A stretch of 64,000 nucleotides of DNA. Source: Bacteroidota bacterium. Its GTDB lineage: Bacteria > Bacteroidota > Ignavibacteria > UBA10030. The translations under genes and the position numbers were made by a program. Position 1 is the first letter of the stretch. The number at the start of each line of letters is the position of its first letter. Shown here piece after piece: positions 1 through 64,000 of this stretch. The notes beneath the pieces were generated by a model. The model had not been told where the DNA came from, did no database searches, and saw only the letters and a program-made list of their open reading frames with translations. The DNA is taken from positions 1 to 64,000 of the forward strand of contig JAOAFT010000012.1 of NCBI GenBank assembly GCA_026416125.1. The letters are read 5' to 3'.

Positions 1-116
1 AAGTAAAGAGGATTGTGAGCTTCACTATAGGTGTATGTGTAGAGGAGTATAGGGAAAGAACGTGTTGGTTGAAACATGAAACTTCAGATTTTTTAGGGAA
101 AATCAGCTAAAATTCG

Positions 117-145
117 TTGCTTCTCCTTTAACTTCTCAGTACATT
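117..145 (+). promoter_or_regulatory. Possible purN-purH promoter
   Basis: TTGCTT (117-122), a 17-bp spacer and TACATT (140-145) lie about 38 bases before the purN ATG. The spacing matches the better promoters elsewhere in this window, but the hexamers are weak. The rest of 1-182 shows no gene. Confidence 0.3.
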
Positions 146-182
146 GATAATGTAAAAAGATGAAATAAGTACTTTGAAGTTC

Positions 183-800
183 ATGAACATTGCAGTCTTT
201 GCCTCTGGGCGCGGATCAAATTTTCAATCAATTCTCCATGCGTGTACAACGGGATTCATTCCTGCTCGTGTTTCAGTGCTTATAAGTAATCGTGCTGACG
301 CTGGTGCTCACGAACTAGCTCGTCGTGCTGGAGTACCCTCGTTTCACATTAGTCGACAGCAGTACGCTAACGAGAGTCAATACATACAATCACTTCTCAC
401 TGTATTGCGCGAACACGAGAGTAATGTTATTGCCTTGGCGGGGTATGTAAAAAAAGTACCAATTGAAATAATTGCACAGTATCGTAATAAAATTCTTAAT
501 ATCCACCCAGCATTATTACCATTGTTTGGTGGGCCGGGGATGTATGGACGCCATGTTCATAATGCGGTTCTTGCAAGCGGAATGAAAGTGAGTGGAGCAA
601 CAGTTCATTTTGTTGATGAAGAGTACGACCATGGTCCTATTCTTCTCCAGCAATGTGTTCCAGTAGAACGAGGTGATACTCCAGACACCCTTGCTGCACG
701 TGTACTAAATGTTGAACACACCATTTACCCTAAAGCATTAAAAGCGTTAGTGGAAAATCGAGTAGTATTTGATGGAACTAAAGCTTGGATTGTGGAGTAG
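183..800 (+). CDS. purN: Phosphoribosylglycinamide formyltransferase (GART)
   Basis: PurN transfers the formyl group of 10-formyl-THF to glycinamide ribonucleotide, an early step of cytosolic IMP synthesis. The 205-residue product has the usual length. It opens with a nucleotide-binding strand and FASGRGSNF, the PurN phosphate-binding motif. The formyltransferase signature follows: ILNIHPALLP with the catalytic Asn and His, then the Asp in DEEYDHGP. I start at ATG 183 because it places MNIAVFASGRGS at the family's usual N-terminus; an in-frame TTG at 174 would add only three residues and has no better ribosome site. The stop is five bases before purH, so the two purine genes are probably co-transcribed. 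Confidence 0.93.
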   Translation: MNIAVFASGRGSNFQSILHACTTGFIPARVSVLISNRADAGAHELARRAGVPSFHISRQQYANESQYIQSLLTVLREHESNVIALAGYVKKVPIEIIAQYRNKILNIHPALLPLFGGPGMYGRHVHNAVLASGMKVSGATVHFVDEEYDHGPILLQQCVPVERGDTPDTLAARVLNVEHTIYPKALKALVENRVVFDGTKAWIVE

Positions 801-805
801 GAGTG

Positions 806-2359
806 ATGAGCAATCAACAGAATTTACAAATTCGTCGTGCATTGATCAGTGTTTCTGAGAAAAAAGGAATTGTTGATTTTGCAAAAGGATTGTGCGAGTT
901 CGGTGTAGAAATTATTTCAACTGGTGGAACATTCGATGTTCTCAAAAAGGAAGGAATCCCGGTTCTTCAAGTATCAGAAGTGACAGGATTTCCAGAAATT
1001 CTTGATGGTCGTGTGAAAACACTCCATCCTAAAATTCATGGAGGTATTCTCGCAGTTCTTGATAACCCTCAACACTGTGATCAATTACGTCAGCATGGTA
1101 TACAACCAATCGATATGGTTGTTGTGAATCTCTATCCATTTGAGAAGACCATTGCAAAGGAAAATGTAAAGTTTGATGAAGTAGTAGAGAATATTGATAT
1201 CGGTGGGCCATCAATGGTACGAGCTGCTGCGAAGAATTTTCAATACACTGTTGTTGTGGTTAATCCAGATTTTTATGGAATTCTCTTAGAAGAAATGAGA
1301 CAACTCCACGGCGCTATTTCTCCACAAACGCGATTTCAATTGGCTGTGAAAGCGTTCCAACACACTGCTCACTATGATAGCGTTATTTCCCAGTACCTCA
1401 GTGAATTATTACCACCGTCTACACTTCCAGAAACATTTACGATTTCTTTTCGGAAAGAACAATCGTTACGGTACGGTGAGAATCCTCACCAAGCGGCAGC
1501 ATTGTATGGCAATTTTTCTCAACACTTTATTCAGTTGCATGGGAAAGAGTTATCCTATAACAATATTCTCGATATCAACGCTGCAGCATGGCTCTGCGCT
1601 GAGTTTGATGATCCCACGGTTGTCATTGTTAAGCACAATAACCCATGTGGGGTTGGATCTGCACCAGTACTGAGTACAGCATACCAGAAAGCTCTCTCAA
1701 CAGATAGAACATCGGCCTTTGGTGGTATTGTTTGTGTGAATAGACCACTCGATAAAGCTACTGCAGAAGCCATCAATGAAATTTTTACTGAAGTCATCAT
1801 TGCACCAGAGTATGAACACGGCGTCCTTGAATTCTTAACGAAGAAGAAAGATCGTCGCTTAATGCGCCAACTATCAGATCTCCGTCGTGAGAGCGAATAT
1901 GATGTACGAAAAGTTGTGGGAGGATTATTGGTTCAAGAGGCCGATACCCATCGTCTTCATCCGAGGATGTTCAAGGTTGTAACAAAACGAGCACCAACGG
2001 ATGAAGAACGTCAAGCGCTTCTTTTTGCGTGGCGTGTTGTAAAACATGTCAAATCGAATGCAATTGTATACACAACAACAGATCAAACACTCGGTATAGG
2101 AGCAGGACAAATGTCCCGCGTCGATGCATCGAAAATTGCAGCACAGAAAGCACGTGAAGCAGGATTCGATCTTCGTGGGTGTGCTGTTGCATCAGATGCT
2201 TTCTTCCCATTCCCTGACGGTTTGCTTGAAGCTGTGAAGGTCGGTGCTACAGCCGTTATTCAGCCCGGTGGATCGATTCGTGATCAAGAGGTTATTCAAG
2301 CAGCAGATGAACACAACGTTGCAATGGTATTCACTGGAGTACGACATTTTCGTCACTAA
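806..2359 (+). CDS. purH: Bifunctional AICAR formyltransferase / IMP cyclohydrolase
   Basis: PurH carries out the last two steps of IMP synthesis: formylation of AICAR and ring closure of FAICAR. The 517-residue product has the usual two-part layout. The N-terminal MGS-like cyclohydrolase domain (about 1-150) starts ALISVSEKKGIVDFA and has the STGGT and GGPSM loops. The AICARFT domain follows, with VKHNNPCGVG containing the catalytic Lys-His pair. The C-terminal FTGVRHFRH is typical. ATG 806 follows a good GGAG/TAGGAG ribosome site; an upstream in-frame TTG at 785 would overlap purN and is less likely. With purN it forms a two-gene purine unit. Confidence 0.95.
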   Translation: MSNQQNLQIRRALISVSEKKGIVDFAKGLCEFGVEIISTGGTFDVLKKEGIPVLQVSEVTGFPEILDGRVKTLHPKIHGGILAVLDNPQHCDQLRQHGIQPIDMVVVNLYPFEKTIAKENVKFDEVVENIDIGGPSMVRAAAKNFQYTVVVVNPDFYGILLEEMRQLHGAISPQTRFQLAVKAFQHTAHYDSVISQYLSELLPPSTLPETFTISFRKEQSLRYGENPHQAAALYGNFSQHFIQLHGKELSYNNILDINAAAWLCAEFDDPTVVIVKHNNPCGVGSAPVLSTAYQKALSTDRTSAFGGIVCVNRPLDKATAEAINEIFTEVIIAPEYEHGVLEFLTKKKDRRLMRQLSDLRRESEYDVRKVVGGLLVQEADTHRLHPRMFKVVTKRAPTDEERQALLFAWRVVKHVKSNAIVYTTTDQTLGIGAGQMSRVDASKIAAQKAREAGFDLRGCAVASDAFFPFPDGLLEAVKVGATAVIQPGGSIRDQEVIQAADEHNVAMVFTGVRHFRH

Positions 2360-2393
2360 TAAATAGTTCACATACTAACTGCGAAGAGATACT

Positions 2394-3419
2394 ATGGGAC
2401 TTTTTTCGCTTTTCTCTGCCGATCTTGCCATTGACCTTGGCACAGCCAATACTGTCATATGGATGAAAGGGAAAGGGATTGTGCTCAATGAACCATCCAT
2501 CGTCGCATTTGATCGAAATACAAAGCGTATTATTGCTATTGGGCACGAAGCACAGGAAATGTTGGGTAGAACGCACAAAGATATTCGCACGATCCGGCCA
2601 ATGCGTGATGGTGTCATTGCAGATTTTGAAATTGCAGAAGGGATGCTTCGAGAATTTATAAAGAAAATTAGTGTAGGATGGATACCAAGTCGTCGGATCA
2701 TTGTTTCAGTACCGAGTGGAATTACTGAAGTAGAGAAGCGAGCTGTGCGAGATTCTGCTGAACATGCAGGTGCAAAAGAAGTTCACCTCCTTGCTGAACC
2801 AATGGCTGCTGCAATTGGAATTGGCCTCGACGTTGATGCACCAGTGGGGAACATGATCGTTGATATTGGAGGTGGTACAACAGAAATTGCAGTTATTGCA
2901 CTCTCGGGCATCGTCAATGAAGAATCCCGACGTGTTGCTGGTGATGAAATGAACAATGCCATTATTCAATTCTTCAAACGGAATCACAATATTCTCATAG
3001 GTGAGCGGACGGCGGAAGCAATTAAGTGTGAAGTTGGTTCAGCGATGCCATTGAAAGAGGAAATAACGATCCAAGTGAAGGGAAGAGATTTAGTCAATGG
3101 GGTACCAAAGACAACAGAAGTAAGTTCTGTCGAAATACGGGAAGCATTGAATGAACCGATCTCACAGATTGTTGAAGGTGTTAAGGTTACCCTTGAACGG
3201 ACTCCACCTGAACTCTCTGCAGACATTCTCGATAGAGGAATTATGCTCACCGGTGGTGGTGCATTGCTGAAAGGACTCGATGAGCGCTTGCGCCTTGAAA
3301 CAAATTTACCGGTTCATGTGGCAGAAGAACCACTCCTTGCGGTTGTTCGTGGAACAGGGAAAGTTCTGGAAAATATCGAAAAGTATAAAAATGTGTTACT
3401 CAAAGGTCGACGGTACTAG
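2394..3419 (+). CDS. mreB: Rod shape-determining actin homologue MreB
   Basis: This is a bacterial actin that forms membrane-associated filaments and guides elongasome peptidoglycan synthesis. At 341 residues it is standard length. The actin-fold ATP motifs are present: DLGTANT at 14-20, the phosphate-2 loop IVDIGGGTTEIAVI near 160, and LTGGGALLKGLD in the C-terminal adenosine region. It heads the set mreB-mreC-mreD-mrdA-rodA, with tight spacing or overlaps from mreC onward, so the five products probably act together at the lateral wall. Confidence 0.97.
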   Translation: MGLFSLFSADLAIDLGTANTVIWMKGKGIVLNEPSIVAFDRNTKRIIAIGHEAQEMLGRTHKDIRTIRPMRDGVIADFEIAEGMLREFIKKISVGWIPSRRIIVSVPSGITEVEKRAVRDSAEHAGAKEVHLLAEPMAAAIGIGLDVDAPVGNMIVDIGGGTTEIAVIALSGIVNEESRRVAGDEMNNAIIQFFKRNHNILIGERTAEAIKCEVGSAMPLKEEITIQVKGRDLVNGVPKTTEVSSVEIREALNEPISQIVEGVKVTLERTPPELSADILDRGIMLTGGGALLKGLDERLRLETNLPVHVAEEPLLAVVRGTGKVLENIEKYKNVLLKGRRY

Positions 3420-3457
3420 GGGCTTTCTACAGAGTAAGGATGCAAACGCTGTAATGT

Positions 3458-4309
3458 ATGCTTGAACGTGTGTTTCATATCTTCACTCTGTATAAAGAAT
3501 ACGTTGTACTTTCGTGCTGCATTATTCTTTCTCTTACCCTTCTTACAACGAATGACTCACCGCAAATAAAACGAATTCGATCTGTTGTCTCTGTTGGTTT
3601 TGGTATTGTGCAGGAGTATGTAAGCTTTGTACCGCAGTATTTTTCCCTGAGGTCTGAAAATGCTCTCCTCCGACGAAAAAACATTGCATTAGCTGATGAA
3701 GCAAACAGGCTTCGTGAAGCGAAGTTGGAAAACTATCGTTTGCGAAGAATGCTTGAGTTCAAGGAACGAGCAACGTTTCCAATGAAAGCCGCTTTTGTTG
3801 TATCAAAGGACCTACTCTTACTGAGAAACACTATAACAATTAACGTTGGGTACAACGATGGAATTCGTGAACAGATGCCTGTTGTCAATGAGGATGGACT
3901 TGTGGGACTTGTAACGCATGTGTCCGCAAACTATGCACTCGTAACGATTTTACTGAATACATCACTTCGAGTAAGTGGAAAAATACAACGAAGTCGTGTC
4001 GACGGTATTATCCAGTGGGATGGTAGCGTATTATTGTTTGAAAATGTTCCAAGAACAAGGGATGTTCAAGTTGGTGATGTTATTGTGACATCGGGGTATA
4101 GCCAGTTTTTCGTACCGAATATCCGTATTGGAGTTGTCCGTGAATTAGGGGATCAACCTGGATCGCTGTTTAAGAAGATTGTTGTCACTCCAGCAGTGGA
4201 TTTTGTTAAACTTGAGGAAGTGTTTGTTATCCTTGGACACGCTAATGAAGAACAGTTGAATTTGGAATCAAGTGTTCGTGGGGTTTTGTCGCAAACTCGA
4301 TCAAAGTAG
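3458..4309 (+). CDS. mreC: Rod shape-determining protein MreC
   Basis: MreC is a bitopic inner-membrane protein whose periplasmic beta domain binds PBP2 and activates the elongasome. The 283-residue product has an N-terminal membrane helix (about 14-30), a coiled-coil stretch rich in Leu, Arg and Glu (about 60-105), then the beta-barrel domain with NVGYNDGIREQMPVVNEDGLVG and VGDVIVTSGYSQFFVPNIRIG, both typical of MreC. The ATG at 3458 has only a distant purine-rich site (TAAGGA near 3435), so translation start efficiency is unclear. It sits 38 bp after mreB and 5 bp before mreD. Confidence 0.92.
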   Translation: MLERVFHIFTLYKEYVVLSCCIILSLTLLTTNDSPQIKRIRSVVSVGFGIVQEYVSFVPQYFSLRSENALLRRKNIALADEANRLREAKLENYRLRRMLEFKERATFPMKAAFVVSKDLLLLRNTITINVGYNDGIREQMPVVNEDGLVGLVTHVSANYALVTILLNTSLRVSGKIQRSRVDGIIQWDGSVLLFENVPRTRDVQVGDVIVTSGYSQFFVPNIRIGVVRELGDQPGSLFKKIVVTPAVDFVKLEEVFVILGHANEEQLNLESSVRGVLSQTRSK

Positions 4310-4314
4310 AAGAA

Positions 4315-4821
4315 ATGAAAACACAAATGGTGCTTCGAGAAGTGAGTATCGCACTTAGTTTAATCGTCATGCAAACAACGATTATTCCCTTGTTTGCAAT
4401 TGAACTCTATGTGCCTGATGTTGTACTCCTGTGGGTTGTATACATTGCTTTACGGTTTGGGCAAATTGAAGCGACGATCGGTGGCTTTTGTTCAGGATTT
4501 CTCCAAGATATTCTTGCAGGACAACTATTGGGACTTTCCGCACTCGTAAAAACGATAACAGGCTTTGTGGCAGGATACTTTTACAATGAGAATACTTTTG
4601 AACAAACGATGACAACACTACGATATACTATGATCGTGTTCGTACTTTCCCTTCTCCACAATGGGCTCTATTTTTTTATTTTTTACCAAGGTGTGAAAGA
4701 CTCTGTTATTCTTGCTACAATTGAAACAGGAGGTATAACAACGCTTTACACAACAGTGTTTACATTCATTCCATTTTTTTACTATACACGGAAACATCGT
4801 GTTGTATGGAACCGATCGTAA
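4315..4821 (+). CDS. mreD: Rod shape-determining protein MreD
   Basis: This small polytopic membrane protein of the elongasome has 168 residues and about five hydrophobic segments. MreD sequences diverge widely, so the call rests on hydrophobicity, the family-like central stretch GGFCSGFLQDILAGQLLGLSAL, and its place between mreC and the PBP2 gene. Its last 16 bases overlap the start of the PBP2 gene, which suggests translational coupling. Confidence 0.85.
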   Translation: MKTQMVLREVSIALSLIVMQTTIIPLFAIELYVPDVVLLWVVYIALRFGQIEATIGGFCSGFLQDILAGQLLGLSALVKTITGFVAGYFYNENTFEQTMTTLRYTMIVFVLSLLHNGLYFFIFYQGVKDSVILATIETGGITTLYTTVFTFIPFFYYTRKHRVVWNRS

Positions 4822-6629
4822 TTCGTGATGAAACGGTAATTCCTCGGAAACATCGTGCACTTCAACGCATCATGTTAGTATGTTTTGGTATTTTATTCCT
4901 GAGGCTCTACCAACTTCAATTACTTTCTCACACTGAGTTTTGGAAAAAATCAGAGGTTAACAGTATCAGACCTGTTCCCAAAGAAGCTGTTCGAGGATAC
5001 ATGTACGATAGGGAAGGAAAACTTGTTGTCGATGTTGGACCACTCTATACTATTACAATAACGCCGTATGAATTTGATACAACCAATCTTCCGTTACTCT
5101 GTTCACTCATCCAAGTATCTAAAGAAACTATTCTTGAACGCCTTGCACGTGGAAGAGCATATTCACCCTTTGTGCCAGTAAAAGTAAAGCGTGATGTTGA
5201 TTTTCGCACATTGTCGCTTTTAGAGGAATACTCATATTTGCTACCAGGTGTGGGGTATGAAATTGAATCAAAGCGTGAGTACCACGGTGGTATCATTGGG
5301 TCGCATTTACTTGGCTACTGCAAAGAGGTAAGCGAAGCACAATTGCAGAATATTGGGTCTTCGTATCGTCTTGGTGATGTTATTGGGGCAACAGGTCTAG
5401 AAGCTAAGTATGAAAGATACTTACGAGGAGAAAAAGGCTATTCGTTTCTTTTGGTTAATTCGCGAGGTCAAGTAATTGGTCCATATGAAGGGGGGAAGAG
5501 AGATATTCTACCCAAAGAGGGCTACGATCTTCTCTTGACTATCGATAGTGATCTTCAAGTTTTAGCTGAATCGTTAATGACTGGATATAGAGGTGCTGTT
5601 GTTGCTCTTGATCCAAATGATGGGAGTATTCTTGCACTTGTCAGTAAACCTGATTTCGATCTTCGTGTACTCAGTGGTGTTACTCCAGCAGAGGTGTGGA
5701 ATAGCTTGAATGCTAACCCAGAGAAACCGTTGTTCAATCGTGCAACGATGACACGCTACCCCCCAGGGTCAACCTTTAAGATGCTTGTTGCGATAGCAGC
5801 ATTGGATGATGGAGTAATTGATGAAAGTACGGTACTCTCGTGTAGTGGTGGTTTTGTTTATGGGAATAAACTGTTTAAAGACCTTCACGTGCATGGTCGA
5901 GTTGAGGTAAAAAAAGCAATTCAACAGTCGTGCAATGTCTTTTTTTACCAGTTGGCGCTAAAAGTTGGTCTCCAACGACTTTATGAGTATGGGAAGAAAT
6001 TTGGCTTTGGTCAGCCTACTGGGGTTGATCTTGCAGAAGAAACAGTTGGGCTTTTGCCATCGGTAGAGTACTATGATCGTGTCTATGGGAAAGGAAAATG
6101 GACATTGGGTTACATTGTAAGTTTAGGTGTTGGTCAAGGTGAGATTGGAGTGTCACCTCTTCAGATGGCTCGATATACAGCTGCTCTTGCGAATGGTGGG
6201 ATACTTGTACAACCTCATGCTGTAAGTGGAATTTACAATAAGCACACCCGCTCGCTTGAGTTAATTCAAACACAATCGAAACCTATTGGAATTCATCCGG
6301 AGGTGCTTACAATTGTTCGGGAAGGTATGCGTAGGGTTGTTGAGGAACCAGGCGGTACTGGAGGTATGGCACGAATACCGGGCGTAGTTTCCGCGGGGAA
6401 AACAGGAACTGCTGAGAATCCTCACGGGAAAGATCATGCGTGGTACATCGGATTCGCTCCATTCAATGCACCGAAAATAGCAATCGCTGTAATGGTAGAA
6501 AATGCCGGATTCGGTGGCGCTGTTGCAGCGCCTATTGCTGGGAAAATAATACAACGATACCTTGAAAAACTTCAACTCTCACAACAGCATACCACGTTAG
6601 CCACTAATTCGAGTACGAAGGTCCAATGA
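4806..6629 (+). CDS. mrdA: Penicillin-binding protein 2 (elongasome transpeptidase)
   Basis: This is the D,D-transpeptidase that cross-links peptidoglycan during elongation, paired with the glycosyltransferase RodA. The 607-residue product has one N-terminal membrane helix (about 20-37), a PBP dimerisation domain (about 50-230) and a transpeptidase domain. All three active-site motifs are visible: STFK at 322-325, SCN at 375-377 and KTG at 532-534. The start lies inside mreD and the stop overlaps the rodA ATG. Nothing in the sequence suggests inactivation. Confidence 0.95.
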   Translation: MEPIVIRDETVIPRKHRALQRIMLVCFGILFLRLYQLQLLSHTEFWKKSEVNSIRPVPKEAVRGYMYDREGKLVVDVGPLYTITITPYEFDTTNLPLLCSLIQVSKETILERLARGRAYSPFVPVKVKRDVDFRTLSLLEEYSYLLPGVGYEIESKREYHGGIIGSHLLGYCKEVSEAQLQNIGSSYRLGDVIGATGLEAKYERYLRGEKGYSFLLVNSRGQVIGPYEGGKRDILPKEGYDLLLTIDSDLQVLAESLMTGYRGAVVALDPNDGSILALVSKPDFDLRVLSGVTPAEVWNSLNANPEKPLFNRATMTRYPPGSTFKMLVAIAALDDGVIDESTVLSCSGGFVYGNKLFKDLHVHGRVEVKKAIQQSCNVFFYQLALKVGLQRLYEYGKKFGFGQPTGVDLAEETVGLLPSVEYYDRVYGKGKWTLGYIVSLGVGQGEIGVSPLQMARYTAALANGGILVQPHAVSGIYNKHTRSLELIQTQSKPIGIHPEVLTIVREGMRRVVEEPGGTGGMARIPGVVSAGKTGTAENPHGKDHAWYIGFAPFNAPKIAIAVMVENAGFGGAVAAPIAGKIIQRYLEKLQLSQQHTTLATNSSTKVQ

Positions 6630-7843
6630 TGGAGTACTTCAAGGAGTATTTTGACTATAAAACATTTCTTCTCAGTTGTGCTCTTGTACTTGTAGGATTG
6701 GCATCTATATACAGCGCAACATACGATGTTAACAATGCAGCAAACTTCTATAAGCAAGTTCAATGGGCAACACTCGGTTTCGTGTGCATGATTATTCTTT
6801 CCCTTCTTCCATTAAGCTTCCTACGCCGTTCAGCTTTTTTCCTCTACGGAGCTACCATCGTTGTTTTGTGTGTAGTTTTATTTTTAGGGAGTACAATCAA
6901 AGGGTCTAAAAGTTGGTTTGGAATTGGCGGCTTTGGAATACAACCTTCGGAATTTGCAAAAGTTACTACGATCCTTGCGTTTGCTGCTTACCTTGCGAAA
7001 CCAAATGTTAGTATAGAACGCGGAAAACATAGCATTGTGGCAATTTCAATTTTTATACTTCCAATGATCCTCATACTCGCTCAACCCGATTTAGGAACAA
7101 CAGTTGTTTTTGCTGGTGTACTTTTACCATTGCTATACTGGACTGGTGCATCGACATTTGTGGTTGTTTCGATCATTAGTATTGCATTTGTAGCATTAGG
7201 TGCCTTATTAGGAATTTCCTACTTCTTTATTGCTCTTTTCGTAAGTGGGCTATTGCTCTACGCAACTCATTCCAACCGGTTTCCACTCATTGTTATGCTG
7301 GGGGTACTGTTAGTTGTTGGTGTTTCTATACAAACAGTGTACGAGCGACTCCCTGCATACCAGCAGAAACGAATTGCAACGTTTCTTAATCCAGACCTTG
7401 ATCCACTTGGAGCATCATACAACGTCACCCAATCGAAGATAGCAATTGGTTCAGGAGGATTGTTAGGGAAAGGATACCTCCAAGGCACACAAACGCAGTT
7501 GAATTATATCCCCGAACAGTGGACAGATTTTATTTTCTGCGTACCTGGAGAAGAATTTGGATTTATTGGAAGCTCAATAGTTTTGCTCTTATTTCTTACA
7601 CTGCTTTTGCGAGGGTTAAAAATTGCGAGTATGTCAAAAAATTTCTTTAGTAGCGTCGCAGCACTTGGTTTTACAGCGGTAATCTTTCTTCACGTTATTG
7701 TAAACATTGGGATGTCTGTTGGACTTATGCCTGTTATTGGTATACCACTCCCTTTCCTTAGTTACGGTGGATCTGCACTGTTAGCTGATATGATGATGGT
7801 TGGATTACTCATGAATTTCTATGCGCATCGAAAAGAGTACTAG
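6626..7843 (+). CDS. rodA: SEDS peptidoglycan glycosyltransferase RodA
   Basis: This SEDS-family integral membrane enzyme polymerises lipid II into glycan strands in the elongasome. The 405-residue product has about ten membrane segments. SEDS hallmarks are present: GSKSWFGIGGFGIQPSEFAK, AQPDLGTT, the periplasmic loop with YIPEQWTDFIFCVPGEEFGF, and PLPFLSYGGSAL near the C-terminus. ATG 6626 overlaps the PBP2 stop; a second ATG three bases later is equally possible. It closes the morphogenesis operon. No clear terminator follows. Confidence 0.95.
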   Translation: MMEYFKEYFDYKTFLLSCALVLVGLASIYSATYDVNNAANFYKQVQWATLGFVCMIILSLLPLSFLRRSAFFLYGATIVVLCVVLFLGSTIKGSKSWFGIGGFGIQPSEFAKVTTILAFAAYLAKPNVSIERGKHSIVAISIFILPMILILAQPDLGTTVVFAGVLLPLLYWTGASTFVVVSIISIAFVALGALLGISYFFIALFVSGLLLYATHSNRFPLIVMLGVLLVVGVSIQTVYERLPAYQQKRIATFLNPDLDPLGASYNVTQSKIAIGSGGLLGKGYLQGTQTQLNYIPEQWTDFIFCVPGEEFGFIGSSIVLLLFLTLLLRGLKIASMSKNFFSSVAALGFTAVIFLHVIVNIGMSVGLMPVIGIPLPFLSYGGSALLADMMMVGLLMNFYAHRKEY

Positions 7844-8187
7844 TGCGAATCCATTGAAGACTGAATAGAAAAAAGACATGCGTAGACTTAAAATTCAACT
7901 ACGAAGAAAGCATTCTTGGCTTACTGAAAAGCATTCTGATGAGCTAAGATAATACTCAGACCAATCCAGAGCTTGGCAAAAGAGAATGCGAGACAATATT
8001 TTATCCGATTTTTGTAGAAAAAAAATCTATTTCATTGTATCTTACATCACGTTAGGGTTGTACGTGTAGAAGTAGCGCTGTGTTAACCTACTCACTTTGT
8101 TTTTGATACCTTTGAGAGTGACTTACTTATCATGAAGTAGTGGTGGAGTATAAAACATCTTTGTCCAATGAAGAAAGGAACGGTACT
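7844..8187 (+). promoter_or_regulatory. Intergenic region before the uronate cluster, with a direct repeat
   Basis: These 344 bases separate rodA from the uronate genes and hold no convincing gene. The decamer AAAGCATTCT occurs at 7907-7916 and again at 7928-7937, 21 bp apart, so both copies face the same side of the helix; this could be a pair of regulator half-sites. A weak promoter-like pair, TTGTAC and TGTTAA with a 17-bp gap, lies near 8059-8087. The mRNA start was not identified with confidence. Confidence 0.35.
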
Positions 8188-9450
8188 ATGGCAACAACGA
8201 GATTAAAGTTAGGACGGTTTTCAATGGGGATTGGAGATCGTTTTGGACTCGAAGGAAGAGCACAACTCCGTGCAATGAAGAAAGCACTTGAGCATGGCGT
8301 GGAAGTTATCCCTGTATGGAACAAATCGAATCGTGAACATACAATTATTGGTACGGAACCTTCATCGGTTCGTACAGAAGCAGATGAAGCAGTACAAGCT
8401 GAAGGATGGACATTACCGTACTTTGTCGATGCAGACCACATAAGCTTAAAAACTGTTGATCGTTTCCTACATGCCTGTAACTTTTTCACGCTCGATGTCG
8501 CCGATTATATAGGAAAACCAGCATCGGATGAAGAGACGAAGAAATTTATAGAGCTGATGCAACCAGTACTTGGCACATTACGCCACCCTGCTTTCGATAG
8601 TGAAATTAACCTCACACATGTTGATCTTGAGAGATTTGCCCAAAAGTACTTACTTGGATTACTCGAAGCAGTAAAAATTTATGAGTACTTACGAGAAAAG
8701 AAGGGAGAGGGGAACTTCATTACGGAAGTGTCTGTGGATGAGGCAACTCAGCCTCAAACACCACCAGAGTTGTATTTGTTTTTAGCAGGTCTTGCTCACT
8801 ACGGAGTTCAGGTACAAACGGTTGCACCAAAGTTCTCTGGAGAATTTTTAAAAGGGATTGATTACGTGGGTGACGTCAATGCATTCTCTCGTGAATTCCG
8901 TAGCGATATTGGAGTAATCGATATTGCGAAGGAAAAGTTCGGATTACCAGAAGAATTAAAACTTTCGGTTCATTCCGGCAGTGATAAGTTCTCACTGTAT
9001 CCATACATTTATCAGCATTTAACACAGTATAATGCAGGTGTTCACCTTAAGACAGCAGGCACAACATGGCTTGAAGAAGTTGTTGGTCTTGCGGTCGATA
9101 CTCGGGGTCTAGCTATAGCCAAGAAGATTTACGACCAAGCGTACAACCGTATTGAGGAGCTTCGAAAACCGTATGAAACGGTAGTTGATATCAATGTAAC
9201 AAACTTGCCAAGTCCTTCAGTGGTTGCCACATGGTCATCCGATGAATTTGTTGCAACGTTGAAGCATGATACAAAAAACCCAAAGTTTAATAAAGATTTT
9301 CGTCAATTGATTCACATTTCGTTCCGTATTGCAGCAGAAATGGGTGCTGAGTATATCAGTGCGCTCCATGCAGCACGACACATTATTGAGGAACATGTAA
9401 CAGAAAATTTATACGTCCGACACATCAAACCGTTATTTCTTGGTGGATAG
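8188..9450 (+). CDS. uxaE: Tagaturonate/fructuronate epimerase, UxaE family
   Basis: Members of this family interconvert D-tagaturonate and D-fructuronate, linking galacturonate and glucuronate catabolism; the activity was first assigned in Thermotoga. The call rests on family-like text: FSMGIGDRFGLEGRAQLRA near the N-terminus, PVWNKSNREHTIIG, and YFVDADHI. With start ATG 8188 (AAAGGA just upstream) the product has 420 residues; an in-frame GTG at 8140 is possible but less supported. It is the first gene of the cluster, 15 bp before kduI. With UxaB and UxaA alone it would be needed only for glucuronate. Together with UxuB it could feed tagaturonate into a mannonate branch. Confidence 0.8.
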   Translation: MATTRLKLGRFSMGIGDRFGLEGRAQLRAMKKALEHGVEVIPVWNKSNREHTIIGTEPSSVRTEADEAVQAEGWTLPYFVDADHISLKTVDRFLHACNFFTLDVADYIGKPASDEETKKFIELMQPVLGTLRHPAFDSEINLTHVDLERFAQKYLLGLLEAVKIYEYLREKKGEGNFITEVSVDEATQPQTPPELYLFLAGLAHYGVQVQTVAPKFSGEFLKGIDYVGDVNAFSREFRSDIGVIDIAKEKFGLPEELKLSVHSGSDKFSLYPYIYQHLTQYNAGVHLKTAGTTWLEEVVGLAVDTRGLAIAKKIYDQAYNRIEELRKPYETVVDINVTNLPSPSVVATWSSDEFVATLKHDTKNPKFNKDFRQLIHISFRIAAEMGAEYISALHAARHIIEEHVTENLYVRHIKPLFLGG

Positions 9451-9465
9451 GGAAGGAGACTCAGT

Positions 9466-10299
9466 ATGGAAGTGCGATTTTCAACAGATCCACTCAGTTT
9501 GCGACGGATGACAACGGAAGAAATACGAAAACTCTTCGTCATCGATTCACTCTTTGTACCAGACCACATTCCTATGGTGTATTCAGATATTGATCGTTCA
9601 ATTGTAGGATCGGCAGTTCCTATCAATGGCTCACTCAAACTTGAGAGTAGCAAGAAGGAAATGGCTGCTGAATACTTTGCAGAGCGCAGAGAAATTGGTG
9701 TTATTAATATTGGTGGTGAAGGTACTGTATCGGTCGATGGTAAAGAATACCGAATGGAGCACAAAGATGGTTTGTACATTGGAAGAGGATCAAAAGAAAT
9801 CATTTTTTCGAGTTCGAAGAGGGATGTACCAGCAAAGTATTACTTTGTAAGTTACCCCGCTCACACGGAATACCCAACAACACATATTACACAAGCACAA
9901 GCAGAATCACAACACTTGGGGAGTACTGCGACTGCAAATGATCGGACAATTTATCGGTACATCCATGTACGTGGAGTACGGAGTTGTCAACTTGTTATGG
10001 GACTAACAGAGCTTGCTGTTGGAAGTGTATGGAACACTATGCCACCCCATACACATCAACGCCGTTCTGAAGTATATATGTATTTCAATCTTGATCCTGA
10101 TTCAATTGTTGTTCATTTTATGGGAAAACCATCAGAAACACGTCATCTCATCCTTCGAAACGAGCAAGCCGTTCTCTCGCCGATTTGGTCGATACATTCA
10201 GGTGTAGGTACAAAGCACTACAGTTTCGTTTGGGCAATGGGCGGTGAAAACCAAGTGTTCGAGGATATGGATGGTTTTTCTATGCGTGAGCTCTATTAA
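9466..10299 (+). CDS. kduI: 5-dehydro-4-deoxy-D-glucuronate isomerase (DKI isomerase)
   Basis: KduI isomerises 5-keto-4-deoxyuronate, formed from unsaturated uronates released by pectate or other polysaccharide lyases, to 2,5-diketo-3-deoxygluconate. The 277-residue cupin-type protein keeps the zinc ligands of the family: His195, His197 and Glu202 in PPHTHQRRSEVY, and His244 in IHSGVGTKHY. These positions match the E. coli enzyme almost residue for residue. A good GGAAGGAG site precedes ATG 9466. The next enzyme of that route, KduD, is not obvious in the window. Confidence 0.95.
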   Translation: MEVRFSTDPLSLRRMTTEEIRKLFVIDSLFVPDHIPMVYSDIDRSIVGSAVPINGSLKLESSKKEMAAEYFAERREIGVINIGGEGTVSVDGKEYRMEHKDGLYIGRGSKEIIFSSSKRDVPAKYYFVSYPAHTEYPTTHITQAQAESQHLGSTATANDRTIYRYIHVRGVRSCQLVMGLTELAVGSVWNTMPPHTHQRRSEVYMYFNLDPDSIVVHFMGKPSETRHLILRNEQAVLSPIWSIHSGVGTKHYSFVWAMGGENQVFEDMDGFSMRELY

Positions 10300-10325
10300 T
10301 AACAATTTCATTGTGAGGAGAGCCT

Positions 10326-11285
10326 ATGAAAGAAATATTTAAGAGAATTGGGGAAATTGGAATTCTTCCCGTCATCGTACTAGAACGACCAGACGATGCA
10401 GAACCTTTAGCTGATGCACTAATAAAAGGTGGGTTACCTGCTGCTGAAGTTACCTTCAGGACAACTGCTGCACGTGAAGCCATTGAACGAATAGCAAAAG
10501 CATTCCCCGAGATGCTCCTTGGTGCCGGTACAGTATTGACCATCGACCAAGTTAAAGCAGCTCGTGATGCAGGAGCACAGTTTATTGTTACGCCAGGGTT
10601 AAACCCTGCCCTTGTTGAGTACTGTCTTAAAGAAAACATTCCGATTACACCAGGCATTGCTACACCAACAGAATTGAGTAAAGCGCTCGAATATGGACTC
10701 GATGTTGTGAAGTTCTTCCCCGCAGAAGCAAATGGGGGAATTGAGTACTTAAAGGCTATTAGTGCACCATTCCGCACGGTATACTTTATTCCTACTGGTG
10801 GAATTGATGATACAAATTTAAATGATTACTTAAGTTTCCAGCGCGTTCTTGCCTGCGGTGGGAGTTGGATGGTAAAGCCAGATTTACTCAAAAACAACCA
10901 GTACGATGAAATTACACGGCGTGCAGCCCACGCGATTCATAAGATGCTCAATTTCACACTCCGCCATATTGGAATCAATACCCCTGATGCAAAAGAGGCT
11001 GAAGTTATAGCAGGACAAATTTATAACATTGTCGGGCTTCCTATGAACTTTACAACTGGGTCAATTTTCGTTGGGACACAGTTCGAAGTATTAAAACGAC
11101 AATACCTCGGTACACATGGTCATATTGCAATTGGAACAAATTCGATCGAGCGGGCAATTGCTTACCTTCAGCGAAAAGGAATAGGAATTAAACCTGAAAC
11201 GAAGAATGAGAAAGATGGGAAGCTTCAAACTGTGTACCTCGATATTGAAATCGGTGGATTTGCAATTCATCTTGTTCAGGTGTAA
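10326..11285 (+). CDS. kdgA: KDPG/KHG aldolase fused to a VOC (glyoxalase-like) domain
   Basis: Residues 1 to about 205 form a class I KDPG/4-hydroxy-2-oxoglutarate aldolase that cleaves KDPG to pyruvate and glyceraldehyde-3-phosphate. The key residues are visible: the Glu and Arg of EVTFRT and the Schiff-base Lys in VVKFFPAE. Residues about 210-319 are a second domain of vicinal-oxygen-chelate type, with potential metal ligands His214 (LRHIGIN) and His266 (GHIAIGTN) and a closing GGFAIHLVQV strand. The total of 319 residues exceeds the usual 205-215 of stand-alone aldolases. I recall similar long aldolases in Firmicutes, but the role of the extra domain is unknown to me. The gene lies between kduI and uxaA. 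Confidence 0.9.
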   Translation: MKEIFKRIGEIGILPVIVLERPDDAEPLADALIKGGLPAAEVTFRTTAAREAIERIAKAFPEMLLGAGTVLTIDQVKAARDAGAQFIVTPGLNPALVEYCLKENIPITPGIATPTELSKALEYGLDVVKFFPAEANGGIEYLKAISAPFRTVYFIPTGGIDDTNLNDYLSFQRVLACGGSWMVKPDLLKNNQYDEITRRAAHAIHKMLNFTLRHIGINTPDAKEAEVIAGQIYNIVGLPMNFTTGSIFVGTQFEVLKRQYLGTHGHIAIGTNSIERAIAYLQRKGIGIKPETKNEKDGKLQTVYLDIEIGGFAIHLVQV

Positions 11286-11293
11286 GGAGCCGA

Positions 11294-12799
11294 ATGCTGA
11301 AAGCGTTGCAAATCCATCCTACAGATACGGTTGCTGTTGCTCTCGATTCTCTTCATCGTGGTGATACGCTGACGGTTCAAACTCATACTGTTACACTGAG
11401 GGACGACGTTCCGCAGGGACATAAATTTTCTCTCGTTTATCTTCCCAAAGGGTCCCCCGTAATAAAGTATGGTTATACAATTGGTGTTGCCACGGAGGAT
11501 ATACTCCCTGGTGTGTGGGTACATACACATAATATCCATACGGGGTTGAGTGGTACCCTTGAATATTCGTATTACCCCAAAACTCTTCATCACTCAACAA
11601 GGAATGGTACGATTCCAACCTTTCATGGGTATAAACGTGCAAATGGTACAGTTGGTATCCGAAATGAAATTTGGATACTTCCGACTGTTGGTTGTGTAAA
11701 CAAAACAGCAGAACAGATTGCACGTGAAACAACGAAGAAACTCCATGGAGAAACGTTTGATGGTGTGTGGGCATTTCCTCATCCATTTGGGTGTAGTCAG
11801 CTTGGAGAAGACTTAGAGAGTACGAAAAGAATTCTCCGTGCACTTGCACAGAATCCTAATGCTGGTGGAGTACTCTTTATTGGATTAGGCTGTGAAAACA
11901 ATACATTAGAAACTATGCTCGGTGAACTTCCTGGAAGAGAGCTACTCCGCTATCGATTCTTTTCTACCCAACAAGTATCAGATGAAATCGAAGTGGGAGT
12001 ACAACTGGTCCGTGAACTCATTACCGAGATAGAGAAGGATAAGCGTGAAGAAGTACCAGTCTCAAAGTTGGTACTTGGAATGAAGTGTGGTGGTTCTGAT
12101 GGCTTTTCTGGTATTACTGGGAATGCACTAGTTGGACGGATCGCTGATATCCATACGTCGTACGGCGGTACTGTTCTTCTCACTGAAGTACCAGAAATGT
12201 TTGGCGCAGAACAAGAGCTGATGAATCGAGCAACCTCGACAGAAGTATTCGAAGCTATTGTCAAACTCATCAATACCTTTAAGCGCTACTATATAACACA
12301 TAATCATCCTGTATATGAAAACCCTTCACCAGGGAATAAAGCAGGCGGAATTACAACACTTGAAGAAAAATCGCTCGGCGCTATCCAAAAAGGAGGAAAT
12401 GCTCCTGTGGTTGGTGTGTTGGACTATGGTGAAACACTTTCTCCAACACCTGAACCAGGTGTGTTTTTGTTGAATGCCCCTGGCAACGATGGTGTATCAA
12501 CAACAGCACTCACTGGTGCTGGGGCAACAATAGTATTGTTCACGACTGGAAGGGGGACTCCTCTTGGTGCTCCTGTACCTACTGTGAAAATTGCCACAAA
12601 TACAGGACTCGCTCGAACAAAACCACAGTGGATTGATTTTGACGCCGGGCAAATTATTACCGATGAACGAGCGATTGATGAGGTTGCACAAGAACTTTAC
12701 TCATTCATTCTTAAAGTTGCTTCAGGAGAGCTAAAGGTAAAAAATGAGCTTAATAACTTTAAAGAAATTGCAATTTGGAAGAAAGGTGTAACGTTGTAA
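11294..12799 (+). CDS. uxaA: Altronate dehydratase
   Basis: UxaA removes water from D-altronate to give 2-keto-3-deoxygluconate (KDG), the third step of galacturonate breakdown. The 501-residue product is the full-length form: an N-terminal SAF-like domain (about 1-100), then the dehydratase body with the conserved Cys-containing loops GCVNKTA, PFGCSQLGED, GLGCENN and MKCGGSDGFSG expected for an iron-dependent enzyme. The stop codon overlaps the uxaB start as TAATG, which implies coupled translation of consecutive pathway enzymes. Confidence 0.94.
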   Translation: MLKALQIHPTDTVAVALDSLHRGDTLTVQTHTVTLRDDVPQGHKFSLVYLPKGSPVIKYGYTIGVATEDILPGVWVHTHNIHTGLSGTLEYSYYPKTLHHSTRNGTIPTFHGYKRANGTVGIRNEIWILPTVGCVNKTAEQIARETTKKLHGETFDGVWAFPHPFGCSQLGEDLESTKRILRALAQNPNAGGVLFIGLGCENNTLETMLGELPGRELLRYRFFSTQQVSDEIEVGVQLVRELITEIEKDKREEVPVSKLVLGMKCGGSDGFSGITGNALVGRIADIHTSYGGTVLLTEVPEMFGAEQELMNRATSTEVFEAIVKLINTFKRYYITHNHPVYENPSPGNKAGGITTLEEKSLGAIQKGGNAPVVGVLDYGETLSPTPEPGVFLLNAPGNDGVSTTALTGAGATIVLFTTGRGTPLGAPVPTVKIATNTGLARTKPQWIDFDAGQIITDERAIDEVAQELYSFILKVASGELKVKNELNNFKEIAIWKKGVTL

Positions 12800-14340
12800 T
12801 GAATAATTGTAGCAATATGTGTCAACAGACAAGGAGACTCAATCGACAATTTTTACGAGAACATCAGTTAGAATTGAAAGTGACAACGATTGGTTCACTC
12901 GAACCGATGCCAGAGCGCGTACTCCAATTTGGTGAAGGAAACTTTCTCCGTGCTTTTGTTGAATGGCACTTCCACGAGATGAATAGAAAAGGGCTTTTCA
13001 AAGGGAGTGTTGTGGTTGTTCAACCTCTTGAAACGGGAATGGTACACCACCTAAACGAACAAGAAGGATGTTACACACTGCTTCGACGAGGTTTGCAGAA
13101 TGGAGAACCTGTCGAAGAAACAGATGTGATTACTATTATAAGTCGTGGTCTCAATCCATACACTCAGTATGATGAATATCTGCGATGCGCGATGAACCCA
13201 GACTTACGGTACATCGTATCGAACACAACAGAAGCTGGAATAGAGTACCATGCTGTCCCTTTTCCAGAAGGTCGCTGTCCTAAAACGTTTCCAGCAAAAC
13301 TAGCAATTTTCCTTTATGAGCGGTTTAAATATTTCAATGGCGATCCATCAAAAGGATTCATTGTTTTGCCTTGTGAATTGATCAAGAAAAATGGGTATAC
13401 ATTACGACAATGCATTCTCCACCATGCAATTGATTGGAACTTGGAAACAAAGTTCATTGAGTGGGTTAAAGAACATAATGTTTTCTGCGATACACTTGTC
13501 GATCGTATTGTTCCAGGGTATCCAAAGGACGAAATTACTGTGATTGAGGCAAAGCTCGGCTATCACGATTCATTGCTTGTTGCATCGGAACTCTTTCACC
13601 TTTGGGTTATTCAAGCAGATCGTACCATTGCTCGTGAGTTACCATTCACTGAAGCTGGTCTCAACGTTGTGTGGACAGAAGATTTGACCCCACATCGTTC
13701 TCTCAAAGTGCGTATACTCAATGGAACACATACAATGTTTAGTATTCCTTCGTTCCTTGCTGGTGTAGACACCGTGCTCGAGAGCTTGCGTGATCCATTA
13801 ATCGGAAAGGTTATAACAAAGGGACTGTATGAGGAAATCCTTCCTACACTCGATATGCCTGACATAGTGAAGAAAGAGTACGCAGCAACCGTGTTGGAGC
13901 GTTTTAAGAATCCATACATCAAACACCTCTTACAAAGTATTAATATGAATTCAGTGTCAAAATTTCGAGTTCGGGTTCTTCCTTCACTTACAACCTACTA
14001 TGAGCAGCGAAAAGTAGTGCCACCTATCCTCTCGCTCTCACTTGCTGCTCTCATTGTGTACTATAAAAGTACTCGGGAAAGTACTCGAGCATCAGTTGGA
14101 CTAAGGAATGGCATACCATACGTAATTAACGATGATAACCATGTGCTCGAGTTCTTTGCCCAACGAAGAGAATTGTACGAAAACAATCTCAAACGTTTGT
14201 GTGAAGAAGTTTTAAGTAACATTACATTTTGGGATAGAGATCTTACAACAATTGATGGTCTTACATCAAAGGTTCACGCTTATGTAGAGATGATTGAACG
14301 ATTGGGTATCCGTGTTGCACTGCAACAAGTAGTACCATAG
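12799..14340 (+). CDS. uxaB: Tagaturonate reductase (altronate oxidoreductase)
   Basis: This NADH-dependent reductase converts D-tagaturonate to D-altronate. The 513-residue product belongs to the long-chain mannitol dehydrogenase family. It has VLQFGEGNFLRAFVEWHF at the nucleotide-binding end, SNTTEAGI, the catalytic-domain Lys region LKVRILNGTHTM, and family-like text to the C-terminus. I start at ATG 12799, which overlaps the uxaA stop, with AAGAAAGG upstream; the frame is open further upstream but only inside uxaA. Family members vary between UxaB and UxuB specificity. I favour UxaB because uxaA and uxaC flank it and a different, SDR-type UxuB is present at 19208. Confidence 0.9.
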   Translation: MNNCSNMCQQTRRLNRQFLREHQLELKVTTIGSLEPMPERVLQFGEGNFLRAFVEWHFHEMNRKGLFKGSVVVVQPLETGMVHHLNEQEGCYTLLRRGLQNGEPVEETDVITIISRGLNPYTQYDEYLRCAMNPDLRYIVSNTTEAGIEYHAVPFPEGRCPKTFPAKLAIFLYERFKYFNGDPSKGFIVLPCELIKKNGYTLRQCILHHAIDWNLETKFIEWVKEHNVFCDTLVDRIVPGYPKDEITVIEAKLGYHDSLLVASELFHLWVIQADRTIARELPFTEAGLNVVWTEDLTPHRSLKVRILNGTHTMFSIPSFLAGVDTVLESLRDPLIGKVITKGLYEEILPTLDMPDIVKKEYAATVLERFKNPYIKHLLQSINMNSVSKFRVRVLPSLTTYYEQRKVVPPILSLSLAALIVYYKSTRESTRASVGLRNGIPYVINDDNHVLEFFAQRRELYENNLKRLCEEVLSNITFWDRDLTTIDGLTSKVHAYVEMIERLGIRVALQQVVP

Positions 14341-14385
14341 CTATTGAAAGGCGTAAAAAAATTTCACAATATAAAGGGACAAACT

Positions 14386-15825
14386 ATGAAGAACCAATTT
14401 ATACATCCCGACTTTTTACTCGACACTAAGACTGCGTCAAAACTCTACCATACATACGCTGAACATCTACCGATTATTGATTATCACTGCCATATTCCAC
14501 CAAAAGATGTTGCTGAAGACCGTCAGTTTGAAAATATGACACGAATTTGGCTCGCTGGTGACCACTACAAGTGGCGAGCAATGCGGACCTGTGGTGTAGA
14601 TGAATACTACATTACTGGAAATGCTTCTGATTGGGAAAAATTCGAAATGTGGGCACGTACAGTGCCGAAGACAATTCGGAATCCACTGTACCATTGGACT
14701 CACTTAGAATTAAATCGTCCCTTTGGTATCAATACAATGCTCTTGAACGAAGATACTGCAAAAAAAATATGGGAAAAGTGTAACACAAAACTTGCTACAC
14801 CTGCTTTTACAACACAGGGAATTTTAAAGCAGTGGAATGTTGAAATTGTTTGTACAACAGACGACCCAGTCGATTCACTAGACTACCACATAGCATACAA
14901 AAAAAACCATTCAAAGAAAACGAGTACAAAATTAGTACCAGCGTGGCGTCCTGACAAAGCGATGGCGATTGAAGATCTTACTGCATTCAATGCGTACGTT
15001 GATAAACTAGAAGCCGTTACGGATGTTGAAATAAAAGATTTTGATACCCTCATCTACGCACTTCGTATTCGCCATGCCTATTTCCACGAGAATGGTTGTC
15101 GACTCTCTGATCATGGAATTGAAACTGCGTACGCCGATGACTACACCGAACGAGAAGTGCAAAAAATCGTAAGGAAAGCACGGAAAGGGAAAGCACTTAC
15201 ACTTGAGGAAATTGGAAAATTCAAATCAGCGATGATGTATGAGTTTGGTCTTATGGATTACGAAAAGGGGTGGGTGCAACAACTCCACCTTGGTGCATTG
15301 AGGAACAATAACTCTCGCATGAAAAAAACGCTTGGCCCAGATACAGGATACGATTCTATTGGTGATTTTGAAATAGCACGTCCATTGGCAAAATTCCTCG
15401 ATCGCCTCGACGTAAATGATAAATTAACAAAAACGATTCTCTACAACTTAAATCCTCGAGACAATGAATTGATGGCAACAATGATTGGAAATTTCCAGGA
15501 TGGTAAAATTCCTGGCAAGCTCCAGTACGGTGCAGCTTGGTGGTTCCTCGATCAACTCGATGGAATGACGCGACAAATCGAAGCTCTTTCGAACATGGGA
15601 ATCCTGAGTCAATTTGTTGGGATGCTAACAGATTCACGGAGTTTCCTCTCTTACTCACGCCATGAATATTTCAGGCGGTTACTGTGCCGAATTCTTGGTC
15701 GTGAGATGGAAGCGGGACTTATTCCAAACGATCTTGAACTTGTAGGCGAGATAGTTCAAAACATATGTTATTACAATGCAAAACGGTATTTCCCGTTTGC
15801 ATCCGATGAAGAAGAGACACACTAA
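14386..15825 (+). CDS. uxaC: Glucuronate/galacturonate isomerase
   Basis: UxaC isomerises D-galacturonate to D-tagaturonate and D-glucuronate to D-fructuronate, the entry step for both hexuronates. The 479-residue amidohydrolase-fold protein has the metal-binding pair His34/His36 in IIDYHCHIPP and the family stretch NPLYHWTHLELNRPFGI. Further conserved text includes CTTDDPVDSLDYH, and DSRSFLSYSRHEYFRR near the C-terminus. ATG 14386 follows AAAGGG; a longer frame from 14344 would add a poorly conserved stretch. It sits directly downstream of uxaB. Confidence 0.96.
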   Translation: MKNQFIHPDFLLDTKTASKLYHTYAEHLPIIDYHCHIPPKDVAEDRQFENMTRIWLAGDHYKWRAMRTCGVDEYYITGNASDWEKFEMWARTVPKTIRNPLYHWTHLELNRPFGINTMLLNEDTAKKIWEKCNTKLATPAFTTQGILKQWNVEIVCTTDDPVDSLDYHIAYKKNHSKKTSTKLVPAWRPDKAMAIEDLTAFNAYVDKLEAVTDVEIKDFDTLIYALRIRHAYFHENGCRLSDHGIETAYADDYTEREVQKIVRKARKGKALTLEEIGKFKSAMMYEFGLMDYEKGWVQQLHLGALRNNNSRMKKTLGPDTGYDSIGDFEIARPLAKFLDRLDVNDKLTKTILYNLNPRDNELMATMIGNFQDGKIPGKLQYGAAWWFLDQLDGMTRQIEALSNMGILSQFVGMLTDSRSFLSYSRHEYFRRLLCRILGREMEAGLIPNDLELVGEIVQNICYYNAKRYFPFASDEEETH

Positions 15826-15844
15826 GTTATAAGGGTAAATAACT

Positions 15845-17851
15845 ATGAAACTTTCTGATTCACAGCTTCGCAGAGCAGCTAATACAATTCGCTTTCTTGC
15901 AGCTGATGGCGTTCAGAAAGCAAACTCTGGCCATCCGGGAATGCCTATGGGAATGGCTGATTGTGCGGCGGTGCTCTGGTTACAGTACCTCAGATTTAAT
16001 CCTGAAGATCCAAAATGGCCAAATCGCGATCGCTTTGTTCTCTCCGGTGGACATGGTTCAATGCTTCTCTACTCGCTCTTGTACCTTGCTGGTTTTGAAG
16101 TGACACTCGACGAATTGAAATCGTTCCGTCAATGGGGAAGTAAAACTGCAGGGCACCCTGAATATTGGGCAATTCCAGGGATCGAAACAACTACTGGTCC
16201 ACTGGGTCAAGGATTTGCAAACGCAGTTGGAATGGCGATAGCAGCAAAAATGGCTGCTGCTCGGTATAATACACCTTCACACGAAATTTTTGGCACGCAC
16301 ACAGTGTACGCCTTTGCAGGTGATGGTGACATTATGGAAGGTGTCACTCAAGAAGCAGCTTCCCTTGCCGGACACTTAGGGCTCAATAATTTGGTTGTTT
16401 TTTACGATAATAATGGCATTACAATTGAAGGAAGCACCAAACTCGCCTTCTCTGAAGATGTGGCAAAACGATTTCAGGCAATGGGATGGAATACTATTGA
16501 GATTGACGGACATTCACACGATCAAATTGCGAATGCAATCGAAATAGCAAAGAAAGAACAAGAAAAGCCAACTCTAATCCTTGCAAAAACGCACATTGGA
16601 TATGGTGCACCAGAGAAGCAAGATACGGCAGAAGCTCACGGAGCACCATTAGGGGAAGAAGAACTGAAAGCAGCAAAACGAAACCTTGGGTGGCCTGAAG
16701 ACGATTTTCATGTCCCAGAAGATGTAGTCGAACTCTTCAAATTGCGAGTTGAAGAGTTGAAGAAAGAACACGCTGCGTGGAAGAACCAATTCAATGAATG
16801 GGAGAAAGCTGCACCTGACTTAGCACGTGAATGGCATCGATGCCAAACGAAGGAGCTTCCGGCAACTCTCGAATCTGAACTTTTAGCGAGTGTGGCTCAA
16901 GTTACAGGTGCAACCCGATCGATTTCAGGAACAGTAATGCAACGAATAGCTGAACTCTTACCAGAGTTTGTGGGAGGAGCAGCAGATCTTTACCCCTCAA
17001 CTAACACCTTTTTAAAAAAGAAACAATCTATAGCTAAGAATTCTTTTTGTGGTTCAAATTTTCATTTTGGTGTTCGCGAACATGGAATGGGATCGATTCT
17101 CAATGGTATAGCACTCTACGGTGGTTTTATACCGTTTGGTGCAACGTTCTTTGTGTTTTCGGACTACATGCGACCCCCCATCAGACTTGCTGCATTGATG
17201 GATCTTCAGGTGATTTATGTTTTCACCCATGATAGCATTTTCGTTGGTGAAGATGGGCCAACACATCAACCAGTGGAGCACTTAGCGGCGCTCCGGTCGA
17301 TGATCAATCTCGTCAATATTCGTCCGTGCGATGCTCAAGAAGTAGCACTTGCATGGGCTTATGCACTTCGACGGAAAGAGGGGCCAACAGCCCTTTTATT
17401 GACTCGTCAAAAAGTTGGGGCTGTTCAACGAGAAAAGCAGTTAACGAAAGAAGAATTCAATAAAGGTGGATACATCATTAAAAAGGAAAGAGGTAATATC
17501 CCAGAAATCGTTCTTGTTGCAAGTGGTTCCGAAGTACCAGTTGCGTTAGAAGCTGCTGCTCTCTTAGAGCAATCATTTAGCGTTAGAGTTGTATCAATGC
17601 CAAGCAAAGAACTTTTCGTTGCCCAAGACATGTCATATCAACGCCACATAGTTCCTGAGACTTCACGGGTAGTAGTGCTCGAAGCTGCCCGTGGTATGGG
17701 GTGGGGTGATGTATTCCGTCAACCGTTACTCGTCCTTGGTATTGAACGCTATGGGGCTTCAGCTCCAGAAAAGATACTGGCTGAGAAATTTGGATTTACT
17801 GGAAAAACTGTTGCATCACATGTTGATTCATGGATCAAATCACAACATTAA
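15845..17851 (+). CDS. tkt: Transketolase
   Basis: This thiamine-diphosphate enzyme of the non-oxidative pentose phosphate pathway moves two-carbon units between ketoses and aldoses. The 668-residue product is the full-length single-chain form: the N-terminal TPP domain has GHPGMPMGMAD, the GDGD motif at 159-162 and the YDNN motif; the pyrimidine domain contains FGVREHGMG; and a C-terminal domain follows. Its place inside a hexuronate cluster, only 19 bp after uxaC, is notable because the classical Uxa pathway yields pyruvate and glyceraldehyde-3-phosphate without it. With gnd downstream, it suggests that uronate carbon also enters pentose phosphates, and it can supply erythrose-4-phosphate for the nearby pdxB product. 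Confidence 0.96.
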   Translation: MKLSDSQLRRAANTIRFLAADGVQKANSGHPGMPMGMADCAAVLWLQYLRFNPEDPKWPNRDRFVLSGGHGSMLLYSLLYLAGFEVTLDELKSFRQWGSKTAGHPEYWAIPGIETTTGPLGQGFANAVGMAIAAKMAAARYNTPSHEIFGTHTVYAFAGDGDIMEGVTQEAASLAGHLGLNNLVVFYDNNGITIEGSTKLAFSEDVAKRFQAMGWNTIEIDGHSHDQIANAIEIAKKEQEKPTLILAKTHIGYGAPEKQDTAEAHGAPLGEEELKAAKRNLGWPEDDFHVPEDVVELFKLRVEELKKEHAAWKNQFNEWEKAAPDLAREWHRCQTKELPATLESELLASVAQVTGATRSISGTVMQRIAELLPEFVGGAADLYPSTNTFLKKKQSIAKNSFCGSNFHFGVREHGMGSILNGIALYGGFIPFGATFFVFSDYMRPPIRLAALMDLQVIYVFTHDSIFVGEDGPTHQPVEHLAALRSMINLVNIRPCDAQEVALAWAYALRRKEGPTALLLTRQKVGAVQREKQLTKEEFNKGGYIIKKERGNIPEIVLVASGSEVPVALEAAALLEQSFSVRVVSMPSKELFVAQDMSYQRHIVPETSRVVVLEAARGMGWGDVFRQPLLVLGIERYGASAPEKILAEKFGFTGKTVASHVDSWIKSQH

Positions 17852-17868
17852 AAGAAAGGAAGCGCGTA

Positions 17869-19182
17869 ATGGAAGGCTCAACATTTATACAACAAGTAAA
17901 AGGGTATCGTTGGCGAATTCTTGCGTTGGTGTTCTTTGCAACGACGATTAATTACCTTGATCGTCAGGTTATCAGCTTGCTCAAAGACGATTACCTCGAA
18001 CCACTATTTCATTGGACTGAGACTGATTACTCTAATGTAGTTATAGCATTCCAAATCTGCTATGCTATTGGAATGTTGTCTGTAGGATGGTTTATCGATA
18101 AAGTAGGTACAAAGCTTGGTTATGCACTTTCGCTGCTTGTATGGAGCCTTGCGGCGATTCTCCATGCGTTTGCTGGAAATACTGCTGGTTTTATGGCAGC
18201 ACGTGGTTTACTTGGTCTCAGCGAAGCGGGCAACTTTCCTGCAGCAATTAAAACCGTCGCAGAGTGGTTTCCCAAGAAAGAACGTGCTCTAGCTACTGGT
18301 ATTTTCAATTCTGGTTCAAACATTGGTGCCATTATCGCTCCACTAACCGTTCCATTGATGGCTGCCCTCTGGGGATGGCAATGGGCCTTCATTATTACAG
18401 GTGCGGTTGGCCTTCTTTGGTTAGCATTTTGGATACCAATGTATGAAATTCCAAGCAAACATCATCGATTAAGTAAGGAAGAATATGAGTACATCCATAG
18501 TGATAAAGATGAGGCCCAAATCACAAATGGAACAACTGAAAAAGTAAAGTGGGTAAAGTTACTAACATTCAAACAAACCTGGGCATTCCTTATTGGAAAG
18601 GGAATAACTGATCCAGTGTGGTGGTTTTACCTCTTTTGGTTACCATCTTTTCTTCACAAACAATATGGTATGACGAAGACAGATTTAGCGCTCCCAATTG
18701 CCATCGTCTATACTATGACAACGTTTGGAAGTATCTATGGTGGATGGCTTTCGAGTAATCTTATAAAAAAAGGTTGGGAAGTGTACCGGGCTCGTCGGTT
18801 TGCAATGTTGGTATTTGCGTTATGTGTTGTTCCAGTAATTAGCGCACAATACTTAGGGCAGTTTAGCCCGTGGTTTGCTATTCTCATTGTTGGTATTGCT
18901 GCATCTGCACACCAAGCGTGGTCCGCAAACATTTTCACAACCGCCTCAGATATGTTCCCGAAAAAAGCTGTTGCTTCGGTGACAGGCATTGGTGGTATGG
19001 CAGGTGCAGTTGGTGGCATTTTGATTGCTCGTGTTGCTGGGGTTATTCTCGATCACTATAAAGCCCTTGGTTCCATTGAAACTGGGTACTATATTATGTT
19101 TATCATCTGTGGCTCTGCATACCTAATAGCATGGGTGATCTTCAATATTCTTGCCCCGAAGATGAAACAAGTTCAAATCTAA
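17869..19182 (+). CDS. exuT: MFS hexuronate transporter (ExuT-like, ACS family)
   Basis: A major facilitator with about twelve membrane helices, 437 residues. The start YRWRILALVFFATTINYLDRQ is typical of the anion:cation symporter family that includes ExuT and glucarate/galactonate transporters, and GLSEAGNFPAAIKTVAEWFPKKERALATGIFNSGSNIGA is the family's central signature. Its position among uxaC, tkt and uxuB makes hexuronate:H+ symport the likely role, though related aldonates cannot be excluded. I choose ATG 17869, 17 bp after tkt, with AAAGAAAGGAAG just upstream, rather than an in-frame ATG at 17830 inside tkt. Confidence 0.88.
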   Translation: MEGSTFIQQVKGYRWRILALVFFATTINYLDRQVISLLKDDYLEPLFHWTETDYSNVVIAFQICYAIGMLSVGWFIDKVGTKLGYALSLLVWSLAAILHAFAGNTAGFMAARGLLGLSEAGNFPAAIKTVAEWFPKKERALATGIFNSGSNIGAIIAPLTVPLMAALWGWQWAFIITGAVGLLWLAFWIPMYEIPSKHHRLSKEEYEYIHSDKDEAQITNGTTEKVKWVKLLTFKQTWAFLIGKGITDPVWWFYLFWLPSFLHKQYGMTKTDLALPIAIVYTMTTFGSIYGGWLSSNLIKKGWEVYRARRFAMLVFALCVVPVISAQYLGQFSPWFAILIVGIAASAHQAWSANIFTTASDMFPKKAVASVTGIGGMAGAVGGILIARVAGVILDHYKALGSIETGYYIMFIICGSAYLIAWVIFNILAPKMKQVQI

Positions 19183-19207
19183 GAGAGTTTGAAAAAGGAG
19201 CGTGTGT

Positions 19208-20041
19208 ATGGAAAAAAAAGCATATCATCAAATGTATGACTTTATTGGTAAAACAGCTGTTATTACGGGTGGAGCTGGAGTGTTGTGTGGTGAAATGGCT
19301 TACGCACTTGCTGAATGCGGTGCTAATGTTGCTATTCTCGATAAAGACCCTTCTCTTGCAAAGCGCGTTCTTGAACGTATTGAGAGTACAAAAGGTAAAG
19401 CAATTGCTGTTTATGTGGATGTACTCAAACGAGATGTTATCGAGAAAGCAGCAGATGAAGTACTAAAAGCGTTCGGGAGAGTTGATATTCTCATTAATGG
19501 AGCTGGAGGGAACAGTCCCAAAGCAACAACGAATCCTGAACAATCGTTCTTTGATTTACCAGAAGAAGGGTTTCGTTTTGTTTCGGATTTAAACCTTCTT
19601 GGTACAATTCTTCCAACGCAGGTGTTCGGGAAAGTAATGGTTCAACAAAAGGAAGGTGTTATCCTCAATATCTCCTCCATGAATGCATTTCGTCCATTAA
19701 CGCGTATCCCCGCATATTCTGCAGCAAAAGCTGCTGTCAGTAATTTTACTCAGTGGCTTGCTGTACACGTTGCGCAAGAATATTCACCTACTATTCGTGT
19801 CAATGCAATTGCACCAGGATTTTTCTTAACAGAGCAAAATAGATTCTTACTAACAGACAAAGAAACAGGGCAACTAACACCTCGTGGTAAAAAAATCCTC
19901 GACCATACACCAATGGGACGTTTCGGTGACCCCGAAGACTTACTCGGTGCGATGTTATGGCTTTGCTCACCAGCTTCGAAATTTGTCACAGGTATAGTTT
20001 TGCCGATCGATGGAGGATTCTCAGCCTATTCGGGTGTATAG
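19208..20041 (+). CDS. uxuB: D-mannonate oxidoreductase / fructuronate reductase, SDR type
   Basis: This short-chain dehydrogenase of 277 residues closely resembles the Bacillus YjmF/UxuB type that reduces D-fructuronate to D-mannonate with NAD(P)H. It has the cofactor motif TGGAGVLCG, the NGAGG loop, catalytic Ser in NISSMNAF and the YSAAK Tyr/Lys pair, and ends in the characteristic LPIDGGFSAYSGV. KduD is a related alternative, but the middle (FFDLPEEGFRFV, LLGTILPTQVFGK) fits UxuB better. I start at ATG 19208, seven bases after AAGGAG; an in-frame GTG at 19202 overlaps the ribosome site. UxuA, which would use the product mannonate, is absent from the window. Confidence 0.85.
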   Translation: MEKKAYHQMYDFIGKTAVITGGAGVLCGEMAYALAECGANVAILDKDPSLAKRVLERIESTKGKAIAVYVDVLKRDVIEKAADEVLKAFGRVDILINGAGGNSPKATTNPEQSFFDLPEEGFRFVSDLNLLGTILPTQVFGKVMVQQKEGVILNISSMNAFRPLTRIPAYSAAKAAVSNFTQWLAVHVAQEYSPTIRVNAIAPGFFLTEQNRFLLTDKETGQLTPRGKKILDHTPMGRFGDPEDLLGAMLWLCSPASKFVTGIVLPIDGGFSAYSGV

Positions 20042-20049
20042 CGTGTTGT

Positions 20050-21204
20050 ATGCCAATAATCGTTGTCAATAAACATACACCAGCAGTTGTTGAAGCGTTC
20101 GCACATATCGGTACAGTGATTCCTCTAGATACATTAGAAGTAACACCCGACGCTGTTCGAAACGCTGATGCTCTCATTGTTCGTTCGGAAACGAAGGTAG
20201 ATGCCCATCTTCTTGAAGGAAGTTCTGTACGATTCGTCGGAACTGTTACCATCGGTACAGATCATGTTGATGAAGCATACTTGGCATCACGTGGTATTAC
20301 CTTTGTCAGTGCACCAGGGAGTAACTCAAATTCCGTTGCTGAGTATGTTGCTGCTGCGCTTCTTACTTGGTCAGCGAGGACTGGTGAGCCATTGGAAAAT
20401 AAAATACTCGGGATCGTTGGAGTTGGCAATGTTGGAAGCAAAGTAGCTCGTGTTGGTCACACACTTGGGATGACTGTCATCCTCAACGATCCCCCTCTTG
20501 CACGAGCAACAGGCGACACGAAATATCGGCCTATTGAGGAACTATACGATGCTGATTTCATTACTCTCCACGTTCCGTTAACAAAAGATGGTCCTGATGC
20601 TACGTATCACCTTTTCGCAAAAGAAAAGCTCTTAGCAATGAAGAAGGGTGCAGTACTCATCAATACTTCACGTGGTCCTGTTGTTGACACAAATGCTCTT
20701 ATCGAAGTGTTGCGCAATGGGCATCTATCCACAGCAATTCTTGATGTGTGGGAAGGCGAACCAGTTATTAATACAGAGTTACTCAGGGCTGTAATGATTG
20801 GGACACCTCACATTGCAGGATATTCACTCGATGGGAAACTTAATGCATGTCGCATGGTGTATGAAGCTGCATGTAAATTTTTCAACGTTCAACCTCAATG
20901 GTCGATCGATAGTTCGATGCCAGAAGAAGATGCAAGAATTCAAATTCCGCACACAGTAGTAGATCGGCATGCGATTGTCCGTGCAGCAGTCAAGCAAGGT
21001 TACGATATCGAACTTGATGATACATTACTTCGTAAAGTGCTTACAATGGAGGTATCACTCCAGAAAGCCTATTTTATGAAATTGCGTGCAGAATATAGGA
21101 TTCGACGTGAATTTTTTAATCGATGTGTGGTACTTCACGAGTCACAACGAAGTGCACGTCCGATTCTTGAAGGATTAGGATTTCGTGTTGTTCAAGGTGA
21201 GTAA
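20050..21204 (+). CDS. pdxB: Erythronate-4-phosphate dehydrogenase
   Basis: PdxB oxidises 4-phosphoerythronate in the DXP-dependent pyridoxal phosphate pathway. The 384-residue D-2-hydroxyacid dehydrogenase matches the E. coli enzyme through long stretches: RSETKVDAHLL, TVTIGTDHVDEAYL, the Rossmann motif GIVGVGNVGSKVA, NTSRGPVVD, ILDVWEGEP and GTPHIAGYSLDGK. A PdxB-type C-terminal region follows (about 290-384). ATG 20050 is eight bases after uxuB; upstream in-frame codons lie inside uxuB. A vitamin B6 gene inside a uronate cluster is unexpected. The adjacent transketolase makes erythrose-4-phosphate, its indirect precursor. Confidence 0.92.
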   Translation: MPIIVVNKHTPAVVEAFAHIGTVIPLDTLEVTPDAVRNADALIVRSETKVDAHLLEGSSVRFVGTVTIGTDHVDEAYLASRGITFVSAPGSNSNSVAEYVAAALLTWSARTGEPLENKILGIVGVGNVGSKVARVGHTLGMTVILNDPPLARATGDTKYRPIEELYDADFITLHVPLTKDGPDATYHLFAKEKLLAMKKGAVLINTSRGPVVDTNALIEVLRNGHLSTAILDVWEGEPVINTELLRAVMIGTPHIAGYSLDGKLNACRMVYEAACKFFNVQPQWSIDSSMPEEDARIQIPHTVVDRHAIVRAAVKQGYDIELDDTLLRKVLTMEVSLQKAYFMKLRAEYRIRREFFNRCVVLHESQRSARPILEGLGFRVVQGE

Positions 21205-21278
21205 TTCTTCTCAAAAAGTTTTGTATATTTAAGTGGCTGAAGTAATTGTTAACCCATCATTTGTGAAAGGATAGAGAC

Positions 21279-22364
21279 GTGAGCTTACAGATTAAACAAG
21301 CAACGAGTACTTGTTTTGATCTTATTTCGTTAGGGGAATGCATGATTCGCTTGAGCCCACCGGGCCACCAACGTATTGAATTCGCTCCATATCTTGAAGT
21401 TTGGTGTGGTGGTGGTGAGTACAATGTAGCATATGCTCTTGCGCGGTTAGGTTTGCGTACAGGGTGGGTTGGTGGATTAAATGACTCCCCCATGGGGGCT
21501 ATTGTGAGAAACCATGCTCGTGCAGTTGGTGTGAACGTTGACTTTGCTATTACACGGAAGTACGACGGCATGGGACGAAAAGATCGTATTGGATTGAACT
21601 TTACGGAAGTTGGATTTGGTCCACGGGCATCAGTAACTCTATACGATCGCGCATACTCTGCAACAGCAGGAATTCAACCCGGTGAAGTCGATTGGAAGAA
21701 ACTCTTCCAAGAAAAAGGTGTACGATGGTTCCACACCGGTGGAATTTTTTCAGCGCTATCGGAATCAACTAGGCTTGTTGTTGCCGAAGCAATTAAAGCT
21801 GCCCATGAAGCGGGAACAATCGTTTCATACGATCTCAATTTCCGTTCAAAGTTATGGTCAAGCAAAGAGGCAATTGAGACAACACGCCCACTTGTCCCCT
21901 ACATTGATTGTCTTATCGGCAATGAGGAGGATTTCCAAAAAGTGCTTGGGTATGAGGTCGAAGGAGTTGATGTCGAAAAAGGCGAACTTGATACTACTGC
22001 CTTTAAAACGATGGTCGAGAAAGTTGTAAAGGATTTTCCGAACGTCAAAGTTGTTGGTACAACACTCCGCGGAGTAAAATCAGCTGGCATTAATGATTGG
22101 TCGGCAATTATGTGGGCAGAAGGTGCTTTCTATGATGGCCCACAAATGTCAGGTTTAGAAATTGAAGATCGCGTTGGGGGTGGTGATGGATTTGCATCGG
22201 GATTCATTTATGGATTCCTCACTGGGAAATCACCGCAAGAGTGTGTCAACCTTGGTGTTGCTCATGGGGCACTCTTGATGACAACGCGCGGCGATACAAG
22301 TATGATTACACTTGATGAATTGCTCCACGTTGCGAAAGGTGGTAGTGCACGAATAAAACGTTAA
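21279..22364 (+). CDS. PfkB-family sugar kinase, probable 2-keto-3-deoxygluconate kinase
   Basis: This 361-residue ribokinase/PfkB protein probably phosphorylates KDG to KDPG, feeding the fused KdgA. It has SLGECMIRLSPPG at the first strand, the glycine-rich CGGGEYNVAYALARLG, and SYDLNFRSKLWS, the DxNxRxKLW text typical of KDG kinases. The anion-hole motif DRVGGGDGFASGF carries catalytic base Asp303. It uses GTG 21279, seven bases after AAAGGA. There is a 74-bp gap after pdxB with a TATATT hexamer near 21226, so a local promoter is possible. The next gene is a clear paralogue; which of the two is the main KDG kinase cannot be told from sequence. Confidence 0.8.
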   Translation: MSLQIKQATSTCFDLISLGECMIRLSPPGHQRIEFAPYLEVWCGGGEYNVAYALARLGLRTGWVGGLNDSPMGAIVRNHARAVGVNVDFAITRKYDGMGRKDRIGLNFTEVGFGPRASVTLYDRAYSATAGIQPGEVDWKKLFQEKGVRWFHTGGIFSALSESTRLVVAEAIKAAHEAGTIVSYDLNFRSKLWSSKEAIETTRPLVPYIDCLIGNEEDFQKVLGYEVEGVDVEKGELDTTAFKTMVEKVVKDFPNVKVVGTTLRGVKSAGINDWSAIMWAEGAFYDGPQMSGLEIEDRVGGGDGFASGFIYGFLTGKSPQECVNLGVAHGALLMTTRGDTSMITLDELLHVAKGGSARIKR

Positions 22365-22396
22365 TTATTCACATCACCTCTGTGGTGAAATAATAA
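22365..22396 (+). other. Intercistronic stem-loop between the two kinases
   Basis: TCACC (22374-22378) and GGTGA (22384-22388) pair across a five-base loop. Outer arms TTATT (22365-22369) and AATAA (22392-22396) can extend the stem with a small internal loop. No U-tract follows, so an mRNA-stabilising or processing hairpin is more likely than a terminator. Confidence 0.5.
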
Positions 22397-22414
22397 GTTA
22401 AGAAAGGAGTACGT

Positions 22415-23497
22415 ATGAGTACAGGGTTATCTATACCAACAAAGGGAACTTTCGATTTAATTTCGCTGGGCGCACTTGTTCACCGTTTAGATCCTGGGAT
22501 CGTTCCATTTCGGAAAGCAACAGAGTGTAAAATACACGTGAGTGGCGGAGAGTTCAATGTTGCTGCCAACCTTGCAGATTGCTTCGGGATGAATACAGGG
22601 ATTGTCACAGCAATGGTTGACTATCCCATCGGTGATCTCATAGCTGAACGCGTACGAGCAATGGGAGTAAAGGCATTTTATAAACGCTTCAAGCATAATG
22701 GTGTAAATGGGCCGAACATGGCAACGGTCTACAGTGATCGTGGTTATGGTGTTCGTCCTCCTGTTGTGTTTTACAATCGTTCAAATGAAGCAGGTGCACT
22801 CTTAAAACCAGGTGATTTCAATTGGGATGAAATATTCGGTCACGGTGTTCGCTGGTTCCATAGTGGAGGCATCTTTGCGTCTCTTTCAGAAACTACGGGT
22901 CAACTCATCATCGAAGCGATGAAAGCAGCGAAGAAGCATGGGGTTGTAACAAGTTTCGATTTGAACTATCGGGCAAAATTGTGGAGTATCTGGGGAGGAG
23001 AGCAGAAAGCAGCAGAAGTTATTGCGAAGATTGTTGAGCATGTTGACGTGCTTGTTGGGAATGAAGAGGATTTACAGAAAGGACTCGGAATCCCCGGTGT
23101 TGATGTAGAAAAAACATCGGAACTAGACCCGGCAGTCTTCTTCAAAATGATAGACACGGTTGTTAAGAAGTTCCCCAACGTAAAGATTGTTGCTACAACG
23201 CTCCGTGAAGTTCTTTCAACTAATAGACATCGGTGGGGCGCTGTCGCATGGATCAATGGTCAAACGTACTTATCACCTCAATGTGACCTTGATGTGTACG
23301 ATCGAGTTGGAGGTGGCGACGGGTTTGCAGCCGGGTTCTTTTACGGATTGTTAACAGACGAATCCCCTGAAGAAGCTGTGAAACTTGGTTGGGCCCATGG
23401 TGCATTGTTGACAACAACACCCGGTGATACAACGATGGTTACTGTTGATCAAGTTCGGGCTTTTGCAAAAGGAGGGTCTGCGCGTATTCAACGGTAA
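22415..23497 (+). CDS. PfkB-family sugar kinase, paralogue of the preceding gene
   Basis: This 360-residue protein aligns with the previous kinase end to end: SGGEFNVAANLADCFG, VRWFHSGGIFASLSETTG, SFDLNYRAKLWS, VGNEEDLQKGLG, DRVGGGDGFAAGF with Asp302 as catalytic base, and a GGSARIQR C-terminus. It differs at the first strand, where SLGE is replaced by SLGALVHRLDPG, and in the substrate lid around residues 85-125, so it may use another sugar acid. Candidates are KDG, gluconate or another hexonate; the last two are inference from the neighbouring LarA-family gene and gnd. AAAGGAG precedes ATG 22415, and a terminator follows. Confidence 0.78.
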   Translation: MSTGLSIPTKGTFDLISLGALVHRLDPGIVPFRKATECKIHVSGGEFNVAANLADCFGMNTGIVTAMVDYPIGDLIAERVRAMGVKAFYKRFKHNGVNGPNMATVYSDRGYGVRPPVVFYNRSNEAGALLKPGDFNWDEIFGHGVRWFHSGGIFASLSETTGQLIIEAMKAAKKHGVVTSFDLNYRAKLWSIWGGEQKAAEVIAKIVEHVDVLVGNEEDLQKGLGIPGVDVEKTSELDPAVFFKMIDTVVKKFPNVKIVATTLREVLSTNRHRWGAVAWINGQTYLSPQCDLDVYDRVGGGDGFAAGFFYGLLTDESPEEAVKLGWAHGALLTTTPGDTTMVTVDQVRAFAKGGSARIQR

Positions 23498-23507
23498 AAA
23501 TAGTGTA

Positions 23508-23545
23508 GCAGGATGCCACCATTTTGGTGGCATCCTGCTTTTATA
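23508..23545 (+). terminator. Rho-independent terminator after the second kinase gene
   Basis: GCAGGATGCCACC (23508-23520) and GGTGGCATCCTGC (23526-23538) form a perfect 13-bp stem with a five-base loop, followed by TTTTATACTT. It should end most transcripts from the uxaE-to-kinase unit, which makes larA-gnd a separate or read-through unit. Confidence 0.92.
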
Positions 23546-23589
23546 CTTGAGGGGAATTCCCTCTCTGCGAACAATAAAAGGATTCGACT

Positions 23590-24861
23590 ATGGTACTCTA
23601 TGCACGTGGTTCAGAAACAGAAGTGCTAACAGAAGATGATTTGCGAGCTGGGCTCTTTCAGGCGCTCGATGTAATTGGTGGTACAAAAGTGTTGGCAATA
23701 CCACCAGATTTTACTCGGTTCCATTCCCACGCTGGTGTGCTAACGCGCTTAGCATGGGAATATTATGGAGATCGTTTAACAGATATCCTTCCCGCACTAG
23801 GTACCCATGCTCCAATGACAGAAAAAGAGCTTGTGACAATGTTTGGTTCAACTCCTCTCTCGCTTTTCCGTGTCCATGACTGGAGGAACGATGTTGTTAC
23901 ACTTGGTGAAGTGCCACAAGAGTTTATTGAAGAACAATCTGAAGGAAAACTTCACTACAGTTGGAAAGCACAAGTAAACAAGCTTTTGAAATATGGTGGT
24001 TTTGATGTTATTCTTAGTATTGGCCAAGTTGTGCCCCATGAAGTTATCGGAATGGCGAATTACAACAAAAACATTTTCGTTGGTACTGGTGGTCCGGAAG
24101 GAATTAATAAAAGTCACTTCTTGGGCGCTGTCTACGGTATGGAGCGTATTATGGGGCGAGCTGATAATCCTGTTCGGCGTGTATACAACTATGCATCGGA
24201 CCACTTTGGAGACCAACTACCCCCAATTTATTACGTATTAACTGTTGTATCCCGCGGTGATGATGGACAGTTGAAAGTACGAGGACTATATATTGGAAAT
24301 GACATCGAATGTTTCTATCGAGCTGCAGAGTTATCGCTCAAAGTTAACTTCCTGATGCTTGAGCAACCTCTCAAGAAAGTAGTTGTATATCTTGATCCAT
24401 CGGAGTTTAAAAGTACATGGCTTGGAAACAAGAGTATCTACCGCACGCGCATGGCAATAGCCGATGACGGAGAGCTCATTGTGTTAGCACCAGGCCTCAA
24501 AGAATTTGGTGAAGATAAGCAAATTGACTCTCTTATACGAAAATATGGTTACGTGGGAACACGTCGTGTACTCCAGCTCGTCGACGAAAATGAGGATTTA
24601 CGTCAAAATCTAGGAGCAGCGGCTCATCTTATTCATGGTTCGTCAGAAGGTCGATTTAAAATCACGTACTGTCCTGGTCACTTAACAAAGGAGGAAATTG
24701 AAGGTGTAAACTTCCAATATGCCGATCTCGAAACAATTATGAAACGGTACAATCCAGAAAAACTCAGTGATGGTTTTAATGTATTGCCAAGTGGTGAAGA
24801 GATATTTTACATTTCAAATCCTGCACTGGGATTGTGGGCATATCGTGAACGATTTCACTAA
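23590..24861 (+). CDS. LarA-superfamily nickel-pincer racemase/epimerase
   Basis: LarA-type enzymes racemise or epimerise alpha-hydroxyacids using a nickel-pincer nucleotide bound to a lysine. This 423-residue protein keeps the expected residues: Arg43 in PPDFTRF, His73 in GTHAPMT, His150 in VVPH, Lys160 in NYNK and His176 in NKSHF. The spacings 150-160 and 160-176 equal those of Lactobacillus LarA (His174, Lys184, His200). The superfamily, as I recall it, includes gluconate 2-epimerases (GntE) besides lactate and malate racemases. The position between uronate genes and gnd favours a sugar-acid substrate such as gluconate/mannonate; this is inference. Cofactor genes larB, larC and larE are not in the window. 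Confidence 0.85.
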   Translation: MVLYARGSETEVLTEDDLRAGLFQALDVIGGTKVLAIPPDFTRFHSHAGVLTRLAWEYYGDRLTDILPALGTHAPMTEKELVTMFGSTPLSLFRVHDWRNDVVTLGEVPQEFIEEQSEGKLHYSWKAQVNKLLKYGGFDVILSIGQVVPHEVIGMANYNKNIFVGTGGPEGINKSHFLGAVYGMERIMGRADNPVRRVYNYASDHFGDQLPPIYYVLTVVSRGDDGQLKVRGLYIGNDIECFYRAAELSLKVNFLMLEQPLKKVVVYLDPSEFKSTWLGNKSIYRTRMAIADDGELIVLAPGLKEFGEDKQIDSLIRKYGYVGTRRVLQLVDENEDLRQNLGAAAHLIHGSSEGRFKITYCPGHLTKEEIEGVNFQYADLETIMKRYNPEKLSDGFNVLPSGEEIFYISNPALGLWAYRERFH

Positions 24862-24940
24862 AGAGAATTTGTTTACTGGGAAGGATGTAATCAGATGGCT
24901 GATTTGAAAAACAACATATAACCTTTGAACGAGGATTTGG

Positions 24941-24958
24941 TATTGTTTAAGAACAATA
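24941..24958. promoter_or_regulatory. Perfect 7-bp-arm inverted repeat upstream of gnd
   Basis: TATTGTT (24941-24947), TAAG, AACAATA (24952-24958) lies 34 bases before the gnd start. It could be an operator. A weak TTGAAC/TAAGAA promoter-like pair overlaps it. The rest of the 131-bp gap after the LarA-family gene shows no gene. Confidence 0.35.
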
Positions 24959-24992
24959 AATAATAACAATTTAGTATAAGGAAGGGTAATCT

Positions 24993-26450
24993 ATGGAAAA
25001 CAAAGCTGATATTGGATTAATAGGACTTGCAGTGATGGGTGAAAATTTGGTTCTCAATATGGAGAGCCACGGATTTACTGTTGCTGTTTACAACCGCACT
25101 GTCGAGAAGGTCGATAACTTCCTCGCTGGCCGTGCAAAAGGGAAAAACATCCTTGGTGCACATTCGCTTGAAGAGTTAGTAAAGTTACTGAAGAAACCAC
25201 GGCGTGTCATGTTAATGGTGAAAGCTGGAAAAGCTGTGGATGACTTTATTGAAATGTTAATCCCTTTACTAGAGACTGGTGATATTATCATCGATGGCGG
25301 TAATTCACATTTCCCTGATTCCATTCGTCGTACAAAGTACCTTGAAAGTAAAGGGTTCCTCTTTATCGGAACTGGTGTTTCGGGGGGGGAAGAAGGCGCT
25401 CTCCGTGGACCCTCAATCATGCCTGGTGGCTCACCTGCAGCGTGGCCTCATGTGAAACCGATTTTCCAAGCAATTGCTGCTAAAGTTGATGACGGTACAC
25501 CATGTTGCGACTGGGTTGGATCAGATGGTGCAGGGCATTTTGTAAAAATGGTCCACAATGGTATTGAATATGGGGATATGCAACTTATTTGCGAAGCGTA
25601 TCACATCATGAAAGATGTACTTGGCATGAGCAACAAGGAAATGCACGAAGTATTCGCTGAGTGGAACAAAGGTGAGTTAAATTCTTACTTAATCGAAATT
25701 ACAAGTAATATTCTCAACTATAGAGATGAAAACAAGAAATACGTTGTCGATTATATTCTTGATACTGCAGGACAGAAAGGGACGGGGAAATGGACAAGTA
25801 TAGCTGCACTTGATCTTGGTGTTCCAATGACAATGGTTTCTGAGGCTGTCTTTGCGCGGTGTTTATCTGCAATGAAAGATGAACGTGTCGTTGCATCAAA
25901 AATTTTGAAGGGGCCTACGAGGAAAAAGTTTGCTGGAAGTAAAAAGAAATTTATCGAAGATATCCGGAAAGCAGTGTATGCATCAAAAATTACCTCTTAT
26001 GCTCAAGGGTTCATGTTAATGAGAGAAGCTGCAAAGGAGTATACGTGGGATTTAAACTACGGTGGAATTGCGCTCCTTTGGAGGAATGGATGTATTATTC
26101 GGAGCGTTTTCCTTGGAAAAATAAAAGAAGCATTCGATCGAAACCCTCAGCTCAACAATCTACTCCTCGATCCATACTTCAAAAAAATTATGGCACAATG
26201 TCAGGAATCGTGGAGGAAGGTTGTTGCTACAGCAACACAACTTGGTATTCCAGTACCAGCAATGTCGTCATCACTTGTGTTTTACGACGGCTACCGGAGC
26301 AAACGACTTCCAGCGAACTTGTTACAAGCACAGCGTGACTATTTTGGTGCGCATCAGTACGAACGCATCGACAAGCCACGGGGTGAATTTTTCCATACGA
26401 ATTGGACTGGTAGAGGCGGAGAAACAGCATCTTCAACGTACGTTGTGTGA
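24993..26450 (+). CDS. gnd: 6-phosphogluconate dehydrogenase (decarboxylating)
   Basis: Gnd oxidatively decarboxylates 6-phosphogluconate to ribulose-5-phosphate and CO2, reducing NADP+. The 485-residue product is the long form. It has the dinucleotide motif [39 protein letters not shown], the catalytic Lys and His region [17 protein letters not shown], and the C-terminal signature [22 protein letters not shown]. It is the last gene of the cluster on this strand and is followed by a hairpin. No zwf or edd gene is seen nearby, so its 6-phosphogluconate must come from a distant locus or, as hypothesised here, from gluconate made within this cluster. Confidence 0.96.
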
Positions 26451-26530
26451 TGTATATACTTGATTGATCAGTGCCTTGTCGAGCCACAACAAGTTCTGAA
26501 CGTCCCAATAGGGTGGTAATGTAACGCATG

Positions 26531-26558
26531 AAGGCTCAACCGTGGTGGTTGAGCCTTT
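26531..26558. terminator. Bidirectional hairpin between gnd and bshB1
   Basis: AAGGCTCAACC (26531-26541) and GGTTGAGCCTT (26547-26557) form a perfect 11-bp stem with loop GTGGT between convergent genes. The U-tract is short on both sides, so termination strength is uncertain. Confidence 0.75.
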
Positions 26559-26573
26559 ATGTTAATTAATAGT

Positions 26574-27302
26574 TTAACCGGGTATAATTTTCAGGTCAAA
26601 AAGATTCTCTACACCAAGTGAAAACGGCGATATAAATGGCTCGCCGTACTTTACTCCAATTTTCGCACCGTAGTATCGGCACCGTGTTTCAATGATTTCT
26701 AGAAAATCCGGACGGCTAAGTTTTGTTTCTGGTTCTTTATTCTGAGGGTTATAGAATTGCGATGCATACGACCGAACTGCTTCCATTTTGATTTCGAAGG
26801 TGTCAGTAATATCGACAATAAAACTTGGTTCGAATTCATACCATTGGAGAAACTCAAAGTAATGATGAGGTCTATGTCGTTTTTGTTCTTTACCGTTGTG
26901 TTTTGTTAAAAGTTTTGCTAGCCCACTGTAGTACCATGCCTCTTTACTAAGCTGGTTTGTATGAACGTGATCAGGATGACGTTCCACACCGTAGGGAATA
27001 ATGAGGAGCGATGGTCGGACTTCACGTATGAGTGTGACAAGTTTCTCAATATTCTTTTTTGATACTTCGACATTTCCGTCAGGGAGCATTAAATTATATC
27101 GATGAGCAACACCGAGTATTTCTGCTGCTTTAGAAGCTTCTTTCATTCTGATTTCTTTTGTTCCTCGTGTTCCAAGTTCCCCTTGTGTTAAATCGCAGAG
27201 CACGACATTGTATCCTTGTCGAACTAGTTTTGCTAGTGTTCCTCCACACCCTAATTCCAAATCATCAGGATGGGCACCAATTGCGAGTACATCAGCTTCC
27301 AT
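26574..27302 (-). CDS. bshB1: Bacillithiol biosynthesis deacetylase BshB1
   Basis: BshB1 deacetylates N-acetylglucosaminyl-malate in the synthesis of the low-molecular-weight thiol bacillithiol. The 242-residue LmbE-fold protein has the zinc motif AIGAHPDDLELGCGGTLAKL at its N-terminus, the GELGTRGT loop and RHPDHVHTNQL carrying the third zinc His. The C-terminal GEPFISPFSLGVENLFDL is typical of the BshB1 group rather than of general LmbE proteins. It stands alone on the minus strand. bshA and bshC are not in the window. Bacillithiol is known from Firmicutes, Deinococcus and the Bacteroidetes/Chlorobi group, consistent with the suggested host. Confidence 0.9.
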   Translation of the reverse strand: MEADVLAIGAHPDDLELGCGGTLAKLVRQGYNVVLCDLTQGELGTRGTKEIRMKEASKAAEILGVAHRYNLMLPDGNVEVSKKNIEKLVTLIREVRPSLLIIPYGVERHPDHVHTNQLSKEAWYYSGLAKLLTKHNGKEQKRHRPHHYFEFLQWYEFEPSFIVDITDTFEIKMEAVRSYASQFYNPQNKEPETKLSRPDFLEIIETRCRYYGAKIGVKYGEPFISPFSLGVENLFDLKIIPG

Positions 27303-27434
27303 ACAATTTCCTTTCTAATTTCTACGGTAGGATAATCATTCTTTTACATTGAGGCAAGTGATGATTATGTGGAATAGTTACAATGAATTCTACAATTTGT
27401 GATTAGGTAATGTGGTGTTTTTATTAGCATGTAC

Positions 27435-27463
27435 TTGACAAATTCTTTTTTATATACTATAAT
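27435..27463 (+). promoter_or_regulatory. Consensus sigma70-type promoter
   Basis: TTGACA (27435-27440) and TATAAT (27458-27463) are separated by exactly 17 bp, a perfect housekeeping promoter. The expected RNA start is near 27470. It lies in the 346-bp gap between bshB1 and phoB and points toward the short hairpin RNA below. Confidence 0.85.
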
Positions 27464-27469
27464 TATGTA

Positions 27470-27547
27470 CCCACACCTACGGTTTGGTAGTGGCCGTAGG
27501 TTAAATCCCCCGAACCCCACGGTTTTCCCCTGGCCGTGGGGTTTTTT
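27470..27547 (+). ncRNA. Candidate small RNA or phoB leader with two similar hairpins
   Basis: Transcription from the perfect promoter upstream would make an RNA of about 78 nt. Hairpin 1 has arms CCTACGG (27476-27482) and CCGTAGG (27494-27500). Hairpin 2 has arms CCCCACGG (27515-27522) and CCGTGGGG (27534-27541), followed by six Ts. Both loops are 11 nt, start with TTT and end with TGG, so the two hairpins look like variants of one design. No open frame is visible. It could be an independent sRNA, or a leader whose terminator attenuates phoB, which starts about 100 nt downstream. No known RNA family was recognised. Confidence 0.6.
27515..27547 (+). terminator. Intrinsic terminator ending the short RNA before phoB
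   Basis: An 8-bp GC-rich perfect stem (27515-27522 with 27534-27541) is followed directly by TTTTTT at 27542-27547. This is a textbook terminator placed between a strong promoter and phoB. Confidence 0.88.
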
Positions 27548-27557
27548 CTACGATTGT

Positions 27558-27574
27558 TTTACAATTCCTTAACA
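27558..27574 (+). promoter_or_regulatory. Pho-box-like direct repeat upstream of phoB
   Basis: TTTACA (27558-27563), five bases, TTAACA (27569-27574): an 11-bp-period repeat like the TTnACA boxes bound by Bacillus PhoP. Related repeats precede the small membrane protein gene and the porin gene. It suggests autoregulation by the PhoB product. Confidence 0.55.
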
Positions 27575-27648
27575 CTGTTTCCAGTGTCATTTTTAATGTT
27601 TTTTTCTAACTTTAGGACAGGAAGTATCAATAATGTGAAAAGTGGGTT

Positions 27649-28341
27649 ATGACAAAGAAAATTTTAGTTGTTGATGATGAAGTTGATATTACGAAACTAT
27701 TAAAGTACAATCTTGAAAAAGAAGGATTTCAAGTTATTGTTGCCTATGATGGAAAAACAGCACTCACAAAAGTTCAAGAGAATCCCGATCTCATCGTTCT
27801 CGATGTTATGATGCCTGGAATGGATGGATTTGAAGTTCTTCGAGAATTAAAGAGTAAAGAAGCCACTTCCTCTATCCCAGTACTGTTTTTAACTGCTAAA
27901 GGAACCGAGCTCGATGAAGTGCTTGGGCTTGAACTTGGTGCAGATGATTATATTGTCAAACCGATTAGTCCTCGGAAATTAGTTGCGCGAATAAAAGCGA
28001 TGTTTCGCCGAGCAGAGGTTAGCGAGAGAAAAGTTGTACATGATGATGTATATCAGTTTCATAATATTGTTATTAATGTACCAAATTACATGGTTAAGAT
28101 TGATGGAAAGGAAGTTTTCTTCCCGAAAAAAGAATTTGAACTGTTAGCATACTTGGCACGTTATCCAAATCGAGTGATTACCCGTGAGGAAATACTAGAT
28201 AACATTTGGGGGAAGAATGTATATGTTGTTGATCGGACGATCGATGTCCACATACGCAAAATACGAGGGAAGCTTGGGAAGTATGGATCGATGATAGAAA
28301 CGGTAAAGGGGGTAGGCTATAGGTTCAAAGTTGATGAATGA
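27649..28341 (+). CDS. phoB: Phosphate regulon response regulator, PhoB/PhoP type
   Basis: This is an OmpR-family transcription regulator of 230 residues. The receiver domain (about 1-120) has the acidic pair in VVDDE, phospho-acceptor Asp52 in IVLDVMMPG, Thr in FLTAKG and Lys in IVKPISP. The C-terminal winged helix (about 130-230) has PKKEFELLAYLA, REEILDNIWG, RTIDVHIRKIRGKLG and TVKGVGYRF. The stop overlaps the phoR start as ATGA. With pstSCAB-phoU directly downstream on the same strand, a phosphate-starvation role is well supported. Confidence 0.93.
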   Translation: MTKKILVVDDEVDITKLLKYNLEKEGFQVIVAYDGKTALTKVQENPDLIVLDVMMPGMDGFEVLRELKSKEATSSIPVLFLTAKGTELDEVLGLELGADDYIVKPISPRKLVARIKAMFRRAEVSERKVVHDDVYQFHNIVINVPNYMVKIDGKEVFFPKKEFELLAYLARYPNRVITREEILDNIWGKNVYVVDRTIDVHIRKIRGKLGKYGSMIETVKGVGYRFKVDE

Positions 28342-29771
28342 GGCACATTCGTACTAAATTTTTAATCCTCTTTGTAACATTTGGCTTCAGTGCTTTGTTT
28401 TTAACAGGGTGGTTAATTAGCTATGAGATGGAAAAATTTTTCTACGGATGGCTAATTAAGAACCTGGAAAAACAAACAGCTGTACTTTTTACAACCTTTG
28501 AACTCGAAAAAGATCATGGTCGTGCGTTTGCTGAAACAATAGCACGAGCTGGAGGTTTTCGTATTACACTCATTGGGAAAGATGGGAGAGTACTCTATGA
28601 TTCAGAAATACCACAGGATGAACTTCCTTACGTTGAAAAACATGACACTCGCCCAGAAATCATCGACGCAGCGAAACATGGAACAGGTACAAACATCCGG
28701 TATAGTACAACCGTAAAAACAGAGTACTTATATTTTGCGACAAAAGTATCCCCCGAGCACCGTAAAGGGTTCCTTACGAACGCCGAATACCTTCGGTTAT
28801 GTTTGCCTTTGGCTGATGTGAAGTCTGTTATCCATGGAATACGACTTGAAGTTGTTATTGCAAGTGCTAGTGTCCTTGTCTTAATGATTATAGCAAGCGT
28901 GTTGCTTTCACGGAGTATTTCGCGACCGCTGGTTTCCATTGCGCAGGTTGCTCGAGAAATTCAACAAGGGAATCTTGAACGAAGGATTTTTGTACAAAGT
29001 AATGATGAAATAGGGGAAGTTGCAAAAGCTGTCAATTCTATGGTCGAGCAACTGAATGCCGATATAGCTCAGTTGAAAAAGCTCGAAAAAATACGAAGTG
29101 AATTTCTTGGTAATGTTTCTCATGAACTCCGTACACCTATTTTTATGCTTCAGGGATATCTAGAAACACTTCTCGATGGTGCTCTGAATGATCCTCTTGT
29201 CAATCGAGAGTTTGTTGAGAAGGCACACGCCAATGCAATGCGGTTAAATACACTTCTCCGCGATTTGATTGAAATTTCTCGAATCGAATCCGGTGATATG
29301 AAGATGAGTTTTCGCTATTTTCCCATCAGTGATTTGCTGGAAAGCGTTGTGGAAGAATTTCAACCCCATGCTGAAGCAAAGGCGCTTGTACTGAGGGGAG
29401 AGTACGTTAATTTGGAGAAAACACAGAGAGTATACGGTGATAAAGAAAGGCTATTACAAGCCTTAACAAATCTTGTCGATAATGCTATTAAGTATACACC
29501 AAGTGGAGGGACTATAATTGTACGTGCTCGTGATGGAGGTGAAGTTGTTCATGTTGACGTACAGGATAGCGGAATCGGAATAGCACCAGAGCACCATGAT
29601 CGCATTTTTGAACGTTTCTATCGAGTTGATAAAGAACGGTCACGTGAAGCAGGGGGAACAGGTCTTGGGTTAGCTATAGTTAAACACATTATTGAAGCTC
29701 ATGGCAGCAAGGTAAACCTCACGAGCGAGGTTGGTAAAGGCTCACTTTTTTCATTTGCACTCAAAAAATAA
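28338..29771 (+). CDS. phoR: Phosphate regulon sensor histidine kinase PhoR
   Basis: A 477-residue membrane kinase partner of the preceding regulator. A membrane helix at about 8-28, an extracytoplasmic region to about 170, a second helix (about 172-192), a HAMP linker (about 193-245), then HisKA with His262 in GNVSHELRTPIF. The ATPase domain shows NLVDNAIKYTPSGG, VQDSGIGI, FERFYRVD and GGTGLGLAIVKHI. All catalytic boxes are intact. The extracytoplasmic part resembles the Bacillus-type PhoR layout more than the short E. coli form. Translation is coupled to phoB by a four-base overlap. Confidence 0.92.
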   Translation: MRHIRTKFLILFVTFGFSALFLTGWLISYEMEKFFYGWLIKNLEKQTAVLFTTFELEKDHGRAFAETIARAGGFRITLIGKDGRVLYDSEIPQDELPYVEKHDTRPEIIDAAKHGTGTNIRYSTTVKTEYLYFATKVSPEHRKGFLTNAEYLRLCLPLADVKSVIHGIRLEVVIASASVLVLMIIASVLLSRSISRPLVSIAQVAREIQQGNLERRIFVQSNDEIGEVAKAVNSMVEQLNADIAQLKKLEKIRSEFLGNVSHELRTPIFMLQGYLETLLDGALNDPLVNREFVEKAHANAMRLNTLLRDLIEISRIESGDMKMSFRYFPISDLLESVVEEFQPHAEAKALVLRGEYVNLEKTQRVYGDKERLLQALTNLVDNAIKYTPSGGTIIVRARDGGEVVHVDVQDSGIGIAPEHHDRIFERFYRVDKERSREAGGTGLGLAIVKHIIEAHGSKVNLTSEVGKGSLFSFALKK

Positions 29772-29782
29772 CCACTTCTCGC

Positions 29783-29817
29783 TTTACAATATATTCACAG
29801 TTACATCATATTTACGT
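29783..29817 (+). promoter_or_regulatory. Pho-box-like repeats before the small membrane protein gene
   Basis: TTTACA (29783-29788), five bases, TTCACA (29794-29799) is followed by a second looser pair, TTACAT (29801-29806) and TTACGT (29812-29817), again with 11-bp period. Together they could bind several PhoB dimers. Confidence 0.5.
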
Positions 29818-29865
29818 TACTATTTTACACTAACTTTGCATAGAACAACTTGTGAGGTATACACC

Positions 29866-30012
29866 ATGAAAGAACTCCTTCTTAATACATTTTTTATGAG
29901 TGAGTCCGACGAGTATCTTCATCATCTGGGTAGGAAAGAATTTAAGTTTCTCATAGGACTTGTTACACTGGCGCTAGTTATATTTGCTTTTATCCTGCGT
30001 TTACATCCATAG
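29866..30012 (+). CDS. Small single-pass membrane protein in the Pho cluster
   Basis: A 48-residue open frame between phoR and the porin gene, starting at ATG 29866 with a TGTGAGG element about ten bases upstream. Residues 1-26 are hydrophilic with several acidic and basic residues. Residues about 28-44 (FLIGLVTLALVIFAFIL) form one membrane helix, ending RLHP. I do not recognise a family. Pho-box-like repeats directly upstream suggest induction under phosphate limitation. It might modulate PhoR or the Pst transporter, but that is a guess. It is short enough to be missed by automatic annotation. Confidence 0.6.
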   Translation: MKELLLNTFFMSESDEYLHHLGRKEFKFLIGLVTLALVIFAFILRLHP

Positions 30013-30080
30013 CTTAGTTTTAATGTAGTACATTCATTCTGCCAATTAGTGAGGGTAAAAGGTTAACGCAGATTTCCTTG

Positions 30081-30097
30081 TTAACATTTTCTTAACG
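30081..30097 (+). promoter_or_regulatory. Pho-box-like direct repeat upstream of the porin gene
   Basis: TTAACA (30081-30086), five bases, TTAACG (30092-30097), with another TTAACG at 30063-30068. Same 11-bp period as the other two sites in this cluster. It lies about 90 bases before the porin ATG. Confidence 0.55.
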
Positions 30098-30185
30098 TTG
30101 CCGTAATGTTTGGGAAACAATTCAGTAATATATTGGCTGTGAACTAGGTTTGTTTGACGGCATGTTAAGAAAGGGCAAGGGAATC

Positions 30186-31241
30186 ATGAAAACATTATAC
30201 GGGATTATTGTGTTATTTTCTGGTGTATTGTATGCTCAAGGTAAAATATCTGGTCTTGTGTACTGGGATTACTTTTATAATGTAACACGTGATCCACTTA
30301 CGCTTACCAATCAAGCAAGTCCACAGGGAGGGGTAGCGTATCAAGCATTCCAGTTTCGCCGACTCTACTTTACATACGATACAAAAATTAGTGAAACATT
30401 TTCTACACGATTTCGCTTAGAAGCTGATCAGAGTGCGAATGCGTCGAATGGGACTATTGGTGTAATGGTAAAGGATGCATACCTAAAGTGGAGTAATGTT
30501 ATTAGGGGACATGATTGTAGTTTTGGTATTCAACCAACGCCAGCATTGGAACAGTCAGAGAACATATGGGGATACAGATCCCTTGAAAAAACTGTCTTAG
30601 ACTTACGAGGTATTGTAAGTTCCCGTGACCTTGGAGTTTCGATGCGTGGAGCAGTGTTGGAGAACAAGAAATTAAGTTACTGGGTACTCATTGGAAATGG
30701 TAATAGTAATCGCCCGGAAAATGATAAGTACAAACGATTTTACTTGACTTTGCTCTCAGAACCAGTTGATGGTGTTGTCACAACGTTCTACGTTGATTAC
30801 GGCGCTCGTCCGCGAAAAATGGATCCATATCGGAATATACTAGTTGGAAATTCCCTCCAGACGTATGCTCTTTTTATAGGATATACGATGGAAGGATTCT
30901 ACAGAGTAGGGTGTGAGATTTTTCAACAATCTGTTGATAATGATTACAATACTGGGTCCTCTCTGCGTACTAGAGATGCACATGGGGTTTCTTTTTTTGG
31001 AATAGTTAGTTTCACATCGAGGTTGGAGTTTGTTGGTCGATATGACTACTTCGATCCAAATAATGCAAAGTCATCACGTGGAGACTCACGGAATTTTCTT
31101 ATCGCTGGTGTAGGGTACAAGATAGAAGAAAAAGTGTCCGTTGTTCCAAATATACTCTATGAAACCTTTGAAAAACAACCATCAGGGTATTCGCCAAGAG
31201 CAGCTTTAACACTTCGCATGACGTTTCATTATTCATTCTAA
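30186..31241 (+). CDS. Outer-membrane porin of the phosphate cluster
   Basis: A 351-residue protein with a signal peptide (MKTLYGIIVLFSGVLYAQ, cleavage probably after residue 17 or 18) and alternating beta-strand text rich in aromatic residues, ending in a terminal Phe (MTFHYSF), as outer-membrane barrels do. It resembles the OprO/OprP phosphate-selective porin group in layout (FQFRRLYFTYDTKISETFSTRFRLEAD, DAYLKW), but specificity cannot be proven. I choose ATG 30186 because it starts the signal peptide and follows AAGGG; an earlier in-frame start at 30150 would add a charged stretch. pstS follows 17 bp later, so it probably delivers phosphate to PstS. Confidence 0.82.
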   Translation: MKTLYGIIVLFSGVLYAQGKISGLVYWDYFYNVTRDPLTLTNQASPQGGVAYQAFQFRRLYFTYDTKISETFSTRFRLEADQSANASNGTIGVMVKDAYLKWSNVIRGHDCSFGIQPTPALEQSENIWGYRSLEKTVLDLRGIVSSRDLGVSMRGAVLENKKLSYWVLIGNGNSNRPENDKYKRFYLTLLSEPVDGVVTTFYVDYGARPRKMDPYRNILVGNSLQTYALFIGYTMEGFYRVGCEIFQQSVDNDYNTGSSLRTRDAHGVSFFGIVSFTSRLEFVGRYDYFDPNNAKSSRGDSRNFLIAGVGYKIEEKVSVVPNILYETFEKQPSGYSPRAALTLRMTFHYSF

Positions 31242-31258
31242 ATATAAAGGAGAGCACG

Positions 31259-32284
31259 ATGAAACTAAAGTGGATGCAAATTCTATTGTTCGTTGTATGT
31301 ACTTATTTTTCTAATGCTCAACTGCAACTCAACGGTGCAGGAGCCACTTTCCCGTATGTAATTTACTCAAAGTGGTTTGATGTGTACAAACAAAAAACAG
31401 GTATTCAAATTAACTACCAGTCGATTGGAAGTGGTGGTGGAATTCGACAAATCATTGAGGGTACAGTTGATTTTGGTGGTACCGATGGTCCTATGACAGA
31501 CCAACAACTTGAAGATGTAAAACAAAAGCAAGGCACTGGTGTGTTCCACATTCCGATGGTAATGGGAGCTGTTGTTGTGACATATAATCTTCCTGAGGTC
31601 GGACCAGATTTAAAGCTTACACCTGATGTTCTTGCAAACATATTCTTAGGAAAAATTACTAAATGGAATGATTCACGGATTGTTGAAATTAATCCAGAAC
31701 GTACGATGCCGAACAAGCCAATTGTTGTTGTACACAGGTCAGATGGCAGTGGAACGACATATATTTTTGTTGATTACTTGTGCAAAGTAAGCGAGGAATG
31801 GAATACGAAAGTAGGTCGTGGTACATCAGTAAATTGGCCACTCGGTTTGGGGGGGAAAGGAAATGAAGGTGTAACAGGAACTGTCAAGCAAATGGATGGG
31901 GCTATCGGGTATGTGGAAATGGCATATGCGGTGAAGAACAACCTGCCGTACGCTTCAATACGGAACAAAGAAGGTGTTTTTGTAAAGCCAACAATTGAGT
32001 CTGTAACAAAAGCTGCACAGTATGAAGCGAAATATATGCCAGCTGATTACCGTGTGTCTATTACTAATTCGGCTGGTAAAGATTCTTATCCAATTAGTGG
32101 TTTTACATGGTTGCTCGTCTACGAACGGTATAGAAATAAAGAGAAAGGGAAAGCTCTCGTAAACTTTTTACAGTGGGCATTAACTGAAGGTCAAAAGTAT
32201 GCCCCTGAATTGCTCTATGCTCCCCTACCTCCGGATCTTCAGAAAATGTGTTTGAAGACTGTAAAGAAAATCCAGGTTAAGTAG
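31259..32284 (+). CDS. pstS: Phosphate ABC transporter substrate-binding protein PstS
   Basis: This periplasmic phosphate-binding protein has 341 residues. A signal peptide (about 1-20, ending FSNA) precedes LNGAGATFPYVIYSKWFD, the PstS N-terminal signature. The phosphate-binding elements are visible: GSGGGIRQI, DFGGTDGPMT, and HRSDGSGTTYIFVDYL. It follows the porin gene and precedes pstC on the same strand; AAAGGAGAG gives a strong ribosome site. The protein lacks a lipobox and should be free in the periplasm. Confidence 0.95.
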   Translation: MKLKWMQILLFVVCTYFSNAQLQLNGAGATFPYVIYSKWFDVYKQKTGIQINYQSIGSGGGIRQIIEGTVDFGGTDGPMTDQQLEDVKQKQGTGVFHIPMVMGAVVVTYNLPEVGPDLKLTPDVLANIFLGKITKWNDSRIVEINPERTMPNKPIVVVHRSDGSGTTYIFVDYLCKVSEEWNTKVGRGTSVNWPLGLGGKGNEGVTGTVKQMDGAIGYVEMAYAVKNNLPYASIRNKEGVFVKPTIESVTKAAQYEAKYMPADYRVSITNSAGKDSYPISGFTWLLVYERYRNKEKGKALVNFLQWALTEGQKYAPELLYAPLPPDLQKMCLKTVKKIQVK

Positions 32285-32308
32285 TTGGTGAAAGAAAGAA
32301 GTTCAGGA

Positions 32309-33268
32309 ATGAAACTCCGAGAATTGATTATACCAGCTCAGTTGCGTGAAGGAGAAAATCGAGGAGATAGTATTTTCTATCTTCTCACAGCGTTTTTTGC
32401 TCTTATGATTTTTCTCCTTGTTGTTCTGATGTTTTATGAAATGTACTCAATGTCATCGTTAACACGAGAAAAATTTGGATTCACTTTCTTTTTTCGGTCT
32501 GTATGGGATCCTGTTCTTGAAGAATATGGTGCACTCCCTTTTATCTATGGGACTGTTGTATCAACATTGATTGCGATCCTCTTGGCTGTTCCTCTTAGTT
32601 TAGGAATAGCAATTTTTTTAGCTGAAGTAGCTCCTGTATGGTTAGAAAAGCCGCTTTCATTTTTTGTGGAATTACTAGCTGGTATTCCGAGCATCGTGTA
32701 TGGCTTATGGGGTTTTTTTGTTATGGTTCCATGGTTACGGAGTACCTTTCAGCCATTTCTTTCCGAGACTCTTGGGTTTATCCCTTTGTTCCAAGGTGTT
32801 CCTTACGGTATTGGGATGTTAGCAGCTGGGTTTGTGTTAACGATAATGATATTACCAATTATTTCATCTATTTCACGCGATGTTCTGAGATCTGTACCTC
32901 GTTCTCAATACGAGGCTGCACTCGCACTCGGATCAACACGATGGCAAGCGGTACGGATTGCTCTCGCCTATGGTCGTTCTGGAATTATTGGAGCAATTAT
33001 TCTTGGAATTGGGAGAGCATTGGGAGAAACAATGGCAGTAACAATGGTAATTGGTAACAGACCGTCAATTTCCCTTTCGTTGTTTAATCCGGCGCATACA
33101 ATGGCAAGTGTTCTTGCAAACGAATTTACAGAAGCGACAACCGATATGTATGTAAGTGCGTTAGTTGAAATCGCTCTCGTATTGTTTCTTGTTACACTTC
33201 TTGTTAATTCTGTTGCACGGTTGTTAATCTGGAGTGTTACTAAGAACACAAAGGATGTTCGACTATGA
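32309..33268 (+). CDS. pstC: Phosphate ABC transporter permease PstC
   Basis: One of two membrane subunits of the Pst transporter, with six predicted helices. The permease loop region is AALALGSTRWQAVRIALAYGRSGIIGAIILGIGRALGETMAV, the standard PstC coupling-helix motif. I start at ATG 32309 after purine-rich AAGAAAGAAG, giving 319 residues. A TTG at 32285 or GTG at 32288, right after the pstS stop, would add seven or eight residues and cannot be excluded. The stop overlaps the pstA start as ATGA. Confidence 0.93.
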   Translation: MKLRELIIPAQLREGENRGDSIFYLLTAFFALMIFLLVVLMFYEMYSMSSLTREKFGFTFFFRSVWDPVLEEYGALPFIYGTVVSTLIAILLAVPLSLGIAIFLAEVAPVWLEKPLSFFVELLAGIPSIVYGLWGFFVMVPWLRSTFQPFLSETLGFIPLFQGVPYGIGMLAAGFVLTIMILPIISSISRDVLRSVPRSQYEAALALGSTRWQAVRIALAYGRSGIIGAIILGIGRALGETMAVTMVIGNRPSISLSLFNPAHTMASVLANEFTEATTDMYVSALVEIALVLFLVTLLVNSVARLLIWSVTKNTKDVRL

Positions 33269-34116
33269 GTATGTTACAATTCAAGATACGACGCATCCGT
33301 AGTACTCTTATGTTTATACTTTGTGGTTTCTGTGTAATACTCGCATTGATTCCATTAATACTTATATTTTATCACACACTCTCGCTCGGAGTAGGAGCAC
33401 TCACTGTAGAATTTTTCACACAACTTCCGAAACCTGTTGGTGAACCTGGTGGAGGCTTGGCAAATGCAATTGTTGGAACACTCATTCTCGTTGCTCTTGG
33501 GAGTTGTATTAGTTTACCAGTTGGAATTTTTGCGGGGATTTTCCTATCAGAATTTGGAAATAACATGTTTGCACAAGCTGTCCGTTTTTTAACGGATGTA
33601 CTCAGCGGATTGCCTTCAATTGTTGCTGGTGTTGTAGCATATACATTGGTTGTGGTGCCAATGAAACACTTCTCAGCGTATGCAGGCGGTGTAGCACTTG
33701 GCATTCTGATGATTCCAACAATTACGCGTACAACGGAAGAAATGTTGAAATTGGTACCTACGACTTTGCGTGAAGCGGCACTTGCATTAGGGATTGCTCG
33801 ATGGAAAGTTATTCTTCGAATCGTTCTCAGAACTGCAATTCCCGGTGTCATAACGGGAATTCTTCTTGCTATTGCTCGAGCCGCTGGTGAAACAGCACCA
33901 CTACTATTCACATCACTGAACAATCGTTTTTGGCATACAACGCTCGATCAACCAATAGCATCGTTGACAGTATTCATTTACAATTATGGAGTCTCTCCGT
34001 TTGAAGATTGGATTCGCCAAGCATGGGGGGGTGCATTAGTACTTATTGGAATGATACTTCTCCTGAGTTTGGCTGTTCGTTTTGTAACACAAACTCGTAT
34101 GAAAGGCTTGCAGTAA
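33265..34116 (+). CDS. pstA: Phosphate ABC transporter permease PstA
   Basis: This is the second membrane subunit of the Pst system, 283 residues with about six helices. Family text includes [34 protein letters not shown], and the coupling motif [30 protein letters not shown] followed by [13 protein letters not shown]. Its ATG overlaps the pstC stop by four bases, and its stop overlaps the pstB ATG as TAATG, so subunit synthesis is translationally linked. Confidence 0.94.
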
Positions 34117-34946
34117 TGCTTATCGATATAAAGATCCCAAGTATGAAAGTAAACCAAGAAGTCAATAGAGAACAGAAAAGAACTAAAAACAGCAGTGGAA
34201 TGAAAATCGAGGCAAAAAACGTTTCTGCCTGGTTCGGGACCGTACAAGCTATAAAAAATATATCGCTGAGTATTCCAGAGCACTCTGTTGTTGCAATTAT
34301 TGGGCCGTCGGGATGTGGTAAATCGACATTTTTACGGTCCATCAATCGGATGCATGAAACTGTACCGAACACTCGTGTCCAGGGGGAGATTCTTCTCGAT
34401 GGTGTAGATGTCTATTCAATGGATGCCGTGCTTGTACGAAAGCGAGTTGGAATGGTATTCCAGAAGCCAAACCCATTTCCAACTATGTCAATTTACGATA
34501 ATGTTGCAGCAGGGCTGCGGATGAATGGTGTACGCAGTAAAAATGTTTTGGATGAAGTTGTTGAACGTAGTTTACGTCAAGCAGCGTTGTGGGATGAGGT
34601 AAAAGATTCGCTTTCAAAGAGTGGCATGAGTTTATCAGGTGGACAACAGCAACGACTCTGTATTGCACGAGCGCTTGCTGTGAATCCTGAAGTCTTGCTC
34701 ATGGATGAACCAGCAAGTGCACTCGATCCCATCTCAACAGCCAAGATTGAAGAGCTCATTTACGGGTTAAAAGAAAATTACACAATTGTAATTGTTACCC
34801 ACAATATGCAGCAAGCTGCACGGGTAAGCGATTACACTGCGTTTATGTACCTGGGAGAGCTTGTGGAGTATGATGCTACTCGCATTATCTTTACGAATCC
34901 AAAGAACAAACAAACAGAAGATTATATTACAGGTCGTTTTGGATAA
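34116..34946 (+). CDS. pstB: Phosphate ABC transporter ATP-binding protein PstB
   Basis: This is the cytosolic ATPase of the Pst importer. The 276-residue product has Walker A GPSGCGKS at 63-70, the Q-loop in [18 protein letters not shown], signature [15 protein letters not shown], Walker [13 protein letters not shown], and the switch His in VTHNMQQA. The start that overlaps the pstA stop gives about 28 residues before MKIEAKNV, slightly longer than in E. coli. An internal ATG at 34200 would give the shorter form; the overlap favours 34116. The stop overlaps phoU. Confidence 0.95.
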
Positions 34947-35644
34947 TGGTCCGTATGCAACGACATTTTCAAAAGGAGTTAGAGAGTCTTAAGACGTTAC
35001 TCATCAAGATGGGGAGTCTTGTTGAAGAGAATTTTCGGAATGCGCTTCAAGCAGTTCAGCATGTCGATAGTGAGCGAGCAAACGCTGTCATTGTTGCCGA
35101 TAAGCGTATCGACGCACTCGAACTAGAAATCGACAATGCAATTCTTGATCTCTTGGCGCTTCAACAACCTGTTGCGCGTGATCTACGCTTGATTATCGCA
35201 TCACAGAAAATTAACAACGACCTTGAACGTATTAGCGATCACGCAGTGAATATTGCGCAAGCAGCGCTCAATTTGGTACATCGTAGTACTGCGCTCAATG
35301 AGTTTCCTGAAATCAATGAAATGGCGAATCATACACGACGTATGTTGAAAGATGCACTCGATAGTTTTATTTTACTTGATGTTAGTCTTGCACGTGCTGT
35401 TTTACTTTCTGACGATAGAATTGATGAACTCAATAAGAATGTTACCCGCCACGTTATTCATCTCGTTAAGGAAAATCCTTTATTAATTGAAGCTGCACTC
35501 GAGTGTAGTCGAGTTAGCAGAAACATTGAGCGTGTTGCTGACTTGTCTACTAACATTGCTGAAGAGGTTATATTTTTTGCCCAAGCACGAATTGTGAAAC
35601 ACCACGCTGATGAAGTACCAGATGCTGATAAGGAACTCCACTAG
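34946..35644 (+). CDS. phoU: Phosphate signalling regulator PhoU
   Basis: PhoU links Pst transporter activity to PhoR and keeps the Pho response off when phosphate is plentiful. The 232-residue product is all-helical with the two-fold PhoU repeat: LLKMGSLVEENFRNAL-type text in the first half with DLRLIIASQKINNDLERISDHAVNIAQ, and the parallel SRNIERVADLSTNIAEEVIFFAQ in the second. These E/D-rich loops bind metal clusters in known structures. The ATG overlaps the pstB stop. It ends the Pho unit; no strong terminator is visible in the 66 bp before the convergent LytTR gene. Confidence 0.95.
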   Translation: MVRMQRHFQKELESLKTLLIKMGSLVEENFRNALQAVQHVDSERANAVIVADKRIDALELEIDNAILDLLALQQPVARDLRLIIASQKINNDLERISDHAVNIAQAALNLVHRSTALNEFPEINEMANHTRRMLKDALDSFILLDVSLARAVLLSDDRIDELNKNVTRHVIHLVKENPLLIEAALECSRVSRNIERVADLSTNIAEEVIFFAQARIVKHHADEVPDADKELH

Positions 35645-35710
35645 TACCACCCCAGAGAACACATCGAGCCACTTCGCAGGGACAAGGGACTATCTCTAGG
35701 ACTTTAACTT

Positions 35711-36511
35711 TTACTTTGCACGTTGCAGGAGGACTTGAAACTTCGTCTTGTAGTTTCTACTTAGTCTCAACCGTGTACCATCCCGAAGAAATATATCGTA
35801 ATCACCACTTTCATTTGGTTTAAGCGTGTGGACTTTCTGGATGTTAACGATTGTTGAGCGGTGAATTCGAACAAATTGAAGATGGTCAAGGGATTCTTCC
35901 ATCGAACTTAGAGTTTCACGGTGAATGTACTTTTGGTTGTTTGAGTGAATGACAACATAGTCACCTGCAGATTCGATCCAATCAATATCTTCGACAGGAA
36001 CGATGACAATATGATCTTTTTGTTTAAGAAGAATTCGAGTTATAGGTTCGTGGAAAGTACTCAAAGTGCGTGACGTATCGCCATCTGGTAAAATAGGATA
36101 CTCGTTGAGTAGCTTGGTAAGGCGTTCAGAGTAGTTTTGGATCTGTCGATGCTTTAATTCCTGGATAGCATGCTGAATAGTATCATGAAATCGCTCCTCT
36201 TTAACTGGTTTCAGGAGATAGTCGAGAGCATGGTACTCGAAGGCTTGTATTGCATAACGATCATACGCTGTAACAAAAATGATAAGTGGCGGTTCGTGAT
36301 GAATTTGTTTGAGCACTTCAAAGCCGTTCAATTCAGGCATTTGGATATCGAGGAACACAAGATCCGGATTGAGTGTATTAATAGCATCAATAGCTTCAGT
36401 ACCAGTACTACATTCCGCGATGATCATAATCTCAGGGTATTTCTGGAGTCTGATGCGAAGACCTTCACGAGCGTGGTATTCATCATCAACAATTAGAGCT
36501 CGAATGTTCAT
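35711..36511 (-). CDS. LytTR-family response regulator
   Basis: A 266-residue regulator with an N-terminal receiver domain (about 1-120; acidic VDDEYHAREGL, phospho-acceptor Asp55 in LVFLDIQMPEL, Lys in DYLLKPVKEERF) and a C-terminal LytTR DNA-binding domain (about 160-266; VEDIDWIESAGDYVVIH, FVRIHRSTIVNIQKV, DGTRLRLSRNYK). LytTR regulators act on promoters for envelope, virulence or uptake genes; the target here is unknown. Its start overlaps the upstream kinase stop by four bases, so it is the third gene of a three-gene operon read leftward. Confidence 0.92.
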   Translation of the reverse strand: MNIRALIVDDEYHAREGLRIRLQKYPEIMIIAECSTGTEAIDAINTLNPDLVFLDIQMPELNGFEVLKQIHHEPPLIIFVTAYDRYAIQAFEYHALDYLLKPVKEERFHDTIQHAIQELKHRQIQNYSERLTKLLNEYPILPDGDTSRTLSTFHEPITRILLKQKDHIVIVPVEDIDWIESAGDYVVIHSNNQKYIHRETLSSMEESLDHLQFVRIHRSTIVNIQKVHTLKPNESGDYDIFLRDGTRLRLSRNYKTKFQVLLQRAK

Positions 36512-37647
36512 AGTGGTACCTCGTTCTTATAAGTTGCGTGGTATACACCTTGTGGTAATTGGACCATGTAATTGATTTCTGTTTCTGATGGAAAGGTCAC
36601 TTCAAGGTGAGCTGTAGAACCATAGAGTTTGTCAAAACGATGTGATATGTATGTAAGGACATTTCGATCGTGCTCTAGGATCTTGTAGGTACAGTTCATT
36701 TGTAGTTGCAAGTACACGTTCACAGTATTATTTGTCAGTTGTGCCGAGATAGAAAGCTTCTGTACTGAATGATCTTGCTCAACATGGGAAAGTATATTTT
36801 CGATTAGTGGTTGGAGAGTAAATTTTGGTACTTTTATACTCCTTAACTCGGATGGAACCACATCAACAATAGTTGTGGTATACCCATGAAGAACCGCCAT
36901 GATTTTCATGTACAATTGGAGATAATTTATTTCTTCATTGAGGGTTGTCCACTCGTGTATTGATGAGTATACAGTTGTACGTAAGTAATCGCTCAAATCC
37001 GAAATAAGAGAATTTGCTTCCGAATACTGTTCATTGTGTAGATACTGTGTGAGAGTTTGAAATGTTAGTAGTAAAAATGAAGGCTGTAATCGATTTTTCA
37101 GTTCTTGCAAACGTGAATTTACCAATTCAGATTCTATGTATGTACGTTGAAGTTCCTGTTGATAGTTGATCTTACGGTACTCAATGAAGTATAACCCTAT
37201 AATGAAGAGAGCGTAGACAAATAACTCAATCCAGATTGTAGGATTGTTGAAGTATTGGTAGAAAATGTGGGACGTTATTAACTCTGGTTGCCAAAGAAAT
37301 TGATTTACACCAAGCATAATTGTTTGATGGATGCCGAACGCTATAAGTACGACTCCACCGTGCACAAGCAGAAGAGAACGCAACGGAGTTCGTGGAAATG
37401 GGAACCGGAGTGTTAATTTATACGCAACAATGCTAAGTGGTATAAAGTAGAAGAAGTATGCAATGTTTGATAAGAATATTTTTAAAGCGTTGATAGGTGC
37501 TTTGTCACCTGTGAAGAGAAAAAAGTACACCTGTGCTGAGCGTACAAGTGCGACAAGCACAAGGATGAGAAACAAAGGAAACAACAGCGATAGTCGCTTG
37601 TGATGCGTGTTCTGAGAATTGAGAATGTGTTGGGGAAAGCTCACCAT
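36508..37647 (-). CDS. Degenerate LytS-type sensor kinase (probable pseudokinase)
   Basis: A 379-residue membrane protein with about four hydrophobic helices (within 20-155), a linker coiled coil, and a region that should be the His_kinase/ATPase module. The expected QLxPHFLFN box reads RLQPSFLLLTF, so the phospho-acceptor His is Ser190. An N-box remnant (LQPLIENILSH, Asn284) is kept, but no DxGxG or GxGL box can be found after it. The frame is fully open, so this is not a fresh frameshift. It lies between an intact kinase and the response regulator and may act as a sensor subunit or modulator. Catalytic activity is unlikely. Confidence 0.8.
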   Translation of the reverse strand: MVSFPQHILNSQNTHHKRLSLLFPLFLILVLVALVRSAQVYFFLFTGDKAPINALKIFLSNIAYFFYFIPLSIVAYKLTLRFPFPRTPLRSLLLVHGGVVLIAFGIHQTIMLGVNQFLWQPELITSHIFYQYFNNPTIWIELFVYALFIIGLYFIEYRKINYQQELQRTYIESELVNSRLQELKNRLQPSFLLLTFQTLTQYLHNEQYSEANSLISDLSDYLRTTVYSSIHEWTTLNEEINYLQLYMKIMAVLHGYTTTIVDVVPSELRSIKVPKFTLQPLIENILSHVEQDHSVQKLSISAQLTNNTVNVYLQLQMNCTYKILEHDRNVLTYISHRFDKLYGSTAHLEVTFPSETEINYMVQLPQGVYHATYKNEVPL

Positions 37648-37652
37648 ATGAT

Positions 37653-38780
37653 TTACAGAGCCAATATGCGGTATGGTATTGTGATTGTTACAATGAATCC
37701 GCCGTTTGTTGGTGATTCACAAACAAAGCGATAGTTGTTCTCGTATAATCGAACCAATCGATCGCGAACTAAAGAAAGACCGACACCATGTTGTTTCTTT
37801 GTTTTGGGAATATTAGCTCCAACACCATCATCTTCTACGTGTATGGTAAGCCATCTATTCTCACGTTTTGCTGTTATGGAGATAGTTCCACCTTCTTTTT
37901 TTGGTGCAATGCCATGGTAGAGAGAATTCTCAACAATTGGTTGAAGTATAAAACGTGGAACGAGTGCATATTTAACTTCTTCTGTAATATTTTGTTTAAT
38001 GTGTAAACGATCTTGAAAGCGTACTTTTTCGATTTGGAGGTATTCATTGATGTACTTAATCTCATCAGCAAGGGGTATTTCCGAGCGATTGTCGGTGAAG
38101 AGTGTGGTTGATAAGTAGTTCTGTAAAAGTTCAAGCATATGCTTTGCTTGTATTTTATCTCGTTTAAGGAGAAGTGTAGAAAGTGTGTTGAGTGTGTTGA
38201 AGAGGAAGTGAGGGTGAAGTTGGCCCTCGAGTGTTTTCAGTTGCGATTGAAGGAGTTGCGTTTTAAGTTCTATAAGTTTCTGCTCAGTTTCATGACCCTT
38301 CGCATAGAGATCGTAACCAATAATGCTACCAAAAAGCGTGAAGTACATTCCATAATCGAGCCAAATCCACACGTTGCTTAACATGCGTATATGAATGAGT
38401 TCAAGGAAACTCTTATATCCATGGAGAATTTCGGATATTACAAAAGAAGCTATCGTTTGTCGAAGAAAAACAATACAGAGTGGGAAGAGAAACGTGAGGA
38501 AAATCCAGTAGAGTTTGGTATGGTTAGAAAGAATAAGCCGTCGATGGCCCCATGAAATTACAGGTACAAACAGTAGCCAAAGCCACCAAAGGAACAAATT
38601 GAAAGGAACATGCCACCAAAGTGGAAATTGAACCTGTTCAAATGCATCAACAATGTAGTAATGTTGAAGACCCCGAGTAATTCCTATCAGTGTAAGAACT
38701 ATAGCAAGAATCCGCATATACTTCGGGGGAAAGGAGTACTTCGCATACCATAATGAAATATTTCGAAGTATCGTTTTCAT
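37653..38780 (-). CDS. LytS-type sensor histidine kinase
   Basis: This 375-residue kinase has about four or five membrane helices (within 22-155) and an intact catalytic module: phospho-acceptor His191 in GQLHPHFLFNTLNTL, N-box PIVENSLYHG (Asn285), and ATP boxes EDDGVGANIP and HGVGLSLVRDRL. It is the first gene of the leftward operon and ends six bases before the degenerate paralogue. It should phosphorylate the LytTR regulator, alone or with its neighbour. The signal sensed by its helices is unknown. Confidence 0.9.
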   Translation of the reverse strand: MKTILRNISLWYAKYSFPPKYMRILAIVLTLIGITRGLQHYYIVDAFEQVQFPLWWHVPFNLFLWWLWLLFVPVISWGHRRLILSNHTKLYWIFLTFLFPLCIVFLRQTIASFVISEILHGYKSFLELIHIRMLSNVWIWLDYGMYFTLFGSIIGYDLYAKGHETEQKLIELKTQLLQSQLKTLEGQLHPHFLFNTLNTLSTLLLKRDKIQAKHMLELLQNYLSTTLFTDNRSEIPLADEIKYINEYLQIEKVRFQDRLHIKQNITEEVKYALVPRFILQPIVENSLYHGIAPKKEGGTISITAKRENRWLTIHVEDDGVGANIPKTKKQHGVGLSLVRDRLVRLYENNYRFVCESPTNGGFIVTITIPYRILAL

Positions 38781-38822
38781 GCCCTTTCAAAATACAAGAA
38801 ACTATAACGACAATCAACGAAA

Positions 38823-38840
38823 GAACATGATTTCATGTTC
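38823..38840. promoter_or_regulatory. Perfect 18-bp palindrome between the LytTR operon and the GT4 gene
   Basis: GAACATGA (38823-38830), TT, TCATGTTC (38833-38840) is a perfect dyad in the divergent intergenic region. It overlaps the -35 position of the rightward promoter candidate and lies about 43 bp upstream of the kinase start. It fits a homodimer operator rather than the direct repeats typical of LytTR sites. Confidence 0.5.
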
Positions 38841-38859
38841 ATCGAAAATTCGGTATAAT
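38831..38859 (+). promoter_or_regulatory. Possible promoter of the GT4 gene
   Basis: A perfect TATAAT (38854-38859) lies 17 bp after TTTCAT (38831-38836). The -10 is strong and the -35 weak, as in promoters needing an activator. The -35 falls within the palindrome. Confidence 0.5.
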
Positions 38860-38895
38860 TAAACACCTGACATGCATTGATTCACATTGAACTGT

Positions 38896-40047
38896 ATGAC
38901 ACGAGAAATACAAACACGGTACTCTGTAGCACTTATCCATGATTGGCTCACTGGAATGCGGGGTGGTGAAAAGGTACTGGAAGTATTGTGTTCATTGTTC
39001 CCACAGGCTCCGATTTTAACATTGCTTCACAATAAAGGTGCGATGTCGGATATCATTGAACAGCGAACAATCCGTACCTCGTTCATCGATGCTCTTCCAT
39101 TGAAGGAGAAACAGTACAGATACTTCTTACCACTCATGCCCATAGCTGTTGAGTTCATGGATTTTTCGCCCTATGATATTCTTATTTCTTCAAGTCACGC
39201 GGTTGCGAAAAACACTCGACCACGTCGTGGTGCACTTCATATTTGCTACTGTCATACACCAATGCGCTACATTTGGGATCTCTACGATGATTATTTCGTA
39301 AAAGGGAAAAGTACTCTTCTAATGCGTATAGGAATGGATCTCATTCGCCCTGCGTTGCAGTGGTGGGATGTCCGTACAAGTAACCGTGTACATTATTTTA
39401 TTGCAAACTCATACTTTGTTGCACAGCGGATACAAAACATCTATAACCGCACTGCAGATGTTATACATCCACCAGTAGATACATCAAAATTCGTTGTTTC
39501 GACACACGATGATGGATACTATTTACTAGTAAGTGCATTAGTACCATACAAACGGATTGACTTGGCCATTGAAGCATTTAAGAGGTGTGGTGAAAAACTA
39601 ATCATTGTTGGAAGTGGACCTGATGAAAAAAGATTGAAACAGTTAGCCCCAAGAAACGTTGAGTTTCTAGGATGGGTCAATGAAGAACTCCTTGCGCAGT
39701 GTTATGCACGTTGTCGAGCATTGATTTTTCCTGGTGTGGAGGATTTTGGGATTGTTCCACTTGAAGCGATGGCAAGTGGAAAACCCGTCATAGCTTTTGG
39801 TAAAGGAGGAGTACTGGAATCCGTTGTCGCAGAAGGAGAGGCACGAACGGGGATTTTCTTCTATGAACAGACAGTCGATGCACTTCTTGAAGCTTTGAAA
39901 AGGTTCTCAACATTACAATTTGAACCATTACTCTTGCGTAAACATGCAGAGAAATTTGATATTCGAGTCTTTGAACAAAAACTTGCTGAGTACATCGAAC
40001 AACGAATTCACGGGTGGGAAAAATCAAGGGACCATGGAGAGAGGTAG
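38896..40047 (+). CDS. Glycosyltransferase family 4
   Basis: A GT-B-fold sugar transferase of 383 residues, probably using a nucleotide sugar to build envelope or exopolysaccharide. The N-terminal half shows IHDWLTGMRGGEKVLEVL, a common GT4 acceptor-domain start, and CYCHTPMRYIWDLYDDYF. The C-terminal donor domain has SALVPYKRIDLAIEAF, GSGPDEKRLKQLA, FPGVEDFGIVPLEAMASGKPVIAFGKGG with the E-x7-E motif. I start at ATG 38896 (TTG 38887 is also in frame); no clear ribosome site precedes it. Donor and acceptor cannot be assigned. It stands alone between the LytTR operon and lon. Confidence 0.88.
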   Translation: MTREIQTRYSVALIHDWLTGMRGGEKVLEVLCSLFPQAPILTLLHNKGAMSDIIEQRTIRTSFIDALPLKEKQYRYFLPLMPIAVEFMDFSPYDILISSSHAVAKNTRPRRGALHICYCHTPMRYIWDLYDDYFVKGKSTLLMRIGMDLIRPALQWWDVRTSNRVHYFIANSYFVAQRIQNIYNRTADVIHPPVDTSKFVVSTHDDGYYLLVSALVPYKRIDLAIEAFKRCGEKLIIVGSGPDEKRLKQLAPRNVEFLGWVNEELLAQCYARCRALIFPGVEDFGIVPLEAMASGKPVIAFGKGGVLESVVAEGEARTGIFFYEQTVDALLEALKRFSTLQFEPLLLRKHAEKFDIRVFEQKLAEYIEQRIHGWEKSRDHGER

Positions 40048-40238
40048 CATTGTTTGGCATTCCCTTTTCAGCGATAGAGTATAAATTGGCGAAATAGGTA
40101 TTCGTCGTGCTGCTACGAGTGTGAGACTAGTGTTTTTGTGAGGTTATCACCATTTCTTGATTCTCCAGGAAATCATCGGTACATTAAAATCCATGGAAAG
40201 TAGTATAGGTATCCTTTTTCAGTAATAACGTTAGTTTT

Positions 40239-42656
40239 ATGGATGAGAAAGAGAAAATAGGTCAGCAAGTAGAGACGCTTGAGGAAATTCCGACAATACT
40301 TCCAATCTTACCATTACGGGATATTGTTATATTTCCGTACATGATTTATCCGGTGTTGGTTGGCCGTGAGACATCGTTACGTGCTGCTACCGAAGCAGTT
40401 GAACACAGAGGTAAGAATATTTTTCTTGTAGCCCAAAAGAATCCTTCGATTGATGAACCAGGGGAAAATGATATTTTCCATGAAGGTACAGTAGCAAAAA
40501 TTCTCCAAATGTTAAAACTACCAAATGGACTCATGAAAATACTTGTTGATGGAGTGGCACAAGCACGGATTAAGCGGTTCTTAGACAACCCATTATTCCT
40601 TGAAGCCGAAGTAGTAATTAATAAAGTGGAAGTACCAGTTACACGAGAACTCGAAGCTTTAGTCCGCCATGTATCGTCGTTGTTCACTGAGTATGTGCGT
40701 CTCAACCGGAACCTTCCTCCAGAAGTAATAATCACATATGATGGGATTAAAGAACCTCAGCGGAAACTATACTACATCGCTTCGAACATATTGCAAAGTG
40801 TCGAGGTAAAACAGCGAATTCTCCAACTACAGTCACTCCGCGATCAATTTTATGAAATTTCAAAGATTCTTACAACCGAAGTCGATATTCTAAAAATTGA
40901 GCGAGAAATTGATACAAAAGTTCAAGATACGATTCAGAAATCTCAACGGAAGTACTTCATACAGGAACAAATAAAAATTCTCCAGGATGAACTCGGTGAG
41001 GATGAGGCCAGTCCAGAGCTTGCGAAGTTGAAAGAACAGATCAAGGCAGCGAAAATGCCAAAAGAAGTTGAAGAGAAGGCAATGGAGGAGTTCAACAAGT
41101 TAAAGAAAACACCAGCAATGTCACCAGAATTCACCGTAACTCGCAACTATCTTGATTGGCTAATTGCTGTTCCGTGGTACAAGAGGACAAAGGATAATCT
41201 CGATGTAGATCACGTGAAAAAGATTTTGGATGAGGATCACTATGGATTAGAGAAACCTAAAGAGCGTATTCTCGAACATATTGCAGTGTTGAATCTTGTG
41301 AAGGAAATGCGTGGCCAAATCCTGTGTTTTGTTGGGCCTCCAGGTGTTGGTAAAACATCCTTAGCACGATCGATAGCACGTGCACTCGGTCGGAAGTTCG
41401 TTCGTCTTTCACTGGGTGGTGTTCGGGATGAAGCTGAAATCCGAGGACATCGACGTACCTACATTGGTTCCATGCCTGGGAAAATTATTCAGTCAATGAA
41501 GCGTGCAGGCGTTATTAATCCTGTTATCTTGATGGATGAAGTCGATAAAATGAGCATGGATTTTCGCGGTGATCCATCTGCTGCATTGTTGGAAGTACTC
41601 GACCCAGAGCAAAACTATGCATTCAACGACCATTATCTCGAAGTGGATTACGATCTTTCAAAAGTCATGTTTATTACCACAGCAAATGTCAGATATGCTA
41701 TTCCAGCGCCGCTGCAAGATCGTATGGAAATCATTGAACTACCGGGGTACCTCGATCATGAAAAGAAAGAAATTGCAAAACAACACATTATTCCTAAACA
41801 ATTGAAAGCTCACGGTTTACAACCGAACGAGGTGGTATTTGAGGATGATGTAATACTAAAAATTATCCATGAGTACACACGAGAAGCAGGCGTGAGAAAT
41901 TTGGAACGTGAGATTGCTACTATTTGTCGTAAAGTTGCGAAAGAAAAAGTACTTGCACGACAAAAGAATGGAAAAAAACGACAGAGACATTCAAAGCAAA
42001 TACGTATTACAAAAGATGTAATCGAGCGATACCTTGGTGTGCCAAAGTATCGAACAAAACTTGCTGAACTTCAACCTCGTGTTGGATCTGTCACGGGATT
42101 GGCATGGACAAGCGTTGGTGGCGATATTCTTAATGTCGATGTGACGGTAATGCGAGGGAGTGAACGGCTCACTCTTACTGGACAGCTTGGCGATGTCATG
42201 AAAGAATCAGCTCAAGCAGCCCTTAGCTACATTCGGTCGAATGCACAAAAATTTGGACTCGAACCTGATTTCTGCAAGGGAAAGGAAATTCATATTCATG
42301 TTCCGGAGGGTGCGATACCGAAAGATGGACCATCTGCAGGTTTAACGATGGCTATGGCAATTATCTCTGCGGCTGCAAATCGTCCAGCACGCAACGATGT
42401 AGCAATGACAGGTGAGATTACACTTCGAGGAAACGTTCTCCCTATTGGTGGGTTAAATGAAAAGTTACTTGCTGCTCAACGAAGCGGAATTAAAACTGTG
42501 CTCATTCCTAAGGAAAACATGAAAGATTTAACAGAAATTCCAGACAAGGTCAAGGAAGGACTAACTATTGTTCCAGTTGAAACAATTGAAGAAGCTGTAC
42601 ACTATGTTTTTGTTGATGGGAGTGAAAAGAAAAAGTCAAAAAAGAGGAAAACATAA
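40239..42656 (+). CDS. lon: ATP-dependent protease La (Lon)
   Basis: Lon is a cytosolic AAA+ serine protease that degrades misfolded and regulatory proteins. The 805-residue product has the N-terminal substrate domain (about 15-210; [20 protein letters not shown]), a coiled-coil stretch, the AAA+ module (Walker [10 protein letters not shown], Walker [11 protein letters not shown]), and the protease domain with Ser699 in DGPSAG and Lys742 in [10 protein letters not shown] forming the catalytic dyad. The tail is very basic (KKKSKKRKT). The 191-bp upstream gap shows no recognised heat-shock operator such as CIRCE. Confidence 0.97.
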
Positions 42657-42712
42657 GTACATTGTTTTTGAGAAACTGTAGTCGAACACCGATCAGTTTT
42701 TAGGGAGAAAGA

Positions 42713-44398
42713 ATGAGTTACCAAGTACTAGCCCGCAAGTATCGCCCGATGATTTTTAATGAAATCGTTGGGCAAGAACATGTTACCAATACATTGCGAA
42801 ATGCACTTGCAACGAAACGAGTCGCCCATGCATATCTTTTTAGTGGAACACGTGGATGTGGAAAAACAACTACCGCACGAATTCTTGCCCGTGCGTTGAA
42901 TTGTGAATCCCCTATCCATAATAATCCCGATAATACGTGCTCAACGTGCATTGAAATCATTGAGGGACGGAGTCTTGATGTAATAGAAATTGATGGTGCA
43001 TCGAATCGTGGTGTTGAAGAGATCAGAAATTTACGTGAATCTGTTCGATACACACCAGTCCGGGGAAAGTATAAAGTGTACATCATTGACGAGGTGCACA
43101 TGCTAACCAAAGAAGCGTTTAATGCTCTCCTGAAGACCCTTGAAGAACCTCCGTCACATGTTGTATTTATTTTTGCTACGACGGAGGTTCATAAAATGCC
43201 AATGACAATTCTTTCTCGATGTCAGCGTTTCGATTTTCGTAGGATTTCTGTAAAAGAAATTGTTGGGAATCTGAAAACAATTGCTGAGGCTGAGCAATTG
43301 ACTGTCGAAGAAGAAGCTCTCCAAATTATTGCACGACGTGCTGATGGTTCATTACGAGATGCGCAAAGTATTCTTGAACAAGTACGTTCCTTTTGTGGCC
43401 AAGCAATTACAGCGCGAGAACTTCTCTCAGCTTTTCACGTTGTTGATCAAGAATTGTACTTTCAATTTACAAATCATTGTAAAACGAAAAATACAGCTGG
43501 CGTCTTAATGTTAATTGACGATGTCTTGAAAAGCGGGTACGATATTCGTGAGTTTACTATAGGTCTTCTTGAGCATCTTCGGAATTTGCTTGTTGTACAA
43601 ACAACAGGAACAACAACGCTCCTTGAAGTATCGGATGAGTACGCGCAACGCTATAGGAATGAAGCAAAGGAATTTTCAGAAACCGATCTCCTACGGTACA
43701 TAAAACTTGCAACTGAGTTAGAACAATCACTCCGATGGGCTTCACAACCACGCTACTGTCTCGAAGCAGCACTTTTACGTATGGTAACTATGGCAAAATC
43801 AGTTGAACTTAAAGGCCTCATCGATCTCATTGTGGATTTGAAAAAAAAACTTGAAAGTACGCAATCGGTACCGAATTTTGGAAAATCCAGTTCAGAGCTT
43901 CAAGAGCCAGCAAGTAAGTTTTCTATAAGTTTTTCGCACCAAGGTTCTCAGAGTACATCGCCCACGAAAGTACAAACGTTTTATGAACCAAGTTCCCCAT
44001 ATGATCCTCCTGTTTCATTTTCTACTGTGCATCCTGTGATTACGCCAGATGAAGTGCAGCAATATTGGACGAATTTTGTGGACAATGTCTATCAGGAGCG
44101 AAAAGTCGTTGGAATTTCGTTGAGAGAATCAAAAGTTGTCGAAGTAAAAAATGGTACTCTTGCTCTTGGGTGTGTTGATGATTATCACTACGATGCTTTG
44201 CGACGATACAAGGAATATTTAACGAACACAATTCAAAAAATGACGGGTAAGAAAGTTATTGTAGAACCACGGTTGTTGAAAAATAAAACGTTTTCTTCTC
44301 AAACTGCTGCAAAAGGTGAAAAGGCTCTTCACGATTCTGAAGGGCACCCAATCATCCAAATCTTACGTCGTGAGCTAGGCGCAGAACCGATTGACTAA
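42713..44398 (+). CDS. dnaX: DNA polymerase III subunit gamma/tau
   Basis: DnaX is the clamp-loader ATPase of the replisome. The 561-residue tau form has Walker A GTRGCGKT at 45-52, a zinc-binding Cys set (C-E-S ... CSTC), DEVHML, the SRC motif in LSRCQRF, and the lid and collar domains to about residue 370. A less conserved region follows, with a C-terminal domain (about 450-561) that in other bacteria contacts DnaE and DnaB. At codons 377-379 there are nine consecutive As, where a -1 shift would stop translation at once (see separate entry), so a short gamma form of about 380 residues is plausible. Confidence 0.95.
   Translation: MSYQVLARKYRPMIFNEIVGQEHVTNTLRNALATKRVAHAYLFSGTRGCGKTTTARILARALNCESPIHNNPDNTCSTCIEIIEGRSLDVIEIDGASNRGVEEIRNLRESVRYTPVRGKYKVYIIDEVHMLTKEAFNALLKTLEEPPSHVVFIFATTEVHKMPMTILSRCQRFDFRRISVKEIVGNLKTIAEAEQLTVEEEALQIIARRADGSLRDAQSILEQVRSFCGQAITARELLSAFHVVDQELYFQFTNHCKTKNTAGVLMLIDDVLKSGYDIREFTIGLLEHLRNLLVVQTTGTTTLLEVSDEYAQRYRNEAKEFSETDLLRYIKLATELEQSLRWASQPRYCLEAALLRMVTMAKSVELKGLIDLIVDLKKKLESTQSVPNFGKSSSELQEPASKFSISFSHQGSQSTSPTKVQTFYEPSSPYDPPVSFSTVHPVITPDEVQQYWTNFVDNVYQERKVVGISLRESKVVEVKNGTLALGCVDDYHYDALRRYKEYLTNTIQKMTGKKVIVEPRLLKNKTFSSQTAAKGEKALHDSEGHPIIQILRRELGAEPID
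43841..43854 (+). other. Putative slippage/frameshift site in dnaX making gamma
   Basis: Nine As at 43841-43849 encode Lys377-Lys379. A -1 ribosomal shift, or one extra A added by RNA polymerase, changes the next codons to ACT TGA, so the chain ends one residue later. Thermus dnaX uses transcriptional slippage at a nine-A run, and E. coli uses a -1 shift at A-AAA-AAG with an immediate UGA. The run sits just after the collar domain, where gamma should end. Confidence 0.6.
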
Positions 44399-44519
44399 GA
44401 TGAGAGGGGAAGAAGTTCATCCGTATCTCTTTGTTATCCCAATGAGTTTCTCGGTCATTTTGCGTTGATCCTCAGAGGAGTTCTTAGTACTTTGTTACCA
44501 TGAAATTTGTGGAGATAGT

Positions 44520-45104
44520 ATGAAACTTCCAAAAGAGCAAATCATAGAAATATTTAAAGAGACGAAAGCTTTACTTGAAGGTCACTTTGTACTTTCCTCA
44601 GGTCTCCATAGTCCACAGTACTTTCAGTGCGCAAAAGTTCTTCAGTATCCTAAGTATCTTCACCTACTTGCAGGAGAAATTGCTCGTCACTTTGAATACA
44701 ATGATATTGAGGTTGTCATTGCACCTGCCATAGGTGGTATTACTGTTGCAACTGAGGTTGGAAGAATGCTCGGAGCTCGAACACTTTTTTCGGAACGTGT
44801 TAATGGTAGAATGGAACTTCGCCGTGGTTTTGAAATCCTACCGAACGAGCGTACTCTTGTGGTTGAAGATGTAATAACCACAGGTGGTTCGACCAATGAA
44901 GTAATAGAACTCGTGAAGAAATCGAAAGGAGCTCTTGTTGGTGTTAGTTGTATCGTGGATCGGAGCAATGGAAAAGTACGATTCGATGCAAAGTACTTCT
45001 CGGTTCTCCAGATGGACGCTGTATCGTATACACCTGAACAGTGTCCTCTCTGTGCAGAGGGTAGTATACCACCAAGTAAACCTGGAAGTCGAGGAAACTA
45101 CTAG
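44520..45104 (+). CDS. pyrE: Orotate phosphoribosyltransferase
   Basis: PyrE attaches PRPP-derived ribose phosphate to orotate, giving OMP in pyrimidine synthesis. The 194-residue product has FVLSSGLHSPQYFQCAKVL near the N-terminus and the PRPP-binding motif TLVVEDVITTGGSTNEVIELVK. A GTGGAGATA site precedes ATG 44520. It begins a compact nucleotide-metabolism group: five bases separate it from the Nudix gene, which overlaps the phosphorylase gene. Confidence 0.94.
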   Translation: MKLPKEQIIEIFKETKALLEGHFVLSSGLHSPQYFQCAKVLQYPKYLHLLAGEIARHFEYNDIEVVIAPAIGGITVATEVGRMLGARTLFSERVNGRMELRRGFEILPNERTLVVEDVITTGGSTNEVIELVKKSKGALVGVSCIVDRSNGKVRFDAKYFSVLQMDAVSYTPEQCPLCAEGSIPPSKPGSRGNY

Positions 45105-45109
45105 AATCT

Positions 45110-45667
45110 ATGCGAACTCCTAAAGTATTGAAAACAAATGTACTCTACCGTGGACGTATTTTTAACCTCGTTGTGGAGGATGTGGAATTCCCTACTGGGG
45201 TAACGTCGATTCGTGAAATAGTTCAACACAATGGTGGAGCAGTTATTGTTCCTCTCTTTGCCAATGGAGATGTTCTCCTCGTTCGTCAGTATCGTTCACC
45301 GCACAAACAATTTGTGCTAGAATTGCCTGCAGGGAAATTAGAAATAAATGAAAACCCGCTTGAATGTGCACGACGTGAATTACGTGAAGAGACAGGATAT
45401 GAAGCTGATAATTTTGAACATCTTACATCGATAATGACGACTCCAGGTTTTTGCAGCGAAGTTCTCCATATTTTTCTTGCCAGGGACATACGTCCATCGC
45501 GCAGTGGACAACTACTTGAAGAAGAGGAACATTCTCTTACTGTTGAACAGTATCCACTCCAGGAAGCGCTATCGATGGTGGAGCGTGGGGATATTGTTGA
45601 TGGCAAGACGATTTGTGGATTATTCCTTGCTGAGCGGAGACTTCGAACCGGACTGTCGCAACAATGA
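45110..45667 (+). CDS. nudF: Nudix hydrolase, ADP-ribose pyrophosphatase type
   Basis: A 185-residue Nudix enzyme that probably splits ADP-ribose or related nucleoside diphosphate sugars. The Nudix box reads GKLEINENPLECARRELREETGY, matching GX5EX7REUXEEXGU, and a Pro-rich stretch upstream (VLLVRQYRSPHKQFVLELPAG) matches the NudF/YqkG group. The final substrate is not certain from sequence. It lies between pyrE and the nucleoside phosphorylase, with its stop overlapping the next ATG by four bases. Confidence 0.88.
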   Translation: MRTPKVLKTNVLYRGRIFNLVVEDVEFPTGVTSIREIVQHNGGAVIVPLFANGDVLLVRQYRSPHKQFVLELPAGKLEINENPLECARRELREETGYEADNFEHLTSIMTTPGFCSEVLHIFLARDIRPSRSGQLLEEEEHSLTVEQYPLQEALSMVERGDIVDGKTICGLFLAERRLRTGLSQQ

Positions 45668-47019
45668 ATTTTTATATGAATACTGTTGACCTCATTAGAA
45701 AAAAGCGGAATGGTGAATCATTAAGCGAAGATGAGATGCGCTTTCTTATTCATGGGTATGTACATGGTTCAATACCAGAGTACCAAATGTCGGCATTTCT
45801 AATGGCAGTTTATTTTCGGGGGATGAGTGATGAAGAAACACTTACATTTACTCGCTTAATGCTCGACTCTGGTAAGCGAATTGATCTCACTGATATTCCT
45901 GGGCGAAAGGTTGATAAACATTCAACAGGGGGGGTTGGTGACAAAGTATCGCTTATTCTTGCTCCTCTTGTTGCTTCTTGTAAAGTACCAGTACCAATGA
46001 TTTCAGGTCGTGGTTTAGGTCATACGGGGGGAACACTCGATAAACTGGAATCGATTCCAGGGTTTCGTACGACACTAACTCTTGAGGAATATAGAAACAT
46101 AATTCAACGAATTGGTGTTGTTATGATGGGGCAAACTAGTGAGATTGCACCAGCTGATAAGAAGATGTACGCACTCCGTGATGTTACAGCAACTGTTGAA
46201 TGCATACCACTCATCGCAGGAAGTATTATGAGTAAGAAATTAGCAGAAGGGATCGATGCTCTTGTCCTGGATATAAAAACAGGTCGCGGCGCATTTATGG
46301 AAACATACGAGAAAGCAATTGACCTTGGAACCACATTAGTGAAAATTGGGAATGGATTTGGAGTGCGAACAATAGGATTTGTTACTGATATGAATGAACC
46401 ACTTGGAATTGCCGTTGGTAATTGGCTTGAAGTTGTCGAATCTGTCCATTGTCTCCAAGGGAAGCGTGGTAGGAGCGATCACAGTGCAGATCTAATGGAA
46501 GTTACATACACCCTTTCAGGAGCGATGGTGTACTTGGGTGGAAAAGCAAATTCGATTGAAGAGGGAATTCAAGTGTGTAGAGAAAGTATTGATTCAGGGC
46601 GCGCTTATTCGAAATTCCTGGAACTTGTTGAAGCACAAGGTGGTGATGTTGAAAGTATTGAGAATCTATCGTCGTACCCACTGTCAACAAACATTGTCGA
46701 GGTTAAATCTCCAAAAGGTGGTTTTATTCAAGAAATCGACTCATTTGAATTAGGCCAAGTTAGTATTCTCCTTGGAGCTGGACGAACAAAACTCGATGAT
46801 CCTATAGATATGAAAGCGGGTATAGTACTCAGGAAAAAAGTAGGTGACTCTGTTATGCAAGGAGAACCCCTCGCCGTACTTTATACCGATAAAGATTCTG
46901 TTGTCACTGAAGCACGCCATCGTGTAGCACAGGCCTATACCATCACAGCAGTACCTTCGTCTCGCACATCACGGATCATATCCATGATTGATATGGAGGG
47001 TGTTCATCCGTTCAACTAA
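45664..47019 (+). CDS. pdp: Pyrimidine-nucleoside (thymidine) phosphorylase
   Basis: This salvage enzyme phosphorolyses uridine or thymidine to the base and (deoxy)ribose-1-phosphate. The 451-residue product carries the family signature KVDKHSTGGVGDKVSLILAPLVASCKVPVPMISGRGLGHTGGTLDKLESIPGF, abbreviated here by its key KHSTGGVGDK motif near residue 80. The glycosyltransferase-type alpha/beta domains and a C-terminal PYNP domain follow. Whether it is DeoA or the broader Pdp cannot be told. ATG 45664 overlaps the Nudix stop; an ATG at 45676 is an alternative start. Confidence 0.93.
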   Translation: MNFYMNTVDLIRKKRNGESLSEDEMRFLIHGYVHGSIPEYQMSAFLMAVYFRGMSDEETLTFTRLMLDSGKRIDLTDIPGRKVDKHSTGGVGDKVSLILAPLVASCKVPVPMISGRGLGHTGGTLDKLESIPGFRTTLTLEEYRNIIQRIGVVMMGQTSEIAPADKKMYALRDVTATVECIPLIAGSIMSKKLAEGIDALVLDIKTGRGAFMETYEKAIDLGTTLVKIGNGFGVRTIGFVTDMNEPLGIAVGNWLEVVESVHCLQGKRGRSDHSADLMEVTYTLSGAMVYLGGKANSIEEGIQVCRESIDSGRAYSKFLELVEAQGGDVESIENLSSYPLSTNIVEVKSPKGGFIQEIDSFELGQVSILLGAGRTKLDDPIDMKAGIVLRKKVGDSVMQGEPLAVLYTDKDSVVTEARHRVAQAYTITAVPSSRTSRIISMIDMEGVHPFN

Positions 47020-47035
47020 AAGTAATTGACAAGCT

Positions 47036-48202
47036 TTATGTAACTTTTTGGTTATTCCTTACGATAATAAAGTAGACTATTACTGCAACAACCGTAAGGA
47101 AGAACGATACAAGAGCTGCACTTTCATACGAACCGCTCATATCGTGAAGTATACCACCAATTACAGGTCCTGTAATGCCAGATATACCATACCCTAAAAA
47201 GACAAATGGGTATATTGTAGAAACATTTTCAACGCCATACAGCTGAGCGGTTTCCTTTGCGTAGAGTACAAAGTTTGCGCCAAAAGAAAATCCGATCAGG
47301 AATGCAAACAGGAGAAATGAGAAAGCTGTTAACTGTGTAGTTCCAAGAAGAAGTGTACCAACACCAATGAGTATTAGTGAGAGAGGAATTAGGATTGAAC
47401 CTCGAACGGAATCAGAAACCCATCCCCAAACTATACGTCCAAGGAAGTTTGCAATTGAAAACAAGGCAACTCCATGGAGAAGGTATGATTCCTCTATGGC
47501 GTACTGTAACCCGATTGGTTTTAAGTTTCCGATAACGAGGAGTCCTGCAAATGTACCTGTGAAAATACCAATCAAGAGTCGATAAAATTTTTTATCTCGT
47601 AATAGGTAATGAATGTTAATAGGTTGTTTTGTTGCTTGATTGTAAGGAGGTTTACGGAACCATTGGGAGAATAAGACTATCAAGAGTCCATACAAACATC
47701 CTACAATCGAAAATATTGTAAGTACGGAAAAACCTCCTTGAAAAAGAAAATTTGTAAAGTAAGACAAAACAATTGCACCAGCACCAAAGCCAGCAGCGCA
47801 GAGCCCTGTTACAAGTCCCTTTTTTCCGGGGTAGAATTGTACAGGAATGGAAATCGATACAAGGTAGCCCAACCCTGTTGAGATCCCTACTATAATGCCG
47901 ACCGTAACTAGAATGAACGAGAAAGATCCCCCCGAAAAAATAGCACTTCCATATCCAATGAGGAAAAGAGTACCAGACATTGTTCCAAGTACTCTTGGAC
48001 CATAGTTCTCTAGCAAACTACGACTAAAAGTCATGGAGAGTGTGAATACAGCAATGAGTACCCCAAAAACAATTTGTGTTTCCGACGTTGACCAATTATA
48101 CGATTGTTTTAACGACGGCACGAACACACTCCATGCATAAACGCTTCCTAAACAGAGCATTACGATAAAGCCTGCAAGAACGTTCTTAATACCAATCGTC
48201 AT
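47036..48202 (-). CDS. MFS transporter, oxalate:formate antiporter-like family
   Basis: A 388-residue membrane protein with about twelve helices. The start NVLAGFIVMLCLGSVYAWSVFVPSLKQSYNWS is typical of the OFA family of MFS carriers, which move small organic acids such as oxalate, formate, lactate or pyruvate. Substrate cannot be predicted. It is convergent with the phosphorylase gene (16 bp apart) and divergent from the peptidase gene. A GAGGATCA ribosome site precedes its ATG on the minus strand. Confidence 0.85.
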   Translation of the reverse strand: MTIGIKNVLAGFIVMLCLGSVYAWSVFVPSLKQSYNWSTSETQIVFGVLIAVFTLSMTFSRSLLENYGPRVLGTMSGTLFLIGYGSAIFSGGSFSFILVTVGIIVGISTGLGYLVSISIPVQFYPGKKGLVTGLCAAGFGAGAIVLSYFTNFLFQGGFSVLTIFSIVGCLYGLLIVLFSQWFRKPPYNQATKQPINIHYLLRDKKFYRLLIGIFTGTFAGLLVIGNLKPIGLQYAIEESYLLHGVALFSIANFLGRIVWGWVSDSVRGSILIPLSLILIGVGTLLLGTTQLTAFSFLLFAFLIGFSFGANFVLYAKETAQLYGVENVSTIYPFVFLGYGISGITGPVIGGILHDMSGSYESAALVSFFLTVVAVIVYFIIVRNNQKVT

Positions 48203-48257
48203 TGATCCTCCTATTAAATTAAATTTATTGTTGCAAGCAAAAATAAAAAATATTCAA

Positions 48258-48286
48258 TTGAAGAACAAAGTTATTCTTTATACATT
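48258..48286 (+). promoter_or_regulatory. Possible promoter of the S46 peptidase gene
   Basis: TTGAAG (48258-48263) and TACATT (48281-48286) are 17 bp apart, 49 bases before the peptidase ATG in an AT-rich divergent gap. Confidence 0.35.
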
Positions 48287-48334
48287 CCAAGTGCATATTT
48301 ATTAAGACTCTATAACCATTTTAGTGAGGGTTTT

Positions 48335-50512
48335 ATGAAACGTCTTGGACCTGCAGTACTTTTGATTTCCATTTTTGTTCTTTCTCTTGTTTTGAGTGGT
48401 TGTGGATTGCAATCATCTGTTACACACACCTGTGCGTCCCGTTCAAAAGTCGAATCAATTAAGGCAGGCGAATTTGATACTGGGAAGATGTGGACATTTG
48501 ATTTTCCCCCATCAGATTACTTTGCTAAAACGTATTCTTTTACTCCATCGAAAGAATGGTTTGAAAAAGCACGTCTTGCTGCACTGCGGTTGCCGAATTG
48601 CTCTGCCTCATTTGTTTCGGAAGATGGTCTTGTAATGACAAATCACCATTGTGCCCGAGGTGCACTCGATGAAGTGACGAAAGAAGGTGAGCGCCTTGCT
48701 GAAGAAGGCTTTTACGCTTCAACTCTGGAAGAAGAGCGAAAAGTTCCAAATCTCTACATTGATCAGCTCTTCCTTATCGAAGATGTTACGGATGAAGTTC
48801 AACAAGCATTCGATAGTGGAAAGGATGAAAATGAAAAAATGGCAAATCGTGCTGCAAAAATTTTCGAAATACAACAGCGATATACTTCACAGTATAAAGA
48901 AACAATGCCAAACGATTCTCTTGTGTTCAGTGTTGTTTCGTTTTACAACGGGGGAAAGTTTTCGGTGTATGGGTACAAGCGTTACACCGATATACGTTTA
49001 GTTTATGCTCCTGAAGAAGAGGTAGCATTCTTTGGAGGAGATCCGGACAACTTTACATACCCACGGTACGATTTTGATTGTGCATTTTTCCGCGTCTATG
49101 AAAATGGGAAGCCATTGAAAACATCAAATTTCTTTCGGTTTAGTCAAACAGGTGCACAAGAGGGTGAAGCAGTGTTCATTATTGGAAATCCTGGAAGAAC
49201 AAGTCGATTACAAACAGTTGCTCAACTTCAATTTCTCCGTGATTATGCGTATCCCGCTCTGATTGAAACATACAAAACGGTTGCTGGAATTTATACTGAG
49301 TACGTCAAAAAGTACCCTGAGGAAAAGATTAAACATATGAATACAATTTTTAGTTTCGAAAATTCACGGAAAGCAATAACAGGATATTTATCGGGACTTG
49401 AAGACCCAGTTGTTATGGCTAAGAAAGTTGATTTTGAGAATTCTTTGAAGAGTGCAATACAATCGAATCCAATACTTCGTAAGAAGTATGGAGATCCTTG
49501 GAAAACGATAGCGAAAAATCAACAACAGTACAATGAGCTTTACTCCAAGCTCAATGCACTCTCGTTTCGTGGACGTACACGTTCGCAAATCTTTACAATT
49601 GCAACTGACGTACTTGAGTACGCTCGAGCAATGAATTTACCAGAAGAACAACGACAGCCAAAATATAAAGGTACCGAGCTTGATTCTACAAAGGCAAAAA
49701 TATTCCCTAAAAATTTTACTCCAGAACTAGAGCAAGAACTTCTTGCGTACCAGTTGGAAGTTATGGTTCGTACATTTGGAACGTCAAATAAAGCACTCAA
49801 CGAGTTACTGCGCAATCGTACTCCACGACAAGCTGCAGCAGATCTTATGCAGAGTTCTGCACTAGCTTCGAAAGAAAAAACGTTAGCTCTTCTATCGCAA
49901 CAACCAAGTGAGATAGTAAATTCGAATGACCCTATTCTTGTGTTTGTACGGGAGATTCAACCATATGTAGCAGAACTACGCCAAAAAGCTCAAGGTATTC
50001 AGGATGAAATTCAAGCCAACAGCCAAATTCTTGGAAGGGCATTATACGATGTGTATGGAACGAAGATTCCACCGGACGCAACATTTACGTTGCGAATATC
50101 CGATGGGATTGTAAAGGGGTATGAGTACAATGGTACACTAGCACCTGCGTATACAACATTCTATGGAATGTACGATCGATACTACTCGTTCCAGAAGAGA
50201 GACCCTTGGAATCTTCCAGCACGATGGGTAAATCCACCGGCATCATTTAATCTAAGCACACCATTTAATTTTGTTTCAACTTGTGACATCATTGGTGGAA
50301 ATTCAGGAAGTCCCGTTATTAATAAAAATCTCGAAGTCGTTGGGTTGGTATTCGATGGAAATATCGAGAGTTTACCTGGCGATGTTATTTTCGACGATAC
50401 AAAGAACAGAGCTGTTTCCGTGCACACAGCTGGAATTCTGGAAGCACTAGAAAAGCTCTACAATGCACAACGAATTGTGAAAGAACTAAAGCAAGGCAAA
50501 ATTAGCGAGTAA
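48335..50512 (+). CDS. S46-family dipeptidyl-peptidase, DPP7-like lipoprotein
   Basis: S46 exopeptidases release dipeptides from the N-termini of oligopeptides in the periplasm or at the cell surface. The 725-residue product has a lipoprotein signal peptide with lipobox LSGC (Cys23). Catalytic elements are His104/His105 in TNHHCARG, an Asp in the YPRYDFDCAFFRVY region, and Ser657 in GGNSGSP. Residue 675, eighteen after the Ser, is Gly (VFDGN). In this family Gly there goes with DPP7 (hydrophobic P1) and Arg with DPP11 (acidic P1). S46 proteins are commonest in Bacteroidetes and related groups that feed on peptides. A terminator follows. Confidence 0.93.
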   Translation: MKRLGPAVLLISIFVLSLVLSGCGLQSSVTHTCASRSKVESIKAGEFDTGKMWTFDFPPSDYFAKTYSFTPSKEWFEKARLAALRLPNCSASFVSEDGLVMTNHHCARGALDEVTKEGERLAEEGFYASTLEEERKVPNLYIDQLFLIEDVTDEVQQAFDSGKDENEKMANRAAKIFEIQQRYTSQYKETMPNDSLVFSVVSFYNGGKFSVYGYKRYTDIRLVYAPEEEVAFFGGDPDNFTYPRYDFDCAFFRVYENGKPLKTSNFFRFSQTGAQEGEAVFIIGNPGRTSRLQTVAQLQFLRDYAYPALIETYKTVAGIYTEYVKKYPEEKIKHMNTIFSFENSRKAITGYLSGLEDPVVMAKKVDFENSLKSAIQSNPILRKKYGDPWKTIAKNQQQYNELYSKLNALSFRGRTRSQIFTIATDVLEYARAMNLPEEQRQPKYKGTELDSTKAKIFPKNFTPELEQELLAYQLEVMVRTFGTSNKALNELLRNRTPRQAAADLMQSSALASKEKTLALLSQQPSEIVNSNDPILVFVREIQPYVAELRQKAQGIQDEIQANSQILGRALYDVYGTKIPPDATFTLRISDGIVKGYEYNGTLAPAYTTFYGMYDRYYSFQKRDPWNLPARWVNPPASFNLSTPFNFVSTCDIIGGNSGSPVINKNLEVVGLVFDGNIESLPGDVIFDDTKNRAVSVHTAGILEALEKLYNAQRIVKELKQGKISE

Positions 50513-50525
50513 TTATACTCTCTAT

Positions 50526-50580
50526 ACGGTAGTCAAAGGATACTCTGCAAGTCGGGAGATGTGACTACCGTTCTTTTTTT
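50526..50580 (+). terminator. Intrinsic terminator after the S46 peptidase gene
   Basis: ACGGTAGTCA (50526-50535) and TGACTACCGT (50562-50571) form a perfect 10-bp stem with a 26-base loop, followed by a TC and eight Ts. Confidence 0.85.
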
Positions 50581-50612
50581 TCAAGGGTACAGTTGTACTT
50601 TGGAGAGATACC

Positions 50613-52817
50613 ATGGATACTGTTTTACTCTTGCCAAGAGATTCTCTGGGAAGGAATTTTATACCACCTGAATTTCTGCCGACAGGTGCAGATGAATACT
50701 ATCTTCGAAATAAACAACTCTCTAATATTAGTCAACAGTGGCGTTCTCTTTGTCCTGACGAAGTTGAAGAGTTAATACGTAACAATAATTTTGCAGACGA
50801 TTGGAGTACTGTATTCGTAACTGACCCATTTAACCCTCAAAGTATCAAAAATGCGAGGTTCTTTGGACTTGTTCGATTAGGGCGTTTTACGAACTCGATC
50901 TTAGATCACCATGGATTTCAAATTCCTGTAGGAATTACTAATAGTACAATCGTCTCATGTGATATAGGTAATGACTCTGCAATACACAATGTTCATTACC
51001 TAGCCCACTACATTATTGGAAATCGCTGTGTACTTGTCAATATTGATGAAATGCTTACAACGAACACTGCAAAGTTTGGGAATGGAATTGTAAAAGATGG
51101 TGAGTCGGAAAATGTCAGGATATGGCTTGATGTCGTTAATGAAAACAGTACACGTCGTGTTCTTCCATTCGATGGCATTATACCAGCAGATGCATACTTG
51201 TGGATGCGGTATAGAGATGACTCTGAGTTACTGAGACAATTTCTCAAGATGGTACAAAAGCAGTTTGATAGTAAACGTGGATACTATGGTACAATAGGTG
51301 ACCAATGTGTTATTAAAAGCTGTAAACTAGTGAAAGATGTAAGAGTTGGCTCACACTGTTATATCGAAGGTGCGAATACGTTGAAGAATCTTACAATTAA
51401 TTCATCAGAAGATGAACCAACGTACATTGGAGAAGGAGTTATACTCGTTAATGGTATCATTGGGTATGGCTGTCGTATTTTCTATAACTCTATCGCTGAT
51501 CGTTTTGTGATGGGAAATAATTCGACTCTAAAGTATGGTGCTCGGCTCATTCATACATTCCTTGGAGATAATTCAACAATTTCGTGTTGCGAAGTACTCA
51601 ATAACCTTATTTTCCCTGCACATGAACAACATCATAACAATTCGTTCCTCATCGCAACTCACATGATGGGGCAGAGTAACATAGCTGCAGGAGCTACGAT
51701 AGGATCAAACCATAATAGTCGGGCGAATGACAATGAGATTGTTGCTGGTCGTGGTTTTTGGGCTGGATTATGTACGAGCCTTAAGCATTCATCGCGCTTT
51801 GCTTCGTTTACGTTGTTATCAAAAGCGGATTATCCTAATGAACTCAATATCATACTCCCTTTTTCGTTATTAAATAATAACTATACGCTTGATCGACTTG
51901 AGGTACTTCCTGCATTCTGGTGGCTTTACAATATGTATGCGTTGGTTCGAAATACCTGGAAATTCCAAGCTCGGGACAAACGGAAGAGAAAGATCCAAAA
52001 CATTGAATATGATTTTCTCGCACCAGATACAGTAGAGGAGATTCTCTACGCTCGATATCTTCTTGAATTGTGGACTGCAAAGGCATACTGTTTGAAGCAC
52101 AACGAGTCGTTTGATACAATGATGGAAGAAGAACGAATTGCACTCGGGAAAGATCTCTTTTCTCGTTCTCAGAAAGAAATTGATACGCTAGAAGTGCTCG
52201 GTGAAATGATGGAACGCTCGAATCGAAAAGTTGTGATTTTGAAAGCATTTAAAGCTTATCATGCATATACAGATATGCTTTATTACTATGCAATGAAAAA
52301 TATTATTCAGTTCCTTACTAATGCTCCTACGGAAAGATTTACGACGCTCCACAAACACCTTGCAGGTGAGCGGGTGATTTCGTGGGTTAATCTTGGTGGT
52401 CAAATTGTACCAGAATACTGTGTTGATGAACTTCGAGCCAATGTTAGAGAAGGAAAAATTACAACATGGGATGATATCCACCAACGATACAATGAGTTAT
52501 GGAAAAAATACCCTTTGGAAAAGCAAAAACATGCATATGCAGTGTTTTGTCTCCTCCATAACACACCATCACCAACGGAAAACCATTGGCATGATGCTCT
52601 TACAAGGGTGGCAACAATTCAAAAATTTATTTGTGAACAAGTCTATCTCTCAAGGAAGAAAGATTATAACAATTACTTCCGCCAAATAACGTACCGTAAT
52701 TATGATGAAATGTATGCTGCAGGAGGATCGATCGAGAGCAATGAGCTCATCCAACAAGTAGAGCGAGAAACAGAAGAATTTATTGAACTCCTGAAGGAAA
52801 TGGAACATCGTATCTAA
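50613..52817 (+). CDS. DUF4954-family protein with left-handed beta-helix, function unknown
   Basis: A 734-residue cytosolic protein resembling DUF4954, a family I know from Bacteroidetes and spirochaetes without an assigned role. Residues about 100-400 contain hexapeptide-like repeats (IGNRCVLVNI, VGSHCYIEGA, IGEGVILVNGIIGYGC) expected for a left-handed beta-helix, the fold of many sugar acyl- and nucleotidyltransferases. Two His-rich, apparently conserved motifs follow: HEQHHNN at 337-343 and GSNHNSR at 364-370, then GRGFWAGLC and LKHSSRFASF, which look like an active site. Residues about 430-734 are mainly helical and charged. The SIS isomerase gene 11 bp downstream suggests a sugar-phosphate pathway. 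Confidence 0.75.
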   Translation: MDTVLLLPRDSLGRNFIPPEFLPTGADEYYLRNKQLSNISQQWRSLCPDEVEELIRNNNFADDWSTVFVTDPFNPQSIKNARFFGLVRLGRFTNSILDHHGFQIPVGITNSTIVSCDIGNDSAIHNVHYLAHYIIGNRCVLVNIDEMLTTNTAKFGNGIVKDGESENVRIWLDVVNENSTRRVLPFDGIIPADAYLWMRYRDDSELLRQFLKMVQKQFDSKRGYYGTIGDQCVIKSCKLVKDVRVGSHCYIEGANTLKNLTINSSEDEPTYIGEGVILVNGIIGYGCRIFYNSIADRFVMGNNSTLKYGARLIHTFLGDNSTISCCEVLNNLIFPAHEQHHNNSFLIATHMMGQSNIAAGATIGSNHNSRANDNEIVAGRGFWAGLCTSLKHSSRFASFTLLSKADYPNELNIILPFSLLNNNYTLDRLEVLPAFWWLYNMYALVRNTWKFQARDKRKRKIQNIEYDFLAPDTVEEILYARYLLELWTAKAYCLKHNESFDTMMEEERIALGKDLFSRSQKEIDTLEVLGEMMERSNRKVVILKAFKAYHAYTDMLYYYAMKNIIQFLTNAPTERFTTLHKHLAGERVISWVNLGGQIVPEYCVDELRANVREGKITTWDDIHQRYNELWKKYPLEKQKHAYAVFCLLHNTPSPTENHWHDALTRVATIQKFICEQVYLSRKKDYNNYFRQITYRNYDEMYAAGGSIESNELIQQVERETEEFIELLKEMEHRI

Positions 52818-52828
52818 AAGGAGCAACA

Positions 52829-53845
52829 GTGAATCGTGCTCAAGATCGATATATACAGTACTTCATCGTTCAGGAAATGATGGATACTATCAACGTAGTA
52901 AAGCAGTTCGATCCGCTCAGTACGATCAATATCGTTCAGGTTATACGAATGGTGAGGAAATTATTTCTTACAGGAGAGGGTTCTAGCAGAATATTCCCAG
53001 CAAAGCAGGTTCGAAAGAAAGCACTGGAATGGGGAGTTGATCTACAAATTACTATCGAGGGTTCTCGCCAGGCAGCGCTGTACGATCTTTCTGATTTTGT
53101 TGTTTTACTTGCTTCAAATTCTGGAAGGACAAAAGAGGTTATTGCCCTTGCTCGAAAATTACAAGATCAGGGAAATAAGAATTTGTTTGGATTAACAGCA
53201 AACCGGAATACACCTCTCGAAAAACTCTGCACGCAAACGTACTACCTCACGTGTGGTTGGGAGCAAGCTATTCCAGCAACGAAGAGTGTTGTTGAACAAG
53301 CTCTATTCTATGAATCGATTCTCTGGAATTATGTAGGCGAGCAAATGCCCCAGTGTACTGCTCTCGCAAGAATTATAGAGGAAGCTCTTACTATGCGAAT
53401 TGAACCTTCGATAGTTGAAGCGGTAGCAAAAGCGCCTGTTCTCTATTTTGCAGGGTACAACGATGGTGTTGGAGAAGAACTTGCATTAAAGACAAATGAA
53501 ATAACACGTAAGAGGTCGGATTTCCTTGAGGGGACATATGTTGTCCATGGTGTTGAAGAGGTAATGAACCATGATGATGTAGTCATTCTCATCGATCCCA
53601 TTGAAGAGGAAGTAGAAAAGTACTACGAAGTACTCGTAAAAGGCGTTGGCTTGAAAGTTATTGCAATTGCAAATCGTGAAACACCGTTTCTAACAGTTCG
53701 TGTTCCTGATGCGGGGATATTTATGCCATACGTTTACTTATGTGCAGGATGGAATCTCTTAGTCGAAGTAGGTACTGTGCTTGGTATAAATCTTGACAGA
53801 CCAGAACGAGCACGGAAAATTGGGAATGAATTTATTATACAGTGA
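52829..53845 (+). CDS. Double-SIS sugar isomerase/deaminase-like protein
   Basis: A 338-residue protein with two SIS (sugar isomerase) domains, resembling the isomerase half of glucosamine-6-phosphate synthase and AgaS/FrlB-like enzymes. The first domain has LFLTGEGSSRIFPAK and LLASNSGRTKEVIALA, where the Ser/Thr residues bind sugar phosphate. The second runs from about residue 190 (VLYFAGYNDGVGEELALKTNEITRKR). The glutaminase domain of GlmS is absent, so a free-ammonia or deaminase reaction, or a non-amino sugar, is possible. GTG 52829 follows AAAAGGAG. It is co-transcribed with the DUF4954-like gene. The exact reaction is unknown. Confidence 0.8.
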   Translation: MNRAQDRYIQYFIVQEMMDTINVVKQFDPLSTINIVQVIRMVRKLFLTGEGSSRIFPAKQVRKKALEWGVDLQITIEGSRQAALYDLSDFVVLLASNSGRTKEVIALARKLQDQGNKNLFGLTANRNTPLEKLCTQTYYLTCGWEQAIPATKSVVEQALFYESILWNYVGEQMPQCTALARIIEEALTMRIEPSIVEAVAKAPVLYFAGYNDGVGEELALKTNEITRKRSDFLEGTYVVHGVEEVMNHDDVVILIDPIEEEVEKYYEVLVKGVGLKVIAIANRETPFLTVRVPDAGIFMPYVYLCAGWNLLVEVGTVLGINLDRPERARKIGNEFIIQ

Positions 53846-53877
53846 AATTAAAAAGATAGGGGAATTTGAGAATAAAA

Positions 53878-53904
53878 AATGGGGTATACAACTATTACCC
53901 CATT
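53878..53904. terminator. Hairpin between convergent SIS and ahcY genes
   Basis: AATGGGGTA (53878-53886) and TACCCCATT (53896-53904) pair with a nine-base loop. On the minus strand a T-rich run follows, so it should terminate ahcY; on the plus strand the tail is weak. Confidence 0.75.
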
Positions 53905-53931
53905 GTCGTCTTCTCATTGTTTAATTGAGAA

Positions 53932-55209
53932 TTATGTTCCTGCAGAGTAATCGTTAATATAAGCAATTTGTTCTTTTGTAAGTTTGTCGATGGAATATCC
54001 CATCGTAGCTAATTTGAGAGAAGCTATGTATTCGTCTTGTTCGGGTGGTATATCGTACACTTGATTGTCAAGTCGCTTCCCTTGTTTGAAAAGTTCTACC
54101 AGTCGTAGTTGTGCCATGAACTGATTAGCAAATGACATATCCATGACTTCAGATGGATGGCCTTCAGCAGCTGCAAGATTGACAAGGCGTCCTTTTGCAA
54201 GTAGGTAAATGCGATTACCGTTTTTCAGAGTATACTCTTCATTATCTTTTCGTATTTCTCGCACAGTGCGAGCATGTTTTTTGAGTTGCGGAATATTGAT
54301 TTCGCAATCGTAGTGTCCAGTGTTGCAAACAATGGCTCCATCTTTCATTTTAAGGAAGTGTCGTTCCACAATTACATCTTTCACTCCAGTAGCGGTAATG
54401 AAGATATCACCGATTTTAGCAGCATCATCCATTTTCATAACTCTGAAGCCTTCGAGCGTTGCTTTTAAGGCTGCTGTTGGTTTTACCTCTGTTACAATGA
54501 CGTTGGCGCCAAGACCTTTAGCACGCATGGCAACACCACGGCCGCAGTGTCCATAACCTGCAACGACAACATTTTTCCCAGCAAAGAGGACACTTGTTGC
54601 CCTGAGAATTCCATCAATCGTTGATTGTCCTGTACCATACACATTGTCGAAATCCCATTTTGTTTCAGCATCGTTCACGGCAATAACAGGGTATTTTAAT
54701 GCACCATTTTTCGCCATAGCGCGGAGTCGATGAACACCAGTTGTTGTTTCTTCTGTTCCACCAATGACGTTAGGGATAAGTTGCGAGTGTTTGTTGTGCA
54801 GGGTGAAAATAAGATCTGCACCATCGTCTAGTGTAAGGTGTGGTTTGAACTTTAGTGTTTGATCAATACACCAGTAAAATTCTTTAACATTCATGCCGTG
54901 CCATGCAAAAATGCTGATACCATCTGCAGCAAGAGCCGCAGCAATATCATCTTGTGTTGAGAGAGGATTGCAACCACTCCAGCTTACTTGTGCTCCCGCT
55001 TCAGCGAATGTTTTTACGAGTACGGCGGTTTCTTTTGTAACATGAAGGCAACCAGCAATAGTAAAACCTTTGAAGGGTTTTGATTTCTTATATTTTTCAC
55101 GGAGAGCCATTAATACTGGCATTCTTGATTCTGCCCACTCGATTTTAAGTTTTCCTTCTTTTGCGAGTGAAAGATCCTTTACTTTGTAGTAACCTTTTTT
55201 TTCGTCCAT
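53932..55209 (-). CDS. ahcY: S-adenosylhomocysteine hydrolase
   Basis: AhcY splits S-adenosylhomocysteine, the by-product of methyl transfer, into homocysteine and adenosine, using bound NAD. The 425-residue product has FTIAGCLHVTKETAVLVKTF, WSGCNPLSTQDD, the DDGAD loop, GTGQSTIDGI, and the NAD-binding VVAGYGHCGRGVAMRAKGLGA. It ends in YINDYSAGT and lacks the longer C-terminal KPDHYRY tail of the eukaryote-type enzyme, as in the shorter archaeal/Thermotoga-like form. metK lies 24 bp upstream on the same strand, so both SAM-cycle genes form one unit. Confidence 0.96.
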   Translation of the reverse strand: MDEKKGYYKVKDLSLAKEGKLKIEWAESRMPVLMALREKYKKSKPFKGFTIAGCLHVTKETAVLVKTFAEAGAQVSWSGCNPLSTQDDIAAALAADGISIFAWHGMNVKEFYWCIDQTLKFKPHLTLDDGADLIFTLHNKHSQLIPNVIGGTEETTTGVHRLRAMAKNGALKYPVIAVNDAETKWDFDNVYGTGQSTIDGILRATSVLFAGKNVVVAGYGHCGRGVAMRAKGLGANVIVTEVKPTAALKATLEGFRVMKMDDAAKIGDIFITATGVKDVIVERHFLKMKDGAIVCNTGHYDCEINIPQLKKHARTVREIRKDNEEYTLKNGNRIYLLAKGRLVNLAAAEGHPSEVMDMSFANQFMAQLRLVELFKQGKRLDNQVYDIPPEQDEYIASLKLATMGYSIDKLTKEQIAYINDYSAGT

Positions 55210-55233
55210 AGGTGTTCCCGTATTTTGTGAAAC

Positions 55234-56382
55234 TTATGCGTTGATTTTTTGGAGAGTTTTTACAAGGTCGAGTTTTTCCCATGTAAATGTTTTTTCGTTG
55301 CGTCCAAAATGACCGTATGCCGCTGTTGATCGATAAATTGGGCGGCGTAGTTTAAGACGGTCAATAATACCACGTGGTGTTAGATCGATTTCTTTGAGAA
55401 TGAAATCAGCAAGGTGGGAATCAGGTACGATCCCCGTTCCAAAAGTGTTAATATGAATTGACACAGGTTCTGCTACACCAATTGCATATGCAACTTGAAT
55501 CAAGCATTCCTTTGCAAGTTTTGCTGCTACAATATTTTTAGCGAGGTGACGAGCAGCATAGGCAGCACTCCGATCGACTTTTGTTGGGTCTTTTCCGGAG
55601 AAAGCTCCACCACCGTGGGGAGCACGCCCACCGTATGTATCGACGATGATTTTCCTCCCTGTAAGTCCACTATCGCCATGGGGGCCACCAATTTCGAATC
55701 GACCTGTGGGATTAATAAAGTATCTTGTTTTCTTGTCAAGGTAGTGTTCGGGGATAACTTGTCGAATAACGTAGTTGATAACGTCATTTCGGATTTGTTT
55801 TTGTTTTACGTCGGGTGTATGCTGAGTTGATACAACGATTGTGTCAATACGAAGAATATTCCCTGATTCGTCATATTCAACAGTTACTTGTGATTTTGCA
55901 TCGGGACGTAAGTATGGCATGAGATGCTGCTCATGCTTTCGTATTGTAGCAAGTCGGTGCACTAACTTGTGTGCATACATTATAGGGGCAGGCATGAATT
56001 CTGGTGTTTCAGTGCATGCATATCCAAACATCATACCTTGATCACCTGCACCACCGGCGTTAACACCTATTGCAATATCGGGTGATTGTGAATGGATAGC
56101 AGAGAGTACTGAACAAGAATCGGCGTCGAACCCAATGCCAGCTTCTGTATACCCGATTTCTCTAATAACAGTACGAACAATTTCTTGAATGTTGATGTCA
56201 CGTGCTTTTGAGGTTATTTCTCCGCCGACTAACACGAGCCCTGTTGATACAAATGTTTCACACGCAACGCGAGAGAATGGATCTTGGGCAATGTAAGCAT
56301 CGAGGATAGCGTCAGAAATCTGGTCACAGATTTTATCAGGATGTCCTTCCGAAACAGATTCTGACGTAAATAAATATCGCAT
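55234..56382 (-). CDS. metK: S-adenosylmethionine synthetase
   Basis: MetK makes SAM from methionine and ATP. The 382-residue product starts [28 protein letters not shown]. It carries the family motifs [12 protein letters not shown] and [20 protein letters not shown] choose ATG 56382, which follows a good AGGAGA site on the minus strand and begins at the conserved N-terminus; an upstream in-frame start would run through the intergenic region. Only about 70 bp separate it from the upstream nucleotidyltransferase gene, and I see no SAM riboswitch there. Confidence 0.96.
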
Positions 56383-56424
56383 AGTTTGTCTCCTTACTCT
56401 AATGAGATTATTGAATGTAAGTGT

Positions 56425-56452
56425 ACCTACTTCATAACAGTACAGGTAGGTG
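56425..56452 (-). other. Stem-loop between the nucleotidyltransferase gene and metK
   Basis: ACCTAC and GTAGGT, near 56425-56430 and 56445-56450, can pair across about 14 bases just after the nucleotidyltransferase stop. There is no U-tract. It may be an mRNA-processing hairpin or weak attenuator. Confidence 0.3.
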
Positions 56453-57430
56453 CTATGTAATTTCGAGTTCTGAGGAATCACCAATGTTCATGCATTTGTA
56501 CATGCCCCGAACGATAGCATTATTCCCAACAATCGAATTATTAAGAAGGGCGTTTTCAACAGTTGCACTGGCATTAATAATTGAATTTTGAATAATCGAA
56601 TTCCGAACTATCGCACCATCAGCGATTGTAACGTTTGGACCAAGAATAGCGTGTTCAATAATTGCTGTTGGTGCAATAAAGGTTGGTGGCTTGATGACGC
56701 ACCCCTCACGGTATGTATTGTGTGCTTGACGAGTTAAAAGAAAATGATTTGTTGCTAAAAGGGTTTCTGGTTTCCCGCAATCGTACCACCCGTCGATAAG
56801 AAATGGACACATCTTTTCACCACGTTCAACCATTATTTGAAGTGCGTCTGTCAATTGATACTCACCGCGTGTTTTGATGTCATTACGAATAAGGAAATCG
56901 AGAGATTCAATTAAAGTAAGAGTATTTTTAATAAAATATATCCCAACAATGGCAAGGGTACTCAAAGGATTCTCAGGTTTTTCAATCATTTTTGTAATGA
57001 ATCCGTTTTCTGTTTCGACAATACCAAATCGCTTTGGATTGTCGACATGTTTCACACCAATCTGAGAGTATGTACTTTCAATCATTCTCTTTAGATTGGC
57101 ATCGAAAATTGTATCACCAAGGATAATGAGCGTTGGAGTTGCATTTAATGTTGTCCGTGCACTGTAAATAGCATGCCCAAGTCCAAGGCGTTCTTTTTGT
57201 TCAATGAATTCGACGTTGAGCGATGGATAGTAAGTTGTCACATATTCACGAATTCGATCCCCTAAATGTCCGATAATAATGGTTAGCTCTGTAATGTTTG
57301 CAGCAAGAATCCCATCGAGTATGTGTCCGAGAATTGGTTTTCCAGCAACATTCAAAAGTACCTTAGGGACAGTGTATGTATGTGGACGTAATCTTGTTCC
57401 TTCTCCTGCAACGGGAATTAGTGCTCTCAT
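56453..57430 (-). CDS. Sugar-1-phosphate nucleotidyltransferase with beta-helix tail
   Basis: A 325-residue nucleotidyltransferase that joins a sugar-1-phosphate to a nucleotide. The N-terminal Rossmann-like domain opens with [30 protein letters not shown], the pyrophosphorylase signature, and has [15 protein letters not shown] and [12 protein letters not shown]. The C-terminal part (about 245-325) has hexapeptide repeats ([26 protein letters not shown]) as in long RmlA-like or archaeal-type glucose-1-phosphate thymidylyltransferases and GlmU. Glucose-1-phosphate with dTTP or UTP is likely but unproven. It is the first gene of a leftward unit with metK and ahcY. Confidence 0.85.
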
Positions 57431-57574
57431 ACATAGTAGTAATCATTGTTATTTTACTTTTTTACAAGATACAAAGAATTAAACTGATAAACAAAAATAT
57501 TGGAGCATTTAATTTCGACATCTGCCTTCCTTGCTTCTCCAAACTCATTTGTTTATTATTTGAAGTGAACTTCT

Positions 57575-58636
57575 ATGAAAAAAAGCCAAACATCATTACG
57601 AAAACAGCAACATATCAAAATTGCTCTCCAAAAAGATGTTTCTTACAAATCCAAAACCGCAGGATTTGAAAACTTTGAGTTCAAGCACAATGCATTACCT
57701 GAAATCGATGCATCTGAGGTGACAACCGAAACGAAGTTCCTTGGGAAAGAACTTCGGTTTCCACTCATCATCGGAAGCATGACCGGTGGATATGCAGAAG
57801 CAAAACGTATTAATAAGTACCTAGCTGAAATTTGCGCAGAGAAAAAGCTTGCACTCGGAGTAGGAAGTCAACGACAAGCGCTAGAGGATACTCAATTTCA
57901 TTCAAGTTTTAGTATTGTACGTGAAGTTTCACACGATATTCCAGTTTTTGGGAATATAGGAGCAACAGAACTACTCGTACCAAATGCAATCGATTCGATT
58001 CTACGACTAGTTGAACTTATTAAAGCTGATGGTTTTGCTATTCATCTCAATCCACTCCAAGAGTTCCTTCAGCCGGAAGGGAAGACAAATTTCCGTGGGG
58101 TTTTAAAGGCACTTGAAAAGCTTGTTCAATTATTACCTGTTCCGATAATTGTGAAGGAAATCGGTGCAGGGATTTCGTCGAGCGTAGCAACTTCATTAGC
58201 ATCCATAGGAGTACATTACATAGATGTTGCTGGAGCAGGTGGTACAAGTTGGGCAGGTATTGAAATACTAAGAACAAAATTTTCATCGAAGCGAATACAA
58301 CAGTCACGTATAAATGCGTTTTGGGACTGGGGTATTCCAACAGTTATTGCTCTTGAGGAAGTTGCTACTATCAAAAAAATGCAGGGATACTCGTACAGGA
58401 TTATCGCTTCTGGAGGAATTCAAAGTGGTATCGATATGGCGAAAGCCTTCGCATTAGGAGCAGATTACGTAAGCGTTGCAAGACCAATTCTGAAAATTCT
58501 CATCGAGAATGGAAAAAAAGAACTTCTCCAGCTCTTGGAGCAATGGGAATACGAGTTTCGAGGGGTAATGTTTCTCACTGGATCAAGAACGTTGGAGCAG
58601 CTTCAACACCAACATCTCTATCGAAAAAGTAAATGA
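57575..58636 (+). CDS. fni: Type II isopentenyl-diphosphate delta-isomerase
   Basis: This FMN- and NADPH-dependent enzyme interconverts IPP and DMAPP. The 353-residue TIM-barrel protein has RKQQHIKIAL near the start, PLIIGSMTGG, GVGSQRQAL, HLNPLQEFLQPEG, VKEIGAGIS, and the phosphate/FMN loops GVHYIDVAGAGGTSWAGIE and IASGGIQSGIDMAKAFALGA. It lies directly before the prenyl synthase gene with a four-base overlap, so DMAPP supply and chain elongation are expressed together. Type II enzymes are often found with the mevalonate route, but no other isoprenoid genes are here to test this. Confidence 0.94.
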   Translation: MKKSQTSLRKQQHIKIALQKDVSYKSKTAGFENFEFKHNALPEIDASEVTTETKFLGKELRFPLIIGSMTGGYAEAKRINKYLAEICAEKKLALGVGSQRQALEDTQFHSSFSIVREVSHDIPVFGNIGATELLVPNAIDSILRLVELIKADGFAIHLNPLQEFLQPEGKTNFRGVLKALEKLVQLLPVPIIVKEIGAGISSSVATSLASIGVHYIDVAGAGGTSWAGIEILRTKFSSKRIQQSRINAFWDWGIPTVIALEEVATIKKMQGYSYRIIASGGIQSGIDMAKAFALGADYVSVARPILKILIENGKKELLQLLEQWEYEFRGVMFLTGSRTLEQLQHQHLYRKSK

Positions 58637-59619
58637 CTATGGTAACCACACCACAAATGCATTACGAGTACTACAAGAATATTATTGAGCGTTATTTGCG
58701 CAAGCACTTTACAGTGCAAAAGCCTCGCTCGCTCTACCAGCCTAGCAAGTATGTCATGAGTGGAGGAGGAAAAAGGCTTCGTCCCGTACTTGTGCTGCTT
58801 GCGAACGAAGCTGTTGGTGGCAATGCGATCGATGCACTTCCAGCTGCGGTAGCAATTGAGGTTCTCCATAACTTTACTCTTGTGCATGATGATATTATGG
58901 ACCACGCCCCTTCTCGGCGCGGTCGAATGACTGTTCATGTAAAGTGGGATGAAAGTATAGCTATTTTAACTGGTGATGTACTCCTTGCACTTGCATACCG
59001 TCATCTCCTTGGAACGAAGTCACCACGAATACATGAAATTGTTCAAAGTTTTACCAACGGTGTGATTACAATCTGTGAAGGACAAGCCCTTGACAAAGAG
59101 TTTGAAACACGGTCTCGTGTGTATGTGAATGAATACATTACAATGATCGAGAAGAAAACAGGGAAATTGTTTTCGGTATCAATGGAAATTGGTGCCATTA
59201 TTGGATCTGGTAAACCTGATATTGTTACCATATTACGAGAGTATGGTACATGTATTGGGAGGGCATTTCAACTTCAAGATGACCTACTTGATATTGTAGG
59301 TGATGAGAAGGAATTTGGGAAAGCAATTGGAAGTGATTTGCAAGAGGGAAAGCGTACGTTTCTTTTACTTGAAGCAATGCGACGCGCAAAAGGGAAACAG
59401 AAAGAAGCGCTCAAACGTGTGTTTGAGCGGAAAGTACAACGAAGAGAAGTTGAGAAGTACCGAAAAATATATGAGGAAACTGGTGCGATCAGTGCAACGC
59501 ACCAACGTTTGCAAAGCGATTTTGAAAAAGCACGTTCGTTGCTCATGCAACTACCCGACTCCCATGCACGCCAAACATTGTTGTGGCTTACTGAAAAATT
59601 GATTCATAGGACATACTAG
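58633..59619 (+). CDS. Polyprenyl diphosphate synthase (GGPP/long-chain type)
   Basis: A trans-prenyltransferase of 328 residues that condenses IPP with allylic diphosphates to make isoprenoid chains. The two Asp-rich motifs are LVHDDIMD (first, about residues 80-86) and LQDDLLDIVGD (second), with GGGKRLRP before the first and the Lys-Thr region EKKTGKLFS between. The short residues upstream of the first Asp-rich motif suggest a geranylgeranyl or longer product, but length is not reliably readable. ATG 58633 overlaps the fni stop. Confidence 0.9.
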   Translation: MTMVTTPQMHYEYYKNIIERYLRKHFTVQKPRSLYQPSKYVMSGGGKRLRPVLVLLANEAVGGNAIDALPAAVAIEVLHNFTLVHDDIMDHAPSRRGRMTVHVKWDESIAILTGDVLLALAYRHLLGTKSPRIHEIVQSFTNGVITICEGQALDKEFETRSRVYVNEYITMIEKKTGKLFSVSMEIGAIIGSGKPDIVTILREYGTCIGRAFQLQDDLLDIVGDEKEFGKAIGSDLQEGKRTFLLLEAMRRAKGKQKEALKRVFERKVQRREVEKYRKIYEETGAISATHQRLQSDFEKARSLLMQLPDSHARQTLLWLTEKLIHRTY

Positions 59620-59636
59620 GAGGAGTGTGCATTGGA

Positions 59637-59906
59637 ATGATACAGCGGGAAGTTACGATTCGCAACAAGGCAGGATTACACACACGACCTGCAGCAGCTA
59701 TTGTTAAATTAGCAGCCAAGTATAAAGCGGATTTTTTTATAGAAAAAGATAATATGGAAATTAATGGGAAAAGCATTATTGGGGTCATGACTCTTGCAGC
59801 AGAGCAAGGTTCGAAACTTCTTCTTAAATTTGATGGAGTTGATGAAGAGGAAGCTTGTAAGGCAATGGTCGATCTTTTTGAACGAGGATTCGATGAACCA
59901 ATGTAA
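59637..59906 (+). CDS. ptsH: Phosphocarrier protein HPr
   Basis: HPr passes phosphate from Enzyme I to sugar-specific PTS proteins or regulators. With ATG 59637 the 89-residue product puts the active His at position 15 (AGLHTRPAA) and the regulatory Ser at 46 (INGKSIIGVM), exactly the standard numbering, which supports this start over the in-frame GTG at 59625 that overlaps the AGGAGG ribosome site. A conserved Ser46 suggests control by an HPr kinase elsewhere. It is followed by ptsI; no PTS Enzyme II gene is in the window. Confidence 0.94.
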   Translation: MIQREVTIRNKAGLHTRPAAAIVKLAAKYKADFFIEKDNMEINGKSIIGVMTLAAEQGSKLLLKFDGVDEEEACKAMVDLFERGFDEPM

Positions 59907-59926
59907 GAAGCAAGGAGGTGTTTTTT

Positions 59927-61684
59927 ATGCCACCAACATCCTCCAGTAAAGAAATACGGTTTAAAGGTATTCCTGCATCACCGGGGATAGCAATTGGGCC
60001 AGCGTTTATCTTCCGAAAACATGTACCATCGGTATACGTTCGGAGTTTGAGCGAGGAAGAATTCGAAAATGAGATTGAGCGATTACAGAAAGCACGTGAG
60101 CGATCACAATATGAATTACGGAAAATTGTTCAATTCGCAGACCAACGCTTAGGTCCTGATCAAGCTAAGATTTTCGAAGCGCAACTTTTATTACTTGAGG
60201 ATCAGTATTTATTCAACACAATTATTGAACGGATACGGAAAGAGAAGAAAAATGCTGAACATTTAGTCCGTGACGAAATTGATAAGTACCATCGAATAAT
60301 GATTGCATCGAAAGATCAGTACACACGTGAGCGGGCAGATGATCTACAGGATGTGTGCAATCGGATTTTACGAAACCTTGAAGAGCAAAAATTGTCCTCA
60401 AAACTAGAAGGATCTTTTGTTATTATTTCACACCATCTGGCAGCAGCAGATATTTTGCTCTTTAGTAGGAATGATATTTTGGGATATGTTACTGAACTCG
60501 GTGGTGCAACATCACACATGGCTTTATTAGCTCGTGCACTTAAACTTCCTCTTGTTGTTGGAGTACACCAGATTTCTACTGTAGCTCAAACGGGTGATAC
60601 TATTATTGTTGATGGTACGGAAGGTGTTGTAATTCTCAACCCCGAAGAAGAAACTAGAGCGCAGTATGAACGTGCAAGGATTGAGCTTAAGAAATTTGAA
60701 GCGAAGCTTGCAGAGTTACGGAATCAACCTGCAGAGACCCTTGATGGACATCGAGTTCAACTATCAGCGAACATTGAACTTCTCGAGGAAATTGAATTTG
60801 TGAAACAACAAGGTGCCGATGGTATTGGACTCTATAGAACAGAGATCCTGCTTATAGGTCGAGAAGTGTTCCCTTCCGAAGATGAACAGTATGAGCATTA
60901 CGTAAAAATTGCTGAAGAAATGTACCCACAGCAAGTAATTATTCGAACATTTGACATTGGTGGAGACAAGTTCATGATGCATAGTGTCAAAGAGAAAAAT
61001 CCTTTTCTCGGATGGCGTGGGATACGAGTTATGCTCGATAAACCGCAGATTTTCCTTGATCAACTAAGAGCGATATTGCGTGCAAGTGTTCACAAGAACC
61101 TTGCAATCATGTTTCCTATGATTACAAGCATAAAAGAAGTTCGACTCTCTAAACAGCTCCTTGAGCAAGCAAAAGATGACTTACGTCGAAAAGGAATCCC
61201 TTTCGACGATGGAATCCAAGTAGGTGTTATGATAGAGGTACCAGCTGCTGCAGTTATTGCGGATCATATTGCAAAAGAAGTTAACTTTTTGAGTATTGGG
61301 ACAAATGATCTCATTCAGTATTTGCTTGCTGTTGACCGTGGAAATGAAATTGTTTCAGATTTATTTCAAGAATTTCATCCTGCAGTAGTTCGGTTCCTGC
61401 GCAGAATCATTGAACGTGGAAAAAACGAAAGTGTTTGGGTTGGAATGTGTGGACAAATGGCGGGTGATCCTCTTGCAACCATTCTCCTTGTAGGATTAGG
61501 ACTTGATGAGTTTAGTGTTGTACCAACTGTACTTCCCGAAATAAAAAAGATTATTCGCTCCATTCACTATACAGAAGCTCAGCACGTAGCAGAGAAGGTG
61601 CTGCAGATGACATCGGAGGATGAAATTAAAACATACTTAAGGACATTAATGAAACATAAATTCCCTGATATACCTGTACATTAA
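59927..61684 (+). CDS. ptsI: PTS Enzyme I (PEP-protein phosphotransferase)
   Basis: Enzyme I takes phosphate from phosphoenolpyruvate and gives it to HPr. The 585-residue product has the HPr-binding N-terminal domain, the swivelling domain with active His197 in ELGGATSHMALLARAL, and the PEP-binding barrel with GADGIGLYRTEIL, FDIGGDKFM, NPFLGWRGIR and catalytic Cys508 in GMCGQMAGDP. ATG 59927 is eight bases after AAGGAGG; an in-frame GTG at 59918 overlaps that site. It forms a pair with ptsH and lies 24 bp before the PGI/PMI gene. Confidence 0.95.
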   Translation: MPPTSSSKEIRFKGIPASPGIAIGPAFIFRKHVPSVYVRSLSEEEFENEIERLQKARERSQYELRKIVQFADQRLGPDQAKIFEAQLLLLEDQYLFNTIIERIRKEKKNAEHLVRDEIDKYHRIMIASKDQYTRERADDLQDVCNRILRNLEEQKLSSKLEGSFVIISHHLAAADILLFSRNDILGYVTELGGATSHMALLARALKLPLVVGVHQISTVAQTGDTIIVDGTEGVVILNPEEETRAQYERARIELKKFEAKLAELRNQPAETLDGHRVQLSANIELLEEIEFVKQQGADGIGLYRTEILLIGREVFPSEDEQYEHYVKIAEEMYPQQVIIRTFDIGGDKFMMHSVKEKNPFLGWRGIRVMLDKPQIFLDQLRAILRASVHKNLAIMFPMITSIKEVRLSKQLLEQAKDDLRRKGIPFDDGIQVGVMIEVPAAAVIADHIAKEVNFLSIGTNDLIQYLLAVDRGNEIVSDLFQEFHPAVVRFLRRIIERGKNESVWVGMCGQMAGDPLATILLVGLGLDEFSVVPTVLPEIKKIIRSIHYTEAQHVAEKVLQMTSEDEIKTYLRTLMKHKFPDIPVH

Positions 61685-61708
61685 AAACAGCTAGGAAAGG
61701 ACGATACT

Positions 61709-62758
61709 ATGACACTTGATGAGATTCGCTCGCTTGATCCCAAGGGGATGTATACGTGGATACTAGAATTTCCGCAACAGATTGAAGAAGCTGTACGAAT
61801 AGGGAAATCCGTAAAAATAAAGCTTAGCTCTCGTGGTATTCAAAACATAGTTTTGACAGGGCTAGGTGGATCCGCAATTGCTGGCGATCTCCTTCGATGT
61901 TACCTTGCAGATGAGTTATCGGTTCCACTTGTTGTGAATCGGCATTATCACTTACCAGACTTTGTAGGACCAAAAACATTGGTTATAGTGTCAAGCTATT
62001 CAGGAAATACTGAAGAAACAGTATCAGCACATATCGATGCAACAAAACGTAAAGCAAAAGTACTATGCATTAGCACAGGGGGACGTACAGAACAGCTTGC
62101 TTTAAAGTATAAACAGCCGTGGATAAAAATTCCTGGAGGTCTCTCGCCACGCGCTGCATTGGGATATTCTTTTTTCCCTTTGCTTGTTGTGCTTGCGCGT
62201 TTGGGAATCATACGATCGAAAGAGAAAGAGATTCGTGAAACTATTCAATTGCTGAAAGGCAAATCGAACCTCTATGGAGATCCGGAAGCAAAGGAGAATG
62301 CCCCATTTGAAGTAGCGAAGGCTTGCTTTGGTAAGTTTCCCGTTATTTATTCCCCTACAGAGTACTTAGAAGCTGTCAATCTACGTTGGCGTGGACAAAT
62401 AGCTGAAAATTCAAAACAACTCTCACATGGGTACATTCTTCCGGAGATGAATCACAACGAATTGGTAGGATGGAAGTGTTTGCCAGATCTCATGAAGCAG
62501 ATGACTGTGGTTTTTTTGAAAGACAAAGGAACGCACCCACGTGTTGCTATACGAGAACGGATAACAAAAGAGATTGTTGCACAGTATGCAGGAAACGTTT
62601 TAGAAGTAGAAAGTGAAGGGAACTCGTTGTTAGCCAGAATCTTTTCATTGGTTTACTTTGGTGATTGGGTCTCGTTCTATCTTGCTATTCTTAATAAAGT
62701 AGACCCAGAACCTGTTGAAGTCATTAATTTTTTGAAGAGTGAATTAGCAAAAGTATAA
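61709..62758 (+). CDS. Bifunctional phosphoglucose/phosphomannose isomerase
   Basis: A SIS-fold enzyme of 349 residues in the PGI/PMI family, which interconverts fructose-6-phosphate with glucose-6-phosphate and mannose-6-phosphate. Typical text includes NIVLTGLGGSAIAGDLLRCYL, VIVSSYSGNTEETVSA with the phosphate-binding Ser/Thr set, SPRAALGYSFFPL, and the active-site ENSKQLSHGYILPEMNHNELVGW with catalytic Glu and His. The AGGAAAGGA site precedes ATG 61709. It ends the group that began with fni; rrn promoters follow. Confidence 0.93.
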   Translation: MTLDEIRSLDPKGMYTWILEFPQQIEEAVRIGKSVKIKLSSRGIQNIVLTGLGGSAIAGDLLRCYLADELSVPLVVNRHYHLPDFVGPKTLVIVSSYSGNTEETVSAHIDATKRKAKVLCISTGGRTEQLALKYKQPWIKIPGGLSPRAALGYSFFPLLVVLARLGIIRSKEKEIRETIQLLKGKSNLYGDPEAKENAPFEVAKACFGKFPVIYSPTEYLEAVNLRWRGQIAENSKQLSHGYILPEMNHNELVGWKCLPDLMKQMTVVFLKDKGTHPRVAIRERITKEIVAQYAGNVLEVESEGNSLLARIFSLVYFGDWVSFYLAILNKVDPEPVEVINFLKSELAKV

Positions 62759-63111
62759 TGTGGTAAGTGGATTACGCAAGACAGTTTATTCAGAACATTT
62801 TTTGTGGGGGATATTATTTGACTTGAAAACTTGTTTGTATGTGGGTAAATTATCGTATAAGCTTCGTACGAAAAAATAAATAGGGGTACTTGACTTTTGA
62901 AAGTCTGTATAGTATATTAATTACCCGTTCAATAAACGGGGTGAGTATTGAAAGTTTAGGGGCCCACGAAAGTTGGGCATTTTTTTCGGTAGTAGTTCTT
63001 TGAAAAAGTGTGCACAGCGGAAGTCAATTTCATTGGGTTTCTTAAGTCGATCGATGTAGCAGAAATGCTACAGGATCAGGCACTCAAACTTGAAATTGAA
63101 AATGAGAATTT
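62759..63111 (+). promoter_or_regulatory. rrn operon promoter and leader region
   Basis: These 353 bases between the PGI/PMI gene and 16S hold two promoter candidates, both with 17-bp spacers. P1 is TTGAAA (62823-62828) with TAAATT (62846-62851). P2 is TTGACT (62890-62895) with TATATT (62913-62918). A hairpin CCCGTT/AACGGG (62924-62929, 62935-62940) lies at the P2 RNA start. A boxA-like GTTCTTTGAAAA at 62995-63006 is the expected antitermination site. A small terminator-like hairpin lies between them (separate entry). No open reading frame of note. Confidence 0.7.
62962..62986 (+). terminator. Terminator-like hairpin in the rRNA leader
   Basis: GCCCA (62962-62966) and TGGGC (62974-62978) form a short stem followed by ATTTTTTT. 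It precedes boxA, so it could act as an attenuator that antitermination or rapid initiation must pass. Confidence 0.5.

Positions 63112-64000
<889 letters not shown>

Follow-up and report, generated by a model that had tools for sequence, protein, structure and literature searches.

A candidate C-rich small regulatory RNA upstream of phoB in a Bacteroidota bacterium and its look-alike relatives

The Locus and Its Transcription Unit

The window, that is, the whole 64-kb stretch of DNA analyzed here (from genome G000), contains a predicted small RNA (sRNA) gene flanked by a PIG-L deacetylase gene on the opposite strand and by phoB-phoR downstream; a 16S gene occupies 63112-64000. The closest named relatives of its PhoB (56–59% identical) are from MAGs of Bacteroidota that carry labels such as Ignavibacteria and Kapabacteria, which suggests that the organism may be placed there. 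The features discussed below are as follows.

27435..27463, + strand: sRNA promoter, TTGACA-17-TATAAT (12 of 12 consensus matches, spacer 17)
27469..27547, + strand: sRNA of approximately 79 nt, its start placed from the -10 element and its end from the T run
27469..27474, + strand: unpaired leader ACCCAC (CCCA invariant in five copies)
27475..27501, + strand: hairpin 1 of ten pairs, with a loop whose letters vary
27502..27511, + strand: unpaired linker UAAAUCCCCC (little or no variation in AAUCCCCCG among the five copies)
27512..27547, + strand: hairpin 2 and T run, forming an intrinsic terminator (C-rich loop UUCCCCU at 27525-27531)
27607..27613, + strand: candidate phoB -10 element TAACTTT, separate from the sRNA promoter and behind the terminator
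27649..28341, + strand: phoB-like response regulator gene, the downstream neighbor, regarded as separate from the sRNA unit

The perfect promoter described in a first-pass annotation of this DNA was confirmed: from the start of TTGACA (27435) to the end of TATAAT (27463), all 12 consensus positions are matched, and the exact TTGACA-17-TATAAT pattern occurs once in the window compared to a mean of 0.01 expected from dinucleotide shuffles. The intrinsic terminator that had been placed shortly downstream was also found, in that hairpin 2 is followed by a T run ending at 27547. When 464 kb of G000 was scanned for a TTGAC-type promoter followed by an intrinsic terminator within approximately 110 nt, this unit was the sole match. 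The same scan in approximately 417 kb of G003, a genome from the same family but a different genus, gave four C-rich RNAs and one other site, the scanned stretches including those already known to hold the RNAs. The annotation had further reported no reading frame, and indeed no conserved frame is present. The sole frame, of 35 codons, begins at 27465, upstream of the expected transcript start, and the indels among the copies described below are not multiples of three; a small-protein reading was rejected on both grounds. As far as can be read from the DNA, the sRNA is a stand-alone gene with its own promoter and terminator.

Predicted Structure of the RNA

Folding of the 96 nt that begin at 27465 gave two hairpins with an energy of -37.1 kcal/mol (z -3.5), and none of 200 shuffles was as low. 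By folding of the window RNA, the leader, the linker, and the loops of the RNA have a high unpaired probability. The first-pass annotation had assigned the same plan to both hairpins and had taken the repeated loop design as a sign of repeated binding of one partner, such as a protein or mRNA. The flanks TTT and TGG are common to both loops, but the loops themselves are unlike (UUUGGUAGUGG versus UUUUCCCCUGG, with loop letters TTTGGTAGTGG and TTTTCCCCTGG), and the likeness of the stems is missing in relatives, the two stems of the closest relative being dissimilar (CCTACCG versus GCCCGTGG). The suggestion of repeated binding was abandoned because the letters on which it was based vary between copies. 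The repeat that is kept consists of short C runs in the leader, the linker, and the terminator loop. The conserved feature, with pairing judged by folding, is unpaired C-rich sequence, comprising the linker AUCCCCCG, the leader, and the terminator loop, and AAUCCCCCG within the linker is the most likely candidate for a seed.

Copies in a Related Genus

A BLAST search of the sRNA region against 60 relatives revealed four copies in G003, located on C110, C84, C101, and C73. The C110 copy lies directly upstream of a phoB gene whose product is 70% identical to that of the window, and the other three are at unlinked places not adjacent to phoB. Phage-type genes (DUF968, an N6-methylase, and a helicase-like gene) are found near the C84 copy and a tyrosine recombinase near the C73 copy, while the copies on C110 and C101 have no phage-type neighbors. 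The idea that the C73 element had inserted into the sRNA gene was rejected, no repeat of the RNA 3′ end being present in the stretch examined. Each of the four G003 copies has its own promoter, composed of TTGACAAA(T/C) and a TAnnTT-type -10 element at the same distance as in the window, with TAGCTTTG serving as the -10 in two of them; the TAnnTT type is the usual form in Bacteroidota. The sequence upstream of the -35 element is not conserved, favoring a constitutive promoter.

The five RNAs have in common the leader CCCA, the linker AATCCCCCG, and both stems; loop 1 is variable, and loop 2 contains a run of four Cs in four copies and CC in the C73 copy. Seven of the 20 pairs covary (changed on both sides), a number reached in none of 500 shuffles. 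The suggestion of a new small RNA in the first-pass annotation is supported by the conserved copies with covarying stems and their own promoters and terminators, as well as by the lack of any Rfam match at cut-off. A covariance-model search in related genomes had been proposed there as a check. When 98 genomes of the order and 391 of the class were searched with the covariance model R1, strong matches were restricted to G000 and G003; we refer to these RNAs as family 1. R1 matches in f10 genomes were considered as possible members and rejected, being actually another C-rich terminator RNA. Around positions 1501-1560 of L168, L169, and L170, a short C-rich terminator RNA (TACTCCCACCAACA...AACCCCTAAATCCCGACTTTCCCCCGAGTCGGGA) is common to three f10 genomes.

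A Second Family and Other C-Rich RNAs

Weak R1 matches revealed a second RNA in the arrangement lolC-lolD-RNA-DUF3098-tRNA, in which we take the protein genes to be lolC, lolD, and DUF3098 based on their translated sequences. Of the 98 genomes of the order, 62 have matches to R2, the model of this family 2; most have a single copy, and G006 has six. An example is L112:1501-1583 (-). Its helices are backed by 42 distinct sequences and nine pairs changed on both sides, in an alignment that was fitted to the model. Family 2 occupies a conserved chromosomal place and has the same plan as family 1, with C runs in both hairpin loops.

Each model recovers RNAs of the other family: 11 of the 23 weak R1 matches fall at family-2 genes, and R2, which was trained without the four family-1 copies of G003, recovers them at 23–26 bits, among the best in 104 kb, although the window RNA scores just 16.7 bits. 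The lolD-DUF3098 locus of G000 contains a degraded family-2 RNA whose terminator loop bears ATCCCCCG, the linker motif of family 1, so that the 8-mer AUCCCCCG is shared by the family-1 linker and this loop; at the family-2 locus of G003, the C run has been lost. A third kind of C-rich RNA, with the linker AGCCTCCC, was found at L025:7384-7462 (-) and L130:1501-1584 (+), and its copy on C73 of G003 has the promoter TTGACAAAT-17-TAAATTTG.

The best explanation of these sequence relationships is that the window RNA belongs to a group of look-alike C-rich sRNAs of this order, including family 1 (one copy in G000 and four in G003) and family 2, which is present in most of its genomes. A bolder scenario, which we hold as tentative and rather doubtful, is that both families branched from a single ancestral superfamily of C-rich sRNAs, which acts as a main Hfq-free riboregulator of the order, and that family 1 took over and multiplied, partly on mobile elements, where the lolD-DUF3098 copy decayed (G000 and G003).

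Proposed Mode of Action and Alternatives

A trans-acting sRNA is suggested by the independence of the transcription unit, the presence of several paralogues, the conservation of unpaired C stretches, and the consensus form of the promoters. We consider it somewhat probable that the RNA acts by Hfq-independent base pairing, its C stretches pairing with G-rich segments in a restricted number of mRNAs. An independent and probably constitutive gene would produce an RNA of approximately 79 nt with two hairpins, whose unpaired C-rich parts (the leader CCCA, the linker AAUCCCCCG, and the terminator loop CCCC) would pair, most likely in trans and without Hfq, with G-rich segments of few mRNAs, and translation would then be blocked or decay changed. 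The transcription unit, the conserved structure, the copies, and the unpaired C-rich parts come directly from the sequences, from which we infer expression and its conditions, trans action, pairing, and targets.

Hfq (PF17209) was detected in none of the 32 genomes of the family (G000 and 31 others) by a search that was positive in five control genomes. No general excess of pairing was observed between the C-rich segments and the start regions of 354 genes from stretches of the G000 genome and 299 genes in G003; any targets must therefore be few. The ribosome sites are AAGGAG-like, and a general anti-Shine-Dalgarno action was rejected on the basis of these sites and the lack of pairing excess. 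One candidate target is a lipoprotein-like gene (G000:C76:55442) that has CGGGGGAU at its probable ribosome site; one such CGGGGGAT site is statistically unremarkable, and the remaining genomic CGGGGGAT sites are mostly within coding sequence. Counted against its reverse, the pattern GGGGGA-N(1-12)-ATG shows no excess in G000 (89 to 77). Throughout the G003 genome, the same pattern is four times commoner than its reverse (169 to 41).

An unlikely alternative is that the RNA is mainly a sponge, in which the C-rich loop and linker would sequester either an RNA-binding protein or a G-rich RNA. The presence of several short C runs in each molecule and of several copies in a genome, together with the lack of general complementarity to start regions, would agree with such a role. 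Against it, no partner is known, Hfq was not found in the 32 genomes, and the number and place of the C runs differ between the families. CsrB-type RNAs titrate CsrA via a different motif, and a direct reading of the alignment shows that the CsrA-type GGA loop motif is absent from the conserved parts.

It is improbable that the RNA is a cargo of phages or integrative elements, captured at the position before phoB and of use to the element instead of its host cell. Two of the four G003 copies (C84 and C73) do have phage-type genes nearby; however, such neighbors are lacking around the phoB-linked and C101 copies, family 2 has a conserved chromosomal position, and no true copy was found in IMG/VR or in phage or plasmid collections. 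A rough estimate puts the 37 matches of the linker motif in IMG/VR close to the number expected by chance, and the top-scoring one (25.5 bits) is a different sequence, and longer patterns in IMG/VR and searches of phage and plasmid collections gave no match; spread by phages or plasmids was rejected accordingly.

In both G000 and G003, the sRNA lies approximately 100 nt upstream of phoB and is transcribed in its direction, and the first-pass annotation had offered a phoB attenuator as one possibility. Upstream of phoB in other relatives, R1 has no match, and in nine of 14 other relatives examined in the same family a tmRNA gene is located directly upstream of phoB (L178, L179, L180, L181, L182, L187, L190, L195, and L197); no tmRNA was detected by ARAGORN in the 64-kb window. 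At the place matching the candidate phoB -10 of the window, G003 has TATATTT. Because of the tmRNA genes, the lack of R1 matches elsewhere, and the candidate phoB -10, the phoB neighborhood is no evidence for a role in phosphate control, and no link of the sRNA to phosphate was found. Nor is the linkage to phoB conserved as would be expected of an attenuator: three of the four G003 copies are elsewhere. That the sRNA is a phoB leader or attenuator, with terminator read-through controlling phoB, is thus highly improbable, since a candidate phoB -10 behind the terminator speaks against read-through co-transcription and no alternative antiterminator fold was seen, and both hairpins are very stable.

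Comparison with Known Small RNAs

Small-RNA control in these uncultured Bacteroidota relatives appears to be little studied, and a limited literature search found nothing specific. The window RNA and its relatives look like an unlisted family of small regulatory RNAs, as neither family 1 nor family 2 reaches any Rfam cut-off. Two sRNA families that are not listed in Rfam but possess covariation and C-rich motifs are concrete objects for testing sRNA control by C-rich sequences without Hfq.

The trans-acting, Hfq-free base pairing proposed for the window RNA would have precedent, since LhrC and B11 show it elsewhere. The best named sRNA match of family 2 is ar14 of alphaproteobacteria (RF02344; up to 35.8 bits, below the cut-off of 58.8 bits), which likewise has C-rich loops; the window RNA gave no ar14 match. 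B11, a 6C-type sRNA of actinobacteria including mycobacteria, has C-rich hairpin loops, including that of the terminator, and these base-pair with G tracts close to ribosome sites (PMC12395582). Family 2, with C runs in both loops, is nearer to this plan, whereas family 1 has its main C run in the linker and a C-rich loop in the terminator alone, loop 1 not being C-rich. Neither the window RNA (E up to 1) nor family 2 (E up to 0.5) has a match to Rfam 6C.

LhrC of Listeria is encoded by multiple copies, each with its own promoter, and pairs independently of Hfq through a C-rich motif that is single-stranded between two stem-loops and in the terminator loop (PMC4132741). The window RNA differs in size (79 versus 111–114 nt), in phylum, and in its motif, CCCCC(G), which is not of the CUCCC...UUUU form, and its score against LhrC (RF00616; 22.4 bits, E 0.41) is far under the gathering cut-off of 110 bits. 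On the other hand, G003 has four copies with their own promoters, although G000 has one, and the C-rich motif is located in the unpaired linker and terminator loop of the window RNA. Compared to the UCCC motif in three unpaired places of LhrC, the window RNA has UCCC in the linker and terminator loop and ACCC in the leader, all unpaired by folding. With the two families, it can be asked whether such bacteria regulate genes through C-rich sRNAs without Hfq, as do Listeria and mycobacteria.
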